From positions 1,054,001-1,118,000 of the forward strand of contig NZ_JAUQTA010000001.1 of assembly GCF_030580915.1 (NCBI RefSeq): DNA of 64,000 nucleotides, written 5' to 3'. The first letter of the stretch is position 1. Each line of letters begins with the position of its first letter. Made by a program: the position numbers and the translations under genes. This stretch comes from Nocardioides jiangxiensis. GTDB taxonomy: Bacteria > Actinomycetota > Actinomycetes > Propionibacteriales > Nocardioidaceae. Shown in pieces: positions 1 through 64,000 of the stretch. Under the pieces are notes generated by a model, which was not told the DNA's origin, made no database searches, and saw only the letters and a list, made by a program, of their open reading frames with translations.

Positions 1-814
1 TGAACGCCGTGTGGCGCGACGGGCTCGAGCAGTCCTTGCCCATCGGGATACCGCGGATCTGGGAGATCTCCTCGCTGATCTTGGCGGCCGGCAGCATGCC
101 GCCCAGCCCGGGCTTCGCGCCTTGGCTGAGCTTGATCTCGATCGCCTTCACCGGCGCGGTCTGGACGACCTCCTTGAGCCGCTCGATGTCGAAGCGACCT
201 CGTTCGTCACGGCAGCCGAAGTACGACGTACCGATCTGGAAGGTGATGTCACCACCCTGGCGGTGGTGGTCGGAGAGCGCCCCCTCGCCGGTGTTGTGGA
301 GGACGCCGGCGAGCGCCGCGCCCTTGTTGAGGGCCTCGATGGCCGCCCCGGAGAGCGACCCGAAGCTCATCGCGGAGATGTTGACGACCGAGTTGGGACG
401 GAAGGCGTGCCTGCGGCCGCGGGGGCCGCCGAGCACCTTCGCCGACGGGATCGCGACCTCCTCGCCCGCGTGGATCGCCGTGCTCGGCGCGACGTGGGAG
501 AAGGTGCGGTGCTTGATGATCGGGTAGCCGACGTTGTTCTCCATGTCGTTGCCGGTGCCGAAGCCGAAGTAGTTGTTCTCGAGCTTGGAGGAGGCGTAGA
601 CCCAGCGGCGCTGGTCGCGGCTGAACGGCCGCTCGACGTCGTCTCCCGTCACGATGTACTGGCGCAGCTCGGGGCCGATGCTCTCGAGCCAGTAGCGGGC
701 GTTGGCGACGACGGGGAAGTTGCGCTTGAGCGCGTGCGTCTTCTGGGTGAGGTCGCGGGCGGCGAGCGCCCCGACTCCGGCCGCGCCGGCTGCTACCAGT
801 GCTTTCCAGTTCAT
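1..814 (-). CDS. FMN-binding glutamate synthase family protein (3' end cut off by window)
   Basis: The visible 271 codons carry a glutamate synthase-type FMN domain: SFGSLSGAAIEALNKGA, then HNTGEGALS with a following QGGDIVFQIG stretch, then KLSQGAKPGLGGMLP, ending in GKDCSSPSRHTAF at the window edge. These match the GltB central/FMN region, including the glycine-rich phosphate-binding segments. The N-terminus starts MNWKALVAAGAAG, a short hydrophobic lead, with no glutamine amidotransferase domain. It is therefore the standalone family often annotated as glutamate synthase-like rather than true GltB. It likely performs an FMN-dependent amination or related redox step; the substrate cannot be told. 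The C-terminal part, including any 3Fe-4S cysteines, lies outside the window. It is divergent from the hydrolase at 874. Confidence 0.85.
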   Translation of the reverse strand, partial: MNWKALVAAGAAGVGALAARDLTQKTHALKRNFPVVANARYWLESIGPELRQYIVTGDDVERPFSRDQRRWVYASSKLENNYFGFGTGNDMENNVGYPIIKHRTFSHVAPSTAIHAGEEVAIPSAKVLGGPRGRRHAFRPNSVVNISAMSFGSLSGAAIEALNKGAALAGVLHNTGEGALSDHHRQGGDITFQIGTSYFGCRDERGRFDIERLKEVVQTAPVKAIEIKLSQGAKPGLGGMLPAAKISEEISQIRGIPMGKDCSSPSRHTAF

Positions 815-861
815 GGTGACGTGTCTAGCGTCACGCCTGTTCCCTGTCGAGCGATTCCCGC

Positions 862-873
862 TAGGTTTTCCGC
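862..873 (+). promoter_or_regulatory. -10 element of a leaderless promoter for the hydrolase gene
   Basis: TAGGTT at 862-867 is followed by six bases and then the ATG at 874. This places the expected transcription start on or next to the start codon. No Shine-Dalgarno sequence is visible, so a leaderless mRNA is inferred. The same spacing recurs before many genes in this window. Confidence 0.55.
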
Positions 874-2025
874 ATGGATCTGATCCCCAAGCCCGATCAG
901 GTCGCCTCCGCGGCGAGCAACGTCGCCAACAAGGTCCTCCACGGCGGGGTGGCCGACCTGCGACCGATGCCGCGCACGCTCATCGACGAGGGCCCGCTGC
1001 GCTTCGTCTACCGCTACGACCGGGCCGAGGGCGTGGACCCGTTCGGCGACCCGGTGCTGCTGGTCATGCCGCTGGCGGCGCCGTCGAGCTGCTACGACCT
1101 GCGGCGCTCGTGCTCGCTGGTGGAGCACTTCGTCAACGCCGGCCGGCCGACGTACCTCGTCGAGTACGGCGAGGTCGCCTTCAAGGACCGCGCGCTCGGC
1201 TTCGAGCACTGGGTCGACGAGGTGCTGCCCTCGGCCATCGACGCCGTGCACCGCGACACCGGTCGGCGCCCGGTCCACCTGGTCGCGTGGAGCCTGGGCG
1301 GCATCTTCTCGGTGCTCACGCTCGCGGCGCACACCGATCTCCCGGTCGCCTCGCTCACCACGCTCGGCTCCCCGTGGGACGTCGCGAAGGTGCCGCTCCT
1401 GGCGCCCGTGCGCCCGCTCCTCAACGCCAACATCCCCGAGCCGCTGCGGGTGATCACCAAGGGCTACCAGGTGCTCGGCGGCGCTCCGAGCACCCTGGTC
1501 CGCTGGGGCTTCCAGCTCTCGGCGGTGGACAAGCTGGTGACCAAGCCGCTCGTCACGGTGCAACACCTCGACGACACCGACTTCCTCGCCCAGCTGGAGG
1601 CGGTCGCGGCCTTCACGCGCGACATGACGGCCTACCCCGGCCGCACGTTCGGCCAGCTCTACCACCGGGTGATCCGCAACAACGAGCTCCGCACGGGACG
1701 CCTCGACCTGGGCGACCGCACCATCGACGTGCGCGACGTGAAGGTGCCGGTCCTGGTCATGGGAGGCCAGACCGACGGCATCGCACCGCTGGGAGCGGTT
1801 CGTCCGATCGTGGCCATGCTGAAGTCGGCTCCTGCGGTCCGGTGGGAGGCCGTCCCGGGCGGCCACCTGGGCATGGTCACCGGCCGGGCGGCGCGCGGCA
1901 CCACGTGGCCGCTGATCGACGCCTGGCTCGACCAGTGGGCCTCGGCCGGCACCTCGCGCATGGGGATCGGGGCCAACCCGAGGCGTCGCCACTCCTCCGC
2001 CGGTTCGCGGGCCCTGAAGTCGTGA
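874..2025 (+). CDS. Alpha/beta-fold hydrolase, PHA synthase-like
   Basis: A 383-residue protein. The nucleophile elbow is AWSLGG at residues 138-143 with Ser140; Asp301 (QTDGIAP) and His331 (GGHLGM) complete a plausible triad. The overall plan (DLRRSCSLVEHFVNAG, then VEYGE) resembles class III polyhydroxyalkanoate synthase/PhaC-like proteins. However, PhaC uses a cysteine nucleophile and this protein has serine, so hydrolase or acyltransferase activity is more likely than polymer synthesis. The start ATG sits six bases after a TAGGTT element. The stop overlaps the GTG of the next gene by 4 bp, so the two are probably co-transcribed. The substrate is unknown, possibly a long-chain or hydroxyacyl ester. 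Confidence 0.75.
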   Translation: MDLIPKPDQVASAASNVANKVLHGGVADLRPMPRTLIDEGPLRFVYRYDRAEGVDPFGDPVLLVMPLAAPSSCYDLRRSCSLVEHFVNAGRPTYLVEYGEVAFKDRALGFEHWVDEVLPSAIDAVHRDTGRRPVHLVAWSLGGIFSVLTLAAHTDLPVASLTTLGSPWDVAKVPLLAPVRPLLNANIPEPLRVITKGYQVLGGAPSTLVRWGFQLSAVDKLVTKPLVTVQHLDDTDFLAQLEAVAAFTRDMTAYPGRTFGQLYHRVIRNNELRTGRLDLGDRTIDVRDVKVPVLVMGGQTDGIAPLGAVRPIVAMLKSAPAVRWEAVPGGHLGMVTGRAARGTTWPLIDAWLDQWASAGTSRMGIGANPRRRHSSAGSRALKS

Positions 2026-2570
2026 CCGCCCGCACCGCGCTGGTCCTGCTCGCCGTCGGCGCCCTGGTCGGCGCCTCCTGCGGCCTGTACGCCGTCCCGG
2101 CCGTCGCGCTCGCGGGAGCCGCCGTGTGTGCGGTCGCCTGCACGGTGCTCGCCCGCGACACCGACGGCCGGCGTGCCGCGGACGGCGTGGTGGCGACGGA
2201 TGCGTTCAACGTGGCCCGCATGGGCGCGGTCCTCGGCGTCGCCGGCACCGCGATGGCGCTCGCGGGCGTCGGCTCGTCGACGGTGCTCGGGAGCCTGGGC
2301 GTCGTGGCCGTCCTGCTCGTCGTGCGGAGCGGGGCGACCGGGCTGCACGCGGCCCTGCCGGAGGGCTGGCGCTCCGCCGCGGCCTCCCGGATCGCCCGCA
2401 CCGCCTTCGTGGTGGTGCCGCTGCTCGGTCTCGTCCTCGCCCTCGACACCTCGGGCAGCGGCCCCGCGTGGACCGGATCGCTCGTGGACCCGGCGCGGGT
2501 CGCCACCCTCGTCGTCGTGGCGTGGTTCGCCGCGTTCTGTGTCGCCTCACGCGACGCGGTCACCGCCTGA
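2022..2570 (+). CDS. Small integral membrane protein, unknown function
   Basis: The GTG start overlaps the stop of the upstream hydrolase by 4 bp (GTGA), which fixes the start and indicates translational coupling. The 182-residue product is almost entirely hydrophobic with about five or six predicted membrane segments: residues 3-45 in two helices, then around 65-80, 83-100, 125-142 and 160-178. Loops are short and alanine/glycine rich. I recognise no catalytic motif. Tight coupling suggests it works with the hydrolase, perhaps as a membrane partner, but that is inference. Confidence 0.6.
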   Translation: MTARTALVLLAVGALVGASCGLYAVPAVALAGAAVCAVACTVLARDTDGRRAADGVVATDAFNVARMGAVLGVAGTAMALAGVGSSTVLGSLGVVAVLLVVRSGATGLHAALPEGWRSAAASRIARTAFVVVPLLGLVLALDTSGSGPAWTGSLVDPARVATLVVVAWFAAFCVASRDAVTA

Positions 2571-2655
2571 CTCACCGGTTTCCGGCACCGATTCACGCAG
2601 AACCGGCTGCACCGACCCGTGGACCGCGACAGGGCGGTCGGTGTTCCATCGGGGG

Positions 2656-4140
2656 ATGTCTCCCGACCTGAACCGACGACACCTCCTCGGCAGCACCGCG
2701 GCAGCCCTCGGCGTACTCGCTCTGGAGGGGCTCACCGCACAGGCCACCGCCGCGACGCTCCAGGGCACGCTGCCCGCGCGCGTCGACACCGTGGTGGTGG
2801 GCGGCGGCCTCTCCGGCCTCGTGGCGGCCCGCGAGGTAGCGCGGTCCGGGCGCTCGGTCCTGGTCGTCGAGGCACGCTCGCGCGTCGGCGGTCGCCTGCT
2901 CAACCACCAGCTCGCCACGGGTGGCACGATCGAGGCCGGCGGTGCGTTCATCGGCCCCACCCAGGACCACGTGGCGGCGCTCGCGGCAGAGCTCGGCATC
3001 GCGACCTTCCCCGAGTACGTCGACGGCAGGAACGTCTACGTCTCGCAGCTGCTGGGCCGGCAGACGTACACCGGCACCGTCCCGCCCGACCCCACGATCC
3101 TGCTCGACGCGCTGCTCCTGCTGAAGACGCTCGACGGCTGGGCCGCCGAGATCGACGTCGCCGCTCCCTGGTCGCACCCGAAGGCGAAGCAGTGGGACTC
3201 GATGACCCTCGCGGGCTACATCCGCGGGCACGCGGTCAACGCCGCAGGCATCATCAACCTGCTGAAGTCGTGGACCCAGCCCGGCTTCGGCGCCGACCCC
3301 GACCAGCTCTCGCTGCTCTTCGTCGTCCACTACATCGCCTGCTCCGGCAACGAGACGACGAAGGGCACCTTCGACCTGAACGCCGACACGGCCGGCGGCG
3401 CCCAGGAGCGGCGCTTCGTCGGCGGCTCGCAGCGCCTGCCACTGGCCCTCGCGCGCCAGCTGGGCGACCTCGTCGCCCTCGACGCGGCGGTGACCCAGGT
3501 CGACCAGACCGCGACGGGAGCGCTCGTCCACACCACCCGCGGCAACGTCGCGTGCCGCCGGGTCATCGTGGCCGCTCCCCCGCCACTCGTCCTCGACATC
3601 GTCTGGAACCCGGGCCTCCCCGTCGCCCGCGCCCAGCTCCTGCAGCAGATGAAGATGGGCCGGCTGATGAAGTGCGATGCCGTCTACGAGACGCCGTTCT
3701 GGCGCGAGGCAGGCCTGTCGGGCATGGGCGTCAGCGACTCGGGGGCGGTGCGCGTCGCCTTCGACAACGGCGTCCCGTCGACGGGCCACGGCATCCTGCT
3801 CGCCTTCGTCGGCGGGACGACGTGGGCGCAGTACGGCACCCTCTCGCCGGAGGTGCGGAAGCAGGCGGTGCTGGCCGGCTTCGCGCGGATGTTCGGCAAG
3901 CAGGCGCTCACCCCGATCGACTACACCGAGCACGACTGGACCCACGAGCGATGGACCCGGGGAGCGCCGGTCGCGGTCATGGGCCCGGGCACGATGTCGA
4001 CGGTCGGCTCCTCCATCCGTACGCCGCACGGCCGCGTCCACTGGGCCGGCACCGAGACCTCGACGTACTGGACCGGCTACATGGACGGCGCAGTGCGCGC
4101 CGGCCAGCGTGCGGCCGCGGAGGTCATCGCGGCGCCGTGA
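2656..4140 (+). CDS. Flavin monoamine oxidase family protein, Tat-exported
   Basis: A 494-residue FAD-dependent amine oxidase. The N-terminus has a twin-arginine signal (NRRHLLG, then a hydrophobic run ending TAQATA near residue 32), so export in folded form is likely. The dinucleotide-binding motif VVVGGGLSGL is at 46-55, followed by VVEARSRVGGR, the FAD ribose/pyrophosphate motif. The C-terminal FAD motif HWAGTETSTYWTGYMDGA is present near 460-480. The family oxidises primary or polyamines to aldehydes with H2O2 release; the substrate here is unknown. The ATG at 2656 was chosen because it gives an intact Tat signal. It stands alone between the membrane protein and ung. Confidence 0.85.
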   Translation: MSPDLNRRHLLGSTAAALGVLALEGLTAQATAATLQGTLPARVDTVVVGGGLSGLVAAREVARSGRSVLVVEARSRVGGRLLNHQLATGGTIEAGGAFIGPTQDHVAALAAELGIATFPEYVDGRNVYVSQLLGRQTYTGTVPPDPTILLDALLLLKTLDGWAAEIDVAAPWSHPKAKQWDSMTLAGYIRGHAVNAAGIINLLKSWTQPGFGADPDQLSLLFVVHYIACSGNETTKGTFDLNADTAGGAQERRFVGGSQRLPLALARQLGDLVALDAAVTQVDQTATGALVHTTRGNVACRRVIVAAPPPLVLDIVWNPGLPVARAQLLQQMKMGRLMKCDAVYETPFWREAGLSGMGVSDSGAVRVAFDNGVPSTGHGILLAFVGGTTWAQYGTLSPEVRKQAVLAGFARMFGKQALTPIDYTEHDWTHERWTRGAPVAVMGPGTMSTVGSSIRTPHGRVHWAGTETSTYWTGYMDGAVRAGQRAAAEVIAAP

Positions 4141-4170
4141 CGGATGAGGCCGGCCGGGGCGGACGTGGCC

Positions 4171-4183
4171 TAGGTTGGCGGCC
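4171..4183 (+). promoter_or_regulatory. -10 element of a leaderless promoter for ung
   Basis: TAGGTT at 4171-4176 lies seven bases before the GTG at 4184. There is no ribosome-binding site, and this spacing supports GTG 4184 over the in-frame TTG at 4175, which would lie inside the -10 element. Confidence 0.5.
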
Positions 4184-4864
4184 GTGACACTCGAGGTACT
4201 CGTGGAGAAGGGCCTGGTGGCGCCTGACTGGGCCGCGGCGCTCGCGCCCGTGGAGGCGCAGATCGCGGCGATGGGCGACTTCCTCCGAGCAGAGCTGGCC
4301 GCCGGCCGCCGCTACCAGCCCACCGGTGACCGCGTGCTGCGCGCGTTCCAGCGGCCGTTGGCCGAGGTGCGCGTGCTCGTGGTCGGCCAGGACCCCTACC
4401 CGAACCCCGACCACCCGGTCGGGCTCTCGTTCTCCGTGCCGCGCCATGTCGCGCCACTGCCGCCCAGCCTGGCCAACATCTACGCCGAGCTGGCGACCGA
4501 CCTCGGCATCCCGCCGGCGGCGCACGGTGACCTGTCCGCCTGGGCCGACCGAGGGGTGATGCTTCTCAACAGGGTCCTCACCGTCGAGCCGGGCCGGTCC
4601 AACAGCCACAAGGGCAAGGGCTGGGAGGCGGTCACCGAGCATGCGATCCGCGTCCTGGCCCAGCGTGGCGGTCCGCTCGTCGCCGTCCTCTGGGGCAACG
4701 ACGCGCGGCGACTGCGCCCGTGGCTCGGAGACGTGCCGGTCGTCGAGTCGGCGCACCCCTCGCCCCTGTCTGCCTACCGGGGCTTCTTCGGGTCGCGGCC
4801 CTTCAGCCAGGTCAACGAGCTGCTGGTCGCCCAGGGCGGCGAGGCGGTGGACTGGCGGCTCTGA
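4184..4864 (+). CDS. ung: Uracil-DNA glycosylase, family 1
   Basis: A 226-residue enzyme that removes uracil from DNA and starts base-excision repair. The catalytic water-activating loop GQDPYPNP is at residues 68-75 (Asp70). The uracil-recognition asparagine lies in [11 protein letters not shown] and the DNA-intercalation/catalytic histidine motif [11 protein letters not shown] begins at 191. Length matches family 1 enzymes (about 220-230). The high G+C content of the genome makes cytosine deamination repair especially relevant. A TTG nine bases upstream is an alternative start, but it falls within the -10 element. Confidence 0.95.
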
Positions 4865-4883
4865 GCGAAGGTCGACAGAGTCG

Positions 4884-4913
4884 TTGACCGATCGGTCGGC
4901 GCGGCCTTAGGTT
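4884..4913 (+). promoter_or_regulatory. Promoter with TetR-type palindrome between -35 and -10
   Basis: TTGACC (4884-4889) and TAGGTT (4908-4913) are separated by 18 bases, a good sigma-A promoter. A perfect 12-bp palindrome, GACCGATCGGTC, occupies 4886-4897, overlapping the -35 element. This shape is typical of TetR-family operators, so repression by a TetR regulator encoded elsewhere is inferred. Confidence 0.5.
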
Positions 4914-4967
4914 TCCGGTGACGCCGTGGGAGTGGCGTCGACCACAACGGATTCTGGGAGGGATTCA

Positions 4968-5354
4968 ATGAAGCTCACGCATGCCCTGACGACGGTTGCG
5001 ACGACCGCTGCGATCGCGGGCGGCTCGCTCGCCCTGGCCACGCCGGCCGACGCCGCGACGCGCACCTTCGGCTCGACGACGTACGGCCTGACCTGCACCT
5101 ACGACCTCGACCAGGCGGCCGGCACCCTGGCCGGCCACTGCCTGGGCCGGACGCCGCTCGGCTCCGCGACCGCGGACTTCAGCGGCTCCTTCTCCGGCGA
5201 CTCCGCCACGGGCACGATCTCGGTCGCGACCTGGTTCGGCAGCTTCAACGGCACGTTCTCCGGCACCGGCTGGTCGACCGGCACGGCCTCCGGCTCGTAC
5301 ACGATGGTGACGCCGCTCGGCAGCCTGTCGGGCACGTTCACGGCCACGGCCTGA
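4968..5354 (+). CDS. Small secreted Ser/Thr/Gly-rich protein, unknown function
   Basis: A 128-residue protein with a Sec signal peptide: MKLTHALTTV followed by a hydrophobic core and a cleavage site near TPADAA-TR (about residue 30). The mature part is short and beta-prone. It has repeated GSFSG/GTFSG/GTFTATA-type segments separated by 15-25 residues, and two cysteines (in LTCTYD and GHCLG) that could form a disulfide. Start ATG 4968 has a good GGGAGG ribosome-binding site. I do not recognise the family. The upstream promoter carries a TetR-type palindrome, so expression may be inducible. A strong terminator follows, so it is monocistronic. Confidence 0.65.
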   Translation: MKLTHALTTVATTAAIAGGSLALATPADAATRTFGSTTYGLTCTYDLDQAAGTLAGHCLGRTPLGSATADFSGSFSGDSATGTISVATWFGSFNGTFSGTGWSTGTASGSYTMVTPLGSLSGTFTATA

Positions 5355-5369
5355 CCCAGGTCCACCGGG

Positions 5370-5401
5370 AGGCGCGACCCCACCCGGGGTCGCGCCTTCC
5401 G
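5370..5401 (+). terminator. Rho-independent terminator after the small secreted protein
   Basis: An 11-bp perfect stem (5371-5381 with 5386-5396) closes a 4-base loop. It begins 16 bases after the stop at 5354 and is followed by TT. Confidence 0.7.
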
Positions 5402-5421
5402 TCATCTCCGGGGCCGGGGAA

Positions 5422-5439
5422 TATTGTTGAAGTGTCAAC
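5422..5439 (+). promoter_or_regulatory. MarR-like operator overlapping the dioxygenase promoter
   Basis: GTTGA-AGTG-TCAAC is a perfect inverted repeat (5426-5439) directly after a TATTGT -10-like hexamer (5422-5427), 13 bases before the chosen ATG. Such TTGA-N-TCAA sites are typical of MarR-family repressors controlling quinone/aromatic detoxification genes. No MarR gene is in the window. Confidence 0.45.
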
Positions 5440-5452
5440 CATTGGAGACGAC

Positions 5453-6223
5453 ATGACGACGATGCCTGCCCTGTACATCGGCCACGGCTCCCCGATGCTC
5501 TTCGAGGACCCGGTGTGGTCCGCGCAGCTCACCTCGTGGGCGCGGGACCTGCCCCGCCCGAAGGCGATCCTGATCATCTCCGCGCACTGGGAGAAGGCGC
5601 CGCTCTCGCTGACCGCGAACCAGGCACCGCTCGTCTACGACTTCGGCGGCTTCGACCCGAAGTACTACCGGATGACCTACCAGACGCCGGACTCCTCGTG
5701 GCTCGCCCAGCGCATCACGAAGGCGATGCCCGACGGCCTCGAGGTGCACCAGCACACCAGTCGCGGGCTCGACCACGGCGCGTGGGTGCCGCTCAAGATC
5801 ATGTATCCCGCCGCCGACATCCCCGTGCTGCAGATGTCGATGCCGACCCGCGACCCCTTCCAGCTGCTCGGCCTGGGCCAGCGCCTGCGCGAGCTCCGCG
5901 AGGAGGGCGTCATGGTCATCGGCTCCGGCTTCATGACACACGGCCTGCCCTTCCTGCGCGACTGGTCGATCGACGCCGCCGCCCCGGGCTGGTCCTCCGA
6001 CTTCGACCTGTGGGCGAAGGAGGCACTGGAACGCGGCGACATCGACGAGCTCGCGGCGTACCAGTCCAAGGCGCCGGGCATGCCCTACGCACATCCCACC
6101 GTCGAGCACTTCACGCCGCTCTTCCTGACCCTCGGCGCTGCGACCGACCCCACCGCCGCCCCCGACCAGCGCATCGACGGGTTCCATGTGGGGCTGTCCA
6201 AGCGGAGCTTCCAGGTCGCCTGA
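5453..6223 (+). CDS. Class III extradiol-type dioxygenase (DODA/LigB family)
   Basis: A 256-residue protein of the DODA-type extradiol dioxygenase family. Metal ligands are visible as His11 (YIGHGSP), His45 (ISAHWE) and the RGLDHGAWVPL motif (His108), with a further histidine in GFMTHGLPFL near 165. The family uses Fe(II) or Zn to open catecholic rings; bacterial members often act in quinone/catechol detoxification. ATG 5453 was chosen because GGAGA lies five bases upstream; a GTG at 5432 in the same frame would sit inside the operator palindrome. It appears monocistronic and probably MarR-regulated. The substrate is unknown. Confidence 0.85.
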   Translation: MTTMPALYIGHGSPMLFEDPVWSAQLTSWARDLPRPKAILIISAHWEKAPLSLTANQAPLVYDFGGFDPKYYRMTYQTPDSSWLAQRITKAMPDGLEVHQHTSRGLDHGAWVPLKIMYPAADIPVLQMSMPTRDPFQLLGLGQRLRELREEGVMVIGSGFMTHGLPFLRDWSIDAAAPGWSSDFDLWAKEALERGDIDELAAYQSKAPGMPYAHPTVEHFTPLFLTLGAATDPTAAPDQRIDGFHVGLSKRSFQVA

Positions 6224-6240
6224 GGCCCGCCCGGCGAGCC

Positions 6241-6280
6241 TGTGTGGGTGGGGGTCACTCACTGCCCCTCACCCCCCACA
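6241..6280. terminator. Imperfect hairpin between dioxygenase and tRNA-Thr genes
   Basis: A G-rich half (6241-6255) is followed by a C-rich near-complement (6264-6280). It lies 18 bases after the dioxygenase stop and just past the 3' end of the convergent tRNA, so it could end both transcripts. The stem is imperfect. Confidence 0.35.
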
Positions 6281-6287
6281 GGGTGCG

Positions 6288-6360
6288 AGCCGCCTAGGGG
6301 ACTTGAACCCCTAACCTTCGCATTACAAGGGCGCTGCGCTACCAATTGCGCCAAGGCGGC
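6288..6360 (-). tRNA. tRNA-Thr (anticodon TGT)
   Basis: Read on the minus strand, a 73-nt cloverleaf: 7-bp acceptor stem GCCGCCT/AGGCGGC, D stem GCGC/GCGC, anticodon loop CTTGTAA, 5-nt variable loop and T arm AGGGG-TTCAAGT-CCCCT. Anticodon TGT lies at 6325-6327 and reads ACA. The anticodon stem as read (GCGCC/TGCGA) has mismatches at its outer and inner pairs, leaving three central Watson-Crick pairs, which is weak for a tRNA. CCA is not encoded directly after the discriminator. Confidence 0.85.
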
Positions 6361-6409
6361 ATGCGTCTGCGACGCGAGTGCCAGCCTAGCCATGCGACAG
6401 GGCCTGCAC

Positions 6410-8086
6410 TCACTCGGCGTACAGCGCCTCGATCACGTCGGCGTACTTGGCATCGATCGGCTTCCGCTTCAGCTTCATCGTCGGCGTGAGCTCGTCACCG
6501 CCCGGCAGCCAGTCGACGTCCAGGATCCGGTGTCGCTTGACCTGCTCCACCCGCGAGAGCCGGCCGTTGGCCTGCTCGACGGCCATGGCGACCGCCGCCA
6601 CCACCCCCGGGTCGACCGACAGCGCCGCCGCGGACGCGTCGGCCAGCCCCGCCTGCGCGGCGTACGCCGCGCAGGCGTCGGGGTCGAGCACGAGCAGCGC
6701 GACGTTGTAGGGGCGCCTGTCCCCGATGACGACCGCCTGGCCGATCAGCGGATGGGCCGCCTTCACGACCTGCTCGATGTTGGCGGGCGACATGTTCTTG
6801 CCGGCCGCGTTGATGATCAGCTCCTTCTTGCGGTCGACGATGGTCACGAAGCCCTCGGCGTCGATCGTCGCGATGTCGCCGGTGTGCAGCCAGCCGTCCG
6901 CGTCGATCGCCTCCGCGGTCTTCTCCGGCAGGCCGCGGTAGCCGTGCATGAGCGTCGGTCCGCGGAAGAGCAGCTCGCCGTCGTCTGCCAGGGACACCTC
7001 GCAGCCGGGCAGCACCTGGCCGACGGTGCCGATCCGGATGTCGTCGGTGCGGTTGACCGTGCCGATGCAGGAGATCTCGGACATGCCCCACAGCTCGCAG
7101 ATCGGCAGCCCGAGGTCGAGGAAGAACCGCAGCACCTCCGGTGCGATGGGTGCCGCGCCGGAGACCGACCACTTCACCTGGTCGAGGCCGAGCAGCTGCA
7201 GGACACCCGCCCGCATCTCGGCCGGCAGGGCGGCCGGATCGGTGATCCCCTTCGCCTCGAGGGCCGCCTTGATCTTCTCCCAGACGCGGGGCACGGCGCC
7301 CCACAGCGTCGGCCTCGCATCGGCGAGCGCACCCACGATCGCCTTGGGGTCGTCGACATAGGTCACCTGGATCCCGAAGACCAGGTGGTTGTAGTGCGAG
7401 GCCCAACGGTCCGCGACGTGCGCGAAGGGCAGGTACGACGCCGCCCGGTCCTCCGGCGTCGCCGGCAGGATCTGCTGGACGCCGCGGAGCTGCGCGAGGA
7501 TGCCGCCGTGCGTCAGCTCGACGCCCTTGGGCGGCCCCGTCGTCCCCGAGGTGTAGATCAGCGTGAGCACGTCGTCAGGACCGACCGCGCGCCACGACGC
7601 CTCGAAGTCGAACCCGGCGTCGCCCTTCTCCTCGAGGTCGGCCAACGAGAGCGTCCCGTCGCCGCCGTCCACGCTGATGACGGTCGCCACGTCGACTCCC
7701 GACGCCCGCACCGCGCCGAGAAACCCCTGCTGGGTCGCCACGACGCTGCACCCGGCGTCTTCCAGCAGGTAGGCCAGCTGCTCGGGCGAGGAGGTGTTGT
7801 AGACCGAGAACGGGATCGCTCCCAGGTGCAGCGCAGCCGTGTCGATCATGGCCGCCTCGGGCCGGTTCACCATCATGATGCCGACGGTGTCGCCCGGGCC
7901 GACACCGCACGCGGCCAGCCCCGCCGCCAGCCGCCGTACCCGCTCGCCGTACTCGAACCACGTGATGGAGAAGGCGTTCCCCGGGGTGCGCAGCGCGACC
8001 GCATCGGGGCGCTGGCGGACGGTGTGCTGGAAGGCCTCGCAGAGGCTGGAGCTGTCGAGCGCCGAAGTGGCCTGGGTCACGTCCAT
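6410..8086 (-). CDS. AMP-dependent long-chain fatty acid-CoA ligase
   Basis: A 558-residue ANL-superfamily enzyme that activates a fatty acid with ATP and transfers it to CoA. The phosphate-binding loop YTSGTTGPPKGVELTH begins near residue 178. ELWGMSE and WLHTGDIATID give the A5/A7 motifs, and ELIINAAGKNMSPANIE is the hinge typical of long-chain FadD15-type ligases. The C-terminal catalytic lysine is in TPTMKLKRK. Start ATG 8086 gives the usual N-terminus; an in-frame start 30 codons upstream would add an arginine-rich stretch unlike the family. It is divergent from cysS. Confidence 0.88.
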   Translation of the reverse strand: MDVTQATSALDSSSLCEAFQHTVRQRPDAVALRTPGNAFSITWFEYGERVRRLAAGLAACGVGPGDTVGIMMVNRPEAAMIDTAALHLGAIPFSVYNTSSPEQLAYLLEDAGCSVVATQQGFLGAVRASGVDVATVISVDGGDGTLSLADLEEKGDAGFDFEASWRAVGPDDVLTLIYTSGTTGPPKGVELTHGGILAQLRGVQQILPATPEDRAASYLPFAHVADRWASHYNHLVFGIQVTYVDDPKAIVGALADARPTLWGAVPRVWEKIKAALEAKGITDPAALPAEMRAGVLQLLGLDQVKWSVSGAAPIAPEVLRFFLDLGLPICELWGMSEISCIGTVNRTDDIRIGTVGQVLPGCEVSLADDGELLFRGPTLMHGYRGLPEKTAEAIDADGWLHTGDIATIDAEGFVTIVDRKKELIINAAGKNMSPANIEQVVKAAHPLIGQAVVIGDRRPYNVALLVLDPDACAAYAAQAGLADASAAALSVDPGVVAAVAMAVEQANGRLSRVEQVKRHRILDVDWLPGGDELTPTMKLKRKPIDAKYADVIEALYAE

Positions 8087-8219
8087 GCGCGCATGCTCGT
8101 CGCCCTGGCCGCGCTGCGCAAGGGATACCGCCAGGTCGGTCCGGCGTCGACGGCGGCGCGACAGATGACCCGGCACCGGTCGGCTGTCGCCGAGAATCGC
8201 CGCAGCCTCCGGCGTTCCC

Positions 8220-8231
8220 TAGACTTCGCGG
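8220..8231 (+). promoter_or_regulatory. -10 element of a leaderless promoter for cysS
   Basis: TAGACT (8220-8225) is followed by six bases and the GTG start at 8232, the leaderless geometry seen repeatedly in this window. Confidence 0.55.
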
Positions 8232-9632
8232 GTGGCCCTCAGGATCTATGACACCGCCCGACGTGACGTCGTCGACTTCGTGCCCCTCGTCGAGGGCCGG
8301 GTCGGCATCTACGTCTGCGGCCTGACGGTGCAGTCGGAGCCCCACGTCGGCCACATCCGCTCCGGCGTCAACTTCGACGTGCTGCGCCGCTGGCTCGAGG
8401 CCACGGGCCACGAGGTGACGTTCATCCGCAACACCACGGACATCGACGACAAGATCCTCACCAAGGCCGCGGAGCAGGGCCGGCCCTGGTTCAACCTCGC
8501 CTACGACATGCACCGCGAGCTCACCAGGGCCTACGCCGCCCTCAACGTCGCGCCGCCGACGTACGAGCCCGCCGCGACCGGCCACATCCCCGAGATGGTC
8601 GAGCTGATCGAGCTGCTCATCGAGCGAGGCCACGCCTACGCCGCCCCCGACGGCAGCGGCGACGTGTACTTCGACGTGCAGTCCTTCGCTGACTACGGCG
8701 CCCTGACGCACCAGAAGACGGCCGACATGGAGCCGGCCACCGACGCCGACCCCCGTGGCAAGCGCGACCCGCGTGACTTCGCCCTGTGGAAGGGCCGCAA
8801 GGAGTCCGAGCCGGAGACCGCGTCGTGGCCCTCCCCCTGGGGCCGTGGCCGCCCCGGCTGGCACATCGAGTGCTCGGCGATGGCCGGCAAGTACCTCGGC
8901 GAGGCCTTCGACATCCACGGCGGCGGCGTCGACCTGCGCTTCCCGCACCACGAGAACGAGCAGGCCCAGTCCCGCGCGGCCGGCCACGGCTTCGCGACGT
9001 ACTGGATGCACAACGCGTGGATCACCACCGCCGGCGAGAAGATGAGCAAGTCCCTCGGCAACTCGCTCGTCGTGCCCTCGGTGCTCGAGCGCGTGCGGCC
9101 GATCGAGCTGCGCTTCTACATGGTCGCCGCGCACTACCGCTCCAACGTCGAGTTCAGCTTCGAGGCACTCGACGAGGCCGCTGTCGGGTTCCAGCGGATC
9201 GAGGGCTTCCTTGAGCGCGCCGGCATGCCCGCCGCCTCCGACGAGCTGCGTGCGGCGTTCGTCGACGCGATGGACGACGACCTGGGCACCCCGGCCGCCG
9301 TGGCCGCGATCTACGACGCGGTGCGCGACGGCAACAAGCTGCTCGGAGACGGTGACACCGCCGGTGCCGCCGGCGTCGCCGCAGACGTCCGGGCCATGCT
9401 CGACGTGCTCGGGCTCGACCCGCTCGACCCGGCCTGGGGCACCTCCGCCTCCGGCGCGACCGACAAGCTGACCGCCGCCGTCGACGCCCTCGTCGCCGGC
9501 CTCCTGGAGCAGCGCACCGCTGCCCGCGCGGCGAAGGACTTCGCCGCCGCCGATGCCATCCGCGACCGGATCAAGGCAGCCGGCATCACCGTCGAGGACA
9601 CCCCGCAGGGTGCGAAGTGGAGCATTGACTGA
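8232..9632 (+). CDS. cysS: Cysteine--tRNA ligase
   Basis: A 466-residue class Ia aminoacyl-tRNA synthetase that charges tRNA-Cys in the cytoplasm. The HIGH-type signature is PHVGHIRSG (around residues 35-43), the KMSKS loop is [11 protein letters not shown] near 268, and zinc-binding cysteine/histidine positions occur in VCGLTV, IECSAM and FPHHENE. Length is standard. GTG start 8232 follows a leaderless promoter. The stop codon overlaps the ATG of rlmB, so the two are co-transcribed; cysS-rlmB pairing is conserved in actinobacteria. Confidence 0.97.
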
Positions 9633-10585
9633 TGGCTGGCAACTCCCAGCGCAAGGGCGCGATCAAGAAGTCCGGCAAGGGCAACCCGACCGCCGGCTCC
9701 GGCGGCCGCGTCCGCCGCGGGCTCGAGGCCAAGGGCCCGACCCCGAAGGCGTCCGACCGCGAGTACCACAAGCAGTACAAGATCAAGCAGGCCAAGGAGA
9801 AGGCGGAGGCCCGTCGTCCCCAGCAGCGCAAGCGCTCCGCCGGTGACGCCGAGTGGATCATCGGCCGCAACCCGGTGGTCGAGGCGCTGCGCGAGGGCGT
9901 GCCGGTCAACGCGCTGTACGTCGCCGAGGGCGCGGAGCGCGACGGTCGACTGCGTGAGGCCTTCCAGCTGGCGGCCGACCTGGGCATCCCGCTCCTCGAG
10001 GTCACCAAGCCCGAGCTCGACCGCATGTGCGGCTTCGGCGGCAACCAGGGCCTCGCCGCCCGCGTGCCGGCGTACCAGTACGCCCACCCCGAGGACCTGC
10101 TCGACGTCGCGAAGGACGCCCAGGAGCCGGCGCTCATCGTCATGCTCGACCACATCACCGATCCGCGGAACCTGGGCGCCATCGTGCGCTCGGCCGCGGC
10201 GTTCGGTGCGCACGGCGTCGTGATCCCCGAGCGTCGCTCGGCGAGCATGACGGCTGCCGCGTGGAAGACCTCCGCCGGCGCCGCGGCCCGGTTGAAGGTC
10301 GCGCAGACGGTCAACCTGAACCGCCAGATCAAGGAGTACCAGGACGCCGGCTGCACGGTGATCGGCCTGGACATGGACGGCGACCTCACGACCGGTGACA
10401 TCCACGAGGTGGCCGACGGTCCGCTCGTGGTCGTCGTCGGCTCCGAGGGCGACGGCCTCTCCCGGCTGGTCGCGGAGAACTGCGACCGGATCATCTCGAT
10501 CCCGATGGTCAACAGCGTCGAGTCGCTCAACGCAAGCGTCGCGGCCTCCGTGGTGCTCTACTCCGTGGCCCAGTTCCGCGCCTGA
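9632..10585 (+). CDS. rlmB: 23S rRNA (guanosine(2251)-2'-O)-methyltransferase RlmB
   Basis: A 317-residue SpoU-family (SPOUT) RNA 2'-O-methyltransferase. The first about 70 residues are a lysine-rich basic extension ([18 protein letters not shown]) common in actinobacterial TrmH-like proteins. A substrate-binding domain starting at [14 protein letters not shown] follows, then the catalytic SPOUT domain with [28 protein letters not shown] and [16 protein letters not shown]. These are the three conserved SpoU motifs that form the SAM-binding knot. The ATG overlaps the cysS stop (TGATG), and a large hairpin containing its own stop codon follows. Confidence 0.93.
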
Positions 10586-10628
10586 CGCCCGAACGGGGCC
10601 CTTCCGGAGGAAAGGGCCGCGGGCGTCA
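10583..10628. terminator. Bidirectional terminator hairpin shared by rlmB and the C39 gene
   Basis: Outer arms 10583-10591 and 10620-10628 are perfect 9-bp complements. Inside them lies a second hairpin, GGCCCTT/AAGGGCC-type arms around 10597-10618. The TGA of rlmB (10583-10585) and the TGA of the minus-strand gene (10626-10628) form the two ends of the outer stem. Confidence 0.65.
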
Positions 10629-11978
10629 GCTCAGGCCGTAGCCGCTCGGGAAGGCGTGGGCGGCGTCGCGCATCACGTACGCGAGGCCGTGCGACCTGCG
10701 CAGCCACGCCGCCTCGAACTGGGCGCGGTCGTAGGTGCGCTTCACCGTGGAGTCGCTCGACGCTGCGGGGTCGTTGACGAGCACGTTGCCCGACGCCGTG
10801 AAGCCGGTGACCACGACCAGGTGGCCGCTGGTACTGCTGATCGGCGCCCCCGAGAGCTGCCCCGACGAGAACGAGATCGACACCTCGACCGGGATCCCGG
10901 CCGCGATGAACTTCTCGACGTCACGCAGCGAACCGAAGCGGGTCACGGCCGTGTGGGTGAGGCGGGTGCCGGCATAGGCGGTGTTGAAGGGCCAGTTGCC
11001 CGCGCCGTCGTACGCGAAGTCGAAGACGCGCCGCGCGACCTCGTCGACCCAGGGGTCGGCGTAGGAGGAGCTGACCCAGGCGTACTCGCTCGCAGCGGGC
11101 TTCACCCCGTAGTAGCCGAGCACCATCGCGAGCGAGGTCGGCGAGCACCAGGCCTGGCCCCCACCCCCGTACTGCGGGTACTGCCCGCGGTGGATCATCT
11201 GGGAGTACGCCGGCACGGCCAGCGCGTGCGCTCCGAGCAGCGGGGCGGACACGGGCGGGACGGCCGAGGCCAGCTGCGAGGCGACCGCGCCGAGCGAATG
11301 GACCGACGGCGTCGCCGTGCTGCCGCTGGCCCGGTACAGCTGCACCTTGAGCGTGTACGACGAGAAGACGACGCCGCTCGCCGCACGGAGGGTGTCCGTC
11401 GCGACCGTGGAGAGCCCGTCATCCTGGGTGCCGCCGCTGCGCCGCAGGTCCGAGCTGGTGGCCAGGGTCCAGCGGCCGAAGCTCTGCCAGCTGGTCAGCT
11501 GCCCACTCGCGGTCTTCGCCCGTACCTGGATCGCGAGGAACGTGCCCGCCGGGGTGGTCGCCCGCCACGAAGGCACCAGCTCGGTGAACCCGTGCCCCGG
11601 CGTGACCCAGGGCGACTGCCAGGCCGCCCAGTCGTAGGAGCGGCCACCGACGCTGACCGACCCCGCGCGGGTCGCCAGACGGATCGATCCGCTGCTCACC
11701 ACGGTGCCGCGGCCGGCACCGGCCTCCCAGTCGGACTGGCTGGTGGTCTCGCGGTAGCTGTTGCGCGCCGGCGTCGACGCCGCGAGCTCCGCGCGTGCAC
11801 TGCCGGTCGGACTGGCCGCAGTGCTCGGGCCGTGGGCACGCTCCGCGGCCTGACGTGAGGCGACCCCGTCGAGGAGTGCGACGTAGGCGAGGAGGGCCAT
11901 CAGCACGGTGACCGCGACCGCGAAGCGGAGCCGGACCCCGTCGAGTCGCGGGTCGAGGATCAGGCGTCGCAGCTGCAC
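10626..11978 (-). CDS. Membrane-anchored C39-like cysteine peptidase
   Basis: A 450-residue protein with one N-terminal membrane segment (about residues 19-36), so the rest is probably extracytoplasmic. Residues 70-230 form a beta-rich region of unknown type. The C-terminal 190 residues are a C39-like papain-fold domain: Cys278 in GGQAWCSPTSLAMV, His386 in SGHLVVVTGF and Asn402/Asp403 in VNDPAA. There is no ABC transporter, so this is the standalone C39 family seen in Gram-positive secreted proteins rather than a bacteriocin exporter. GTG start 11978 is six bases after a TAAAGT -10 element (11985-11990 on the minus strand), suggesting a leaderless message. The substrate is unknown. Confidence 0.75.
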   Translation of the reverse strand: MQLRRLILDPRLDGVRLRFAVAVTVLMALLAYVALLDGVASRQAAERAHGPSTAASPTGSARAELAASTPARNSYRETTSQSDWEAGAGRGTVVSSGSIRLATRAGSVSVGGRSYDWAAWQSPWVTPGHGFTELVPSWRATTPAGTFLAIQVRAKTASGQLTSWQSFGRWTLATSSDLRRSGGTQDDGLSTVATDTLRAASGVVFSSYTLKVQLYRASGSTATPSVHSLGAVASQLASAVPPVSAPLLGAHALAVPAYSQMIHRGQYPQYGGGGQAWCSPTSLAMVLGYYGVKPAASEYAWVSSSYADPWVDEVARRVFDFAYDGAGNWPFNTAYAGTRLTHTAVTRFGSLRDVEKFIAAGIPVEVSISFSSGQLSGAPISSTSGHLVVVTGFTASGNVLVNDPAASSDSTVKRTYDRAQFEAAWLRRSHGLAYVMRDAAHAFPSGYGLS

Positions 11979-12004
11979 CTCTCGACTTTATCGAGCAGCG
12001 GGCC

Positions 12005-13576
12005 TCAGCCGACGGTGAATCGCCGCGTGTGCCAGCCGGTCGCTCCGGCCGGTGCCACGTCACGCTCGACACCGGTCTGGACGGTGCCGTCCACACCGAC
12101 GGCTCGGACCCGCACGACGTGGTCTCCCTCGGACAGCTCCGCGGTGGCCGCCCACTGCACCCAGGTGTCGCGGTTGGGGGTCCCGTCGGGACGGACCGCG
12201 GCGCCGCCGGTCTCGGCGGGTACCCACGGACCGCCGTCGACGGCGTACTCGACCCGGGCGATGCCGGTGTGCTGCGCCCAGGCGACGCCGCCGATCCGCA
12301 CCGGACCCTTCGGCACCTCGGCGCCGTCGCGCGGCACGTCGATGCGTGAGCTCATCTGCAGCGGGGCCTGCTCGGCCCAGCCGAGCCCGACCCAGTACGC
12401 CGAGATCCGGTCGAAGCGGGTCACCTCGATGTCGACGACCCACTTGCACGCCGAGACGTAGCCGTAGAGGCCGGGGACGATGACGCGGGCCGGGAACCCG
12501 TGCTCGATCGGCAGCGGCTCGCCGTTCATCGCGAAGGCGATCATCGCCTGCCGGTCGTCGGTCAGCGCCTCGAGCGGCGTACCGCAGGTCCAGCCGTCCT
12601 CCGAGGTCTGGAGCACCGCGTCGGCCCCGGGCTTCACCCCGGCCTCCGCGAGCAGCGGTGCGATCCGTACGCCGCTCCACCAGGCGTTGCCGATCAGGTC
12701 ACCACCGACGGGGTTGGAGACACAGTTGAGCGTGATCCAGTCCTCGGTGACCTCGCGGTCCAGGAGGTCCTGGTAGGTGAGGACCACCTCGCGCTCGACC
12801 ATGCCATGGATCCGGAGCCGCCAGGTGTCCGGGTCGATGGCGGGTTTCGTGAACGCGGTGTCGATCAGGTAGAAGTCGGAGTTCGGTGTCTGCCAGCGCG
12901 TCACGCCGGGGACGCGCAGGCCGACCCGCTTCGGCACGACGGGCCGGGTGACCGGCAGGTTGAGCAGCCGCCTGGCCTGCTCCACCCGGCGGCGACCGTG
13001 ACCGACCACCGGACCGACGACGGCCGTGCCCACGCCGATCACCGCGATCACGCCGGCACGGATCAGGACCGTGCGTCGCGACGCGTCCGCGAGAGCAGCC
13101 CGTGACGGCCCCTCGCTCGGCTCGGGGCCGCGCAGGACGGCGCGTTCCTCGTGCATCGGCTCGGTGAGCCAGGACAGGGCGAGCACCCAGGTGACCACGC
13201 CGAGCGCGACGGGCAGCGCGTCGTCGATCCGGCTGTCCTCCCGCGTCAGTGCCGCGGTGGCGGCGATGCCACCCAGCACGGCGTACACCGGGAGCGGGGC
13301 CCACCAGGAACGCTCCGCGAGCCGTCCGGCGGCGAGCAGCGCGAGGAGCGCCACGACGGCGATGACGATGCCCAGGATGGTCCTGTCCCAGGTGCCGACG
13401 CGCTGGATGAACCAGTGCGACACGGGGCCGGGGGTCAGCGAGATGACCAGCTCGGCGACCGCGTCGAACGGCGAGAGGCGACGGCCGAGGTACTGCGCCG
13501 CCCCGTAGGAGACGCCCAGGCCGGCCAGACCGGCCACCAGGCCGGCCGTGCCCCAGGAGAGACGGACTCTGCTCAC
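12005..13576 (-). CDS. Membrane-anchored sulfite oxidase-like molybdopterin enzyme
   Basis: A 523-residue protein. The N-terminal about 190 residues hold four or five predicted membrane helices (9-30, 67-85, 92-110, 120-136, 170-190). The rest is a sulfite oxidase-family molybdopterin domain with the molybdenum-ligating Cys285 in [12 protein letters not shown] and [19 protein letters not shown]-terminal Ig-like dimerisation domain follows ([19 protein letters not shown] to the end). The active site should face outside. The family oxidises sulfite or reduces sulfoxides; here the electron partner is not encoded next door. The start at 13576 faces ispF. Only 26 bp separate its stop from the C39 gene start. 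Confidence 0.85.
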
Positions 13577-13596
13577 GCGCCCATGCTCCCATCCGC

Positions 13597-13608
13597 CATG
13601 ATCTTCCC
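13597..13608 (+). promoter_or_regulatory. -10-like element of a leaderless promoter for ispF
   Basis: CATGAT (13597-13602) is followed by six bases and the GTG start at 13609. The hexamer is a weaker match than others in the window, but the spacing is identical. Confidence 0.4.
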
Positions 13609-14088
13609 GTGAGCACTCTCCCCCGGATCGGCATCGGCACCGACGTCCATCGCTTCGCCGACGGGGTCCCCATGCACCTCGCGGGGCTGCACTGGCCCGA
13701 CGAGCCGGCTGGCCTGGAAGGCCACTCCGACGCCGATGTCGCCTGCCACGCCGCGTGCGACGCGCTGCTCTCGGCGGCAGGGCTCGGCGACCTGGGCAGC
13801 AACTTCGGCACCGCCGAGCCGGAGTGGGCCGGCGCCGCGGGCGCCACGCTGCTCGCCGAGACGGTACGCCGGGTGCGCGCCGCCGGCTTCGAGGTCGGCA
13901 ACGTCGCGGTGCAGGTCATCGGCAACCGCCCGAGGATGGCCGCGCGGAAGGCCGAGGCGGAGCAGGTCCTCAGCAGGGTCGTGGGCGCTCCCGTGTCGGT
14001 CTCGGCCACCACGACCGACGGCCTGGGCCTCACCGGCCGGGGCGAGGGCGTTGCGGCGATCGCCACCGCCCTCGTCCACCTGCCCTGA
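13609..14088 (+). CDS. ispF: 2-C-methyl-D-erythritol 2,4-cyclodiphosphate synthase
   Basis: A 159-residue enzyme of the MEP isoprenoid pathway that cyclises CDP-ME 2-phosphate to MEcPP with loss of CMP. The divalent-metal ligands are in GIGTDVHRF (Asp12, His14) and the conserved GHSDADV is at 38-44, with a further histidine in ACHAACDAL. The C-terminal [14 protein letters not shown] is the usual CMP-binding end. Length is typical. In most actinobacteria ispF lies directly after carD and ispD; here ispD is absent from the window and carD is 12.7 kb away across the nitrate cluster. Confidence 0.95.
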
Positions 14089-14192
14089 GACGGGCCTCGT
14101 GCCGCGCTTTCTCCACAGGAGCCACTGCACAGGCCCCGTCTCGGCGCGGCACAGGCCCCGTCTCGGCGCGGCACAGGCCCCGTCTCGACGCA
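14087..14192. repeat. Intergenic repeat element, copy A (three 22-bp tandem units plus inverted arm)
   Basis: It starts with GAGACGGGCCTCGTGCCG, passes through TTCTCCACA (14109-14117) and then has three tandem 22-bp units built on GCACAGGCCCCGTCTCGGCG (14127-14148, 14149-14170, 14171-14192). The left arm is the approximate reverse complement of the unit, so the whole can fold. It fills the gap between convergent ispF and the cbiX-like gene. Related copies lie at 29355-29386 and 49014-49165. Confidence 0.8.
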
Positions 14193-14202
14193 GCGGATCG
14201 GG

Positions 14203-14895
14203 TCAGGCGGCGATGCGCAGGGCGCTGCGGGCCTCGCGGTAGCGGTCCGCGATGAGGCCGGCGATGGCCTCGTCCGCACCCAGCACGTCGGAGACGACCG
14301 TGGCGCCCGCCTCCGTGGCCGCCGCGGCGACCTTCCGGGCGAAGAAGCCGGGCGAGAGCAGGTAGGTCGACACCGCGACCTCGCCGTACAGCGAAGCCTC
14401 GGCGACGGCGCTCTCGATCGACCGGCCGGCCCCGGAGACCGTGGCGGTGAGCACCGGCCCACCCCACACACCGGCCAGCAGGCACGCAGCCCGCTCCAGG
14501 TCCGGCACTGCGTCGGGATCGTTGGAGCCGGCCGCGACGAGGACGACGGGGTTGCCGGGGGTCGCACCGGCCTCGAGCAGGCGCTTGCGCTGCACGCCTG
14601 CCAGCACCGGGTCGGGCCCGAGCGGGCGCGTGAGCGCAGCCGGGCCGGCGCCGCCGCGCAGGGCCGCCGGGATGTCGACCTTCACGTGGTAGCCCGTCGA
14701 GAGCAGCAGCGGGACCACCACCGTCGGGACCGACGAGGCACCGAGCACGTCGCCGACGAGAGGCGTGCACAGCTCGACGTACGACGTCGTCGCGCTGGCG
14801 CCGAGCAGCGCCGAGGCCTGCCGGGTGAGCTCGGCCGCGACGAGGTTCCCCGCCGCGACCCGCGTGCCGTGGGCGACGGTGACCAGGCGGCTCAC
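14203..14895 (-). CDS. Sirohydrochlorin chelatase-like protein (CbiX/SirB family)
   Basis: A 230-residue protein starting LVTVAHGTR (metal/tetrapyrrole His9) with a second half-domain resembling the first (PVVLVAAGSNDPDAVPD), the two-lobed CbiX/SirB fold. The family inserts Fe2+ (siroheme) or Co2+ into sirohydrochlorin. As the last gene of the nirB operon, it most likely makes siroheme for nitrite reductase. GTG start 14895 overlaps the upstream stop (14892) by 4 bp; a longer in-frame opening extends upstream but reads as shadow of the preceding gene. A similar gene accompanies the nnaR-type gene in mycobacteria (Rv0259c, from memory). Confidence 0.85.
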   Translation of the reverse strand: MSRLVTVAHGTRVAAGNLVAAELTRQASALLGASATTSYVELCTPLVGDVLGASSVPTVVVPLLLSTGYHVKVDIPAALRGGAGPAALTRPLGPDPVLAGVQRKRLLEAGATPGNPVVLVAAGSNDPDAVPDLERAACLLAGVWGGPVLTATVSGAGRSIESAVAEASLYGEVAVSTYLLSPGFFARKVAAAATEAGATVVSDVLGADEAIAGLIADRYREARSALRIAA

Positions 14896-16037
14896 GAGTC
14901 CACCACCAGGCGGTAGCCGCGCTTGACGACCGTCTGCACGAGCCGGGTGCCGATCGCCGCCCGGAGGCGTGCCACGGCCATCTCGACGGCGTGCTCCGAC
15001 GATGCCTGGCCCGTGGGCAGGCAGCTGAGCAGGTCGCGCCGCGAGACGACGTGGCCCGGGTTGACGACCAGGGCGTGCAGCACCGACAGGGGCGCGGGCG
15101 AGAGTCGGACCTCGACCCCGTCGACGAGGATCACGTCGCCGTGCAGCAGCAGGGTGTGACCGGCGACCTCGAGGGCGGTGCCCTCGCGCCGCGAGGGCAG
15201 CTCCGTCTCGAGGAGCTTCACCATGGCCGCGAGCCGGTTGCGCTCGGGCTGCACGGTCGGCACGCCCCACATCTCGAACGCCGCGGCCGTCACCGGCCCC
15301 ACGCAGGTGGCGACGACGTCGGCCTGGAAGGCCGCGACGACGTCCTCACGGCGACCGACGACGCCGGCCATCTCCATGAAGGTCGCGACCGCAGGAGCGG
15401 ACGTGAAGGTCACCGCGTCGAGCTTGCGGTCGGCGACGTGCTCGACCATCCGGAACACCGGCTCCGGGTCCCCGACGCCCTCGATCCGGTAGATCGTCAC
15501 CACGTGGACGTTGGCGCCCTGCCGACGGAGCGCGTGCGCCACGTTGTTGAGCGACTGGCCGTGCTCCTGCACCACGATCCGCTTGCCCGTGAGGTCACGG
15601 CCGCGCAGGTGGGCCAGGACGTCCTCGAACGTCTCCGACGCAGGCGACCAGAGCTCTCGCAGGCCGTGGGAGCGGAGGGCGCCCACGGACTTCGGACCGC
15701 GGGCCAGGATCTCCGCGGAGCCGAGCGCCGAGACCAGCAGGTCCAGCAGGCCCCATGACTCCGCCGCGGTGAACCACGACCTCAGGCCGATGCCGGTGGT
15801 GGCGACGAAGAGGTCGACCGGACCACCCAGCACCTCCAGGGTCGCCTGGCGCAGCGCGTCCTCGTCGATCTGGTACGGCTCGATCGACAGCACCGGGGCC
15901 GTCTCCACGATGGCTCCACGCCGCTCCAGCAGCGCCACCTGCTCCTCGACCTTGCGGGCAGCGGTGACGCCGATGCGGTAGCCCTCGAGCGGCCGCACGG
16001 CCTCCTCGAGGGTCGCCTCGGCGACCTGGATGCTCAT
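14892..16037 (-). CDS. nnaR: HemD-like/winged-helix nitrate assimilation regulator (NnaR-like)
   Basis: A 381-residue fusion: residues about 15-265 are a uroporphyrinogen-III synthase (HemD) fold (YRIGVTAARKVEEQVALLERRGA, VTFTSAPAVATFMEMAG, CVGPVTAAAFEMWG). Residues about 275-380 are an OmpR-type winged helix (LSPAPLSVLHALVVNPGHVVSRRDLL, EMAVARLRAAIG, VVKRGYRLVVD). This architecture matches NnaR of Streptomyces and Mycobacterium, an activator of nitrate/nitrite assimilation that works with GlnR. It lies in an operon with nirBD, with 4-bp overlaps on both sides. Whether the HemD part is catalytic or only senses a ligand cannot be told; autoregulation with its targets is inferred. Confidence 0.85.
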   Translation of the reverse strand: MSIQVAEATLEEAVRPLEGYRIGVTAARKVEEQVALLERRGAIVETAPVLSIEPYQIDEDALRQATLEVLGGPVDLFVATTGIGLRSWFTAAESWGLLDLLVSALGSAEILARGPKSVGALRSHGLRELWSPASETFEDVLAHLRGRDLTGKRIVVQEHGQSLNNVAHALRRQGANVHVVTIYRIEGVGDPEPVFRMVEHVADRKLDAVTFTSAPAVATFMEMAGVVGRREDVVAAFQADVVATCVGPVTAAAFEMWGVPTVQPERNRLAAMVKLLETELPSRREGTALEVAGHTLLLHGDVILVDGVEVRLSPAPLSVLHALVVNPGHVVSRRDLLSCLPTGQASSEHAVEMAVARLRAAIGTRLVQTVVKRGYRLVVDS

Positions 16038-16375
16038 CGCTTCCTCGGACCCACCAGCACGACCCCATCCTCCACCATGACCTCGTACGCCGGGACGCTG
16101 ACGCCCGCGTCGTCGAGGCAGGCGCCGGTGCGGAGGTCGAACGCCTGCTTGTAGACCGGCGAGGCGACGAAGGGGATGTCGCCGCGCGTGCCCACGATGC
16201 CGCGGGCGATCACGCTCGACTTCGAGAACGGGTCGTAGTTGCCCAGCGCGTAGACCTGGTCGTCGTACGTCCGGAAGATGGCGACGGCGTGGCCGGCGAC
16301 CAGCGCCGTGGCGCCACGCTCCCGTTCGAGCTGCTCGAGGCGGCAGACGGAGGTGAAGTCAGCGGTCTTCGTCAC
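16034..16375 (-). CDS. nirD: Nitrite reductase (NADH) small subunit
   Basis: A 113-residue Rieske-like fold protein: SVCRLEQLERERGATALVAG, VYALGNYDPFSKSSVIARGIVG and IPFVASPVYKQAFDLRTGACLDD. NirD proteins resemble Rieske ferredoxins but lack the cluster ligands, and this one lacks paired CxH motifs. It is needed for NirB activity. GTG start 16375 overlaps the nirB stop by 4 bp (GTGA), and its stop overlaps the next gene by 4 bp, so it is translationally coupled on both sides. Confidence 0.92.
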   Translation of the reverse strand: MTKTADFTSVCRLEQLERERGATALVAGHAVAIFRTYDDQVYALGNYDPFSKSSVIARGIVGTRGDIPFVASPVYKQAFDLRTGACLDDAGVSVPAYEVMVEDGVVLVGPRKR

Positions 16376-18933
16376 TGGGGCGCTCCAACGGGGATGGACG
16401 AGCCGAGGGAGACGGGCTCGTCGAACGTGACAGGGCGGATCTGACCGCGGTCCTCGGTGAACGAGATGTTCGGGTCCGGGGTGCCGGGCGCGTTGATGAA
16501 GGAGACGAACCGGGCGACCTTCTCGGGGTCCTCCAGCGTCGCCTTCCACTCGTCGAAGTAGGAGTCGACGTGGCGGCTCATCTCACGCTCGAGCTCCTCG
16601 CCGAGGCCGAGGGCGTCGTGGACGACGATCTCCTTGACCCGGTCCAGGCCGCCGTCGAGCTGCTCGATCCAGGTCGAGGTCCGCTGCAGGCGGTCCGCGG
16701 TCCGCACGTAGTACATGAGGAACCGGTCGAGGTACTTGATCAGGTCTTCCTTGGACAGATCCGAGGCGAGCAGCTGGGCGTGTGCCGGAACGGCACCACC
16801 GTTGCCCCCGACGTAGAGGTTCCAGCCCTTCTCCGTCGCGATCACGCCGAAGTCCTTGCCGCGGGCCTCGGCGCACTCGCGGGCACAGCCCGAGACACCG
16901 CCCTTGAGCTTGTGCGGGGACCGCAGGCCGCGGTAGCGCAGCTCGAGCTCGATCGCCATGGCGACGGACTCCTGCACGCCGTAGCGGCACCACTCGGAGC
17001 CGACGCAGGACTTCACCGTGCGCAGCGACTTGCCGTAGGCGTGGCCGGACTCGAAGCCGGCGTCGACCAGGCGCCGCCAGATCTCGGGGAGCTGCTCCAT
17101 GCGGGCGCCGAACATGTCGATGCGCTGACCGCCGGTGATCTTCGTGTACAGGTTGAAGTCGCGGGCGACCTCGCCGATGACGATCAGCTTCTCCGGGGTG
17201 ATCTCACCGCCGGGGATGCGCGGGACGACGGAGTACGTGCCGTTCTTCTGGAGGTTGGCCAGATAGGCGTCGTTGGTGTCCTGCAGGGCACCCACCGTCG
17301 CCTTGTCGAGCACGTGGCCGTTGAACTGCGAGGCGAGGATCGAGGCGATCGCGGGCTTGCAGATGTCGCAGCCACGGCCCGTGCCGTGCGCCTCGACCAC
17401 GGCGTCGAAGCTCTTGAGCTCGCCGATCTTGATCAGGTCGAAGAGCTCCTGGCGGGAGTAGGCGAAGTGCTCGCAGATGGACTTGTCGACGGCCTTGCCC
17501 GACTTCTCCATCTCCTCGGTGAGGAGGTTCTTCAGGATGTTGGTGCAGGAGCCGCAGACGGTGCCGGCCTTCGTGCACTGCTTGATCGACGGGACGTCGG
17601 TGAGCTCCTGCTCGTGGATCGCCGTGCAGATCTCGCCCTTGGTGACGTTCATGCAGGAGCAGACCTGCGCCTCGTCGGGCATGCCGATCTGGGCGGTGCC
17701 GCGCGACGCCGGGAGGATCAGGTCCTCGGGGTTCTCCGGCAGCGCGATGCCGCTGGAGACCATCGGGCGGAGGATCCCGTACGACGAGGCGTCGCCGACG
17801 AGGATGCCACCGAGGAGCTTCGTGCAGTCCTCGGAGATGACCAGCTTCTTGTAGATGCCCGCGACCGCGTCGGAGTAGACGAGCTCGAGCGAGCCCTCGG
17901 TCGTCGCGAACGCGTCACCGAAGGAGGCGACGTCGACGCCCATCAGCTTGAGCTTGGTCGACATGTCGGCGCCCAGGAACTCGCCCGGGCCGTCGAGCAG
18001 CGCGTCCACGGCGACCTCGGCCATCGTGTAGCCCGGAGCGACCAGGCCGTACATCCGGCCGCCGGGGGCGGCGCACTCGCCGATCGCGTAGATCGACTCG
18101 TCGGAGGTCTGCATGTTCGGGGAGACGAGGATGCCGCCACGCTCGGCGACCTCGAGGCCGCAGTCGCGGGCCAGCTGGTCGCGGGGTCGGATGCCGGCCG
18201 AGAAGATGACGATGTCGGCCGGGAGGACCTCGTCGACGTCCTTGAACTTGAGGCCCGAGACCTTGCCGTCCTCGACACCGTCCTGGTCCGCGTCGATGAA
18301 CTCGGTCATCACGCCGGTGTGGACCGTCAGGCCGAGCTTCTCGATGTGGCGCTTCAGGGTCGCACCGCCGGCGTCGTCCACCTGGACCGCCATCAGGCGC
18401 GGCGCGAGCTCCACGACGTGGGTCTCGACGTCGAGCTTGTGCAGGGCGTTGGCCGCCTCGAGACCGAGGAGACCGCCACCGATGACCACACCGGCCTTGG
18501 CGGTCTTCGCCGCCTCCTCGATCGCCTGGAGGTCCTCGATGGTGCGGTAGACGAAGACGTTCTTCAGGTCCTTGCCCGGCACCGGCGGCACGAACGGCGC
18601 GGCACCCGTGGCGAGCACGAGGACGTCGTACGCCTTCGTGGTGCCGTCGGAGAGCGCGACCGTCTTGGCGGCGCGGTCGATCGCCGTGACCTGGGTGTTC
18701 AGCACGACGGTGGCCCGCGGGTCCTCGTACGTGCCGCCAGGAAGGAAGGACAGCGCGTCCGCGCCGACCTCGTAGTACGACGTCAGGGCGACGCGGTCGT
18801 ACGCCTCACGCGGCTCCTCGCCGTAGACGACGATGTCGTACTGCTCGGTGAGGCCGCGCTCGATGGCGGCGTCGACGAAGCGGTGACCGACCATGCCGTG
18901 ACCGGCGACGACCAGGGTCTTGCGAGTGCTCAT
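16372..18933 (-). CDS. nirB: Nitrite reductase (NAD(P)H) large subunit
   Basis: An 853-residue cytoplasmic assimilatory nitrite reductase, reducing nitrite to ammonium with NAD(P)H. Domains in order: FAD/NAD(P)-binding module (about 1-330, KTLVVAGHGMVGHRFVD); two BFD-like [2Fe-2S] regions (CSCMNVTKGEIC, CGSCTNILKN; then GRGCDICKPAI); ferredoxin-like half domain; and siroheme/[4Fe-4S] domain with KSCVGSEWCRYG and SGCARECAEARGKDF supplying the four cysteines. Length matches NirB. The start at 18933 follows GGCAGGT; GTTTC-type GlnR boxes lie 55-80 bp upstream. It heads the operon nirB-nirD-nnaR-cbiX. Confidence 0.96.
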   Translation of the reverse strand: MSTRKTLVVAGHGMVGHRFVDAAIERGLTEQYDIVVYGEEPREAYDRVALTSYYEVGADALSFLPGGTYEDPRATVVLNTQVTAIDRAAKTVALSDGTTKAYDVLVLATGAAPFVPPVPGKDLKNVFVYRTIEDLQAIEEAAKTAKAGVVIGGGLLGLEAANALHKLDVETHVVELAPRLMAVQVDDAGGATLKRHIEKLGLTVHTGVMTEFIDADQDGVEDGKVSGLKFKDVDEVLPADIVIFSAGIRPRDQLARDCGLEVAERGGILVSPNMQTSDESIYAIGECAAPGGRMYGLVAPGYTMAEVAVDALLDGPGEFLGADMSTKLKLMGVDVASFGDAFATTEGSLELVYSDAVAGIYKKLVISEDCTKLLGGILVGDASSYGILRPMVSSGIALPENPEDLILPASRGTAQIGMPDEAQVCSCMNVTKGEICTAIHEQELTDVPSIKQCTKAGTVCGSCTNILKNLLTEEMEKSGKAVDKSICEHFAYSRQELFDLIKIGELKSFDAVVEAHGTGRGCDICKPAIASILASQFNGHVLDKATVGALQDTNDAYLANLQKNGTYSVVPRIPGGEITPEKLIVIGEVARDFNLYTKITGGQRIDMFGARMEQLPEIWRRLVDAGFESGHAYGKSLRTVKSCVGSEWCRYGVQESVAMAIELELRYRGLRSPHKLKGGVSGCARECAEARGKDFGVIATEKGWNLYVGGNGGAVPAHAQLLASDLSKEDLIKYLDRFLMYYVRTADRLQRTSTWIEQLDGGLDRVKEIVVHDALGLGEELEREMSRHVDSYFDEWKATLEDPEKVARFVSFINAPGTPDPNISFTEDRGQIRPVTFDEPVSLGSSIPVGAPQ

Positions 18934-18987
18934 GGGGACCTGCCTTTCAGCTCGTCCCCAACGCTAAGCAGGCCGTGTGGCCCGCGA

Positions 18988-19013
18988 GTTTCCCAATGTT
19001 TCGCGCAGGAAAC
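18988..19013 (-). promoter_or_regulatory. GlnR-like box upstream of nirB
   Basis: On the minus strand, GTTTC-N6-GAAAC (18998-19013) is a near-consensus GlnR box (GTnAC-N6-GAAAC), with a further GAAAC five bases downstream (18988-18992). It sits about 55-80 bp upstream of the nirB ATG, consistent with activation under nitrogen limitation. A TTAGCG -10-like hexamer lies nearer the gene. Confidence 0.5.
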
Positions 19014-19096
19014 AGATCACTCACCCTCGCGACGGAACGGTGCGACGCCGCTCCCGGAGGCGACCGAGGTGACCGATGCCACACCCCACCTGGCCC

Positions 19097-20500
19097 TCAG
19101 ACGGGGAGCCTGGCCGCCTCGATCAGCTCCTTGACCACGGAGGCGCAGCCACCGCAGCCGGTGGTCGCACGGGTCTTCTCGCGCGCCTCCTCGAACGTCC
19201 GGCAGGCACGGATCCGGCCAGCGCTCACGCCGGCGCAGGCGCACACCTCGGCCTCGTCCGGGAGCAGGATGGAGCTGTCGCCCTCGGGGCGGTCGTTCAT
19301 CAGCAGCTCGCCCGGCTCGGAGTCGGCCAGGATCGTGCGGCGGTCGAAGAGCTGCGTGATGAGCCCGATCCGGGACAGGTCGCCGATCAGCGTGCCCGCG
19401 ACGATGACGTTGCCGTCGACGACGAGCTTGCGGTGCGTGCCGACGATCGGGTTCGTGACCTCGACGATGTCGCCCTCGGTGTGCTCCGGGTCGCCGAGCA
19501 CGGCGACGTCGAGCCCGGTGGCGCGCAGTCGTGCGACGGAGCGGGAGCCCTCGTACTTCACGTCCTCGCCGGTCAGGTGGGCCGCGAGCAGGGACGCCTG
19601 CTCCCAGGCGGGCGGGACGAAGCCGGTGACCTTGCCACCGTGCTCGGCGCAGTCGCCGATCGCGAAGATCGCGTCGTCGTCGACCGACTGGAGCTGGTCG
19701 CCGACGACGACCCCACGACGCACGGTGAGGCCGGCGCGACGGGCCAGGGCGGTCGACGGACGGCCACCGGCGGTGAGCACGACCAGGTCGGTCTCGAGGG
19801 AGAAGCCGTTGTCCAGCTTGAGTCCCTCGTCGGTCAGCCGCACTGCACGGGCGCCCGTGTACACCTCGGTGCCGAGCTTCTTGAGGTGGCGCTTGAGGAC
19901 GACGCCACCGCGACGGTCCACCTGCTGCGAGAGGAGGTGCTCGGTGCCCTCGACCACCTCGGTCGCGACACCGCGCACGCTCAGCGCGCGGGCGACCTGC
20001 AGGCCGAGGAGGCCACCGCCGACGACGACGGCGCGCGAGCCCTCGGGCAGGGCCTCGACTGCCTCGATGAGCCGCTCGCAGTCGGCGAGGCTGCGGAAGG
20101 CGTGGACCTTGGGGTGGAGCGAGCCGTCGAGCTGCACGAGGCCGCGGATCGGGGGAAGGGTCGGGATGGCGCCGGTGGCGAGCACGAGCTTGTCGAACTC
20201 GATCTTCGTGCCGTCGACGAGCATGACGTCGCGCAGCTCGCGCTCGATCTCCAGGACGCGGGCGCCGGTGCGCAGCTCGACTCCCTGGGCGGCGTACCAC
20301 TCCGGCTGGCGCAGGGTCAGCGCGTCGATCGGGTGCGTGCCCTCCAGCACGGCCGACAGCAGGATCCGGTTGTACGCCGGGTGCTCCTCGTCGCCGAGCA
20401 CGATGATGTCGCCGTCGTACCGGCGCGCGACGAGCTCCTCGACGAGGCGGGTCGTGGCCATGCCGTTGCCGACGATGACCAGCCGCTCACGCTTGTTCAT
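19097..20500 (-). CDS. FAD/[2Fe-2S] oxidoreductase, electron donor to assimilatory nitrate reductase
   Basis: A 467-residue NAD(P)H:FAD oxidoreductase. The first dinucleotide motif is RLVIVGNGMATTRLVEELV; the NAD(P) motif is AVVVGGGLLGLQVARAL; the FAD-proximal aspartate is in AIGDCAEHGG. The C-terminus is a BFD-like [2Fe-2S] domain: CACAGVSAGRIRACRTF and TTGCGGCASVVKELIE. This is the NasB/NasC-type partner of NasA. Its ATG overlaps the nitrate reductase stop by 4 bp. It resembles the N-terminal half of NirB in this cluster (NGMATTRLVE versus GHGMVGHRFV, same RLVDD/KRHLKKLG patterns), so the two modules probably share ancestry. I leave the symbol blank because nasB/nasC naming varies. Confidence 0.85.
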   Translation of the reverse strand: MNKRERLVIVGNGMATTRLVEELVARRYDGDIIVLGDEEHPAYNRILLSAVLEGTHPIDALTLRQPEWYAAQGVELRTGARVLEIERELRDVMLVDGTKIEFDKLVLATGAIPTLPPIRGLVQLDGSLHPKVHAFRSLADCERLIEAVEALPEGSRAVVVGGGLLGLQVARALSVRGVATEVVEGTEHLLSQQVDRRGGVVLKRHLKKLGTEVYTGARAVRLTDEGLKLDNGFSLETDLVVLTAGGRPSTALARRAGLTVRRGVVVGDQLQSVDDDAIFAIGDCAEHGGKVTGFVPPAWEQASLLAAHLTGEDVKYEGSRSVARLRATGLDVAVLGDPEHTEGDIVEVTNPIVGTHRKLVVDGNVIVAGTLIGDLSRIGLITQLFDRRTILADSEPGELLMNDRPEGDSSILLPDEAEVCACAGVSAGRIRACRTFEEAREKTRATTGCGGCASVVKELIEAARLPV

Positions 20501-22590
20501 GCTGTTGCCGCACCTTCCGACGTCGCGATCCGGGCCGCGCAGACCTTGAACTCCGGCATCCGGGAGTAGGGGTCGAGCGCGTCGTTCGTCAGCTTGTTGG
20601 CCCCCACCCAGTGGAACGGCACGAAGACCGTGTCCGGGCGGATGGTGGTCGTGACCCTGACGGGAGCCACCATGACACCACGACGCGTCTCCAGCGTGAC
20701 CGACATTCCGTCGACCAGACCGGAACGTCGCGCCAGCGACCGGTGCATCTCCACGAAGGCGCCGTCGTCGGGGAGGTCCTTGATCCGGCGGGTCTGTGCA
20801 CCGGACTGGTACTGCGCGAGCACGCGGCCGGTGGTGAGGTAGAGCGGGAAGTCCGCGTCCGGTTCCTCGGCGGGACCCCCGTGCTCGACGGCGATGAAGT
20901 TCGCACGCCCGTCGGGCGTGAAGAAGCGGTCGGCGAAGAGGCGCTCGGTACCGACGGTGCCGTCCTCCCCGGCGACACCCGCGGGCGCCGGCCAGAAGAC
21001 ACCCTTCTGCGAACGGATCAGGTCGTAGGTGATCCCCGAGTAGTCGGCCTTGCCACCGGCGCTCGCACGACCCAGCTCGGCGAAGATCTCCTCGACGTCG
21101 GTCGAGAACGTGACCGGTGACTTCAGCCGCTCCGCGAGGCCGCTGATGATCTCGAGGTCGCTGCGTACGCCGGCCGGCGGCGTGATCGCCTGCTGGCGCA
21201 GGATCACCCGGCCCTCGAGGTTGGTCATCGTGCCGCTCTCCTCCGCCCACTGCGTGATCGGCAGGATGACGTCGGCACGGGCCGCGGTCTCGCTCATCAC
21301 CATGTCGCACACGACCAGGAGGTCCAGGGCGTCCAGGCGCTCCCCCACGTGGTTGGCGTTGGGCGCACTGACGATGATGTTGGAGCCGAAGACGAGCAGC
21401 GCCTTGGGACCGTCCTCCTGGCCCAGCGCGTCGAGCAGCTCGTACGCCGAGCGGCCCTTGCCCGGGAGAGTGGCCGGGTCGACGCCCCACACGCCGGCGA
21501 CGTGCTCGCGCGCGGCCGGGTCGTCGATCATCCGGTAGCCCGGGAGCTGGTCCGCCTTCTGGCCGTGCTCGCGACCGCCCTGGCCGTTGCCCTGCCCGGT
21601 GAGGCAGCCGTAGCCGGCGTACTTCTTGCCGGGCATGCCGAGAGCCAGCGCGATGTTGATCCAGGCCACGACCGTGTCCGCGCCCTGTGCCTGCTGCTCC
21701 GCGCCACGGGCGGTCAGGATCATCACCTTCTCGGAGGTGCCGAGCAGCTCGGCGACCTCCCGCAGCTCGTGCGCGGAGATGCCGGTGACGCGCTCGCCCC
21801 GCTCGGGCCACCAGGCCATGACCGACGCCTTGACGGCGTCCCAGCCGGTGGTACGCGCCGCGACGTACTCCTCGTCGACGTGGCCGTTGCCGATGACGAG
21901 GTGCAGCAGCGACTGTGCGAGCGCGAGGTCCGAGCCGGGCACCGGCTGCAGCACGATGTCGGCGTTCGTGGCGGTCGATGTCTTGCGCGGGTCGATCACG
22001 ATGACCTTGCCACCGCGCTCCCGCAGGGCGTTGAGGTGTCGCGCCGCGGGCGGCATGGTCTCGGCCATGTTGGAGCCGACCAGGACGAGCACGTCGGTCT
22101 GCTCGATGTCGGCCAGCGGGAAGGGCAGGCCGCGGTCCACGCCGAAGGCGCGGATGCCGGCATTGGCCGCAGAGCTCATGCACCAGCGACCGTTGTAGTC
22201 GATCTGTGACGTGCCCACCGCGACGCGCGCGAACTTGCCGAGCTGGTAGGCCTTCTCGTTGGTCAGGCCGCCTCCGCCGAAGATGCCGACCGCGTCCGGG
22301 CCGTGCTCCTCGCGGAGGTCCGCGAGACGACCGGCGACGTAGTCGAGGGCGTCCTCCCACGACGCCCCGCGGTACTCCCCCGTGACCTCGTCCCGGATGA
22401 GCGGCGTGGTCAGGCGCTCGGGGTTCTTCAGCAGCTGGGCCGAGGTGAAGCCCTTGCGGCACATGGCGCCCTGGTTGACCGGGAACTCCGCCCACTCCGA
22501 GACCTCGACCGAGGCACGCTTCCCCTCCGGGCGGGTCAGGCGCATGCCGCACTGCAGCGAGCAGTAGGGGCAGTGGGTGGTGGTGCTCAT
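20497..22590 (-). CDS. nasA: Assimilatory nitrate reductase, molybdopterin subunit
   Basis: A 697-residue bis-MGD molybdoenzyme reducing nitrate to nitrite in the cytoplasm. The N-terminus binds [4Fe-4S] through Cys7, Cys10, Cys14 and Cys44 (CPYCSLQC, then AMCRKGF). Molybdopterin-binding segments include GGGGLTNEKAYQLGKFARV, WCMSSAAN, VLVGSNMAETMPP and LTGQGNGQGGREHGQKADQLPGYR, the last typical of NasA/NarB. The C-terminal domain begins around LYLTTGRVLAQYQSG. There is no fused ferredoxin or FAD domain; the electron donor is the overlapping downstream gene. Only 59 bp separate it from the transporter upstream, so narK-nasA-oxidoreductase may be one transcript. Confidence 0.93.
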   Translation of the reverse strand: MSTTTHCPYCSLQCGMRLTRPEGKRASVEVSEWAEFPVNQGAMCRKGFTSAQLLKNPERLTTPLIRDEVTGEYRGASWEDALDYVAGRLADLREEHGPDAVGIFGGGGLTNEKAYQLGKFARVAVGTSQIDYNGRWCMSSAANAGIRAFGVDRGLPFPLADIEQTDVLVLVGSNMAETMPPAARHLNALRERGGKVIVIDPRKTSTATNADIVLQPVPGSDLALAQSLLHLVIGNGHVDEEYVAARTTGWDAVKASVMAWWPERGERVTGISAHELREVAELLGTSEKVMILTARGAEQQAQGADTVVAWINIALALGMPGKKYAGYGCLTGQGNGQGGREHGQKADQLPGYRMIDDPAAREHVAGVWGVDPATLPGKGRSAYELLDALGQEDGPKALLVFGSNIIVSAPNANHVGERLDALDLLVVCDMVMSETAARADVILPITQWAEESGTMTNLEGRVILRQQAITPPAGVRSDLEIISGLAERLKSPVTFSTDVEEIFAELGRASAGGKADYSGITYDLIRSQKGVFWPAPAGVAGEDGTVGTERLFADRFFTPDGRANFIAVEHGGPAEEPDADFPLYLTTGRVLAQYQSGAQTRRIKDLPDDGAFVEMHRSLARRSGLVDGMSVTLETRRGVMVAPVRVTTTIRPDTVFVPFHWVGANKLTNDALDPYSRMPEFKVCAARIATSEGAATA

Positions 22591-22649
22591 CGGGTTCTCC
22601 TCGCGGGTGGCGGGATCGTGGCTCGGCCGGCAGGGACCGGCGTGTGCAG

Positions 22650-24146
22650 TCAGATGCGGGCGTGCGCCAGGCTCGGGATGCGGTCGGTGAGGACGTGCTT
22701 GCGCGTGAACACGAACCAGGTCAGGGCGAGGCAGAACACGTAGTAGCCCGCGAAGGCCACGAACGCCGTCCGGACCGCCGCGAACGGGTCAGCCACCCAC
22801 GGCGCGCCGAACGCCATCGGGATCAGGAAGCCGCCCAGGGCACCGACCGCACCGGCGATCCCGATGACCGCGGAGGCCTCCTTGGTGGCACGGACGACGC
22901 CGGCTTCGTGCTCCTCCGGCGTCTCGGCGCCGGCGGTGTGCTTGTGGCGCCAGATGAGCGGGATCATCCGGTACGTCGAGCCGTTGCCGATGCCGGTCGC
23001 GGCGAAGATGAAGGTGAAGCTCGCCAGGAACCACACGAACAGGTGCTGGTTGCCGAGCGCGATCGCGGGGTCCTTGGCCGGGTTCGGCACGACCTGCGCG
23101 AGCGTCGCCAGGACGCCGACGGTGCCGAGGATCATCGCCAGGAACGCCCACAAGGTGACCCGTGCGCCGCCGAGGCGGTCGGCGAGCCAGCCGCCGACCG
23201 GGCGGAACAGCGCGCCCACGAGGGCGCCGATGAACGCGTACCAGGCGAAGTGGATGCCCACGACCTGAGCGGTCGCGGGGTCGATCACCGAGAAGTTGAG
23301 GCGGATCAGCAGGGGCATCGCCGCGGCGTACCCGATGAACGAGCCGAAGGTGCCGATGTACAGCAGCGCCATCACCCACGTGTGCCTGTGGCCGAAGAGG
23401 GCCAGCACCGCCCGCGGGCTCGACTTCACGTCGCGGAGGTTGTTCATGTTCCGGTACGCGAGCACCGCCGCGAGCGTCGCGAGGCCGGCGTACAGGTAGG
23501 CCGCGACCTGCAGGTGCAGCACGCCTCCCTTGACCAGGCCGAAGCAGCCGCCCGCGCCGACCACCATCGGCACGACGAACTGCATGACGGCGCCGCCGAG
23601 GTTGCCACCCGCCGCGTTGAGGCCGAGCGCGAGGCCCTTGGCGCTCGCCGGGAAGAAGAAGTTGATGTTGGCCATCGAGGAGGCGAAGCCGCCGCCACCG
23701 AGGCCCACCAGCAGAGCGATGCCGACGAAGGCGATGTATGGAGTGCCCGGGTGCTGCACGGCGTACGCGAAGGAGAGCGTCGGCAGGAGCAGCAGCGCGG
23801 TCTTCACGGTGGTCCAGGTGCGACCGCCGAGACGGCCCAGGAGGAACGTGTACGGCAGGCGGAGCAGCGCGCCGACCAGGTTCGGCAGGGCGACCAGGCC
23901 GAAGAGCTGGGCGACCGAGAAGTCGAACCCCTGGAACGGCAGGTAGGCCGCCAGCACCGAGAACAGCAGCCAGACCGAGAAGCCGACGTGCTCGGCGAGG
24001 ATGGAGCAGGCGAGGTTGCGGCGCGCCACCGTGCGGCCGACCGCCGCCCAGTAGGCCTCGTCCTCGGGGTGCCACTCGTCGATCCGCGTGCCACCAGCGG
24101 GGACGGCCGCACGGGCCTGCGGCGGGCTGAGCAGCGACGGCGTCAC
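22650..24146 (-). CDS. narK: NarK-type nitrate/nitrite transporter (first copy)
   Basis: A 498-residue major facilitator with 12 predicted helices. The nitrate signature is visible in the glycine-rich segments GLGGGGFASSMANINFFFP and AAGGNLGGAVMQF, and the N-terminal GTRIDEWHPEDEAYW is typical of actinobacterial NarK. It imports nitrate and may export nitrite. GTG start 24146 has GAGGAG upstream and a TAGCGT -10 (24177-24182, minus). A GlnR-like triplet of half-sites is at 24203-24229. It is adjacent to nasA and likely its functional partner. Confidence 0.92.
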   Translation of the reverse strand: MTPSLLSPPQARAAVPAGGTRIDEWHPEDEAYWAAVGRTVARRNLACSILAEHVGFSVWLLFSVLAAYLPFQGFDFSVAQLFGLVALPNLVGALLRLPYTFLLGRLGGRTWTTVKTALLLLPTLSFAYAVQHPGTPYIAFVGIALLVGLGGGGFASSMANINFFFPASAKGLALGLNAAGGNLGGAVMQFVVPMVVGAGGCFGLVKGGVLHLQVAAYLYAGLATLAAVLAYRNMNNLRDVKSSPRAVLALFGHRHTWVMALLYIGTFGSFIGYAAAMPLLIRLNFSVIDPATAQVVGIHFAWYAFIGALVGALFRPVGGWLADRLGGARVTLWAFLAMILGTVGVLATLAQVVPNPAKDPAIALGNQHLFVWFLASFTFIFAATGIGNGSTYRMIPLIWRHKHTAGAETPEEHEAGVVRATKEASAVIGIAGAVGALGGFLIPMAFGAPWVADPFAAVRTAFVAFAGYYVFCLALTWFVFTRKHVLTDRIPSLAHARI

Positions 24147-24202
24147 GACGAACTCCTCGAAATCGGGTACTCGTTCACGCTAGGAGCCACGGATTTCGGC
24201 GC

Positions 24203-24229
24203 CGTTCCCCCATGTAACGGGCAGGTGAC
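24203..24229 (-). promoter_or_regulatory. GlnR-like box upstream of the first narK copy
   Basis: On the minus strand: GTCAC (24225-24229), six bases, GTTAC (24214-24218), six bases, GAACG (24203-24207). The 5+6 spacing is exactly that of tandem GlnR half-sites, and the element lies about 20-45 bp upstream of the predicted -10. Confidence 0.5.
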
Positions 24230-24289
24230 AAGGTCCGCTCACCGCACACACCTCCCTCAGGAGCACCCGCCGTGCCCGCGGCAACACGA

Positions 24290-24332
24290 ACGCCGCACGC
24301 CGCCGGGGAGCTGGCCCGGCGACGTGCGGCGT
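24290..24332 (-). terminator. Terminator of the second narK copy
   Basis: An 18-bp stem with one mismatch (24290-24307 with 24315-24332) around a 7-base loop, 15 bases after the stop of the minus-strand transporter. It separates the two transporter transcripts. Confidence 0.6.
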
Positions 24333-24347
24333 GGTCAGGAGGTCACA

Positions 24348-25922
24348 TCAGATGTCGGCGTGACCGAGGGACTTGCCACCCTTGCGGATGTAGTTGAACC
24401 AGGTGACGACCAGGCAGACCGCGTAGAAGGCCGTGAAGATCAGGAAGGCCGTCTTGCAGGCCGCGACCGGGTCGGTGACCCACGGCGAGCCGAAAGTGAT
24501 CGGGATCAGGAAGCCACCGATGGCACCGATGGCGCCGGCGATGCCGATGACACCCGAGGCCTGCTTCGTCGCCTTGAGCAGCGCCGCGTGACGCTCCGGC
24601 GTGCCCTCCTCGGTGGACTCGACCGCGTGGTGCTTCTGGATGAGCGGGATCATCCGGTACGTCGAGCCGTTGCCGATACCGGTGGCGGCGAAGACGAAGA
24701 GGAAGAAGCCGAGGAAGAGACCGAAGTGGTGCTTGTTCTCGTTGACCGCCGCCACGACCTCCGGCTTGTAGCCCGGGAAGGTCGACGGGTCGGCGACCCA
24801 GCCCGCGAGGACGTCGGCCGGCGGGACCGGGACCGGCGTGAGTCCGGTGAGCGACCAGTAGATGCCGAGCGTGCCCAGGATCATCGCGATGAAGGTGTAG
24901 AGCGTGACCTTCGCGCCACCGAACTTGTCGGCCAGGACGCCGCCGACGGGGCGGGCGACGGAGCCGACGAGCGCACCGAGGAAAGCGTAGTAGACGAAGT
25001 TGATGCCGAGCGGCTCGGCGGTCGGCACCGGCTGGCGGAAGAAGTTGATCTTGATCAGCAGCGGCATCGCGGCGGAGTAGCCGATGAACGAGCCGAAGGT
25101 GCCGATGTAGAGGAACGACATCACCCAGGTGTGCTTCTGCTTCAGGACCGGCAGGAGGTCCTTCGGCGAGGACTTCGCCTCACGCAGGTTGTTCATGAAG
25201 AAGAACGCAGCGCCGGCAGCGACGAGCGCGAGAGCGATGTAGAGGAAGCCGGCGTACTCGAGGTGGACGTCCGGGACCTTCTTGCCGTCGACCATCTTCG
25301 TGGCCAGCTTGAAGAGGCCGAACGCACCGCCCGCACCGACGATGATCGGCAGGAAGAACTGGATGATCGCGACGCCGAGGTTGCCGCCGGCCGCGTTGAG
25401 GCCGAGGGCCTTGCCCTTCTCCGCCGCGGGGTAGAAGAAGTTGATGTTCGCCATCGACGAGGCGAAGTTGCCGCCACCGAAGCCGGCGGTCGCGGCGATC
25501 AGGATGAACGCCCAGAACGGCGTGTCCGGGTTCTGCACCGCGACGACGTACAGGACGGTCGGGATGAGCAGCAGGAGCGCGCTGATGACGGTCCAGTTGC
25601 GACCGCCGAACTTGCCCACCGCGAAGGTGTAGGGGATGCGGATCAGGGAGCCGACGAGGTTCGGCACCGCGACCAGGAAGAACAGCTGCTGCGGCGTGAA
25701 CACGAAGCCCTGCTTCGCGAGGAGCGCCGCACTGACGCTCCACAGCAGCCAGACCGAGAAGCCGAGGTGCTCGGCGAAGATGGACCAGAGGAGGTTGCGC
25801 TTGGCGATGGCCTTGCCACCGTTGGCCCAGAAGGACTCGTCCTCAGGACGCCAGTCCTCGATCCAGGTGCCGCCCTTGGCGGTCACGACGGCCGGCGGGG
25901 CCGTGTATTCGGTAGTGCTCAC
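24348..25922 (-). CDS. NarK-type nitrate/nitrite transporter (second copy)
   Basis: A 524-residue paralogue of the neighbouring narK. It shares GTWIEDWRPEDESFW, GFGGGNFASSMANINFFYP and AAGGNLGVAIIQFF, the nitrate-signature helices, with 12 predicted membrane segments. It has a longer central/late loop (LTPVPVPPADVLAGWVADP, then EVVAAVNENKHH) absent from the first copy. GTG start 25922 is preceded by GGAG at good spacing; in-frame codons 47 further upstream encode a proline/arginine-rich stretch not typical of the family. It has its own terminator, so it is monocistronic. It may differ in affinity or in nitrite export. Confidence 0.88.
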   Translation of the reverse strand: MSTTEYTAPPAVVTAKGGTWIEDWRPEDESFWANGGKAIAKRNLLWSIFAEHLGFSVWLLWSVSAALLAKQGFVFTPQQLFFLVAVPNLVGSLIRIPYTFAVGKFGGRNWTVISALLLLIPTVLYVVAVQNPDTPFWAFILIAATAGFGGGNFASSMANINFFYPAAEKGKALGLNAAGGNLGVAIIQFFLPIIVGAGGAFGLFKLATKMVDGKKVPDVHLEYAGFLYIALALVAAGAAFFFMNNLREAKSSPKDLLPVLKQKHTWVMSFLYIGTFGSFIGYSAAMPLLIKINFFRQPVPTAEPLGINFVYYAFLGALVGSVARPVGGVLADKFGGAKVTLYTFIAMILGTLGIYWSLTGLTPVPVPPADVLAGWVADPSTFPGYKPEVVAAVNENKHHFGLFLGFFLFVFAATGIGNGSTYRMIPLIQKHHAVESTEEGTPERHAALLKATKQASGVIGIAGAIGAIGGFLIPITFGSPWVTDPVAACKTAFLIFTAFYAVCLVVTWFNYIRKGGKSLGHADI

Positions 25923-26151
25923 GTCAGACTCCAGACGCTTTGCCGGCGATCCGCAGCGGCAGCTCTGACGCTGCGGCTTCCCCGGGGGTGGGTCTCCGGT
26001 GCTGTCCACCGGGTTGGCAGAAACGTAGGAAGCGGACGTTGCGGCGGGCGTCACCTGTCGCACGGCCCCGGGTCAAGAAATCCTCACCGCTTCACTGACC
26101 CCCGGTGACGGCGGTGTTTCGCCGCATTACAGGCCGGAAAACCGGCATTCA

Positions 26152-26209
26152 CCTCACGCTTGTGCCTGCCTTCACAAGCGTGAGGGCGTCGCCTCACGCA
26201 GCGTGAGGC
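26152..26209 (-). promoter_or_regulatory. Double palindrome of four CCTCACGC half-sites upstream of the narK copy
   Basis: First palindrome: perfect 13-bp arms (26152-26164 and 26173-26185, core CCTCACGCTTGTG) with an 8-bp spacer. Second: perfect 9-bp arms (26191-26199 and 26201-26209, core GCCTCACGC) around a single A. All four arms share CCTCACGC. It lies beyond the carD terminator and about 230-290 bp upstream of the transporter start. Likely an operator for a dimeric or tetrameric regulator; NnaR is one candidate, not demonstrated. Confidence 0.55.
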
Positions 26210-26245
26210 CGTGCGTCCGCCGGCGAGGTCGCACGAAATGCAACA

Positions 26246-26269
26246 GGCCCCCGGCACAAGCCGGGGGCC
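26246..26269 (-). terminator. Rho-independent terminator of carD
   Basis: A perfect 10-bp G+C stem (26246-26255 with 26260-26269) with a 4-base loop, followed on the minus strand by TGTTGCATTT, 25 bases after the carD stop. Confidence 0.8.
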
Positions 26270-26293
26270 CGTCAGCGCATCGTGCGCAGGGAC

Positions 26294-26779
26294 TCAGGAA
26301 GCGAGCACCTCGTCGAGGAGGGCCTCGGCCTTGTCCTCGTTGGTGTTCTCGCAGAGCGCCAGCTCGGAGACGAGGATCTGGCGCGCCTTGGCCAGCATCC
26401 GCTTCTCGCCGGCCGACAGGCCGCGGTCACGCTCGCGGCGCCACAGGTCGCGCACGACCTCCGACACCTTCATGACGTCGCCCGAGTGCAGCTTCTCCAG
26501 GTTGGCCTTGTAGCGGCGCGACCAGTTGGTCGGCTCCTCCACGTGCGCCGCACGCAGGATGCTGAAGACGCGGTCAAGACCCTGCTTGTCCACGACGTCA
26601 CGAACGCCGACCAGGTCCAGGTTGCACGACGGCACGCGGACGACGAGGTCCTGCTGTGCGACGATGCGAAGGACCAGGTACTGCCGCTCTTCACCCTTGA
26701 TGGTGCGGTACTCGATGTCCTCGATGACGGCCGCCCCGTGATTCGGGTAGACAACCGTTTCGCCGACGGTGAAAGTCAT
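26294..26779 (-). CDS. carD: CarD-family RNA polymerase-binding transcription regulator
   Basis: A 161-residue protein. The N-terminal Tudor-like RNA polymerase interaction domain ([35 protein letters not shown], about 1-55) is followed by the helical DNA-binding domain with [17 protein letters not shown], a conserved region containing the wedge tryptophan. CarD stabilises open complexes at sigma-A promoters, including rRNA promoters, and is essential in mycobacteria. A TAGACT -10 (26807-26812, minus) precedes it. It is not followed by ispD/ispF, its usual neighbours; a strong terminator ends it. Confidence 0.95.
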
Positions 26780-26806
26780 ATGTCAGGTACCCCTTCCTAG
26801 GTGACT

Positions 26807-26831
26807 AGTCTAACACGTGTCGCGGACACGT
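26807..26831 (-). promoter_or_regulatory. carD promoter with an inverted repeat upstream of the -10
   Basis: The -10 TAGACT occupies 26807-26812 on the minus strand. Just upstream is a perfect inverted repeat ACGTGTC-GCG-GACACGT (26815-26831), overlapping an ACACGTGT palindrome (26813-26820). It lies in the -35/-10 spacer, so binding there should affect carD transcription. Confidence 0.45.
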
Positions 26832-27015
26832 CTTTCCTGCGTTTTCGCTGGTCAGCGCGGTAATGAAGGCTTGACAGATGGACGGGCCCTGTGGTGGGGC
26901 CCTGGTTTCGAACAGGTGTGCGCTTCCGGTTCCGGACCGGGCCGTGTCCCCCGATCGGCTCGAACCGGCGTGACCCAGCGCACGTCCACCCCCTGCTCGG
27001 TGAATACTGGGGCGC

Positions 27016-27819
27016 ATGTCCGCCAAGTCGATCCGGCTCCCCCGCAAGCGTGCTGCGGCACCGCGTCCCGGCCGCGCCACGCGGCGCCTGCGCCTGCCCG
27101 CGCGCGCCGACCTCGCTCGCAGCCTCCCGGTCAGCCTGTTCCGCGCCAGCCACCCCCGGCAGGCCGGCCTGACCGCACTCTTCGTCGCCGCTGGAGCAGC
27201 CCTGGCCGGCCGCTCGTTCGGCCAGGTCTTCCTTGTCTTCGTCACCGTGCTCACGGGCCAGGCGATCCTCGGCTGGCACAACGACCTGGTCGACGTGGCC
27301 CGCGACCGACGCCACCAGTTCCCCGGCAAGCCGATCGCCCAGGGCGTCGTCGACCACGGCTCGGTGTGGTTCGCCCTCACCGTCGCCGTGCTGCTCGTCG
27401 TCCCCCTGTCCGTCGCGAACGGTGTGATCGCGGGAGCGACCCACCTGTTCATCATCGGCATCGGCCTGGTGACCAACTCCGGCGTGCTCCGGCGTACGCG
27501 CTTCTCGTACCTGCCCTGGATGCTGAGCTTCGCCCTCTGGCCGGCCTTCCTCTCCTACGGCGGCGCCCACGGCACCGAGGGAGGCGACCCTCCGTCGATC
27601 CTGCTGACCGTGCTGGCCGCCCTGCTCGGACTGGGGGTCCATGTGCTCGTCTCGCTGCCCGGCCTGGTGACCGACAACGCCGACGGGATCCGGCACTTCC
27701 CGCTCGTCGTGGCCCTGCGGACCGGGGCCCCGCGCCTGCTCCTGATCGCGGGCATCTGGACCGGCGTGGTCGGAGTGGGCATTCTCATCACGGGCGCCAC
27801 CCTCGGCGTGGCCCGCTGA
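27016..27819 (+). CDS. UbiA-family prenyltransferase-like membrane protein
   Basis: A 267-residue protein with an arginine-rich N-terminal tail (first about 45 residues) and seven to nine predicted helices. The first aspartate motif is GWHNDLVDVARDRRHQFPGKP (Asn89, Asp90, Asp93) and the second is LPGLVTDNADGIRHFPL, the two Mg-diphosphate-binding loops of UbiA proteins. The family transfers prenyl chains to aromatic or sugar acceptors; the acceptor is unknown. ATG 27016 lies seven bases after AATACT (27003-27008), a leaderless arrangement. It is divergent from carD. Confidence 0.82.
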   Translation: MSAKSIRLPRKRAAAPRPGRATRRLRLPARADLARSLPVSLFRASHPRQAGLTALFVAAGAALAGRSFGQVFLVFVTVLTGQAILGWHNDLVDVARDRRHQFPGKPIAQGVVDHGSVWFALTVAVLLVVPLSVANGVIAGATHLFIIGIGLVTNSGVLRRTRFSYLPWMLSFALWPAFLSYGGAHGTEGGDPPSILLTVLAALLGLGVHVLVSLPGLVTDNADGIRHFPLVVALRTGAPRLLLIAGIWTGVVGVGILITGATLGVAR

Positions 27820-27865
27820 ACGCTACTCTTAGCCCGCACTGACGACTTTGACGAAGGCCTCATCG

Positions 27866-28540
27866 ATGCTGATCAGCAACCGGACCGCGCGCCTCATCGG
27901 CGCTGGCGCGCTCCTTCTCGCCGCCCCCGCGCTCGCTTCCTGCACGGAGCAGGCGACCGACCACATCTACACGGCGGCGGTGGGCACCAACGACCGCGAC
28001 GCGTCGGTCGACGTCCTCAACGCGGTGATCGTGGCCAACGACGCCACGCCCGGCAAGGGCACCCTCGTGGTCACCCTCGTCAACAACCGCGTCGTCCCGG
28101 CGGGCTCGACCGAGGACGCCACGGACAAGCTCGTCGCCGTCACGGGCGACGTGAAGGGCACGGTCGCCGAACCCGTCGCGATCCCGGCCGGCGACCACGT
28201 CGTCCTCGCCACCGCGACGTCGACGGTCCCCGCGACCGCGCCGGGCATCCCGGTGACCGGCACCTTCAAGCTGGGTGACTTCGTCGACGTCGAGTTCGAC
28301 TTCGCCGACGCCAAGGCCGTCACCCTCCAGGTGCCCGTCGTCGAGAACCGCGCCGGTTCGCAGTTCGCCGGCCAGAACGGCGCTCCCGACGCGGCCGTCC
28401 CCATGCAGGGCGAGACCTTCGAGCAGTTCGACGAGAACGCCGTCAAGGCGGCCGGCGAGGCGCCCGCGTCCGAGGAGGCCACCCCGGCCGCCGAGGGCGA
28501 GCAGGGCACCAAGGCCGGCAAGGCCAAGGCCAACGACTGA
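27866..28540 (+). CDS. Secreted lipoprotein, unknown function
   Basis: A 224-residue protein with a lipoprotein signal: [24 protein letters not shown], lipobox LASC with the lipidated cysteine near residue 26. The mature part (about 27-190) is a beta-rich domain ([38 protein letters not shown]) that weakly recalls PCu(A)C-type copper chaperone lipoproteins but lacks obvious Met/His metal motifs. The tail is acidic/Ala-rich, ending in lysine-rich [12 protein letters not shown] 27866 has GAAGG upstream and a TACTCT -10 at about 27823; TTG 27848 is less likely. Its stop overlaps gpmA (TGATG). Confidence 0.7.
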
Positions 28541-29277
28541 TGACGTACACCCTCGTCCTGCTCCGCCACGGCGAGAGCGAGTGGAACGCGCTGAACCTGT
28601 CCACCGGCTGGGTCGACGTACCGCTCAGCGAGAAGGGCTTCGCCGAGGCCGTCAACGGCGGCCAGCTCCTCGCTGACGCCGGCGTCCTGCCGGACGTCGT
28701 CCACACGTCGCTGCTGCGCCGCGCCATCGCGACGGCCGCGGTCGCCCTCGACAAGGCCGACCGCCACTGGATCCCGGTCCGCCGCGACTGGCGCCTCAAC
28801 GAGCGTCACTACGGCGCGCTCCAGGGCAAGAACAAGTCCGAGACGCTCCAGAAGTTCGGCGAGGAGCAGTTCCAGCTGTGGCGCCGTTCCTACGACGTCC
28901 CGCCGCCGGAGCTCGCCGACGACGACCAGTACTCCCAGGTCGGCGACCCGCGCTACGCGGACATCGACGTGCCGAGGACCGAGTGCCTCAAGGACGTCGT
29001 CGCGCGCCTCGTGCCCTACTGGGAGGAGGCGATCGTCCCCGACCTGAAGGCCGGCAAGACGGTCCTCGTCACCGCCCACGGCAACTCCCTGCGCGCGCTG
29101 GTGAAGCACCTCGACGGCATCTCCGACGACGACATCGCGGCGCTCAACATCCCGACGGCCCAGCCGCTGGTCTACCGCCTGGACGAGTCGCTGAAGCCGC
29201 TGGTCCCCGGTGGCGAGTACCTCGACCCGGAGGCCGCTGCCGCCGCTGCTGCGGCGGTCGCGAACCAGGGTCGCTGA
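28540..29277 (+). CDS. gpmA: 2,3-bisphosphoglycerate-dependent phosphoglycerate mutase
   Basis: A 245-residue glycolytic/gluconeogenic enzyme interconverting 3- and 2-phosphoglycerate. The phosphohistidine motif [10 protein letters not shown] (His10) is at the start. Conserved [12 protein letters not shown], the second histidine in [17 protein letters not shown] and the [14 protein letters not shown]-terminus identify GpmA. The C-terminus ends in an alanine run ([13 protein letters not shown]). The ATG overlaps the lipoprotein stop, so the genes are co-transcribed. In mycobacteria gpm1 also lies beside senX3-regX3. Confidence 0.96.
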
Positions 29278-29308
29278 TCACCGCTGCGATCACTGAACCA
29301 CCTCGAAG

Positions 29309-29339
29309 CGGGGCTTGCGCGTTGCGCAAGCCCCGTTTT
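29309..29339 (+). terminator. Rho-independent terminator of gpmA
   Basis: A perfect 12-bp stem (29309-29320 with 29324-29335), GTT loop and TTTT tail (29336-29339), 31 bases after the stop. Confidence 0.9.
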
Positions 29340-29354
29340 CGCGTCAGCCCTCCT

Positions 29355-29386
29355 CGTCTCGGCGCGGCACAGGCCCCGTCTCGGCG
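29355..29386. repeat. Intergenic repeat element, copy B (short)
   Basis: One and a half units of the 22-bp repeat: CGTCTCGGCGCG followed by GCACAGGCCCCGTCTCGGCG. It lies between convergent gpmA and phoU, like the other two copies between convergent genes. Confidence 0.75.
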
Positions 29387-29394
29387 GGGTGGCC

Positions 29395-30036
29395 TCAGGG
29401 GCGCTCGCCGGTGATCACGTAGTCGACACGCTTGGCGACGGAGACGGCGTGGTCGCCGATCCGCTCGTAGTAGCGGCTCAGGAGCGCGAGGTCCACGGCG
29501 GGCTCGACACCGTGGCTCCAGCCCGGACCGACGATCTGCTGCAGCAGCGTGGCACGCAGGTCGTCCATCTCGTCGTCGAGCGCCCGCAGCGCGACGAGGC
29601 CCGCGATGTCGCGCTCGGCGACGATCGACGCGGTCCGGCCCATCATGTCCACGGCGATCTCCGACATCCGGAAGACCACGGGCGTCAGCTCGTCGGGCAC
29701 CGCGACACCGGGGACGCGGAGCCGGGCCACCTTCGCGACGTGCACGGCGAGGTCGCCGGACCGCTCGATCTCGGAGCCCATCCGGAGCGCGGCGACCACC
29801 GTCCGCAGGTCGCCGGCCACGGGCTGCTGCAGCGAGAGGATGCGGAAGCAGCGGTCCTCGACGCGGTCGCGGCGCTCGTCGACGTCGAGGTCGCCACTGA
29901 TGACGCGCTCGGCAGCGGCGCCGTCTCCTGCGAGCAGTGCCTCGGTGGCCTGGCGGACGGCGATCTGGACGGTGACGCACAGCTCGGCGAGCTCGTCGAA
30001 GACGAGGTCGAGCTGCTCGGAGAAGTGGTGACGCAT
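29395..30036 (-). CDS. phoU: Phosphate signalling complex protein PhoU
   Basis: A 213-residue all-helical protein made of two PhoU three-helix bundles. The repeats are visible as EERRDRVEDRCFRILSLQQPVAGDLRTVVAALRMGSEIERSGDLAVHVAK-like in the first half and SRYYERIGDHAVSVAKRVDYVITG in the second (E/DxxD metal sites). It links the Pst transporter to the phosphate-sensing kinase. The ATG is six bases after TAGGTT (30043-30048, minus), so it is probably leaderless. It is divergent from senX3, with which it functions. Confidence 0.95.
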   Translation of the reverse strand: MRHHFSEQLDLVFDELAELCVTVQIAVRQATEALLAGDGAAAERVISGDLDVDERRDRVEDRCFRILSLQQPVAGDLRTVVAALRMGSEIERSGDLAVHVAKVARLRVPGVAVPDELTPVVFRMSEIAVDMMGRTASIVAERDIAGLVALRALDDEMDDLRATLLQQIVGPGWSHGVEPAVDLALLSRYYERIGDHAVSVAKRVDYVITGERP

Positions 30037-30078
30037 CCGAACAACCTAGCGACAGCGGATGACCAGCCGGGGTCATGC

Positions 30079-30095
30079 GGTGAACGCCGGGCGAA
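30079..30095. promoter_or_regulatory. Candidate PHO box between phoU and senX3
   Basis: GGTGAA (30079-30084) and GGCGAA (30090-30095) are direct repeats 11 bases apart, the period of RegX3/PhoP-type PHO boxes (reverse strand TTCGCC/TTCACC). It sits 43 and 61 bp from the two divergent genes. Only two repeats are visible. Confidence 0.35.
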
Positions 30096-30143
30096 TTCTT
30101 GCGAGCAGGCGTCCAGACGGGCAACACAGGGTGACGCGGTGCG

Positions 30144-30155
30144 TACGATCGCGAC
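30144..30155 (+). promoter_or_regulatory. -10 element of a leaderless promoter for senX3
   Basis: TACGAT (30144-30149), six bases, then GTG at 30156. Confidence 0.5.
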
Positions 30156-31298
30156 GTGAATCCGGAGCTGCTGCAGGCGATCCTCGCCGCATCCGCGGGC
30201 TTCGCCGTCGGCGGCGGCGGCGTCCTGGCCTGGCACTATAGCGAGCGGGCCCAGTCGCGCGAGCCGCAGGCGCCGGCCCTCGTCGTCCCCCCGGGGGTGA
30301 CGTCGGTGCTCTCCGTCCTGCGGTCCAGCGCCGTGGTCGTCGACGACCAGGACGTCGTCCTCAAGGCCAGCGCGCCGGCGTACGCGTTCGGGCTCGTGCA
30401 CGGCAGCGGCATCAGCGACGAGCAGCTCGCGGACCTGATCCGCCAGGTCCGGCGCGACGGCCAGATCCGCGAGGCCGAGCTCGAGCTCCGGATGGGCACC
30501 CGCAACCAGGTCCGCCACGTCACCGCCCGGGTCGCCCCGCTCGGCTCCCGCCTCGTGCTGGCGCTGCTCGAGGACCGCACGCGCGAGCGCCGCGTCGACT
30601 CGATCCGCCGCGACTTCGTCGCCAACGTCAGCCACGAGCTCAAGACCCCCGTCGGCGCCATCAAGCTGCTCAGTGAGGCGGTCCACGACGCATCCGACGA
30701 CCCGGAGGCGGTCGAGCGCTTCGCGGGCCGGATGCTCAAGGAGAGCGACCGGCTCACGCACCTGGTGCAGCAGATCATCGACCTGTCCCGCCTCCAGGGC
30801 GACGAGCCGGTCGCGCAGCCCGAGCCGGTGTCGGTCGACGAGATCATCGCGGTCGCCATCGACACCAGCGCGATCGACGCGCAGGCCAAGGGCATCTCGG
30901 TCGTGGCCGGCGGCGACGCGGGCCTGCTGCTCAGCGGCAGCAAGGACCAGCTCACCATCGCCGTGAGCAACCTCGTCGCGAACGCCGTCAACTACTCCCG
31001 CGAGGGCTCGACCGTCGCCGTGGCTGCCCGTGGCCTGGCCGACACCATCGAGATCTCCGTGACCGACCAGGGCATCGGCATCCCCGCCGGGGACCTGGAC
31101 CGCATCTTCGAGCGGTTCTACCGCGTCGACCCGGCACGGCACCGCTCCACCGGCGGCACCGGACTGGGTCTGTCCATCGTCAAGCACGTCGCCGCCACCC
31201 ATGGCGGCGAGATCAAGGTCTGGTCCGTCGAGGGGCAGGGATCCACCTTCACCCTGTCCCTCCCCCGTTCCGTCCCCCACCAGGAGGAGAGCTCATGA
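30156..31298 (+). CDS. senX3: Sensor histidine kinase SenX3 (phosphate response)
   Basis: A 380-residue membrane kinase. One N-terminal segment (about residues 8-27) is followed by a PAS-like domain (VLRSSAVVVDDQDVVLKASAPAYAFGLV, about 45-140). The dimerisation domain carries His160 in NVSHELKTPVGAIKLLSE. The ATPase domain has an N box (VSNLVANAVNYS), a G1 box (TDQGIGIPAGD) and a G2 box (GGTGLGLSIVKH). It phosphorylates RegX3 under phosphate limitation, modulated by PhoU. The stop overlaps the regX3 ATG by 4 bp. Confidence 0.93.
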   Translation: MNPELLQAILAASAGFAVGGGGVLAWHYSERAQSREPQAPALVVPPGVTSVLSVLRSSAVVVDDQDVVLKASAPAYAFGLVHGSGISDEQLADLIRQVRRDGQIREAELELRMGTRNQVRHVTARVAPLGSRLVLALLEDRTRERRVDSIRRDFVANVSHELKTPVGAIKLLSEAVHDASDDPEAVERFAGRMLKESDRLTHLVQQIIDLSRLQGDEPVAQPEPVSVDEIIAVAIDTSAIDAQAKGISVVAGGDAGLLLSGSKDQLTIAVSNLVANAVNYSREGSTVAVAARGLADTIEISVTDQGIGIPAGDLDRIFERFYRVDPARHRSTGGTGLGLSIVKHVAATHGGEIKVWSVEGQGSTFTLSLPRSVPHQEESS

Positions 31299-31975
31299 CC
31301 CGCGTACTCGTCGTCGAGGACGAAGAGAGCTACATCGACGCCCTGACGTACATGCTGCGCAAGGAAGGGTTCGAGGTCGCCGTCGCCACCAACGGCAACG
31401 ACGCGCTGACCGAGTTCGACCGCAACGGCGCCGACATCGTCCTTCTCGACCTCATGCTCCCGGGGCTGCCCGGCACCGAGGTGTGCCGCCAGATCCGGCA
31501 GACCTCGTCGGTGCCGGTGATCATGGTCAGCGCCAAGGACGACGAGGTCGACAAGGTCGTCGGGCTCGAGCTCGGCGCCGACGACTACGTCACCAAGCCC
31601 TACTCGCCACGCGAGCTGGTGGCGCGCATCCGCGCGGTCCTGCGCCGTGGTGCCGACACGGGAGACCTCGCTCCGCAGACCCTCGAGGCCGGCCCGGTCC
31701 GGATGGACGTCGAGCGCCACGTCGTCACGGTCGACGGGGTCGACACCCGGCTGCCGCTCAAGGAGTTCGAGCTGCTCGAGATGTTCCTGCGCAACCCGGG
31801 GCGCGTGCTCACCCGCGGTCAGCTGATCGACCGGGTCTGGGGCTCCGACTACGTGGGCGACACCAAGACCCTCGACGTCCACGTCAAGCGGCTGCGCGCC
31901 AAGCTCGAGCCCGACCCGTCCGAGCCGAAGTTCCTGGTGACGGTCCGCGGCCTGGGCTACAAGCTCGACCTCTGA
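31295..31975 (+). CDS. regX3: Response regulator RegX3 (OmpR family)
   Basis: A 226-residue response regulator. The receiver domain (1-120) has acidic residues in VVEDEE, phospho-acceptor Asp52 (VLLDLMLPG) and the conserved lysine in YVTKPYSPRELVARI. The winged-helix DNA-binding domain (about 130-226) includes LPLKEFELLEMFLRNPGRVLTR and VHVKRLRAKLE, ending VRGLGYKLDL. It activates phosphate-starvation genes via direct-repeat PHO boxes. Coupled to senX3 by a 4-bp overlap. Confidence 0.95.
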   Translation: MTRVLVVEDEESYIDALTYMLRKEGFEVAVATNGNDALTEFDRNGADIVLLDLMLPGLPGTEVCRQIRQTSSVPVIMVSAKDDEVDKVVGLELGADDYVTKPYSPRELVARIRAVLRRGADTGDLAPQTLEAGPVRMDVERHVVTVDGVDTRLPLKEFELLEMFLRNPGRVLTRGQLIDRVWGSDYVGDTKTLDVHVKRLRAKLEPDPSEPKFLVTVRGLGYKLDL

Positions 31976-32000
31976 CCCGACCCGGGGCTGCCCTGACGGC

Positions 32001-32033
32001 GCATGGACACGAGGTGTAGACCTGTGTCCATGC
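32001..32033 (+). promoter_or_regulatory. Operator palindrome enclosing the acyl-CoA dehydrogenase promoter and start
   Basis: Perfect 10-bp arms GCATGGACAC (32001-32010) and GTGTCCATGC (32024-32033) flank a 13-bp loop containing the -10 TAGACC (32017-32022). The right arm covers the ATG at 32030, seven bases after the -10, so transcript and start codon coincide. A bound dimer would block both; a TetR/GntR-type fatty-acid-responsive repressor is inferred. Confidence 0.6.
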
Positions 32034-33187
32034 GCCGCACTGTCTTCGACGAGGACCACGAGTCCTTCCGCCAGACCCTCCGCTCGTTCATCGAGGCCGA
32101 GGTCGTCCCCCACTACGACGAGTGGTTCGCCGCCGGCATCGTGCCGCGCGAGCTCTACACGAAGCTGGCCGACCTGGGCCTCTTCGGCATCTCCGTCCCC
32201 GAGGAGTACGGCGGGGCCGGCATCGACTCGCACAAGTTCGAGGCGATCCAGTACGAGGAGACCACGCGCGCCGGCGTCCTCTTCGGCGGCTCGGGCGTCC
32301 ATGTCCTCCTCGCCCTGCCCTACATCAAGATGCTCGCCACCGAGGAGCAGAAGCAGCGCTACCTGCCGAAGTTCGTCACCGCGGAGGAGATGTGGGCGCT
32401 CGCGATGACCGAGCCGGGCACCGGTTCCGACGTCGCGGGCATGCGCAGCACCGCGAAGCTGTCGGAGGACGGCACCCACTACGTCCTCAACGGCGCGAAG
32501 ACCTTCATCACCGGCGGCGTGCACGCCGACCGCGTGATCGTCTGCGCCCGCACCAGCCCGCCGAAGGAGGACGACCGCCGCTTCGGCATCTCGCTCTTCG
32601 CGGTCGACACCTCGCTCCCCGGCTACTCCGTCGGCCGCAAGCTCGACAAGCTCGGCCTGCGCACCTCCGACACCGCCGAGCTGGCCTTCGTCGACGTCAA
32701 GGTGCCGGTCGAGGACCTGCTGGGTGAGGAGAACAAGGGCTTCGCCTACCTCGGCGTCAACCTCGCCTCCGAGCGCTGGGGCATCGCCTACGGTGCCTAC
32801 GCCCAGGCGGCCGCCGCGGTCCGCATGGCGCAGCAGTACGTCGAGCAGCGGCAGATCTTCGGCAAGCCGGTCGCGTCGTTCCAGAACTCCAAGTTCGAGC
32901 TCGCCGCCTGCAAGGCCGAGGTCGATGCGGCCCAGGCCGTCGCCGACCGTGCCCTCGAGGCACTCGACGCGGGCGAGCTCACGCCCGCCGAGGCGGCCTC
33001 CGCGAAGCTCTTCTGCACCGAGGTGGCCCACCGGGTGATCGACCGCTGCCTGCAGCTGCACGGCGGCTACGGCTACATGAACGAGTACCCGATCGCCCGG
33101 CTGTACGCCGACAACCGCGTCAACCGGATCTACGGCGGAACGTCCGAGGTGATGAAGACGATCATCGCCAAGGACATGGGCCTCTGA
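32030..33187 (+). CDS. Acyl-CoA dehydrogenase (LCAD/IVD-like catalytic base)
   Basis: A 385-residue FAD-dependent acyl-CoA dehydrogenase for the first step of beta-oxidation. Conserved ALAMTEPGTGSDVAGM and KTFITGG form the flavin/substrate pocket; the C-terminal QLHGGYGYMNEYPIARLYADNRV binds FAD. The usual catalytic-Glu motif YEGT reads YGGTSEV here, so the MCAD-type base is absent. Instead Glu248 in ASERWGIAYG matches the position used by long-chain and isovaleryl-CoA dehydrogenases. ATG 32030 is preferred because the promoter geometry fits it; upstream ATG 32003 and GTG 32024 are in frame. It is followed by a terminator, so monocistronic. Confidence 0.92.
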   Translation: MRRTVFDEDHESFRQTLRSFIEAEVVPHYDEWFAAGIVPRELYTKLADLGLFGISVPEEYGGAGIDSHKFEAIQYEETTRAGVLFGGSGVHVLLALPYIKMLATEEQKQRYLPKFVTAEEMWALAMTEPGTGSDVAGMRSTAKLSEDGTHYVLNGAKTFITGGVHADRVIVCARTSPPKEDDRRFGISLFAVDTSLPGYSVGRKLDKLGLRTSDTAELAFVDVKVPVEDLLGEENKGFAYLGVNLASERWGIAYGAYAQAAAAVRMAQQYVEQRQIFGKPVASFQNSKFELAACKAEVDAAQAVADRALEALDAGELTPAEAASAKLFCTEVAHRVIDRCLQLHGGYGYMNEYPIARLYADNRVNRIYGGTSEVMKTIIAKDMGL

Positions 33188-33203
33188 GCCACCCACGGCA
33201 CGA

Positions 33204-33237
33204 CGAAGGGGCCTGCGCGATCGCGCAGGCCCCTTCG
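33204..33237. terminator. Perfect 34-bp palindromic bidirectional terminator
   Basis: Arms 33204-33220 and 33221-33237 are exact complements (17 bp each), centred on GCGATCGC. It lies 16 bases after the dehydrogenase stop and 10 bases before the convergent YbjN gene's stop, so it can serve both. Confidence 0.8.
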
Positions 33238-33247
33238 CCGTCGGGCC

Positions 33248-33772
33248 TCAGGCCTCCGTCGGCCGCAGGTGCTCGAAGGCGGCCAGGTTCGCCGTGGGCT
33301 CGCCGTGGCTGAGCCGCCACTCCCATTCCTTGCGGATGGAGGAGGCGAAGCCCAGCTCGAGGATGGTGTTGAAGCTGTTGTCGGCGACGGAGAGCACCGT
33401 GCCGAGGATGTTGTCGAGGTCGTCGGCCGTGACCGCGCTCAGCGGGAGGCGCGCGTCGAGGTAGATGTCGCCGTCCTTGTCGACGGCGAACGCCACCGCG
33501 AAGAGCCGGAGGTTCTTCTCGAGCAGCCAACGGTAGACGCCGACGTGGTTCTCGTCGGGGTTGCGGCAGACGAAGGCGTGGATGCCGAGCGCATGGGGGC
33601 CGAGGTCCAGGCGGACCGGGGTCTGCAGCTTCTTCTCTCCCGGCAGGGAGAACGACAGCTGGCCGGGCGTCTTCTCGTCGTACTCCAGGCCGTTGTCCTC
33701 GAGCCAGGTGCGGACGACGGCGAGCGCCTCCGCCGGTACCGGGTTCTGCAGGTCGTCGTGTGCGTCCGTCAT
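33248..33772 (-). CDS. YbjN domain-containing protein
   Basis: A 174-residue protein with the YbjN/type III secretion chaperone-like fold: [60 protein letters not shown] and [24 protein letters not shown]. Function is unknown in this family. It overlaps the mshA stop by 4 bp. The same gene pair occurs in mycobacteria (Rv0486-Rv0487, from memory), so a conserved link with mycothiol metabolism is possible but unproven. Confidence 0.85.
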
Positions 33773-35025
33773 CGGATCGCCAGCTCCTCACGCATCAGGC
33801 GGGCCGCCTGCTCGTAGACCTCGAGCGTGCGGTCGGCGGTTCGTTCCCAGGAGAAGTGTCGCGCCTGCTCGCGCGCACCGATGGACAGGTTCAGCGCGAG
33901 GACCGGGTCCTCGATGATCCGGCGCAGGGCGTTGGCCCAGTCACGCGCCTCGTGCGTCGGCACGAGGAGTCCCGAGTGCCCCTGCCGTACGACGGTCGGC
34001 AGGCCGCCGACGTCGGCGGCCACGACCGGCGTGCCGGTCGCCTGCGCCTCGACGGCCACCAGCCCGAAGGACTCGTTGTAGCTCGGCACGGCGACCAGCG
34101 TCGCGGCGGCCATCCACAGCGCGAGCTCGGACTGCTCGACCGGCGGCACGAAGCGGACCACGTCGGCGATGCCGAGGTCGCGCGCCAGGTCGGCGAGTGC
34201 CGTGGGGTGCTCCAGGCCGGAGCCCGAGGGTCCACCGACCACGGGCACGACCAGCCGGGACCGCAGCGCGGGCGTCTCGGCGAGGAGGACGGCGACGGCA
34301 CCGAGCAGGACGTCGGGTGCCTTGAGCGGCTGGATCCGGCCCGCGAAGAGCAGGATGTGCGCGTCGAGCGGCAGCCCGAGCGCCTCGCGCGCCGCGGCCT
34401 TGTCGACCGGGACGAAGCGGTGCAGGTCGACGCCCGGGTGGACCACCTCGACGCGCGCGGGCTCGGCGTCGTACAGGTTGATGAGCTGCTTGGCCTCGAT
34501 GTCGGTGTTGGCGATGAGCACGTCGGCGGCCTCGACGACCTGCTCCTCGCCGATGACGCGGGCGGCCGGCTCCGGGGTGTCGCCGGCGGCGAGCGACTCG
34601 TTCTTGACCTTCGCCATGGTGTGCATCGAGTGGATCAGCGGCACGCCCCAGCGGTCGCGGGCGAGTGCGCCGACCTGCCCCGAGAGCCAGTAGTGCGAGT
34701 GGATCGCGGCGTAGTGGCCCGGGCGCTGCGACGCCTCGGCACGCATCACCTCACGCGCGAACGTGCACATCTGGCCGGGCAGCTCGGTCTTGCCGAGCCC
34801 CTCGAACGGACCGGCGTGGATGTTGCGCACGAGGATCCGGTCGCCCGCCTCCACGACCTGCGGCGCGCGGGAGGAGGTGGCACGGGTGAAGACGTCGACG
34901 GCGATGCCGCGCTCCGCGAGGCGGCGCGAGAGCTCCAGGACGTAGACGTTCATGCCGCCCGCGTCACCGGTGCCGGGCTGGTCGAGCGGCGAGGTGTGCA
35001 TGCTGACCATCGCGATGCGGGTCAT
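33769..35025 (-). CDS. mshA: D-inositol-3-phosphate glycosyltransferase (mycothiol biosynthesis)
   Basis: A 418-residue GT-B (GT4) glycosyltransferase transferring GlcNAc from UDP-GlcNAc to 1L-myo-inositol-1-phosphate, the first mycothiol step. The N-terminus [38 protein letters not shown] is the MshA signature. The donor-binding domain has [17 protein letters not shown] and the EX7E region [23 protein letters not shown] ribosome-binding site GAAGGAG precedes the ATG at good spacing. Presence of mshA places the host in the Actinobacteria. Co-transcribed with the YbjN gene. Confidence 0.96.
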
Positions 35026-35171
35026 GCAGCCTCCTTCGTCTCGTCCGGGCCCTGCTGCCCGGGGCGTCCCGGTCTCTGCCGGGGCCCCAGCCGCGACAAC
35101 GACCGGTGTGGTTCAACCATTCCCGTTCCGTCGCCGGCGCACGCATCGGGCGCGCGCGGCCGGAGCGGCGG

Positions 35172-36032
35172 TCAGGCGAAGACGATGGTGCGGGCGCCCG
35201 TCATCAGGACGCGGTCCTCCGCGTGCCGGAGCACTGCCCGCGACAGGACCAGTCGCTCGACGTCGCGCCCGTGGGCGACCAGCTGCTCCGCGGTCCACGC
35301 GTGGTCGACGCGGGCGACGTCCTGCTCGATGATCGGGCCCTCGTCGAGGTCGGCCGTGACGTAGTGGGCGGTCGCGCCGATCAGCTTCACGCCGCGGGCG
35401 TGGGCCTGGTGGTAGGGCTTCGCGCCCTTGAAGCCGGGCAGGAACGAGTGGTGGATGTTGATGATCCGGCCGGGCAGCGCCGAGCAGAGGTCGTCGGAGA
35501 GGACCTGCATGTAGCGGGCCAGGACCACGAAGTCGACGGCGTGCTCCTCGACCAGCGCCAGCAGTGCGGCCTCCGCGGCGGGCTTCGACTCCTTCGTCAC
35601 CGGAATGTGCACGAAGGGGATGCCGTGGCGCTCGGCAATCGGCTGCAGGTCGGTGTGGTTGGAGACGATCACCGGGATGTCGACCGGGAGCTCGCCGTTC
35701 TCCCAGCGGTAGAGGAGGTCGAGCAGGCAGTGGTCCGCCTTGCTGACCATGAGCAGGACCCGTCGGCGCTGCGCCTCCGGGCGCAGGGTCACCGTCGTGT
35801 CGTACGCCGCGAGGGCGTCGTCGAGGAGGCTGCGGACCGCGCCGAGGTCGCTGATCGGCGAGTCGAACTCGGTGCGCATGCTGAAGGTGCCCGTGTCCGG
35901 GTCGGTGTACTGCTTGTTGTCGACGATGTTGCCCTGCGCCTGCACGACGCCTTCGGCGAAGGCGCGGATGATGCCGGGCTGGTCGGGGCAGCTGAGGGTC
36001 ATGACGTAGCGCTCCATGGTGCGCACCATCAT
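35172..36032 (-). CDS. purU: Formyltetrahydrofolate deformylase
   Basis: A 286-residue protein: N-terminal ACT domain (RYVMTLSCPDQPGIIRAFAEGV, about 8-80) and C-terminal formyltransferase-fold hydrolase domain with INIHHSFLPGFKGAKPYHQAH and the conserved aspartate in ADLDEGPIIEQDV. It hydrolyses 10-formyl-THF to formate and THF, balancing one-carbon pools. ATG 36032 overlaps the stop of the upstream iron-box gene by 4 bp; ATGs at 36029 and 36017 are in frame and 36017 would give a more standard N-terminus. The overlap implies it can be transcribed from the iron-box promoter. Confidence 0.9.
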   Translation of the reverse strand: MMVRTMERYVMTLSCPDQPGIIRAFAEGVVQAQGNIVDNKQYTDPDTGTFSMRTEFDSPISDLGAVRSLLDDALAAYDTTVTLRPEAQRRRVLLMVSKADHCLLDLLYRWENGELPVDIPVIVSNHTDLQPIAERHGIPFVHIPVTKESKPAAEAALLALVEEHAVDFVVLARYMQVLSDDLCSALPGRIINIHHSFLPGFKGAKPYHQAHARGVKLIGATAHYVTADLDEGPIIEQDVARVDHAWTAEQLVAHGRDVERLVLSRAVLRHAEDRVLMTGARTIVFA

Positions 36033-38692
36033 CGCCTACGTGCCTGCAGCCCTCTCAGGCGCGCCTCGCCCCGGGTCCAGGCCTGCCACGCCATGACACC
36101 GGCAAGGAGCGAGAGCAGCGTCGCGAGGAGAGGGATCCGGTTCTCCAGGTGCGGGTAGATCTCCCAGTGCACCAGGTAGATCCACATCGACGACGAGGCG
36201 AGCGCACCCACCAGCGGCACCACGCGCGCCGGCAGGCGGACCTCGCGCAGCCAGAGCAGCGCGAGCACGCCGAGGATCACGTAGGCGTCGCGGGCGGGCT
36301 CGTGCTCGAAGAAGCTCCAGACGCTGCCGACCGCGAGGGCGCTGACCACGAGGCGCTGCCGCACCGTCGCCGCACGTGCCGCAGCCCACCCCAGCGCGAA
36401 GAGGAAGAAGACGACCTGCGCGCGGTGCATGTAGTCACCGCCGCCGAGGTGCCATGCCCCGATCGTGAAGACGCGCTGGTCGAGGTCTCCCCCGGGCCAG
36501 GCACGCAGGCCGTAGCGCGGGACGAGGCCGACCAGCACGAGTGCCACGGGGAAGGCGAAGCGGTGACGGCGGCTGATCCGGTCGAGTGCGGGCACCGCGA
36601 GCAGCGCCGTCGCCGCGAGCATCAGCAGCAGCGCGACCTCGATGAACCAGTAGCGCCACTGCGGGTTGACCCAGTGGCCGGGACCGAGCAGCCAGTTGAG
36701 CAGGAGCACCTGCTTCCAGCCGACCCCCTGCTTGTACGTCGCCACCACGCCGATGACGAGGACGGCCGGGAGCGCGATCCGGCCGACGCTGCGGAGCGCG
36801 GCGCGGGTCCGCTCGGCACGGGGCAGGTCGACGTGGAACCGCGAGTAGTTGAACCCGAGGACGGCGAAGAGGGTGTGCGCGCCCCCGAGGAGGACGAAGA
36901 GGTTGGCATGGCTGCCGACGATCGTGACGATCGCCAGCGCCCGCAGCAGCACGGTCGTCTCGACCGTCCGGGCGGCGCCGAGCCACCGCGCGACGGGCCC
37001 GGCCGGCCGCGCCGCCAGGGACGCCCGGGCACTGGCCGGGAGGGCACAGCCGGCGAGCTCCTCGGCCGTGCGCGCGGTCCAGTCCGATGGCAGCGTCCCG
37101 AGCAGCGCCTCGAGCCGCAGCGACGCCTCGACGTAGGAGAGGGAGTCGCCGCCGAGCGACCGGAACGAGTCCCCGGGCCCTGCCGCCTTCCCGAGCAGGG
37201 CGGCGAAGAGCGCAGCCACACCGGCACCGTCGACGGTCTCCGGCTGCTCGGTCTCCGGCTGCTCGGTCTCCGGCTGCTCGTTCTCCGGAGGCGCGGCCTG
37301 GGCGACCAGCGCGCGGTAGTCGACCTTGCCGCTGGCCAGGCGCGGCAGGTCGACGGGCGTCAGCAGGCGTACGCCGGCCGGCGGCAGCCCCGTCGCCTCG
37401 CGCACCGCACGGAGGACGGCGGGCACGTCGACGCGGGCCGCGCCGGCGGCGACGGCGACCACGAGGTCGTCGCCCCCGTCGGCGACCGCGGCCACCACGC
37501 CGTTCGCCGCGAGAGCGCGCTCGACCCGGTCCAGGTCGACCCGCAGGCCGAAGACCTTCGCGATCCGTGCGCACCGCCCGACCACCTCGAAGAGGCCGTC
37601 GTCGCGCTGCCGGCCGAGGTCACCGGTCCGCAGCTCGTGGACGGTGCGGCCGAGGGCCAGCTCGGCGGTGGACGTGGCGTAGCCGAGCATGACGTTGTCC
37701 CCGCGGTAGACGAGCTCCCCGACGTCGGGGTCGCCGGTCAGGTCGGGCCGGGGCTCGATGGCGAGCGAGCCTCCCGGGATCGGGATGCCGATGGTGCCCG
37801 CGGCGTCGGCGGCGAGGTGCGGCGGCAGGAACGCCATGCGGGCGGTGGCCTCCGTCGCGCCGTACATGACCACGAGGTCCCAGCCGTGGGCCGCGCCGCG
37901 GGCGGCGTGCCGGCGTACCGCGTCGGGGGCCAGCCGACCTCCGGCCTGGGTGAGGTAGCGGAGGGTCGGCAGCTCGGTGCCGGTGAAGCCGAGGGACTCG
38001 AGCATGTCGAAGGTGTGGGGCACCCCCGGGAAGGTGGTGACACCGGCGGCCCGGGCCTCGTCCCAGAAGCGGGGGTCGGTGACCGAGCGCTCCGTGAGGT
38101 GCACCGTGGCGCCCGCCACGAGGTGGCTGTGCACCACGCTCAGGCCGTAGCAGTAGTGCACCGGGAGGGTGGTCGCGGCGACGTCGTCAGGGCGGATGCC
38201 GAGGTACTCGGCGATGGCCCGCGCGTTGGAGAGCAGGTTGTCGTGGCTGAGCCGCACCAGCTTCGGGCTGCCCGTGCTGCCGCTCGTGGAGAGGAGCAGC
38301 GCGAGGTCGGGGTGCAGGTCGTGCGCGCTGGTGGCGCGGTGCTCGACCAGCCCGGCCGGACCCCACTCCACGTCCGGGTCGTACGCCGCCGCCAGGCCGT
38401 CGCGGGCAGCGCCCGGACCGGTGAGCAGCACCGGCGAGCCCGCAGCCAGCGCCCCGAGCCAGGCGACGAGCGCGTCCGCGTCGTTGGCTGCTTCGAGGAG
38501 CAGCAGGCGTGGCGCGGGCCCGAGCCGCCGGGCGAACGCCGCGACACGCCCGGCCAGCTCGGCGTAGGTGATGCCGTCGGCCGTGCCGCTCCCCGTCAGC
38601 GCCGTGCAGTCGCCGTGGCGGGCGAGCAGGCGCACGAGCCCCGCGCCGCGGCGTTCGCCGGCCGGGAGGTCGTGGGGGTGGATGACGGACAC
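36029..38692 (-). CDS. Adenylation-carrier-acyltransferase-3 fusion, probably iron-regulated
   Basis: An 887-residue multidomain protein. Residues 1-465 are an ANL adenylation domain: STSGSTGSPK (135-144), YGATE (277-281), TGDLG (356-360) and A10 lysine 456 (LASGKVDYR). A PETEQ repeat linker (about 471-486) leads to a carrier protein (about 488-550) with phosphopantetheine site Ser517 in LGGDSLS. Residues about 575-880 form an acyltransferase-3 membrane domain of about 10 helices with His595 in IVGSHAN. It could load an acyl/aminoacyl group on its own carrier and move it to an acceptor at the membrane; acceptor unknown. GTG start 38692 lies nine bases after TAATAC, overlapped by a DtxR/IdeR-type iron box. 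It overlaps purU downstream. Confidence 0.8.
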   Translation of the reverse strand: MSVIHPHDLPAGERRGAGLVRLLARHGDCTALTGSGTADGITYAELAGRVAAFARRLGPAPRLLLLEAANDADALVAWLGALAAGSPVLLTGPGAARDGLAAAYDPDVEWGPAGLVEHRATSAHDLHPDLALLLSTSGSTGSPKLVRLSHDNLLSNARAIAEYLGIRPDDVAATTLPVHYCYGLSVVHSHLVAGATVHLTERSVTDPRFWDEARAAGVTTFPGVPHTFDMLESLGFTGTELPTLRYLTQAGGRLAPDAVRRHAARGAAHGWDLVVMYGATEATARMAFLPPHLAADAAGTIGIPIPGGSLAIEPRPDLTGDPDVGELVYRGDNVMLGYATSTAELALGRTVHELRTGDLGRQRDDGLFEVVGRCARIAKVFGLRVDLDRVERALAANGVVAAVADGGDDLVVAVAAGAARVDVPAVLRAVREATGLPPAGVRLLTPVDLPRLASGKVDYRALVAQAAPPENEQPETEQPETEQPETVDGAGVAALFAALLGKAAGPGDSFRSLGGDSLSYVEASLRLEALLGTLPSDWTARTAEELAGCALPASARASLAARPAGPVARWLGAARTVETTVLLRALAIVTIVGSHANLFVLLGGAHTLFAVLGFNYSRFHVDLPRAERTRAALRSVGRIALPAVLVIGVVATYKQGVGWKQVLLLNWLLGPGHWVNPQWRYWFIEVALLLMLAATALLAVPALDRISRRHRFAFPVALVLVGLVPRYGLRAWPGGDLDQRVFTIGAWHLGGGDYMHRAQVVFFLFALGWAAARAATVRQRLVVSALAVGSVWSFFEHEPARDAYVILGVLALLWLREVRLPARVVPLVGALASSSMWIYLVHWEIYPHLENRIPLLATLLSLLAGVMAWQAWTRGEARLRGLQARRR
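37235..37288. repeat. Coding tandem repeat, 15-bp unit (linker of the fusion protein)
   Basis: GGTCTCCGGCTGCTC occurs three times in tandem (37235-37249, 37250-37264, 37265-37279) plus a partial unit. On the minus strand it encodes the PETEQ linker repeats between adenylation and carrier domains; in-frame copy changes would alter linker length only. Confidence 0.8.
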
Positions 38693-38700
38693 CGGAGGAG

Positions 38701-38723
38701 TGTATTAGGCAAGCCTTACCTGT
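38701..38723 (-). promoter_or_regulatory. DtxR/IdeR-type iron box over the -10 of the fusion gene
   Basis: TTAGGCAAGCCTTACCTGT (38705-38723) matches the 19-bp consensus TWAGGTTAGSCTWACCTWA at 15 positions. On the minus strand it overlaps the start of the -10 TAATAC (38701-38706), nine bases before the GTG start at 38692. Iron-loaded DtxR/IdeR/DmdR should therefore repress this promoter; derepression when iron is scarce is inferred. Confidence 0.7.
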
Positions 38724-38775
38724 GTCGCCGCGATCTGCGTCACGCGGGTCACGTGCGATCTGGCAGACTCCCCGC

Positions 38776-39465
38776 ATGCAGACGATCGGTCTTGTCGGTG
38801 GCATGAGCTGGGAGTCCAGCGCGGAGTACTACAAGCTGCTCAACACGGGCGTCGAGTCACGCCTGGGTGGCCTGCACTCGGCCCGGACCGTGATGGCGTC
38901 GGTCGAGTTCGCGGAGCTCACCGCCCTCCAGGAGGAGGAGCGCTGGGACGACGTCGCGGAGATCCTCGCCAAGGCCGCGCGCGGCGTCGAGGCCGCCGGC
39001 GCCGACTTCCTCATGCTCTGCACCACGACGTTCCACCGCGTCGCCGAGCAGGTCGAGGCCGCGATCGACATCCCGCTGCTGCACCTGGGCGACGTCGTGG
39101 CCGAGGCCGTGAAGGCGCAGGGCATCGAGAAGGTCGCCCTGATCGGCACCATGTTCGCGATGTCGCGCACGTTCTTCACCGACCGGATCGCCTCCCACGG
39201 GCTCGAGGTGATCGTGCCGTCGTCCGAGTACCACGACCAGATCAACGCGGTCATCTACGACGAGCTGGTCCACGGCAAGGTCCTCGACTCCTCACGCAAG
39301 CGCGCGGTCAGGCTCGTCGAGCACCTGTGGGACCAGGGCGCCGGCGGCGTGATCCTCGGCTGCACCGAGCTCGAGCTGCTCGTGAAGCAGTCCGACGTCG
39401 ACCTCCCGATCTTCCCCTCGACCACGCTGCACGTGAGCGCCGCGCTCGACCGCGCGCTCGCCTGA
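38776..39465 (+). CDS. Aspartate/glutamate racemase family protein
   Basis: A 229-residue PLP-independent racemase. Both catalytic cysteines are present, in FLMLCTTTFHRVA (near residue 80) and ILGCTELELLV (near 196). The N-terminus TIGLVGGMSWESSAEYY and central KVALIGTMFAMSRTFFTDR match YgeA/RacX-type amino-acid racemases, which have broad or hydrophobic amino-acid specificity. ATG 38776 is six bases after CAGACT (38764-38769), a leaderless arrangement. D-amino acids could feed the cell envelope, but substrate is unknown. It is divergent from the iron-box gene. Confidence 0.87.
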   Translation: MQTIGLVGGMSWESSAEYYKLLNTGVESRLGGLHSARTVMASVEFAELTALQEEERWDDVAEILAKAARGVEAAGADFLMLCTTTFHRVAEQVEAAIDIPLLHLGDVVAEAVKAQGIEKVALIGTMFAMSRTFFTDRIASHGLEVIVPSSEYHDQINAVIYDELVHGKVLDSSRKRAVRLVEHLWDQGAGGVILGCTELELLVKQSDVDLPIFPSTTLHVSAALDRALA

Positions 39466-39474
39466 CGCCTGCGA

Positions 39475-39520
39475 CGTCACGTGGCCCGCCGGAGCCCCTT
39501 GGGGTGCGGGCCACATGACG
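39475..39520. terminator. Bidirectional terminator between racemase and RNase HI genes
   Basis: A 15-bp stem with one mismatch (39475-39489 with 39506-39520), with a small inner hairpin AGCCCC-TT-GGGGT. It lies between the two convergent stop codons. Confidence 0.7.
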
Positions 39521-39544
39521 TGTGCGGGCGCGGGCCGTCGCCGG

Positions 39545-40435
39545 TCAGGACTCCGGCGTGGACTGGTGGAAGCGCTGCACCCAGGTGTGGCCGGCACGCA
39601 GCCAGAGCGAGCTGGTCAGCACCGAGCCGCCCCCGCCACTGACCCGCCCGAGCACGAGCAGCGCTCCCGCAGCCAGCCGCTCGACCCGGGTCAGGTCGAA
39701 GCTCACGGGCTCGTCGTAGGGCGCGATCGCCTCGACCGCGTCGTCGCGCGACCACAGCACACCCGAGGCCGGGATACCCGACCAGTCGGCAGCGAGGAGG
39801 CCGGCGACGGCGGCCGGGTCGCGGCGTACCTCGTCGGTGAGGAGGGAGCGCTCGAGGGCGACCACCTGCTCCTCGTCGCTCATCGCGGCGTCGCCGAAGA
39901 GGTCCGGCTCGGGCTGCACGACCGTAGGCGCGTACGCCGCGTGGGCCTCACCGCGCGCCACCTCGGGCACGCCGGTGCCACTGAAGCCAGGGCCCGGGTC
40001 GGGGGCGATGCCCTCCTTCCAGGAGGCTGCGGCGGCGTTGGCGAGCTTGTCGGCGGCCTCGTTGAGCTCGTGGCCGGCATGACCCTTGACCCATTCGAAG
40101 CGCACGTTGGGGCGCATGGCGGCGTCGAGGGCCTTCATGATCTCGACGTTCATGACCGGCTTGCCGTCGGCCTTCTTCCAGCCCTTGCGCTTCCAGCCCG
40201 GCATCCACTTGGTGATCGAGTCGATCGCGTAGCGGCTGTCGCAGTAGATCAGCAGGTCCTCGTCGAGGTGCGCGGTCTGCTGGAGGAGGTCGAGGACGCC
40301 GGTGAGCTCACCCATGTTGTTGGTGCCGTGCGCCCAGCCGCCGCACGCCCAGTGCTGCTCGTCGACGTACCAGGCCCAGCCGGCGGGGCCGGGGTTGCCG
40401 AGGGCAGAACCGTCTGCAGCAGCGATGATCGTCAC
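39545..40435 (-). CDS. rnhA: Ribonuclease HI fused to a C-terminal SnoaL/DUF4440-like domain
   Basis: A 296-residue protein. Residues 1-150 are RNase HI with the DEDD residues in AADGSALGNPGPAGW (Asp8), NNMGELTGVLD, IYCDSRYAIDSI and HELNEAADKLAN. It cleaves RNA in RNA-DNA hybrids. After a linker, residues about 185-296 form an NTF2/SnoaL-like (DUF4440-type) domain: EEQVVALERSLLTDEVRRDPAAVAGLLAADW, then VEAIAPYDEP. The extra domain is not part of standard RNase HI (about 155 residues). GTG start 40435 gives the normal RNase H N-terminus; upstream codons are shadow. Divergent from the ABC1 kinase gene. Confidence 0.88.
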   Translation of the reverse strand: MTIIAAADGSALGNPGPAGWAWYVDEQHWACGGWAHGTNNMGELTGVLDLLQQTAHLDEDLLIYCDSRYAIDSITKWMPGWKRKGWKKADGKPVMNVEIMKALDAAMRPNVRFEWVKGHAGHELNEAADKLANAAAASWKEGIAPDPGPGFSGTGVPEVARGEAHAAYAPTVVQPEPDLFGDAAMSDEEQVVALERSLLTDEVRRDPAAVAGLLAADWSGIPASGVLWSRDDAVEAIAPYDEPVSFDLTRVERLAAGALLVLGRVSGGGGSVLTSSLWLRAGHTWVQRFHQSTPES

Positions 40436-40472
40436 GGCCCGGATCCTTTCATTTGTCGCTACCGTCGAGGAC

Positions 40473-41798
40473 ATGGCGAACGACGACGGTCCCCGGATGC
40501 GCCGCAGCGCGCTCGGCCGCTCCGCGCGCCTGGCTGCCCTCCCCGCGGCGTACGCCGGCCGCACGGCGCTCGGCGTCGGCAAGCGGATCGGGGGCAAGCC
40601 GGCCGAGGCGGTCATGAGCGAGGTGCAGCGGCGCACGGCCGACCAGCTCTTCACCGTGCTCGGTGAGCTCAAGGGCGGGGCGATGAAGCTCGCCCAGGCG
40701 CTCTCCATCTTCGAGTCCGCGCTCCCCGAGGAGATCGCAGGCCCCTACCGCGACGTCCTCACCAAGCTCCAGGACGCCGCTCCCCCGATGACCCTGCGGG
40801 TGCTGTCCGAGGTACTCGAGGAGGACCTCGGCCCGGCCTGGCGGCAGTCGTTCGCGGTCTTCGACGAGAAGCCCGTCGCGTCCGCGAGCCTCGGCCAGGT
40901 GCACCGCGCGACGTGGGCCGACGGCACCGACGTCGCGGTGAAGATCCAGTACCCCAACGCCGCGAAGGCCCTGCAGAGCGACATCCGCAACCTCTCCCGC
41001 ATCGCCCGCCTGATCGGCCTGCTGGCACCCGGGGTCGACATCAAGCCGCTGCTGGCGGAGATCGCCGACCGGGTCCGCGAGGAGCTCGACTACGAGCTGG
41101 AGGCATCCGCACAGCGGGTCTTCGCCGCCGAGTTCGACGGCGACCCCGAGATCGCGGTGCCGCACGTCGTGCACGCGACCAAGCGGGTGCTCGTGACGAC
41201 CTGGCTGGACAGCCCCCACTCGCTCGCCCGCGTGATCAAGGACGGGAGCCGCGAGGAGCGCCAGCGCGTCGGCGACCTCTACGCCCGCTTCCTGATCAGC
41301 GGCCCGGCCCGCACCGGCCTGCTCCACGCCGACCCGCACCCGGGCAACTTCCGGGTGATGGCCGACGGCCGGCTCGGCGTCGTGGACTTCGGCGCCGCGG
41401 CCCGCCTGCCCGACGGCCTGCCGGTCCCCCTCGGCTGCCTGCTGCGCCTGGCCTCAGACGACGACTGGGACGCGGTCGCGGTCGAGATGCGCGCCCAGGG
41501 CTGGTTGCTGCCCCAGACGAGGTTCGAGACCGAGGCACTGCGCGACTACCTGCGGCCGCTGCTGGCACCCGCGCGCGAGGAGGTCTTCGGCTTCAACCGC
41601 GCCTGGCTGCGCGCCGAGGCCGCGCGGGTCGCCGTACCGACTCCGGAGAACCTGTCGAAGGCGTTCAGGATCAACCTTCCCCCGGAGTACATGCTGATCC
41701 ACCGGGTCTGGATGGGCGGCATCGGCGTGCTCTGCCAGCTCGAGGTGGACCTGCCCTTCCGGGCCCTGCTGGAGGAGCACGCGCCGGGGTTCGCCTGA
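40473..41798 (+). CDS. ABC1/UbiB-family atypical kinase
   Basis: A 441-residue AarF/UbiB/COQ8-like protein. The family-specific helix motif reads GELKGGAMKLAQALS (KxGQ variant), followed by the alanine-rich nucleotide loop ASASLGQVHRA, lysine in VAVKIQYP, ELDYELEA (ExD), catalytic LHADPHPGNF and metal-binding VVDFGAA. The family has ATPase/kinase-like activity linked to isoprenoid lipids. ATG 40473 lies seven bases after TACCGT (40460-40465). It is adjacent to, but not co-oriented with, RNase HI; targets are unknown. Confidence 0.87.
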   Translation: MANDDGPRMRRSALGRSARLAALPAAYAGRTALGVGKRIGGKPAEAVMSEVQRRTADQLFTVLGELKGGAMKLAQALSIFESALPEEIAGPYRDVLTKLQDAAPPMTLRVLSEVLEEDLGPAWRQSFAVFDEKPVASASLGQVHRATWADGTDVAVKIQYPNAAKALQSDIRNLSRIARLIGLLAPGVDIKPLLAEIADRVREELDYELEASAQRVFAAEFDGDPEIAVPHVVHATKRVLVTTWLDSPHSLARVIKDGSREERQRVGDLYARFLISGPARTGLLHADPHPGNFRVMADGRLGVVDFGAAARLPDGLPVPLGCLLRLASDDDWDAVAVEMRAQGWLLPQTRFETEALRDYLRPLLAPAREEVFGFNRAWLRAEAARVAVPTPENLSKAFRINLPPEYMLIHRVWMGGIGVLCQLEVDLPFRALLEEHAPGFA

Positions 41799-41860
41799 GG
41801 TTCACCGGCGAGGGGCCGATCTCACACGTACGACGGTTCGGAGCACCGCTCGCGCGCCGA

Positions 41861-41866
41861 TAGAAT
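41861..41866 (+). promoter_or_regulatory. -10 element of the typA promoter
   Basis: TAGAAT at 41861-41866, a near-consensus -10, about 70 bp before the typA ATG. This gene therefore has a real 5' untranslated leader, unlike many neighbours. Confidence 0.5.
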
Positions 41867-41936
41867 CGCGAGGTTGCCCGTGTGTCTTCGGGCACCCACG
41901 TTCTTTGACGCCCACTCGAAAGCAGGCTGCCTCCGC

Positions 41937-43826
41937 ATGGCCGCAACCACCCGCAACGACATCCGCAACGTTGCCATCGTCGCGCACGTCGACCACGGCA
42001 AGACGACCCTCGTCGACGCGATGCTCAAGCAGGGCGGCGCGTTCTCCGCCCACCACATCGAGTCGGGCGTCGAGGACCGCGTCATGGACTCGGGCGACCT
42101 GGAGCGCGAGAAGGGCATCACGATCCTCGCGAAGAACACCGCGATCGCCTACAACGGTGAGCACGCGCCCGAGGGCGGCATGGTCATCAACATCATCGAC
42201 ACCCCCGGCCACGCCGACTTCGGTGGCGAGGTCGAGCGCGGCCTGTCGATGGTCGACGGCATCGTCCTCCTCGTCGACGCCTCCGAGGGCCCGCTCCCCC
42301 AGACCCGCTTCGTGCTGCGCAAGGCGCTGAACGCCGACATGCCGGTCATCCTGGTCGTCAACAAGACCGACCGTGGCGACGCGCGCATCGACGAGGTCGT
42401 CGACGAGTGCTACGAGCTCTTCATGGACCTGCTCGACGACTCGCACTCGCACGACGCGCTCGACTTCCCGGTCATCTACGCCTCGGGCAAGGCCGGCATC
42501 GCCTCCACCGAGAAGCCGGAGAACGCCTCCCTCCCGGCCGGCGACAACCTCGAGCCGCTCTTCAAGACGATCCTCGAGACGATCCCCGCCCCGGCGTACG
42601 ACGACGAGGCGCCGCTGCAGGCTCACGTCACCAACCTCGACGCCTCGCCGTTCCTCGGCCGCCTGGCGCTGCTCCGCATCAAGCAGGGCACGCTGAAGAA
42701 GGGCCAGCAGGTCGCCTGGATGAAGGCCGACGGCACCATCAAGAACATGAAGCTCACCGAGCTCCTCGTGACCGAGGGCCTCGAGCGTGTCCCGGGCGAG
42801 CAGGCCGGCCCGGGCGACATCGTCGCCATCGCCGGCATCCCGGACATCATGATCGGCGAGACCATCGCCGACCCGGAGAACCCGATCGCGCTCCCGCTGA
42901 TCAAGGTCGACGACCCGGCCATCTCCATGACGATCGGCACCAACACCTCGCCGCTCGTCGGCAAGGTCAAGGGCTCCAAGGTCACCGCCCGCATGGTCAA
43001 GGACCGCCTCGACTCCGAGCTCATCGGCAACGTGTCGCTCAAGGTCCTCCCGACCGACCGCCCCGACGCGTGGGAGGTCCAGGGCCGTGGCGAGCTCGCG
43101 CTCGCGATCCTCGTCGAGCAGATGCGCCGCGAGGGCTACGAGCTCACCGTCGGCAAGCCGCAGGTCGTCACCCAGGAGATCGACGGCAAGCGCCACGAGC
43201 CCGTCGAGCGCCTCACGATCGACGCCCCGGAGGAGTACCTCGGCGCGATCACCGAGCTCCTCGCGATCCGCAAGGGCCGCATGGAGAACATGACCAACCA
43301 CGGCACCGGCTGGGTCCGCATGGACTTCGTCGTCCCGGCGCGTGGCCTGATCGGCTTCCGCACCGACTTCCTCACCGAGACGCGCGGCACCGGCATGGCG
43401 TCGTCCATCTCCGAGGGCATGATGCCGTGGGCCGGCGAGATCCGCGCCCGCAACAACGGCTCGCTCGTCGCCGACCGCGCCGGCTCCGCCACCGCGCACG
43501 CGATGACCTCCCTGCAGGAGCGCGGCGTCATCTTCGTGAAGCCGGGCACCGAGGTCTACGAGGGCATGATCGTCGGCGAGAACTCCCGCCAGGACGACAT
43601 GGACGTCAACATCACCAAGGAGAAGCAGCAGACCAACATCCGGTCCGCGACCTCCGACAACTTCGAGAAGCTGACCCCGCCGCGCGAGCTGTCGCTCGAG
43701 CAGTGCCTGGAGTTCTGCCGCGACGACGAGTGCGTCGAGGTCACCCCGGAGATGGTCCGCATCCGCAAGGTGATCCTGGACAAGAACGAGCGCGCGAAGA
43801 TCGCGAGCCGAGCGCGTAAGGCGTGA
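41937..43826 (+). CDS. typA: Translational GTPase TypA/BipA
   Basis: A 629-residue ribosome-binding GTPase. G1 is AHVDHGKTTL (about 16-25), G2 includes EKGITI, G3 DTPGHADF and G4 NKTDR. Domain II and the EF-G-like domains III/V follow, ending in the BipA-specific C-terminal domain (SLEQCLEFCRDDECVEVTPEMVRIRK). It acts in ribosome assembly and stress adaptation. Length is typical (about 600-630). ATG 41937 begins AATTRNDIRNVAIV, the usual N-terminus. A very strong hairpin follows at 43928. Confidence 0.97.
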   Translation: MAATTRNDIRNVAIVAHVDHGKTTLVDAMLKQGGAFSAHHIESGVEDRVMDSGDLEREKGITILAKNTAIAYNGEHAPEGGMVINIIDTPGHADFGGEVERGLSMVDGIVLLVDASEGPLPQTRFVLRKALNADMPVILVVNKTDRGDARIDEVVDECYELFMDLLDDSHSHDALDFPVIYASGKAGIASTEKPENASLPAGDNLEPLFKTILETIPAPAYDDEAPLQAHVTNLDASPFLGRLALLRIKQGTLKKGQQVAWMKADGTIKNMKLTELLVTEGLERVPGEQAGPGDIVAIAGIPDIMIGETIADPENPIALPLIKVDDPAISMTIGTNTSPLVGKVKGSKVTARMVKDRLDSELIGNVSLKVLPTDRPDAWEVQGRGELALAILVEQMRREGYELTVGKPQVVTQEIDGKRHEPVERLTIDAPEEYLGAITELLAIRKGRMENMTNHGTGWVRMDFVVPARGLIGFRTDFLTETRGTGMASSISEGMMPWAGEIRARNNGSLVADRAGSATAHAMTSLQERGVIFVKPGTEVYEGMIVGENSRQDDMDVNITKEKQQTNIRSATSDNFEKLTPPRELSLEQCLEFCRDDECVEVTPEMVRIRKVILDKNERAKIASRARKA

Positions 43827-43927
43827 GGGAGAGCCTCGTAGCGAGGGACGAGCGGAGGGGTTCTTCCGCACGTCTTCTGCGACGCGAGGGGCAGCTCGCG
43901 AGCCGGGCACGCCCGGCCTGACGCCGA

Positions 43928-43965
43928 GACGGGGCGCCGCATCCAGCCGGATGCGGCGCCCCGTC
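43928..43965 (+). terminator. Strong terminator downstream of typA
   Basis: A perfect 17-bp stem (43928-43944 with 43949-43965) with AGCC loop, about 100 bp after the stop. The preceding GCCGAGAC also resembles the edge of the dispersed 22-bp repeat, but the core differs. Confidence 0.8.
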
Positions 43966-43983
43966 GCACATCCTGGACGGGCC

Positions 43984-44011
43984 GTAACCCCGGGGATGGT
44001 CCAGCCGATGA
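43984..44011 (+). promoter_or_regulatory. ECF-type promoter of the sigma factor operon
   Basis: GTAACC (43984-43989), 16 bases, CGATGA (44006-44011). The same architecture with the same spacing occurs at 45262-45289. GTAACC/GGAACC -35 elements are typical of ECF sigma factors, so autoregulation is inferred. Confidence 0.6.
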
Positions 44012-44063
44012 CACGAGTGGAGGCACCACGCCTCAACGACCATGCCGAAGACCCGGGAGTGCG

Positions 44064-44609
44064 ATGAGCCTGGACGACGACCTGGTCGCGCGAGCGCGCG
44101 ACGGGGACGCCGACGCCGTGGGTGTCATCTACAGCACCCTGGCCCCGAAAGTCCTCGGCTACCTCACGATGCGCGGCGCGGAGGACCCCGAGGCCCTGAC
44201 CAGCGAGGTCTTCCTCGCCGTCATCCAGCAGCGCCGCCAGCTGCACGGCGGCGCGGACGGCGTACGCCGATTCGTCTTCTCCGTCGCCCACCACCGTTAC
44301 GTCGATGACGTGCGTCGGCGCAACCGACGCCCGGCGACCCTGGCCTACGAGCCCAGCGACGACCCGCGCACGGACAGTCCTGCCGAGGACGTCGCGATCG
44401 AGCAGGTCTCGCTCGCCGAGGTGCGCGCCCTGCTGCGTCAGCTCACCCCCGACCAGGCGGCAGTCATCTCCCTGCGGATGATGGGCGACTTCTCGCTGCA
44501 GGAGACCGCGGACCTGCTCGACCGCAGCGTCGGTTCGGTCAAACAGCTCCAGCGACGTGCTCTTGAAGCACTCCGACAGATGATCACGAACGAGGTGGAC
44601 GCGGGATGA
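44064..44609 (+). CDS. ECF RNA polymerase sigma factor
   Basis: A 181-residue sigma-70 family group IV factor. Region 2 covers about 10-90 (DPEALTSEVFLAVIQQRRQL, FVFSVAHHRYVDDVRRRNRRP) and region 4 about 115-170 (LRQLTPDQAAVISLRMMGDFSLQETADLLDRSVGSVKQLQRRALEALR). The ATG follows GGGAG. Its stop overlaps the next gene by 4 bp. The promoter at 43984 probably is its own target. I cannot assign a known ECF group by eye. Confidence 0.9.
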   Translation: MSLDDDLVARARDGDADAVGVIYSTLAPKVLGYLTMRGAEDPEALTSEVFLAVIQQRRQLHGGADGVRRFVFSVAHHRYVDDVRRRNRRPATLAYEPSDDPRTDSPAEDVAIEQVSLAEVRALLRQLTPDQAAVISLRMMGDFSLQETADLLDRSVGSVKQLQRRALEALRQMITNEVDAG

Positions 44610-45265
44610 CCGACGAGACGATCCAGGCGATGCTGCATGAGGCCGCGCTCGACGACGCGGAGTACGCAGCCGTCGGCGCCCTGCTGGCGGCGGCACGCGT
44701 CGAGGCATCGGCCCTGAGCATCCCGCCGTTCGATGCAGTTTCCGGCCTCGCCCGCGCGCGCACCGGCCGTGCGCGCCGGCTGGCAGCCGCGGCGATCGGG
44801 GCGACGTTCGTGCTCGGCGGCGTGGCGGGAACCGCGGCAGCGCTCGGTGTCGTTCCGGAGCCGGCACGCGACTTCCTTGACCACATCGTCACTGCGCTCA
44901 CCCCGGACCACCGCGATTCCCCCGGCTCCGTCGGCGACAGCAGCACCCCCACTCCCGCGACCTCCGCCCGACCGGGGACACCCGCGTCGAAGGCACCGCA
45001 AAGCGTGGGTGGGCGCCTTCCCGGAGCCATCCCGACCACGGACCAGCCGCAGGTGTCCTCCCGGCCCGACAACCAGCGGGAGGACAGCACAGCTGCGGCT
45101 CCGACTGCTCCCTCCGTGGCCCTGCCCACCCCGAACGCGGTGGCGACCACGCCTCCCGCCCTGGACCCCGACGTGCCGGACCTGCCGGTCCTGCCCACAC
45201 CCACCGGTCTGGCGCCCGGCGAACGCCTCGTGACGGGATCGCAGGAAAGTGGCCTCCTGCCGTAA
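44606..45265 (+). CDS. Putative membrane anti-sigma factor
   Basis: A 219-residue protein coupled to the sigma gene by an ATGA overlap. The N-terminal about 55 residues are cytoplasmic and helical, followed by a single membrane helix (ARRLAAAAIGATFVLGGVAGTAAALG, about 56-81). A long Pro/Thr/Ser-rich extracytoplasmic tail follows. There is no cysteine, so the zinc anti-sigma (HxxxCxxC) motif is absent. Position, topology and coupling indicate an anti-sigma factor, but no family motif proves it. The stop TAA overlaps the start of the second GTAACC promoter element. Confidence 0.6.
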   Translation: MTDETIQAMLHEAALDDAEYAAVGALLAAARVEASALSIPPFDAVSGLARARTGRARRLAAAAIGATFVLGGVAGTAAALGVVPEPARDFLDHIVTALTPDHRDSPGSVGDSSTPTPATSARPGTPASKAPQSVGGRLPGAIPTTDQPQVSSRPDNQREDSTAAAPTAPSVALPTPNAVATTPPALDPDVPDLPVLPTPTGLAPGERLVTGSQESGLLP

Positions 45266-45289
45266 CCCCCGGGACATTCCGGACGATCA
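45262..45289 (+). promoter_or_regulatory. Second ECF-type promoter, upstream of the acyltransferase genes
   Basis: GTAACC (45262-45267), 16 bases, CGATCA (45284-45289), matching the promoter of the sigma operon. It begins inside the stop of the anti-sigma gene and points at the acyltransferase at 45490, making that gene a predicted regulon member. Confidence 0.6.
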
Positions 45290-45294
45290 CCCTC

Positions 45295-45342
45295 ATGAAG
45301 CCCCACCTTCCAGCAACACCAGGAGAGCCCCGAGACACCTGA
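45295..45342 (+). CDS. Possible 15-residue leader peptide after the ECF promoter
   Basis: ATG at 45295, six bases after the -10-like CGATCA, opens a 15-codon frame (MKPHLPATPGEPRDT) ending in TGA. Its leaderless position is suggestive, but the frame is too short to judge as coding. Confidence 0.2.
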   Translation: MKPHLPATPGEPRDT

Positions 45343-45489
45343 TTCCCCCGCAGGCCTGAGCCTGTCACCTCGCGTCCGAACAGGGGCGGCGAGGTGGTTG
45401 TGCTTGCCGTCGGCATTGCCGCCGGGCACACCGATGCCCCATGCTGTCCCTGCGGGAGCATGGGGCAGACCGCAGGGCAGGGGCTTCAG

Positions 45490-46764
45490 GTGGCAGACCA
45501 TCGGGTCGACGGCATCGAGGGCGTGCGTGGCATCGCAGCCCTCTCGGTCATGGGCGGTCACGTCCTCCTCTTCATGCTCGGCGGCGCGTTCGCCGGCTCG
45601 GCGCTCCTCGGCCCACTCGCCGTCGTGCTGCTCAACGGAGTGACGCTCTTCTTCGTCCTGTCCGGCTACCTGCTCTACCGGCCCTTCGTGTCGGCTGTGG
45701 TCGACGCACGCCCGTCTCCCCGCGTGACGACCTTCTACCGCAACCGCCTGCTCCGCATCTTCCCGGCGTACCTCGTGGTCTTCGCCGCCTCCGCCTTCGT
45801 GCTCGGCGTCGCGGTCGTGCAGACGACCGATCCGGCGGCACCGACGCGCATCGAGGAGCGGCTCGGCTACCTGACCGACCCGGTCCTCGTCCTGCTCAAC
45901 CTGACGCTGACGCAGGGCTACGTGCCCCGCGGCAACCTCACCGGCATCAACGTCTCCTGGTCACTGGTTCCGGAGCTCGCGTTCTACGCGGTCCTGCCCG
46001 TGCTGTACCTGATCGGGCGTGCCCTCAGCCGAGGCCGTCGTTCCCCGCTGGCCATGGCCGCGCCGGCTGTGCTGCTCCTGGTCGTCGGCGCCGTGGGCCG
46101 CCTGACCGCCCGGTCGATGCTACTCGCGGACGGCCCCGAGCACGTCGAGGGACGCCTCGACGGCTCGACCTGGGCCGGCGTCCTGACGCACTCCTTCCTC
46201 GGTGTGTGCGACCTGTTCGCGATCGGCATGCTGGTGGCCGTCGCCGCCGCTGCGTGCCAGCGCACCTCGCACCGACGAGGCGTCGCACTCCTGCGACTCG
46301 CCGTGGGAGCCGGAGTCCTCGTGGCCGCGCTGTCGACGTTCGCCCTCCGGCCGCTGTTGCTCGACCCTCCGGCGTGGGCCGCCACCTTCGCCGGCCTGCT
46401 CTTCCTGGTCGTGGCGCCCGGCGGCGGACGCCTGCGCCGACTGGCAGTGGCCGTGCTCGACTCGCGTCCGCTCACGCACCTCGGCGTGATCTCGTACAGC
46501 GTGTATCTGTGGCAGATGCCCGTTCTCCTGATGCTTCTCAAGCACTGGCCCGACGCGAAGTTCCACAGCGCGGGCGGTCTGCTCCTGGCCGCGGCCATGG
46601 TGCTCGTGCCCACGCTCCTGCTGAGCGAGCTCTCCTACCGGTTCGTGGAGAAGCCCGCACTCGACCGGAAGCGGCCGATGGTGGCGGTGTCCGGTCCTGT
46701 GGTGTCGGTGCCGGCGCAGCGGACGACCGAGCGAGCTCCTGCAGCCGAGGACGTCCGCGTCTGA
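45490..46764 (+). CDS. Acyltransferase-3 family membrane protein (OafA/YrhL-like), first copy
   Basis: A 424-residue protein with about 10 predicted helices. The family N-terminus is GIEGVRGIAALSVMGGHVLLFMLGG, with the catalytic histidine in SVMGGH, and FLSGYLLYRPF and YRNRLLRIFPAYLVVF (the R-rich acceptor loop) follow. ISYSVYLWQMPVLL marks the last helices. Such proteins O-acylate glycans or other envelope molecules. GTG 45490 has GGGGCTTCAG upstream; ATG 45460 is an alternative. The ECF-type promoter 200 bp upstream suggests envelope-stress control. Confidence 0.82.
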   Translation: MADHRVDGIEGVRGIAALSVMGGHVLLFMLGGAFAGSALLGPLAVVLLNGVTLFFVLSGYLLYRPFVSAVVDARPSPRVTTFYRNRLLRIFPAYLVVFAASAFVLGVAVVQTTDPAAPTRIEERLGYLTDPVLVLLNLTLTQGYVPRGNLTGINVSWSLVPELAFYAVLPVLYLIGRALSRGRRSPLAMAAPAVLLLVVGAVGRLTARSMLLADGPEHVEGRLDGSTWAGVLTHSFLGVCDLFAIGMLVAVAAAACQRTSHRRGVALLRLAVGAGVLVAALSTFALRPLLLDPPAWAATFAGLLFLVVAPGGGRLRRLAVAVLDSRPLTHLGVISYSVYLWQMPVLLMLLKHWPDAKFHSAGGLLLAAAMVLVPTLLLSELSYRFVEKPALDRKRPMVAVSGPVVSVPAQRTTERAPAAEDVRV

Positions 46765-46919
46765 GAGGGGTCGACACCCTCCCCCGCTCGTGACGCCCGG
46801 CACGAGCCGCGAATATTCGGGGACGATTCGCCCATACCCGTACCTGGGGCTGGCGCAACGCCCTGCTCGTGGTCCACGATGCTGGCCTTCGGGGGAAGTG
46901 CCACTATCCACAAACTGCA

Positions 46920-48155
46920 ATGGGGTGCAGCGTGGGATCTTCTCGGGTCTCGGAAATCGACGGTGTGCGCGGCCTGGCCGCCGCAGCGGTGTTCACGGCA
47001 AACGTCCTCGTGCTCGCCTCCGCGGGCCGCTGGACCGGCCCCGGGGATCCGGCGCGGCTGGCGTCGACCCTCGGGCACGCCACGACGCTCTTCGTCGTCG
47101 TCTCGGGCTTCGCCCTCTACCAGCCGTACGTCGGAGCCGTACTGCGCCGGGACCGGCCTCCCGGGACCTCGGCGTTCCTGTGCGACCGGGCCCTGCGGCT
47201 CGGGCCGGCTCTGGCAGGGACCGCACTCGCGGTCCTGCTGGCCGGCGGCGCTGCCACGGGCAGCGAGTCGCTGGCGACCCCCGGCGCCACCTGGCCCGTC
47301 GGCACCCTCCTCGGGCTCAACCTCGCCGTGCCGGCCATGGCCCGTCGCGCTCGTCGCGCGCTTCGCCGCCAGCGCGGGCTGGCGTGGGCGAGCTGGTGCA
47401 TGGTGGCGGGCCCGCTCGCACTGACGGTCCTGGCCACGGTCGGGATCCTCGCGCTCACCGATCCCCGTGCCGCCCGCCTGACGACCCCGCTGCACCAGTG
47501 GGAGGGCGCCGCATCCACCGCCCTGGCGGTCTCCCAGGCCTTCGCCCTCGGCATGGTCGCGTCCGCGCTCATCGCGGTCCTGCGGGTCGCACCGCTCTTC
47601 CGCGGCACGCGCGAGCTCGCCCGGCATGCCACCGCCGCCGTCGTCGTCACGGCGGTCGCCGCAGGCCTCACCGCCCCTTCCCCGCTGGACGCCATCGCGT
47701 GGACGGTCGCCTGCGCCGCGGGCATCACCCTGCTCGCCCAGCCGGGCGGCCCGCTGCTGCTCACCGGCATGCGCGCCGCGTTCCGGAACCGGGTGATGGC
47801 CCACCTCGGACGGATCTCACTCGGCATCTGGCTCTGGCACGCGCCGGCGGCCGTCCTGCTCGTCCGCCTCGTGCCCACCTGGCGGTACGCCGACCCGGGC
47901 CAGCTCACCCTGGACCTCGCCCTGGTCGCCGCGCTCACGCTCGCCGCCGCCGAGGCGACCCAGTGGCTGGTCGATCGCCCGCTGCGTCGGGCAGCAGCCC
48001 ACTGGCTCCGGCCGGCCCAGCGCCAGGCCGTCCCCCGGCTGCCGGCGTTCCTGCCGGACGAACTGGTGCTCGACCTGCCGCCCGTCGGCCGCATCGCCTC
48101 GCCCCGGGTCGCACAGGAGCAGGCCGGCAGCGTGTTCGGCGGCCTCCCCGGCTGA
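46920..48155 (+). CDS. Acyltransferase-3 family membrane protein, second copy
   Basis: A 411-residue relative of the preceding gene: SEIDGVRGLAAAAVFTANVLVLASAG, VVSGFALYQPYVGAVLRRDRPP and RISLGIWLWHAPAAVLLV. The histidine found in the first copy's SVMGGH is replaced (AVFTANVLV), so the canonical catalytic histidine seems missing from this position. The protein is shorter in its periplasmic loops. Possible starts are ATG 46920 and GTG 46932. It lies 155 bp after the first copy with no terminator seen, so co-transcription is possible. Catalytic competence is uncertain. Confidence 0.7.
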   Translation: MGCSVGSSRVSEIDGVRGLAAAAVFTANVLVLASAGRWTGPGDPARLASTLGHATTLFVVVSGFALYQPYVGAVLRRDRPPGTSAFLCDRALRLGPALAGTALAVLLAGGAATGSESLATPGATWPVGTLLGLNLAVPAMARRARRALRRQRGLAWASWCMVAGPLALTVLATVGILALTDPRAARLTTPLHQWEGAASTALAVSQAFALGMVASALIAVLRVAPLFRGTRELARHATAAVVVTAVAAGLTAPSPLDAIAWTVACAAGITLLAQPGGPLLLTGMRAAFRNRVMAHLGRISLGIWLWHAPAAVLLVRLVPTWRYADPGQLTLDLALVAALTLAAAEATQWLVDRPLRRAAAHWLRPAQRQAVPRLPAFLPDELVLDLPPVGRIASPRVAQEQAGSVFGGLPG

Positions 48156-48180
48156 TCTCCGCGCGGTCGTCTCAGCGACG

Positions 48181-48197
48181 GGGTACGTCATGTACCC
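48181..48197 (+). promoter_or_regulatory. Palindrome upstream of the SDR gene
   Basis: GGGTAC-GTCAT-GTACCC is a perfect inverted repeat about 52 bp before the ATG at 48250. It is a plausible repressor operator; no candidate regulator is nearby. Confidence 0.4.
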
Positions 48198-48249
48198 AGC
48201 ACGCCGTACGGCGAGAATGTCCCCACACGACGTCAAGAGGAGACATCAG

Positions 48250-49011
48250 ATGCACGTAGAGAACACCGCCGCGATCGTGACGGGCGGCGCCTCGGGCCTC
48301 GGAGCCGCGACCGCCAAGGCACTCGCCGAGAAGGGCGCGACGGTCTTCGCGTTCGACCTGGCCGGCTCGATCGAGAAGGCTCCCGCGGTCGCCGGTGTCC
48401 ACTACGTCGCCGTCGACGTGACCGACGTCGAGCAGGTCCGCGAGGCGGTCGCGACCGCAGCCAACGCCGGTGTTCCGCTGCGCACGGTCGTCAACTGCGC
48501 CGGTGTCGGCACCGCCGGCCGCATCCTCAACAAGGACGGCTCGGTCGGCGACCTCGCGAAGTACGCGATGGTCGTCAACATCAACCTCGTCGGCTCGTAC
48601 AACGTCCTGGCGCTGGCCGCCGAGGCGATCGCGAAGACCCCCGAGCTCGAGCACGGCGCGCGCGGCATCATCATCAACACCGCCTCCGTCGCGGCGTTCG
48701 AGGGGCAGGTCGGCCAGGCGGCGTACTCGTCGTCCAAGGGCGGCGTCCTGGGCCTGATGCTTCCGGCGGCGCGCGACCTGGCCACCTACGGCATCCGGGT
48801 CTGCACGATCGCCCCGGGCATCGTGGAGACCCCCATGCTCGCAGGCGTCAACGAGGAGTTCCAGAAGACCCTCGCCGCCGGCGTTCCGTTCCCGAAGCGC
48901 CTCGGTCGCCCGGAGGAGTACGCCCAGCTCGCGACCTTCCTGGTCGAGCACGACTACATCAACGGCGAGGTCGTCCGCATGGACGGTGCGCTGCGCCTCG
49001 CGCCGCGCTGA
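48250..49011 (+). CDS. SDR family dehydrogenase, 3-hydroxyacyl-CoA dehydrogenase type II-like
   Basis: A 253-residue short-chain dehydrogenase. The NAD-binding motif is TGGASGLGAATA (about 11-22), with Asp in AFDLAG favouring NAD. NCAGVGTAGR contains the NNAG-equivalent; the catalytic serine is in NTASVAAFEGQVG and the Tyr-Lys pair in AYSSSKGG. The layout resembles HSD17B10-type 3-hydroxyacyl-CoA dehydrogenases. ATG 48250 has AGAGGAG upstream. An operator-like palindrome precedes it. It likely works in fatty or branched acyl-CoA degradation. Confidence 0.88.
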   Translation: MHVENTAAIVTGGASGLGAATAKALAEKGATVFAFDLAGSIEKAPAVAGVHYVAVDVTDVEQVREAVATAANAGVPLRTVVNCAGVGTAGRILNKDGSVGDLAKYAMVVNINLVGSYNVLALAAEAIAKTPELEHGARGIIINTASVAAFEGQVGQAAYSSSKGGVLGLMLPAARDLATYGIRVCTIAPGIVETPMLAGVNEEFQKTLAAGVPFPKRLGRPEEYAQLATFLVEHDYINGEVVRMDGALRLAPR

Positions 49012-49013
49012 CC

Positions 49014-49165
49014 CGCGCCGAGACGGGGCCTGTGCAACGCCGAGACGGGGCTCGTGCCGACGTTCTCCACAGGAGGACGGGCACGGGCCCCGTCTCGCTT
49101 CTCCCGACGGCCCCTCGGCGCGGCACGAGGCCGGTCTCGGCGCGGCACGGGGCCCGTCTCGGCGC
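49014..49165. repeat. Intergenic repeat element, copy C (long, both orientations)
   Basis: Units GCCGAGACGGGGCCTGTGC on one strand precede GAGACGGGGCTCGTGCCG (from 49042), then TTCTCCACA (49063-49071). GCACGGGCCCCGTCTC (49081-49096) and two more forward units follow. The 49042-49075 stretch is almost identical to 14087-14121 in copy A. It fills the gap between the convergent SDR and amidase genes. Confidence 0.8.
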
Positions 49166-52029
<2,864 letters not shown>

Positions 52030-52030
52030 C

Positions 52031-52987
52031 ATGCCGGCGACTCGGGCATTCGTCACCGGCGCGTCCGGCCAGGACGGCAGCTACCTCGCCGAGCGCCTGA
52101 TCGCCGACGGCGTCGAGGTGCACGCCCTCACGCTGTCCGGCGAGGTCCCGGCGTTCCTGCCCGCCGACGTGGTCGTCCACCGGGGTGACCTCACGGACGT
52201 CGCGGCGACCCGTGCCCTGCTGGCCGACCTCGCGCCGGACGAGGTCTACAACCTCGCAGCCCTGAGCTCGGTCGCGGCGAGCTGGGAGGACCCCGACCGC
52301 AGCGCATCGGTCAACGGGGGCGCGGCGGTCGCTCTCCTCGAGTCGGCCTGGCAGGTCTCGCAGGCCCACGACAAGCAGGTCGCCTTCATCCAGTGCTCGA
52401 GCGCGGAGATCTTCGGCGAGCCCGCACAGTCCCCACAGTCGGAGGACACCCCTCTGCGACCCGTGAACCCGTACGGCGCCGCGAAGGCCTACGCACACCT
52501 GATGACCGGCGTCTACCGCTCCCGCGGGCTGCACGCGTCGAGCATGGTCCTGTACAACCACGAGTCACCGCGCCGTTCGCCGCGCTTCGTCACCCGCAAG
52601 ATCACCTCCACGGTGGCCGCGATCGCCCGCGGGCGGGCCGACAGCCTCGTCCTCGGCAACCTCGACGCACGACGCGACTTCGGCTGGGCTCCGGACTACG
52701 TCGACGCGATGGTGCGCGCGGCACGCCACGCGCAGGCCGACGACTACGTCGTCGCCACCGGCAAGAGCCACAGCGTGCGCGAGTTCGTCGCGGCGGCGTT
52801 CCAGCACGCGGGCGTGCGTGACTGGGAGCCGATGGTGCACACGGATCCCTCGCTGCTGCGTCCCACGGACCCGACCGACCTGACCGGTGACTTCAGCCGG
52901 GCACGTACGGTTCTCGGGTGGAAACCCTCCGTCTCCTTCCACGAGATCGTCGCGCGCATGGTCGACGCCGACCTGGTCGAGCCGTGA
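52031..52987 (+). CDS. GDP-mannose 4,6-dehydratase-like epimerase/reductase
   Basis: A 318-residue paralogue of the preceding gene: [57 protein letters not shown] and [17 protein letters not shown]. The Tyr-Lys pair is intact. The sequence is diverged (YGAAK rather than [22 protein letters not shown] at the end). It may be a second dehydratase with other specificity or act on the 4-keto product as a reductase (RMD-like). It begins one base after the gmd stop and overlaps the next gene by 4 bp, so all three form one operon. Confidence 0.82.
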
Positions 52988-53808
52988 TCCGCCCACGGAT
53001 CGCGGCCGCCGCCGTGCTCGCGCTGACCCTCGTCGGCTGCGCGTCCGAAGCTCCTCCGGCCGAGCCGGAGGTCGTGCCGACGACGTTGGCGGCCCAGCCG
53101 AAGCCCAAGCCGCAGCCAAAGGCGCACATCGTGGTGGACGCCGCCCCGGCCCGCCTCCTCAACGGCTACGCCTCGTCGTCCGCGGACGCTGCCTGGCAGA
53201 TGTCGCTCGACTACGTCCGCGACTGGCTCTTCAACCCCGTCCTGATGCAGCAGCACGTCGTGAAGGACGTGCACGAGCTGGACGGGCTCGCCGACGAGAT
53301 GACCCCCGCGGGCGCAGCACGATGGCTCCCGGCTGCCCACAAGGCGCTGCGGCGCTACACGATCAAGCCGTGGGAGACGTTCCGCAAGAACAAGAAGGCC
53401 GAGGCCGAGGTCGCCCAGCTCGCCCTGTGGAACCTCGACCTGTCGAACCAGCGCGGCTGGGACAACCCGATGCTGGGGACCGTCCACGTGAGCGATGCCA
53501 AGATCATCGGCGCCGACGGCCTGGGCGTGATCATGCGGCTCAAGACGCGCATGCGCTTCATCGGCCAGGGCAACCACTACGCGATCCCGTACGAGACGGT
53601 GCTCACCCTGGTCTGGCACTCCAGCGAAGGCACGTGGAAGCTCGATGCGTGGCAGCGCGTCGGCCGCGTGGAGGCAGAGCGGATCGTCGGCAAGGGCGCG
53701 ACCCCGAGCGCCGGCGAGTCGCCCTCTCCCCGCGCGACGGACACCGACGGGGCCTCCCCGCAGCCGACGGACGGGCCCACCCTGGACCCCTCGCTCGCCC
53801 CGGACTGA
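52984..53808 (+). CDS. Secreted lipoprotein, unknown function
   Basis: A 274-residue protein. GTG 52984 overlaps the upstream stop by 4 bp. The signal PRIAAAAVLALTLVGC has lipobox LVGC (cysteine near residue 19). A Pro/Lys-rich linker (QPKPKPQPKAH) leads to a mixed alpha/beta domain of about 170 residues (AWQMSLDYVRDWLFNP, WNLDLSNQRGWDNPML, YAIPYETVLTLVWHS). The tail is Ser/Pro/Thr rich. No family is recognised; the domain could be an NTF2-like or accessory fold. Linked by operon to GDP-sugar enzymes, so an envelope-glycan role is possible. Confidence 0.65.
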   Translation: MIRPRIAAAAVLALTLVGCASEAPPAEPEVVPTTLAAQPKPKPQPKAHIVVDAAPARLLNGYASSSADAAWQMSLDYVRDWLFNPVLMQQHVVKDVHELDGLADEMTPAGAARWLPAAHKALRRYTIKPWETFRKNKKAEAEVAQLALWNLDLSNQRGWDNPMLGTVHVSDAKIIGADGLGVIMRLKTRMRFIGQGNHYAIPYETVLTLVWHSSEGTWKLDAWQRVGRVEAERIVGKGATPSAGESPSPRATDTDGASPQPTDGPTLDPSLAPD

Positions 53809-53839
53809 TCCGCACACGACGACGCCCAGCGGCAACGCA

Positions 53840-53880
53840 CGAAGCCCCCCGCACCTTCACAGGAGCGGGGGGCTTCGTTA
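53840..53880. terminator. Terminator between the lipoprotein and the HBHA-like gene
   Basis: A perfect 13-bp stem (53840-53852 with 53865-53877) around a 12-base loop, followed by TTA. It lies between convergent genes and can serve both. Confidence 0.8.
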
Positions 53881-53893
53881 CGTGCCAGGAAGG

Positions 53894-54388
53894 TCAGGCC
53901 TTCTTCGCGGCAGCCTTCTTGGCCGGAGCCTTCTTCGCGGCAGCCTTCTTGGCCGGAGCCTTCTTCGCGGCAGCCTTCTTGGCCGGAGCCTTCTTCGCGG
54001 GGGCAGCAGCCTCCTCGACCGGAGCCTCGACGGCCTCGACGGCCTTCTTCGGGAGGTACTTCTCGACGAGCTTCTGCGCCTTGGCGGTCAGGTCCTCGAC
54101 CGACTTGGTGAGCTCGGCGAGGCGGGCGTTGACCTGCTCCTGGGCCTTGGCCGGGAGGGCCTTGGCGGCAGCCTGGAGGTCGGCGACCTTGGCGAGGATG
54201 TCGGCCTGGGTCTCCTTGACCGACGCCTCGATCTTGGCCGGAGCGGCCTCGATGGCGGCCTGCAGGTCCTTGACCTGGGCGGCGACCTTCGCCTGGGCGT
54301 CCTTGGCGGTGGAGGTGGCGTCCTTCTGGACGTCCGCGACCTTCTCCTGAAGGTCAGCGACAAGCTTCTTCACGTCGAACTTGGCCAT
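53894..54388 (-). CDS. HBHA-like coiled-coil protein with Lys/Ala/Pro-rich tail
   Basis: A 164-residue protein. Residues 1-115 form a long amphipathic helix/coiled coil (KFDVKKLVADLQEKVADVQKDA-type heptads, QAKVAAQVKDLQAAIE, QEQVNARLAELTKSVEDL). The C-terminus is basic, built of KKAPAKKAAA repeats (about 130-164). This is the plan of mycobacterial heparin-binding haemagglutinin (HBHA): coiled coil plus KKAAPAKK tail that binds sulfated glycans or anionic surfaces. It lacks a signal peptide, as HBHA does. AAGGAG precedes the ATG. The neighbouring XRE regulator also matches the Rv0474-hbhA arrangement. A nucleoid-binding role for the basic tail is the alternative. Confidence 0.75.
   Translation of the reverse strand: MAKFDVKKLVADLQEKVADVQKDATSTAKDAQAKVAAQVKDLQAAIEAAPAKIEASVKETQADILAKVADLQAAAKALPAKAQEQVNARLAELTKSVEDLTAKAQKLVEKYLPKKAVEAVEAPVEEAAAPAKKAPAKKAAAKKAPAKKAAAKKAPAKKAAAKKA
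53898..54001. repeat. Coding tandem repeat, 30-bp unit, in the HBHA-like tail
   Basis: Three identical 30-bp units (53898-53927, 53928-53957, 53958-53987) plus a 14-bp partial unit. Each encodes KKAPAKKAAA in reverse. Identity at DNA level suggests recent slippage and likely copy-number variation between strains. Confidence 0.85.
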
Positions 54389-54447
54389 GATGGGCTCCTT
54401 TTGGTTGGTTCCGGTGGGGCGAGGCCGCCGCACCCGGGGGGTGTTGG

Positions 54448-54828
54448 TCAGCTCTCGCCCTCGTCGCTCTCCGCCGCGTTGATGGCGAGGAACGACGCAT
54501 AGACGTCGAGCAGAGACTGCTTCTGCCGCTCGGTCAGGCCCGGGTCGGCCAGCACGGCCAGCTCCACGGATCCGCCCAGGCCGTCCTCAGGGCTGAGGAT
54601 GCCGGCACGGATGTAGAGCTGCTCCGCGGAGATCCGGAGAGCCTTCGCGATCTGCTGAAGCACGTCGGCGGAGGGCTTGCGCAGGCCACGTTCGATCTGC
54701 GACAGGTACGGGTTCGACACACCAGCAACCTCGGAGAGCTGGCGCAGCGACAGCTTGGAAGCCGTCCGCTGCTCCTTGAGGTACTCCCCCAGGTTGTCGA
54801 CCGTCTTGCCGACCACGCCCTTTGCCAT
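54448..54828 (-). CDS. XRE-family transcriptional regulator (Rv0474-like)
   Basis: A 126-residue protein with an N-terminal Cro/C1 helix-turn-helix: NLGEYLKEQRTASKLSLRQLSEVAGVSNPYLSQIERGLRKPSADVLQQIAKALRI-like, about 10-70. A C-terminal helical region follows (LTERQKQSLLDVYASFLAINA). The start at 54828 lies six bases after GATACT; a perfect palindrome fills the spacer between TTGCTA and GATACT, so strong autoregulation is expected. It is upstream of and co-oriented with the HBHA-like gene, 59 bp apart. Confidence 0.88.
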   Translation of the reverse strand: MAKGVVGKTVDNLGEYLKEQRTASKLSLRQLSEVAGVSNPYLSQIERGLRKPSADVLQQIAKALRISAEQLYIRAGILSPEDGLGGSVELAVLADPGLTERQKQSLLDVYASFLAINAAESDEGES

Positions 54829-54834
54829 GCCGCA

Positions 54835-54864
54835 AGTATCGCTAACTTTTGTTAGCGATAGCAA
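54835..54864 (-). promoter_or_regulatory. Autoregulated promoter of the XRE gene with 24-bp operator
   Basis: TATCGCTAAC-TTTT-GTTAGCGATA (54837-54860) has perfect 10-bp arms. On the minus strand the -35 TTGCTA and the -10 GATACT are separated by 18 bases, and the palindrome covers the spacer and parts of both elements. The ATG at 54828 follows the -10 by six bases (leaderless). Confidence 0.7.
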
Positions 54865-54954
54865 CCGCAAGCAGTGTGAACTGGCGCACGGATCTATGGG
54901 ATTCCCCTTGTCGATAAGGAGAAACCCGACTCGATACCGGTGCTAACCACTGCA

Positions 54955-54971
54955 TGCAACACGGCGTTGCA
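54955..54971 (+). promoter_or_regulatory. Palindrome upstream of the APS kinase gene
   Basis: TGCAAC-ACGGC-GTTGCA is a perfect inverted repeat 69 bp before the GTG start at 55040. Candidate operator in an otherwise featureless 211-bp gap shared with the XRE gene. Confidence 0.35.
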
Positions 54972-55039
54972 AACAACTGGCAAGCACCGCTCCCCGTGGT
55001 GCACGAGGCAGGGGTGCGGCGCATGGGAGGATGACGGCC

Positions 55040-56269
55040 GTGTCCAGCACCGCTCCTCAGCCCTTGCCGCAGCACTGCCCCACGCCGCGGGAGCTCGACG
55101 ACCTCGAGCTGCTCCTCTCGGGGGCCCTCGCCCCGCTCACGGCGTACGACGAGCCCGGCTCGCCGGTGACGCTCGGCCTCCCGGCCGACCTCGCCTCGGC
55201 AGCAGCGTTCGAGCTGGTGGACCCGGAGGGCCTGCCCCTGGCCACCGTCACGCGCGACGGCGGCCGCCTCGTCCCCACGGCACTGGCCACGCCGGCGTAC
55301 GGGCCGTTCCGGCGGCTGCACCTGAGCCCCGCCGAGGCCCGGGCGGCGTACGCCGGCGCGACGTGGATCCCCGTCGCCGACGCCCTGACCACCACCGAGG
55401 TCGCCGACCTCGCCGCGATCGAGGGCCCGAAGGTGCTCGTCGCCCTGACCGGCCACGGCTTCGCCCCGTCGCTCTCCCCGGTCGGCCTGATCCGGGCCAC
55501 GCTGGCCGCCGCCGAGGAGATCGGGGCCGAGGTCATCGCCGTGCCACTGGCGAGCCACGGTGACACCGGAGCCGACGAGGACCTCGCACTGCAGGTCCTG
55601 GACACCTACGCTGCCGACGACGCCCAGCTGCCGCTGCGCGTGGCGCCCACCAGCAGCACGGGGGTCCGCGAGGACCTCGGCGCGAAGGTGGCGGCGATCG
55701 TCGACTTCGACCGACCGCCGCTCGACGAGCGCGGGCTCGTCCTGTTCTTCACCGGCCTGTCCGGATCCGGCAAGTCCACCCTCGCGCGGGCACTCGTCGA
55801 CAAGCTCCTCGAGCAGGGCAAGCGGACGGTCACGAGCCTCGACGGCGACGTCGTGCGCCGCAACCTGTCGGCCGGCCTGACCTTCTCCAAGGAGGACCGT
55901 GAGACCAACATCCGCCGGATCGGCTGGGTGGCCGCCGAGATCGCCCGCCACGGCGGTCTCGCGGTGGTCTCCCCCATCGCCCCGTTCGACTCCACCCGCC
56001 AGGACGTGCGCCGGTACGTCGAGGAGGCCGGTGGAACCTTCTTCCTGGTCCACGTCGCGACGCCGCTCGAGGAGTGCGAGCGCCGTGACCGCAAGGGTCT
56101 CTACGCCAAGGCCCGCCAGGGCCTGATCCCGGAGTTCACCGGCATCTCCTCTCCCTATGAAGTGCCTGAGGACGCCGACGTTCGGGTCGACACCACCGGC
56201 CGCACGGTCGAGGATGCCCTCGCGGATGTCGAGAAGGCCCTCGCCGCCGCCGGACTCCTGGAGGTGTGA
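55040..56269 (+). CDS. cysC: Adenylyl-sulfate kinase with N-terminal degenerate sulfurylase-like domain
   Basis: A 409-residue protein. The C-terminal about 180 residues are APS kinase: P-loop FTGLSGSGKSTLA (about 237-249), TSLDGDVVRRNL, RETNIRRIGWVAAEIARHGG, GTFFLVHVATPLEECERRDRKGLYAKARQG. It phosphorylates APS to PAPS. The N-terminal about 230 residues (TPRELDDLELLLSGALAPLTAY, PLATVTRDGG, then an alpha/beta segment ending APTSSTGVREDLGAK) resemble ATP sulfurylase domains in outline but lack the HNPPHRGH-type active-site motif, so probably are not catalytic. GTG 55040 has GGGAGG nine bases upstream; ATG 55031 abuts that site. The stop overlaps the next gene. Confidence 0.82.
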   Translation: MSSTAPQPLPQHCPTPRELDDLELLLSGALAPLTAYDEPGSPVTLGLPADLASAAAFELVDPEGLPLATVTRDGGRLVPTALATPAYGPFRRLHLSPAEARAAYAGATWIPVADALTTTEVADLAAIEGPKVLVALTGHGFAPSLSPVGLIRATLAAAEEIGAEVIAVPLASHGDTGADEDLALQVLDTYAADDAQLPLRVAPTSSTGVREDLGAKVAAIVDFDRPPLDERGLVLFFTGLSGSGKSTLARALVDKLLEQGKRTVTSLDGDVVRRNLSAGLTFSKEDRETNIRRIGWVAAEIARHGGLAVVSPIAPFDSTRQDVRRYVEEAGGTFFLVHVATPLEECERRDRKGLYAKARQGLIPEFTGISSPYEVPEDADVRVDTTGRTVEDALADVEKALAAAGLLEV

Positions 56270-56808
56270 TGGTCAGCGTCCTGTTCGTGTGCTCGGCGAA
56301 CATCTGCCGTTCGCCGTACATGGAGCTGGCCGGACGCGCGATGCTCAGCCAGGGCTCGTCCCTCGAGCTGAGCTCGGCCGGCACGCTGGGCTTCCTCGAC
56401 AAGCCGATGGACCCGACCATGGCGACCGCCTTCGAGCACAGCCCGGAGGTGACGGAGGCGGACATCGCTGCGTTCCGCAGCCGACGGCTGACCGCCGCCC
56501 ACCTGGAGGCCGCCGACCTCGTGCTCACCGCCGAGTCGGAGCACCGCCAGTTCATCCTGACCGAGTTCCCCGCGGCGTTCCGGAAGGTCTTCTCGCTGGG
56601 CCAGTTCGCGGCCGGGGTGCGGCGCGTGGACTCCACGCTCAGCGGCGTGGACCTCGTACAGGCTGTCGCGACCACGAGCGGAGTCGCGCAGCTCCGTGCC
56701 GACATCGCCGACCCGTATCGGCGGGGTCGCCGGGCGGCCGCAGAAGCGGCCGCGCAGATCGACGAGCTGCTGGTGACCGTGATCCCGGCACTTGAGGAGC
56801 GGAACTGA
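56269..56808 (+). CDS. Low-molecular-weight protein tyrosine phosphatase family protein
   Basis: A 179-residue LMW-PTP-fold protein. The P-loop CSANICRSPYME (Cys9, CX5R) lies at the N-terminus and the general-acid aspartate is in DIADPYRRGRR. It is somewhat longer than the usual 150-160 residues. It overlaps cysC and the LCP gene by one base each (TGATG), so the three are tightly coupled. LMW phosphatases often sit in capsule/exopolysaccharide loci, where they reset tyrosine kinases. Confidence 0.87.
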   Translation: MVSVLFVCSANICRSPYMELAGRAMLSQGSSLELSSAGTLGFLDKPMDPTMATAFEHSPEVTEADIAAFRSRRLTAAHLEAADLVLTAESEHRQFILTEFPAAFRKVFSLGQFAAGVRRVDSTLSGVDLVQAVATTSGVAQLRADIADPYRRGRRAAAEAAAQIDELLVTVIPALEERN

Positions 56809-58064
56809 TGGACAACGACGGCCCGCTGCTGCCGGAGGGCATGCTGTTCGACCAGCCAGCCCGGCTGCGCGTGCGCAAGAGGCGACGCCGGTTCAAGCGG
56901 CTCCACAAGGTCTACGAACGCGTCGTCCCCGCCCGCATCCGGAAGTGGATCGACGACAACCCGGCCCTGGCCGCGATCGTCGGGCTGCTGCTCCTGCTGC
57001 TGCTGATCATCCTGCTGTGGCTGCTCTGGCTGTGGCTGCACCTGCACAAGGCGCCCGGCTTCAACCCCGACCTCGGCGACAACCGCCCGCCGTTCCTCGG
57101 CGGCCAGAACATCCTGCTCGTCGGACTCGACTGCGACGAGGCCGCGCCCACGGGCGACAAGCTCCGCACCTGCAACGACAACGACGGCAACATCGACCTG
57201 TCGAAGCTCACCGGCAGCGGCTTCTCCGACCTGGGCAACGGATCGGCAGGTGCGCCGGCCGACCCCCAGGATCCGACCGGGAGCAAGGCCTTCGAGGCCA
57301 CCGGGGTCCGCAGCGACGTGATCATGGTCGTCCACGTCGCCGAGGACGGGCAGCACGCCCAGGTCGTCTCGATCCCGCGCGACTCGTACGTCGACATCGA
57401 GGGCCACGGCAAGAGCAAGATCAATGCGGCGTTCTCCTGGGGCGGCCCCAACCTCCTCGGTCGCACCATCGAGCAGAACTTCAAGATCCACCTCACGCAC
57501 ATCGTGGTCACCGACTTCGACGGCTTCCGGGGCATCACCGACGCCCTCGGCGGCGTCCAGGTCTACGTGCCCGAGGACGTCATCGACGAGCGGTGCAACT
57601 GCGTCACCTGGCACAAGGGCTGGCAGACCATCAAGGGCGAGACCGCCCTGGACTACGTCCGGACCCGCCACGGCCTGGCCCGCGGCGACTTCGACCGGGT
57701 CCAGCGTCACCAGAACTTCCTGCGCGCGGTCGTGCAGCGCACGCGCGCCATGGACGTGCTCGTCAACCCGGTCAAGCTGACCAGGCTCGTCGACGCGGCG
57801 ACCAGCCACGTGGCGATGGACGACGGCATGAGCGACGCCGAGGTCATGAAGCTGACCTACGCGGGCCTGCGGATGGGCATCGGCGACATGGCGTTCGCCA
57901 CCGTGCCCTTCGAGGGCGCGGCGATGGTGGGCGACCAGTCGGTCGTCCTCCTGAAGATGAAGGAAGCGGTCGAGCTCTTCAACGCCATGCAGCGCGACAA
58001 GTTCATCTCCTACGTCGCCGACCACCAGGTCGAGCAGCTGCCGGCCGAGAACACGGTCAAGTAG
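56808..58064 (+). CDS. LytR-CpsA-Psr (LCP) family glycopolymer transferase
   Basis: A 418-residue protein. A basic cytoplasmic N-terminus (LRVRKRRRRFKRLHKVYERV) precedes one membrane helix (about 51-80), then an extracytoplasmic LCP domain: NILLVGLDCDE, RSDVIMVVHVAEDGQHAQVVSIPRDSYVDIEG-type motif with catalytic Arg/Asp, HIVVTDFDGFRGITDALGGV, LDYVRTRHGLARGDFDRVQRHQNFL. LCP enzymes attach teichoic acids, arabinogalactan or capsules to peptidoglycan. An insert with two cysteines (GLDCDEAAP, KLRTCNDNDG) is present. Last gene of the cysC-phosphatase-LCP operon. Confidence 0.9.
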   Translation: MDNDGPLLPEGMLFDQPARLRVRKRRRRFKRLHKVYERVVPARIRKWIDDNPALAAIVGLLLLLLLIILLWLLWLWLHLHKAPGFNPDLGDNRPPFLGGQNILLVGLDCDEAAPTGDKLRTCNDNDGNIDLSKLTGSGFSDLGNGSAGAPADPQDPTGSKAFEATGVRSDVIMVVHVAEDGQHAQVVSIPRDSYVDIEGHGKSKINAAFSWGGPNLLGRTIEQNFKIHLTHIVVTDFDGFRGITDALGGVQVYVPEDVIDERCNCVTWHKGWQTIKGETALDYVRTRHGLARGDFDRVQRHQNFLRAVVQRTRAMDVLVNPVKLTRLVDAATSHVAMDDGMSDAEVMKLTYAGLRMGIGDMAFATVPFEGAAMVGDQSVVLLKMKEAVELFNAMQRDKFISYVADHQVEQLPAENTVK

Positions 58065-58067
58065 AAC

Positions 58068-58123
58068 CCCTCCTGCACGACAGCCCCCGACGCCGCGGCG
58101 TCGGGGGCTGTCGTGCAGGAGGG
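58068..58123. terminator. Perfect 56-bp palindrome, bidirectional terminator
   Basis: Arms 58068-58095 and 58096-58123 are exact reverse complements, 28 bp each with no spacer. It starts 4 bases after the LCP stop and ends 19 bases before the convergent permease stop. It is the longest perfect palindrome I found in the window. Confidence 0.85.
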
Positions 58124-58142
58124 CGCGCTGCGCCCGCGGGGA

Positions 58143-59132
58143 TCAGACGGCTCGGCGCGGCGGCGTCTGCTCGAGCTCGGCCACGGTCGGCGCACCGAAC
58201 GCGGGAAGGCCGTTCTGCTTGCGCAGCAGTCCCCACACCAGCGGCACCAGGAAGAGCATGGCCAGGCCGATCGCGGCGACGGTGATCGCCTCGAGGTTCT
58301 CCTTGCCTTCGCCGTAGGGGTGCAGGCCGGCCTTGAAGAGGAGTGCGGTGCCCGACATCGTCAGGACGATGACGATGCCGCGACGGATGATCGACTGGGC
58401 GACGCGGGGCGCCAAGCGGGAGCCGAGGATCGTGCCGGGGACCGAGCCGAGGACCAGCGGGAGCAGCAGGTCCCACTCGAGGCCGTGGATCGCGATGTTG
58501 GACAGGGCCGCAGCGAGCACCAGCGGGACCGCCTGCATGAGGTCGGTGCCGACGAGCTTCACGGCGGGAAGGCCCGGGTAGAGCATGAGCAGCGCGATCA
58601 TGATCACCGAGCCGGAGCCGACCGACGTGACGCCGACCAGGAGGCCACCGAGCATGCCGACGAGCACGGTCGGGACCAGGCGGATGTGGGGGTTGGCTTC
58701 CGGGTCCCCGCCACCGCTGTTGACGTTGCGCATGTTGATGAAGAGGCGCAGCGCGTAGGTCGAGGCCGCGAAGAGCAGCGCGATGCCGATGCACATCTTG
58801 AGCGTGTTCTCGAGCTGCGTCGGATCGTCGATCAGCCCGTTGAGCAGCCAGGGCCCCAGGAACGCCATCGGCACGGACCCCGCGATGAGGTACGTCGCGA
58901 GGCGCACGTGCGGCGAGCCCTGCCGCCAGTGGGTGATCGCACCGCCCGACTTGTAGATGGCCGCCGCGGTGAGGTCCGCGGTGACGATCGCCGTGGTGTG
59001 CCCCACGCCCAGGAAGATCAGCGCCGGCGTCATGAGCGCACCGCCGCCCATGCCGGTCAGGCCGACCACGATGCCGACCAGGAAGCCGGCGACCAGGATG
59101 GAGAAGAACTGGTCGGAAATGAGCTCGCTCAC
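58143..59132 (-). CDS. TauE/SafE family membrane permease
   Basis: A 329-residue protein with about eight helices. The two TauE/SafE repeats are visible: VGIVVGLTGMGGGALMTPALIFLGVGHTTAIVTADLTAAAIYKSGGA, and later GMLGGLLVGVTSVGSGSVIMIALLMLYPGLPAVKLVGTDLMQAVPL. The family transports sulfite, sulfoacetate or related anions. It is divergent from cysDN, supporting a sulfur role. GTG 59132 gives the normal start; codons upstream to 59177 are polar and atypical. Direction of transport is unknown. Confidence 0.87.
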   Translation of the reverse strand: MSELISDQFFSILVAGFLVGIVVGLTGMGGGALMTPALIFLGVGHTTAIVTADLTAAAIYKSGGAITHWRQGSPHVRLATYLIAGSVPMAFLGPWLLNGLIDDPTQLENTLKMCIGIALLFAASTYALRLFINMRNVNSGGGDPEANPHIRLVPTVLVGMLGGLLVGVTSVGSGSVIMIALLMLYPGLPAVKLVGTDLMQAVPLVLAAALSNIAIHGLEWDLLLPLVLGSVPGTILGSRLAPRVAQSIIRRGIVIVLTMSGTALLFKAGLHPYGEGKENLEAITVAAIGLAMLFLVPLVWGLLRKQNGLPAFGAPTVAELEQTPPRRAV

Positions 59133-59340
59133 AGGTGCATCCTCGTTCGCCGTGCGACATGGTGCGCGGACAGCCACGGTCCCGGCTTGTCGCGCATGGT
59201 CACAAACCTTAGGGGTTCAGTCGGGATTATGGGCAAGTACGAGGGGCCGTCCGCAGCGAGACGCGGACGGGCGCGGGCATTGGGCGCGCGCACCGTTACG
59301 ATGCTGGTTGCCATAAGCGACGAGAGGTCACCCCAAGCTC

Positions 59341-60255
59341 ATGACAGAAACGCACGCCGACTACCAGCTGAGTCAGCTCGACCAGCTGGAGGCGGAGTCG
59401 ATCCACATCTTCCGTGAGGTCGCCGCCGAGTTCGAGAAGCCGGTCCTGATGTTCTCCGGCGGCAAGGACTCGATCGTCATGCTCCGCCTGGCGGAGAAGG
59501 CGTTCTACCCCGCGAAGATCCCGTTCTCGATCCTCCAGGTCGACACGGGTCTCGACTTCCCCGAGGTCACCGAGACCCGCGACCGCTGGGTCGAGCGCCT
59601 GGGCGTCAACCTCGTCGTCGCGAGCATCGACGACGCGATCAAGAACGGCATCATCCCCGATGCCGCGAAGATCAGCCGCAACCGCCTGCAGATCCCGACC
59701 CTGCTCAACGCCATCGAGGAGAACGGCTTCACCGCCGCCTTCGGCGGTGGCCGCCGCGACGAGGAGAAGGCGCGCGCCAAGGAGCGCGTCTACTCCCACC
59801 GCGACGAGTTCGGCCAGTGGGACCCGAAGAACCAGCGCCCCGAGCTGTGGAGCCTCTACAACGGCCGCCTGCACGAGGGCGAGCACATGCGCATCTTCCC
59901 GATCTCCAACTGGACCGAGCTGGACGTCTGGGACTACATCGGCCGCGAGCAGATCGAGATCCCGTCGATCTACTTCAGCCACCAGCGCCGCGTCTTCGAG
60001 CGCGACGGCATGCTCATGACCGAGACCCCGCTGAACCCGATGCGTGAGGGCGAGGTCGCCGAGGAGCGCACCGTCCGCTTCCGCACGTGCGGTGACATCA
60101 CCCTGACCGGCTGCGTCGAGTCCACCGCCTCGACGATCGAGGAGATCATCGAGGAGGTGGCCGTCGCCCGGAAGACCGAGCGTGGCGCCACCCGCGGTGA
60201 CGACCGCTTCTCCGAGGCCGCCATGGAAGACCGCAAGAAGGAGGGCTACTTCTGA
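59341..60255 (+). CDS. cysD: Sulfate adenylyltransferase subunit 2
   Basis: A 304-residue PP-loop ATP pyrophosphatase: FSGGKDSIVMLRLAEKAF (about 38-55), DTGLDFPEVTETRDRW, AFGGGRRDEEKARAKER and SNWTELDVWDYIGREQIEIP. With CysN it makes APS from ATP and sulfate. The C-terminus FRTCGDITLTGCVESTA is conserved. The stop overlaps the cysN ATG (TGATG). A TACGAT-like -10 lies near 59297, 40 bp upstream. Confidence 0.96.
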   Translation: MTETHADYQLSQLDQLEAESIHIFREVAAEFEKPVLMFSGGKDSIVMLRLAEKAFYPAKIPFSILQVDTGLDFPEVTETRDRWVERLGVNLVVASIDDAIKNGIIPDAAKISRNRLQIPTLLNAIEENGFTAAFGGGRRDEEKARAKERVYSHRDEFGQWDPKNQRPELWSLYNGRLHEGEHMRIFPISNWTELDVWDYIGREQIEIPSIYFSHQRRVFERDGMLMTETPLNPMREGEVAEERTVRFRTCGDITLTGCVESTASTIEEIIEEVAVARKTERGATRGDDRFSEAAMEDRKKEGYF

Positions 60256-61523
60256 TGGCCACTGCTGAGAAGAAGCCCATGGACCTCCTGCGGTTCGCGA
60301 CCGCCGGCTCCGTGGACGACGGCAAGTCGACCCTCATCGGTCGCCTGCTGCTCGACTCCAAGTCGATCTTCGAGGACCAGCTCGAGGCCGTCGAGGCGAC
60401 GTCGGAGGCCAAGGGCTACGACTACACCGACCTCGCGCTGCTGACCGACGGTCTCCGCTCCGAGCGCGAGCAGGGCATCACGATCGACGTGGCGTACCGC
60501 TACTTCGCCACCCCGAACCGCAAGTTCATCATCGCGGACACCCCGGGCCACGTGCAGTACACGCGCAACATGGTGACCGGCGCCTCCACGGCCGACCTGG
60601 GTCTCGTCCTGGTCGACGCGCGGCAGGGGCTCACCGAGCAGTCGCGCCGCCACGCGCTGATCCTCTCGCTGCTCCGTGTCCCGCACCTCGTGCTCGCGGT
60701 CAACAAGATGGACCTCGTCGACTACTCGGAGGAGGTCTTCCAGAAGATCCACGCCGAGTTCACGCAGTTCGCGACGAAGCTGAACATCCCCGACCTCCAG
60801 GTCATCCCGATCTCGGCGCTCTCCGGCGACAACGTCGTCAACCGCTCCGAGAACATGGGCTGGTACCAGGGGCCGACGCTCATGCACCACCTCGAGCACG
60901 TCCACGTCGCCTCCGACCGCGACCTGATCGACGCCCGCTTCCCGGTGCAGTACGTCATCCGCCCGAAGTCGGACGAGTTCCACGACTACCGCGGCTACGG
61001 CGGCCAGGTCGCCGGCGGCGTCCTGAAGCAGGGCGACGAGGTCGTCGTGCTCCCGTCGGGCATGACCTCGAAGATCGCCGGCATCGACCTCTTCGACAAG
61101 GAGATCGACATGGCGTTCCCGCCGATGTCGGTCACCATCCGCCTCGAGGACGACGTCGACGTCTCCCGCGGCGACATGATCGCCCGGGTCAACAACGCCC
61201 CGACCGCCACCCAGGACATCGATGCGATGGTCTGCTGGATGACGACCGCGCCGCTGCTGCCGAAGGCGAAGCTCGCCATCAAGCACACCACGCGCACGGG
61301 CCGGGTCATGGTCAAGGACATCCAGTACCGCCTGGACGTCAACACCCTGCACCGCGACCAGGAGACCAAGCAGCTCGGCGTCAACGAGATCGGCCGCGTG
61401 CAGCTGCGCTGCACCGTTCCGCTGCTGGTCGACCCGTACTCGAAGAACCGCACCACGGGTTCGTTCATCCTGATCGACGAGACCACCGGCGTCACCGTCG
61501 GCGCGGGCATGATCAACGGCTGA
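60255..61523 (+). CDS. cysN: Sulfate adenylyltransferase subunit 1 (GTPase)
   Basis: A 422-residue EF-Tu-like GTPase regulating CysD: G1 GSVDDGKSTLIGRLL, G2 region EREQGITIDVAYRYF, G3 DTPGHVQYTRNM, G4 NKMDLVD. Domain II/III follow with QLRCTVPLLVDPYSKNRTTGSFILIDE. It has no fused APS kinase, unlike many actinobacterial CysNC; APS kinase is the separate gene at 55040. A terminator follows. Confidence 0.96.
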   Translation: MATAEKKPMDLLRFATAGSVDDGKSTLIGRLLLDSKSIFEDQLEAVEATSEAKGYDYTDLALLTDGLRSEREQGITIDVAYRYFATPNRKFIIADTPGHVQYTRNMVTGASTADLGLVLVDARQGLTEQSRRHALILSLLRVPHLVLAVNKMDLVDYSEEVFQKIHAEFTQFATKLNIPDLQVIPISALSGDNVVNRSENMGWYQGPTLMHHLEHVHVASDRDLIDARFPVQYVIRPKSDEFHDYRGYGGQVAGGVLKQGDEVVVLPSGMTSKIAGIDLFDKEIDMAFPPMSVTIRLEDDVDVSRGDMIARVNNAPTATQDIDAMVCWMTTAPLLPKAKLAIKHTTRTGRVMVKDIQYRLDVNTLHRDQETKQLGVNEIGRVQLRCTVPLLVDPYSKNRTTGSFILIDETTGVTVGAGMING

Positions 61524-61538
61524 TCCCCCTCGGTCACG

Positions 61539-61574
61539 GCAGCGGCGGTCACCCTCACGGGTGGCCGCCGCTGC
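61539..61574 (+). terminator. Terminator of cysDN
   Basis: A 16-bp stem with one G-T-type mismatch (61539-61554 with 61559-61574) and TCAC loop, 15 bases after the cysN stop. Confidence 0.75.
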
Positions 61575-61659
61575 TGCATCTCCCCGCGGCGGTGCACGCC
61601 GGTATTGCGGCTCGGGCTCTCCCCGGCCGGCCGGACGTGAAGTGCTTGGCGATTCCCAC

Positions 61660-61671
61660 TAACCTTGACGG
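61660..61671 (+). promoter_or_regulatory. -10 element of a leaderless promoter for the MFS gene
   Basis: TAACCT (61660-61665), six bases, GTG at 61672. Confidence 0.5.
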
Positions 61672-63330
61672 GTGACTGACGTGCAGCAGGAGACCGCTCC
61701 CGGCGAGTACTCCCACCAGCAGATCCTGTCGATCCTCACCGGACTGATGGCGGGCATGCTGCTCGCGGCGCTCGACCAGACGATCGTCGGCACGGCCATC
61801 CGCACCATCGCGGACGACCTGTCCGGGCTGAGCATCCAGGCATGGGTCACCACGGCGTACCTGATCACCTCGACGATCGCGACGCCGATCTACGGCAAGC
61901 TGGGTGACCTGTTCGGCCGCAAGTCGCTCTTCTCGTTCGCGATCACGATCTTCGTCATCGGGTCGGTGCTCTGCACCTTCTCGACCTCGATGTACCAGCT
62001 CGCGGCGTTCCGCGCGGTGCAGGGCATCGGTGCAGGTGGCCTCTTCACCCTCGCGCTGGCGATCCTCGGTGACATCGTGGCGCCGCGCGAGCGCGCGAAG
62101 TACACCGGCTACATGATGGCCCTGTTCGCGACCTCGAGCGTGGTCGGCCCGATCATCGGCGGACTGTTCGCGCAGGCCGACACGATCGTGGGCATCGCCG
62201 GCTGGCGCTGGATCTTCCTCATCAACGCGCCCATCGGCGCGATCGCGCTGGTCGTCGTCAGCCGCACCCTCCACCTCCACCACGTACGCCGGCAGGCGCG
62301 CATCGACTGGTGGGGCGCCGTCCTCCTCGTCGCGGCGCTCGTGCCGCTGCTGACCGTCGCCGAGCAGGGCCGGACCTGGGGCTGGGACTCCGGCCGCAGC
62401 CTCTCCTGCTTCGCCGTCGGCGCGGTCGGCGTCCTCGGCTTCGTCTACACCGAGCACCGCATGGGCCGCGACGCCCTGATCCCGCTCGGCATCTTCAGGA
62501 TCCGCGCCGCGGCCGTCACCATCGTCGGCAGCGTCGTCGTCGGTGTGGCCATGTTCGGTGGCATGACGGTGCTCCCGCAGTACATGCAGATCGTCCACGG
62601 GGCCTCCCCCATGACCTCGGGCCTGATGATGCTGCCGCTGGTCCTCGGCATGATGAGCGCCTCGATGGCCTCCGGCATCGTCGTCAGCCGCACCGGCCGG
62701 GTCCGGGAGTTCCCGATCATCGGCGTCGCCGTGATGAGCGTGGGCCTCTTCCTGCTCGCGACGATCAGCGCGGACACCGCGCTCTGGGTCGTGATGCTCT
62801 TCATGCTGGTCACCGGCCTCGGCCTGGGCAACTGCATGCAGCCCCTGATGCTCATCGTGCAGAACGCCGTGCCCCCGCAGGCGATCGGCGTCGCCACGAG
62901 CTCTGCCACGTTCTTCCGGCAGATCGGCGGCACGATCGGCGTCGCCGTCTTCCTCTCGGTGCTCTTCAGCACCGTCGGCGACAACATCTCCTCCGCCTTC
63001 AAGGCTGCGGCGCGGACGCCGGAGTTCCAGGGTGCACTCGCCGACCCGAAGGTCCTGGCGAACCCCGACAACGCCGCCGTCGCCCACGCGATGACCGGAG
63101 GCAGCTCCGGCGTGCTGCAGGGCGTCCAGGACGACTCCTCGATCATCAACCGGCTCGCCGACGTCTTCGCCCACCCGTTCAAGGTCGGCTTCGCGCAGTC
63201 GATGGACGTCGTCTTCCTCGCGGCCGGCTGCGTCGGCGTCCTCGGCTTCCTGGTGCTGCTGCTGATGCCGAAGGTGACGCTGCGCAGCCAGTCGGCCAGC
63301 GCCGCTGCGCGCGCTGCGATGGCCGAGTGA
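61672..63330 (+). CDS. DHA2-family (14-TM) drug efflux MFS transporter
   Basis: A 552-residue proton antiporter with 14 predicted helices. Motif D1-like LAALDQTIVGTAIRTIADDL opens the protein; motif A YGKLGDLFGRKSLF follows; motif C SSVVGPIIGGLFAQ lies in helix 5. A long extracytoplasmic loop before the last helix (FKAAARTPEFQGALADPKV) is typical of EmrB/QacA relatives. The substrate is unknown. GTG 61672 fits a leaderless promoter. No regulator is adjacent. Confidence 0.9.
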   Translation: MTDVQQETAPGEYSHQQILSILTGLMAGMLLAALDQTIVGTAIRTIADDLSGLSIQAWVTTAYLITSTIATPIYGKLGDLFGRKSLFSFAITIFVIGSVLCTFSTSMYQLAAFRAVQGIGAGGLFTLALAILGDIVAPRERAKYTGYMMALFATSSVVGPIIGGLFAQADTIVGIAGWRWIFLINAPIGAIALVVVSRTLHLHHVRRQARIDWWGAVLLVAALVPLLTVAEQGRTWGWDSGRSLSCFAVGAVGVLGFVYTEHRMGRDALIPLGIFRIRAAAVTIVGSVVVGVAMFGGMTVLPQYMQIVHGASPMTSGLMMLPLVLGMMSASMASGIVVSRTGRVREFPIIGVAVMSVGLFLLATISADTALWVVMLFMLVTGLGLGNCMQPLMLIVQNAVPPQAIGVATSSATFFRQIGGTIGVAVFLSVLFSTVGDNISSAFKAAARTPEFQGALADPKVLANPDNAAVAHAMTGGSSGVLQGVQDDSSIINRLADVFAHPFKVGFAQSMDVVFLAAGCVGVLGFLVLLLMPKVTLRSQSASAAARAAMAE

Positions 63331-63343
63331 CTACCCTCGCGCC

Positions 63344-63619
63344 GTGACCTACCGCCACGTCGTCCTGTTCCGGCTCCACGAGGGCGCCTCCGCCGACGAG
63401 GCGGTCGCCGTCCTCGAAGCCGCCCGCCCACGGCTCGGCGCGAGCCGCTGGACGATCACGACGAGCCTCGACGACCGCAAGGGCACCGTGGTGGTCGAGG
63501 ACTCGACGTTCGACGACGAGGCGTCCTTCCAGGCATGGCGGGTCTCCGAGCAGCACGTGCGCGCGGTGGCGCACATGCGCGACCACGCCGACTGGCTGGT
63601 CGGTGACTGGGTCGAGTGA
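63344..63619 (+). CDS. Dabb family (stress-responsive A/B barrel) protein
   Basis: A 91-residue dimeric ferredoxin-like alpha/beta barrel protein: TYRHVVLFRLHEGASADEAVAVLEA at the start, then VVVEDSTFDDEASFQAWRVSEQHVRAVAHM, the Dabb signature (histidine in QHV and the final HMRDHADWL). Function of such single-domain proteins is mostly unknown. GTG 63344 follows TACCCT (63332-63337) by six bases. Confidence 0.85.
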   Translation: MTYRHVVLFRLHEGASADEAVAVLEAARPRLGASRWTITTSLDDRKGTVVVEDSTFDDEASFQAWRVSEQHVRAVAHMRDHADWLVGDWVE

Positions 63620-63635
63620 GCCCGGCGCCCTGCCC

Positions 63636-63647
63636 TAGGATCACGCC
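63636..63647 (+). promoter_or_regulatory. -10 element of a leaderless promoter for the PpnP-like gene
   Basis: TAGGAT (63636-63641), six bases, GTG at 63648. Confidence 0.5.
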
Positions 63648-63959
63648 GTGACCCAGTTCGACAACGTCTCCGTGACCAAGCAGGCCAACGTCTACTTCGA
63701 CGGCAAGTGCGTCTCGCACAGCATCGTGCTGGAGGACGGCACGAAGAAGTCGGTCGGCGTGATCCTGCCCTCGACCCTGCTCTTCACCACGGGCGCTCCG
63801 GAGGTCATGGAGCTCCTCGCGGGCGCCTGCCGGGTCCGCCTCGCCGGATCCGAGGAGTGGACCGAGTACACCGGCGGCCAGTCCTTCCAGGTGCCGGGCG
63901 ACTCGTCGTTCGACATCGAGACCACCGAGACCCTGCACTACGTCTGCCACTTCGGCTGA
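63648..63959 (+). CDS. ppnP: Pyrimidine/purine nucleoside phosphorylase (PpnP/DUF1255 family)
   Basis: A 103-residue single-domain cupin: [38 protein letters not shown], then [14 protein letters not shown] and [15 protein letters not shown], ending LHYVCHFG. These match PpnP (YaiE), which phosphorolyses diverse nucleosides. Length is typical (about 94-105). GTG 63648 follows a leaderless promoter. Confidence 0.9.
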
Positions 63960-64000
63960 GACCACCTCCGTACGCCGAAGGCCCGCTGCTCCTCGTGAGC

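Follow-up and report, generated by a model that had tools for sequence, protein, structure and literature searches.

What is the task of a protein that joins an adenylation domain, a carrier domain and an acyltransferase-3 (AT3) membrane domain in one chain, and whose gene starts next to a predicted iron box? The question is raised by a gene of Nocardioides jiangxiensis situated in the 64,000-nucleotide stretch of DNA that was analysed (the window). The features of the locus are as follows.

35172..36032, minus strand: purU, scoring above the cut-off of the PurU equivalog family and overlapping the stop of the fusion gene by 4 bases
36029..38692, minus strand: adenylation-carrier-AT3 fusion gene, 887 aa, GTG start at 38692, stop at 36029
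36032..36961, minus strand: AT3 membrane domain, about codons 578-887, PF01757, R584-x10-H595
37046..37222, minus strand: carrier domain, about codons 491-549, PF00550 match, attachment site Ser517
37283..38692, minus strand: adenylation domain, codons 1-470, A10 Lys456, Cys181 and Arg285 of the acid pocket (by alignment with VinN)
38705-38723, minus strand: predicted DtxR/IdeR-type iron box ACAGGTAAGGCTTGCCTAA, ending 12 nt before the fusion GTG

Domain anatomy and the activated acid

All three domains that the initial annotation had read in the 887-residue protein score above their Pfam gathering scores: AMP-binding (PF00501, 145.6 bits versus 29.9), PP-binding (PF00550, 24.1 versus 20.8) and Acyl_transf_3 (PF01757, 47.3 versus 31). 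The adenylation part combines its profile match with the A3, A5 and A10 motifs and the ANL fold, the carrier has an attachment serine at which phosphopantetheinylation is predicted, and the AT3 domain has in its first helix the R-x10-H motif of AT3 proteins described in an excerpt of PMC9833829. The A10 Lys456 and the carrier Ser517 lie at the positions first assigned to them and are invariant in alignment A3 (59 sequences, P0001 included), as are R584 and H595 of the AT3 domain (59/59). In alignment A1 (P0001 included), PF00550 was matched in 23 of 24 sequences and PF01757 in all 24. The AF2 model of the fusion has a mean pLDDT of 90.5 and a pTM of 0.58, which suggests that the modelled domains are reliable and their mutual arrangement is not. 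A PDB sequence search with the AT3 domain gave zero matches; structure searches run with the complete model probed mainly residues 3-465, and the absence of AT3 proteins from their lists is no evidence.

Comparison with known systems revealed several partial likenesses. The DltA-DltC-DltB system, which D-alanylates teichoic acids, likewise uses an ANL adenylation enzyme, a carrier and a membrane acyltransferase to pass an acyl group across the membrane, and the adenylation domain of the fusion weakly matches D-alanine ligase chains (7r27, 3l8c); DltA models are not among the best 25 of the 87 families matched by this part. The fusion differs from Dlt in being one polypeptide, in having an AT3 domain (PF01757) instead of an MBOAT one (no DltB-type match in Pfam at E up to 1), in lacking the amino-group aspartate, and in its iron box and pairing with FbpABC. 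The analogy to DltA, DltC and an acyltransferase drawn in the initial annotation is supported, as is the three-domain anatomy; the fusion would work like a Dlt system but is not one. OafA/OafB and SucT are acyltransferase-3 proteins that share PF01757 and the invariant R-x10-H with the fusion, whereas in the fusion the acyl donor would come in cis from the adenylation-carrier pair. The Pls/PosA poly-amino-acid synthetases, for which we know of no iron control, also join an A-T module to a membrane part, but with another membrane domain and amino-acid substrates. The commonest known fusion partners of AT3 domains are SGNH and alanine racemase domains, according to an excerpt of PMC9558356.

The fusion is present in 30 of 58 genomes of relatives and in 23 of 396 genomes drawn from the phylum, 2 of these 23 being matched by the adenylation part only. 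Among its orthologues, those of N. phosphati and N. jejuensis share about 80% identity with it. The arrangement, once called unusual, is so for the literature (among open-licence PubMed Central papers, none on the adenylation-carrier-AT3 fusion or its link to FbpABC was found) but not in its distribution. In two Moritella loci (L016 and L017, the latter by a Pfam check), an AT3-type gene and an adenylation-carrier gene are separate and adjoining, and we count this as support for the domain partnership. The TonB-dependent receptor gene next to the split Moritella pair was rejected as support: its product scores as a receptor for heme/hemoglobin, the gene is 237 nt away and has a Fur-like palindrome of its own, and L016 lacks it at this position.

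The closest solved sequence to the adenylation part is VinN (3wvn, E 8e-28), whose carrier partner in antibiotic synthesis is a separate protein (excerpts of PMC11284099 and PMC7756342). In VinN, Asp230 binds the amino group, and Ser299 and Arg331 the carboxylate (PMC7756342, excerpt). Alignment A3 places Cys181 at Asp230 (Cys in 59/59), Ala250 at Ser299 and Arg285 at Arg331; with only the arginine kept, the fusion falls outside the VinN/HitB-type beta-amino-acid adenylation enzymes. Since the amino-group aspartate is replaced by an invariant cysteine and the carboxylate-binding arginine is retained, a non-amino acid is the likelier substrate judging from these residues. Thus, of the two activities proposed initially, acylation is favoured and aminoacylation is less likely. 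The family matches of the adenylation part are mixed, with activators of fatty acids, benzoate and amino acids beside those of dicarboxylates.

The pocket also bears on the earlier proposal that the enzyme aminoacylates or formylates its target in connection with PurU and formyl-THF, N-formyl groups being common in siderophores. The overlap on which it was built is real, the fusion ending at 36029 and purU starting at 36032, the two genes are perhaps co-transcribed, and amino-acid-activating A domains occur among the relatives of the adenylation part. However, purU adjoins the fusion in only 3 of 61 loci (the window, L002 and L003), so we rejected it as part of a conserved unit and the formyl idea fails; together with the invariant cysteine at the Asp230 position, this makes the proposal very improbable.

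The iron box and its conservation

The predicted box agrees at 16 of 19 positions with TWAGGTWAGSCTWACCTWA, which we take to be a looser form of the DtxR/IdeR box consensus. Against the consensus TTAGGTTAGSCTAACCTAA, taken from an excerpt of PMC8464063, it scores 14/19; the box reported initially is real, but its score of 15/19 is not reproduced here. It is the sole site scoring at least 14 in the window. Sites with at most three mismatches to the looser form number four in the 3.0-Mb genome, versus none for the reversed control pattern, and they lie at the fusion, at fbpA-fbpB-fbpC (FbpC assigned by eye), at a FecCD/periplasmic-binding importer and at a ferritin unit. One DtxR-family gene was found (343.8 versus the NCBIfam DtxR cut-off of 290). 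A -10-like hexamer, TAATAC, overlaps the box 9 nt before the GTG; given this spacing and the 12 nt between box and start, a near-leaderless transcript is plausible. In four relatives the box is retained while the flanking sequence diverges. With a 19-bp box at its promoter that is kept in orthologues, the fusion is a predicted member of the DtxR/IdeR regulon, for which repressor binding and iron-dependent transcription would be expected.

The initial annotation is strengthened by a box that persists in distant orthologues. In 24 of 41 loci, the window included, the fusion has its own box scoring 14/19 or better, versus 0.08 expected by shuffles, although the compared genomes are related and both shuffle and Fisher figures therefore overstate independence. 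In a further 14, such a box lies at an fbpA gene located roughly 3.6 kb upstream in the same orientation, giving 38 of 41 loci with a box at one or the other. These counts omit L006 (start missing), L015 (a fragment) and L016-L023 (not fusions). In the separate phylum draw, 11 of 18 loci reach 14/19 or more with the box of the fusion itself (0.03 expected by shuffles of these related genomes), truncated, fragmentary, adenylation-only or duplicate loci (L105, L110-L114) being omitted. Of the other seven loci, three (L116-L118) have an upstream-fbpA box scoring 15 or 16 and one (L115) a box scoring 12, and L100, L104 and L109 have none. Where fbpA is unlinked to the fusion in this draw, 3 of 9 boxes score at least 14 (L123-L125) and the others 11 to 13 (L119-L122, L126, L128); L129-L131 were scanned and repeat sites already counted. 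The null rests on shuffles and the classification of loci; a background of other genes was dropped as contaminated, since most of its top scorers proved to be fbpA itself or genes whose promoter region also serves the fusion or fbpA.

Association with the FbpABC importer

FbpABC importers are usually pictured as importing bare or weakly held Fe3+, and the FbpABC, HitABC and YfuABC systems known to us are not drawn with a biosynthetic enzyme of their own. An FbpABC ferric-iron importer as partner of the fusion was absent from the initial annotation. FbpA occurs in 30 of 30 fusion-bearing and 2 of 28 fusion-less relatives (Fisher p 1.7e-14 over 58 related genomes), and in 20 of 23 fusion genomes of the phylum draw versus 133 of 373 others (Fisher p 1.3e-6, genomes likewise related). 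The three fusion genomes of the draw without an FbpA match (G298, G226, G335) are all multi-contig assemblies, and G226 and G335 were matched by the adenylation part only. Read in the other direction, and in distinction from the known importers, the fusion accompanies FbpA in 30 of 32 FbpA genomes of the relatives (exceptions G045 and G057) and in 20 of 153 of the draw, 133 lacking it; FbpA thus does not require the fusion and, wider out, is often alone.

The linked binding protein is of the ferric-iron type, with profile matches to 8k7n (E 3e-136), YfuA, SfuA, HitA and FbpA, and it shares family and iron box with the known importers. Its gene is placed upstream of the fusion, downstream, or divergently across one shared box, and the linkage survives rearrangement. 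In the N. jiangxiensis genome and in G005, fusion and fbpA are unlinked and each has a box; the N. jiangxiensis Fbp unit (L087) comprises a ferric-iron binding protein, a PF00528 permease and an ATPase (assigned by eye to the minus-strand ORF after fbpB), with the iron box at fbpA. Apart from the fusion, the only neighbour clusters in at least 11 loci are, by eye, fbp genes or antisense ORFs of these genes. Clusters c3 and c14 were rejected as conserved partners, as by eye they resemble ORFs antisense to fbpC and fbpB, respectively.

The domains, the conserved catalytic residues, the iron boxes, and the linkage and co-occurrence with FbpA are the computational support for the explanation that we favour, at a probability of roughly 0.5: the fusion is an acyl-transfer machine resembling DltA-DltC-DltB, controlled by DtxR and in the service of Fbp-type iron uptake. 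Iron uptake would then have a partner enzyme that has so far gone unrecognised.

The siderophore tie proposed initially did not hold for the IucA/IucC kind. Neither IucA/IucC nor a Condensation domain was found in the N. jiangxiensis genome, the fusion itself has no Condensation domain and is no NRPS siderophore synthetase, and IucA/IucC is present in 14 of 30 fusion-bearing versus 17 of 28 other relatives (p 0.31). Since IucA/IucC presence does not track the fusion, we rejected the fusion as a replacement of IucA/IucC siderophores. These observations also argue against a tailoring enzyme that acylates a made or imported siderophore, whose acylated form would be taken in through FbpABC or the FecCD system; this remains unlikely to us despite the iron box at the fusion, the boxed FecCD importer, and a siderophore synthetase module, EntF, that heads the Foldseek matches of the complete model (E 5e-21, query TM-score 0.39).

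Proposed pathway and its meaning

For the acyl-transfer machine serving Fbp-type uptake, we infer DtxR binding, the order of reactions, the acid, the acceptor, the product and the role in iron capture as follows: (i) DtxR would repress the fusion, which would be made under iron shortage as a partner of FbpABC, (ii) the adenylation domain would activate a carboxylic acid, probably one with a second carboxylate and not an ordinary amino acid, (iii) the activated acid would be loaded onto the fusion's own carrier, (iv) the phosphopantetheine arm would offer the acyl group to the AT3 pore in the same chain, (v) the AT3 domain would transfer this group to an acceptor at the membrane's outer face, and (vi) the resulting acylated surface group or small released ligand would help to deliver Fe3+ to the lipoprotein FbpA. 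More tentatively, the supposedly siderophore-free Fbp-type importer of these Actinobacteria may draw on a dedicated ligand or a trap at the cell surface, which the membrane-embedded fusion alone would build from a di- or tricarboxylic acid, with neither NRPS nor IucA/IucC assembly involved.

Less likely than the acyl-transfer machine serving Fbp-type uptake is a remodelling of the envelope in iron starvation, of the Dlt kind, in which a wall or membrane glycan is acylated and the charge shift frees Fe3+ or lets it reach FbpA, no ligand being made. AT3 proteins mostly acylate surface glycans (PMC9558356, excerpt), and mycobacterial SucT is associated with succinyl substituents on lipoarabinomannan (PMC10503756). 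By eye, adenylation-domain relatives in Aeromonas lie within a surface-glycan cluster, apparently for nonulosonic acid, with no Fbp genes in view, and in 7 loci a glycosyltransferase-like gene (mshA by eye) follows the fusion or its purU. However, the coupling to FbpA (30/30 versus 2/28 relatives) is more specific than a general change of charge needs, and the neighbour clusters recurring in at least 11 loci are, by eye, confined to the fbp genes and their antisense ORFs.

Among the relatives studied, the fusion gene occurs only together with FbpA, and with the same iron box. If the acyl-transfer machine serving Fbp-type uptake is the true explanation, this uptake would have an overlooked chemical step in these bacteria, and AT3 chemistry would extend from CoA donors to a carrier in the same chain. 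A single gene is given whose product can be sought directly.

Iron boxes at the fusion gene and across the genome

The gene for the 887-residue adenylation-carrier-acyltransferase-3 (AT3) fusion and the iron box preceding it, both noted in the initial annotation, were confirmed; the count of 15/19 did not stand, the box matching 14/19 positions of the 19-position consensus TTAGGTTAGSCTAACCTAA used for scoring (PMC8464063). It is the sole such site within the window (scan of 64 kb). A whole-genome pattern scan with the looser form TWAGGTWAGSCTWACCTWA at up to 3 mismatches revealed four places in the 3.0 Mb of the Nocardioides jiangxiensis genome, where the reversed control pattern gave 0 matches at the same tolerance:

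Iron-box sites in the N. jiangxiensis genome
38723-38705 of the window, minus strand: iron box ACAGGTAAGGCTTGCCTAA of the fusion gene
second site: directly 5' of fbpA, at fbpA-fbpB-fbpC (FbpC assigned by eye)
third site: at a gene encoding both periplasmic-binding and FecCD domains, with an ATPase gene after it
fourth site: 5' of a small ORF, followed by ferritin

At the third site, the called ORF of the FecCD-domain gene starts before the box, and a lipoprotein-like start was seen by eye after it; the best NCBIfam match of the ATPase, below the cut-off, is an enterobactin-uptake ATPase. The small ORF at the ferritin locus (L088, 6333-6692, minus strand) encodes 119 residues with a Cys-rich tail and has no Pfam or NCBIfam match. 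One DtxR-family gene was found, scoring above the NCBIfam DtxR cut-off.

In a promoter alignment of the window and four relatives, the box is mostly kept and the flanks diverge. A divergent Asp/Glu racemase-family gene (38722-39465, plus strand) has its listed start at the edge of the box, and a racemase relative also lies near the fusion in loci L002, L003, L005, and L054.

Association of the fusion with FbpABC

The genes that recur beside the fusion encode a binding protein that resembles a lipoprotein, a long permease, and (by eye) an ATPase. The first matches of a profile built from 11 of the binding proteins were solved ferric-iron-binding proteins (8k7n, E 3e-136; YfuA, SfuA, HitA, FbpA). 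The N. jiangxiensis protein matched the NCBIfam 2-aminoethylphosphonate and thiamine binders far below their cut-offs. The placement of fbpA varies: (i) on the strand of the fusion and some 3.6 kb upstream of it, (ii) downstream of the fusion, or (iii) divergent across one shared box. This varying gene order suggests that the association is functional rather than accidental. In N. jiangxiensis and genome G005 the two genes are unlinked, yet each is boxed.

Among 58 relatives, the fusion was found in 30, and FbpA in 30/30 genomes with the fusion versus 2/28 without it (24/24 versus 0/13 within the genus); G001 and G045, matched in the adenylation domain only, were left out as fusions, and G012 and G023 were included although in pieces. 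Among 396 genomes of the phylum, FbpA was present in 20/23 with the fusion versus 133/373 without; here G249 (adenylation only) was scored as lacking the fusion, and G226 and G335 as having it, matched in the adenylation part only. The p-values of these co-occurrences are inflated by the relatedness of the genomes. Thus, the fusion goes with FbpA, and beyond close relatives FbpA mostly occurs without the fusion (133/153). The fusion is matched in two overlapping pieces in G012 (L080/L052) and G390 (L111/L114) and in three in G023 (L081/L053), which would be split genes, frameshifts, or sequence errors.

Of the 41 loci with a usable start (the window, L002-L005, L007-L014, and L054-L081), 24 have a box of at least 14/19 in the interval -200 to +60 around the estimated start of the fusion, with 0.08 expected from dinucleotide shuffles of these intervals. 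The other 17 loci are not random failures, because 14 of these fusions lie about 3.6 kb downstream of a boxed fbpA on the same strand, and two have a same-strand fbpA upstream with a 13/19 site; in L013 we found neither a box at the fusion nor a boxed same-strand fbpA upstream. In the separate phylum draw, 11/18 fusions carry such a box (0.03 expected). Same-strand fbpA lies upstream of four of the remaining seven; its box scores 15 or 16 in L116-L118, and the site in L115 scores 12. No box was found for the other three. Nine phylum-draw fbpA genes are unlinked to the fusion, three with a box scoring 14 or more and six with scores of 11 to 13. The iron-box footprint is therefore strong near the relatives of the window and weaker farther out. 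Overall, the link to iron is far better supported than it could be in the initial annotation.

The proposed coupling to PurU did not hold, since purU adjoins the fusion in the window and its two closest relatives only, of 61 loci. N. jiangxiensis has no detected IucA/IucC siderophore synthetases or Condensation domain, and IucA/IucC does not track the fusion among the 58 relatives (14/30 with it versus 17/28 without). Thus, both formyl chemistry and IucA/IucC siderophores were ruled out as the general partner.

Predicted substrate and membrane step

No paper describing the fusion was found in searches limited to open-licence papers. The nearest solved relative of its adenylation part by sequence is VinN, a beta-amino-acid adenylation enzyme, in which Asp230 was proposed to bind the amino group of methylaspartate and Ser299 and Arg331 its carboxyl group (PMC7756342). 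With an assumed numbering offset of 16, which makes all three VinN letters correct, these residues correspond to Cys181, Ala250, and Arg285 of the fusion, invariant in 59/59 aligned sequences. Below the cut-off, NCBIfam gave malonyl-CoA, o-succinylbenzoate, and 2-oxoglutaryl-ACP ligases, alongside families that activate fatty acids, benzoate, and amino acids; benzoate and feruloyl-CoA ligases are among the structural matches. Together, the pocket residues and these matches favor a non-amino acid as the predicted substrate, perhaps with a second carboxylate.

For AT3 proteins, acyl-CoA is proposed to enter a pore, the acyl group being presented there to an acceptor on the outer side (PMC9833829); in the fusion, the carrier arm would substitute for CoA. 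In Moritella loci L016 and L017, an AT3-type gene (by Pfam for L017) adjoins an adenylation-carrier gene, which supports cooperation of the two parts; the carrier of the Moritella protein was recognized because the alignment with the query extends to residue 546, and not by Pfam.

In L017, the stretch 4426-6708 holds a TonB-dependent heme/hemoglobin receptor preceded by a Fur-like palindrome, directly upstream of the split genes. A homologous adenylation protein is carried by L018-L022, all from Aeromonas save L021 from Moritella; in L018 it lies in a nonulosonic-acid-like surface-glycan cluster beside LuxE/LuxC-like proteins (by eye), and L019, L020, and L022 share neighbor clusters with L018. 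This context hints that adenylation domains of this type also serve other purposes. The window holds a second ORF resembling a stand-alone AT3 acyltransferase (45394-46764, plus strand; by eye).

The fusion resembles DltA-DltC-DltB in anatomy, and its mechanism is alike in this sense; however, it is not a member of that system, because its membrane part is an AT3 domain. Its product would be either a ligand or a surface group.
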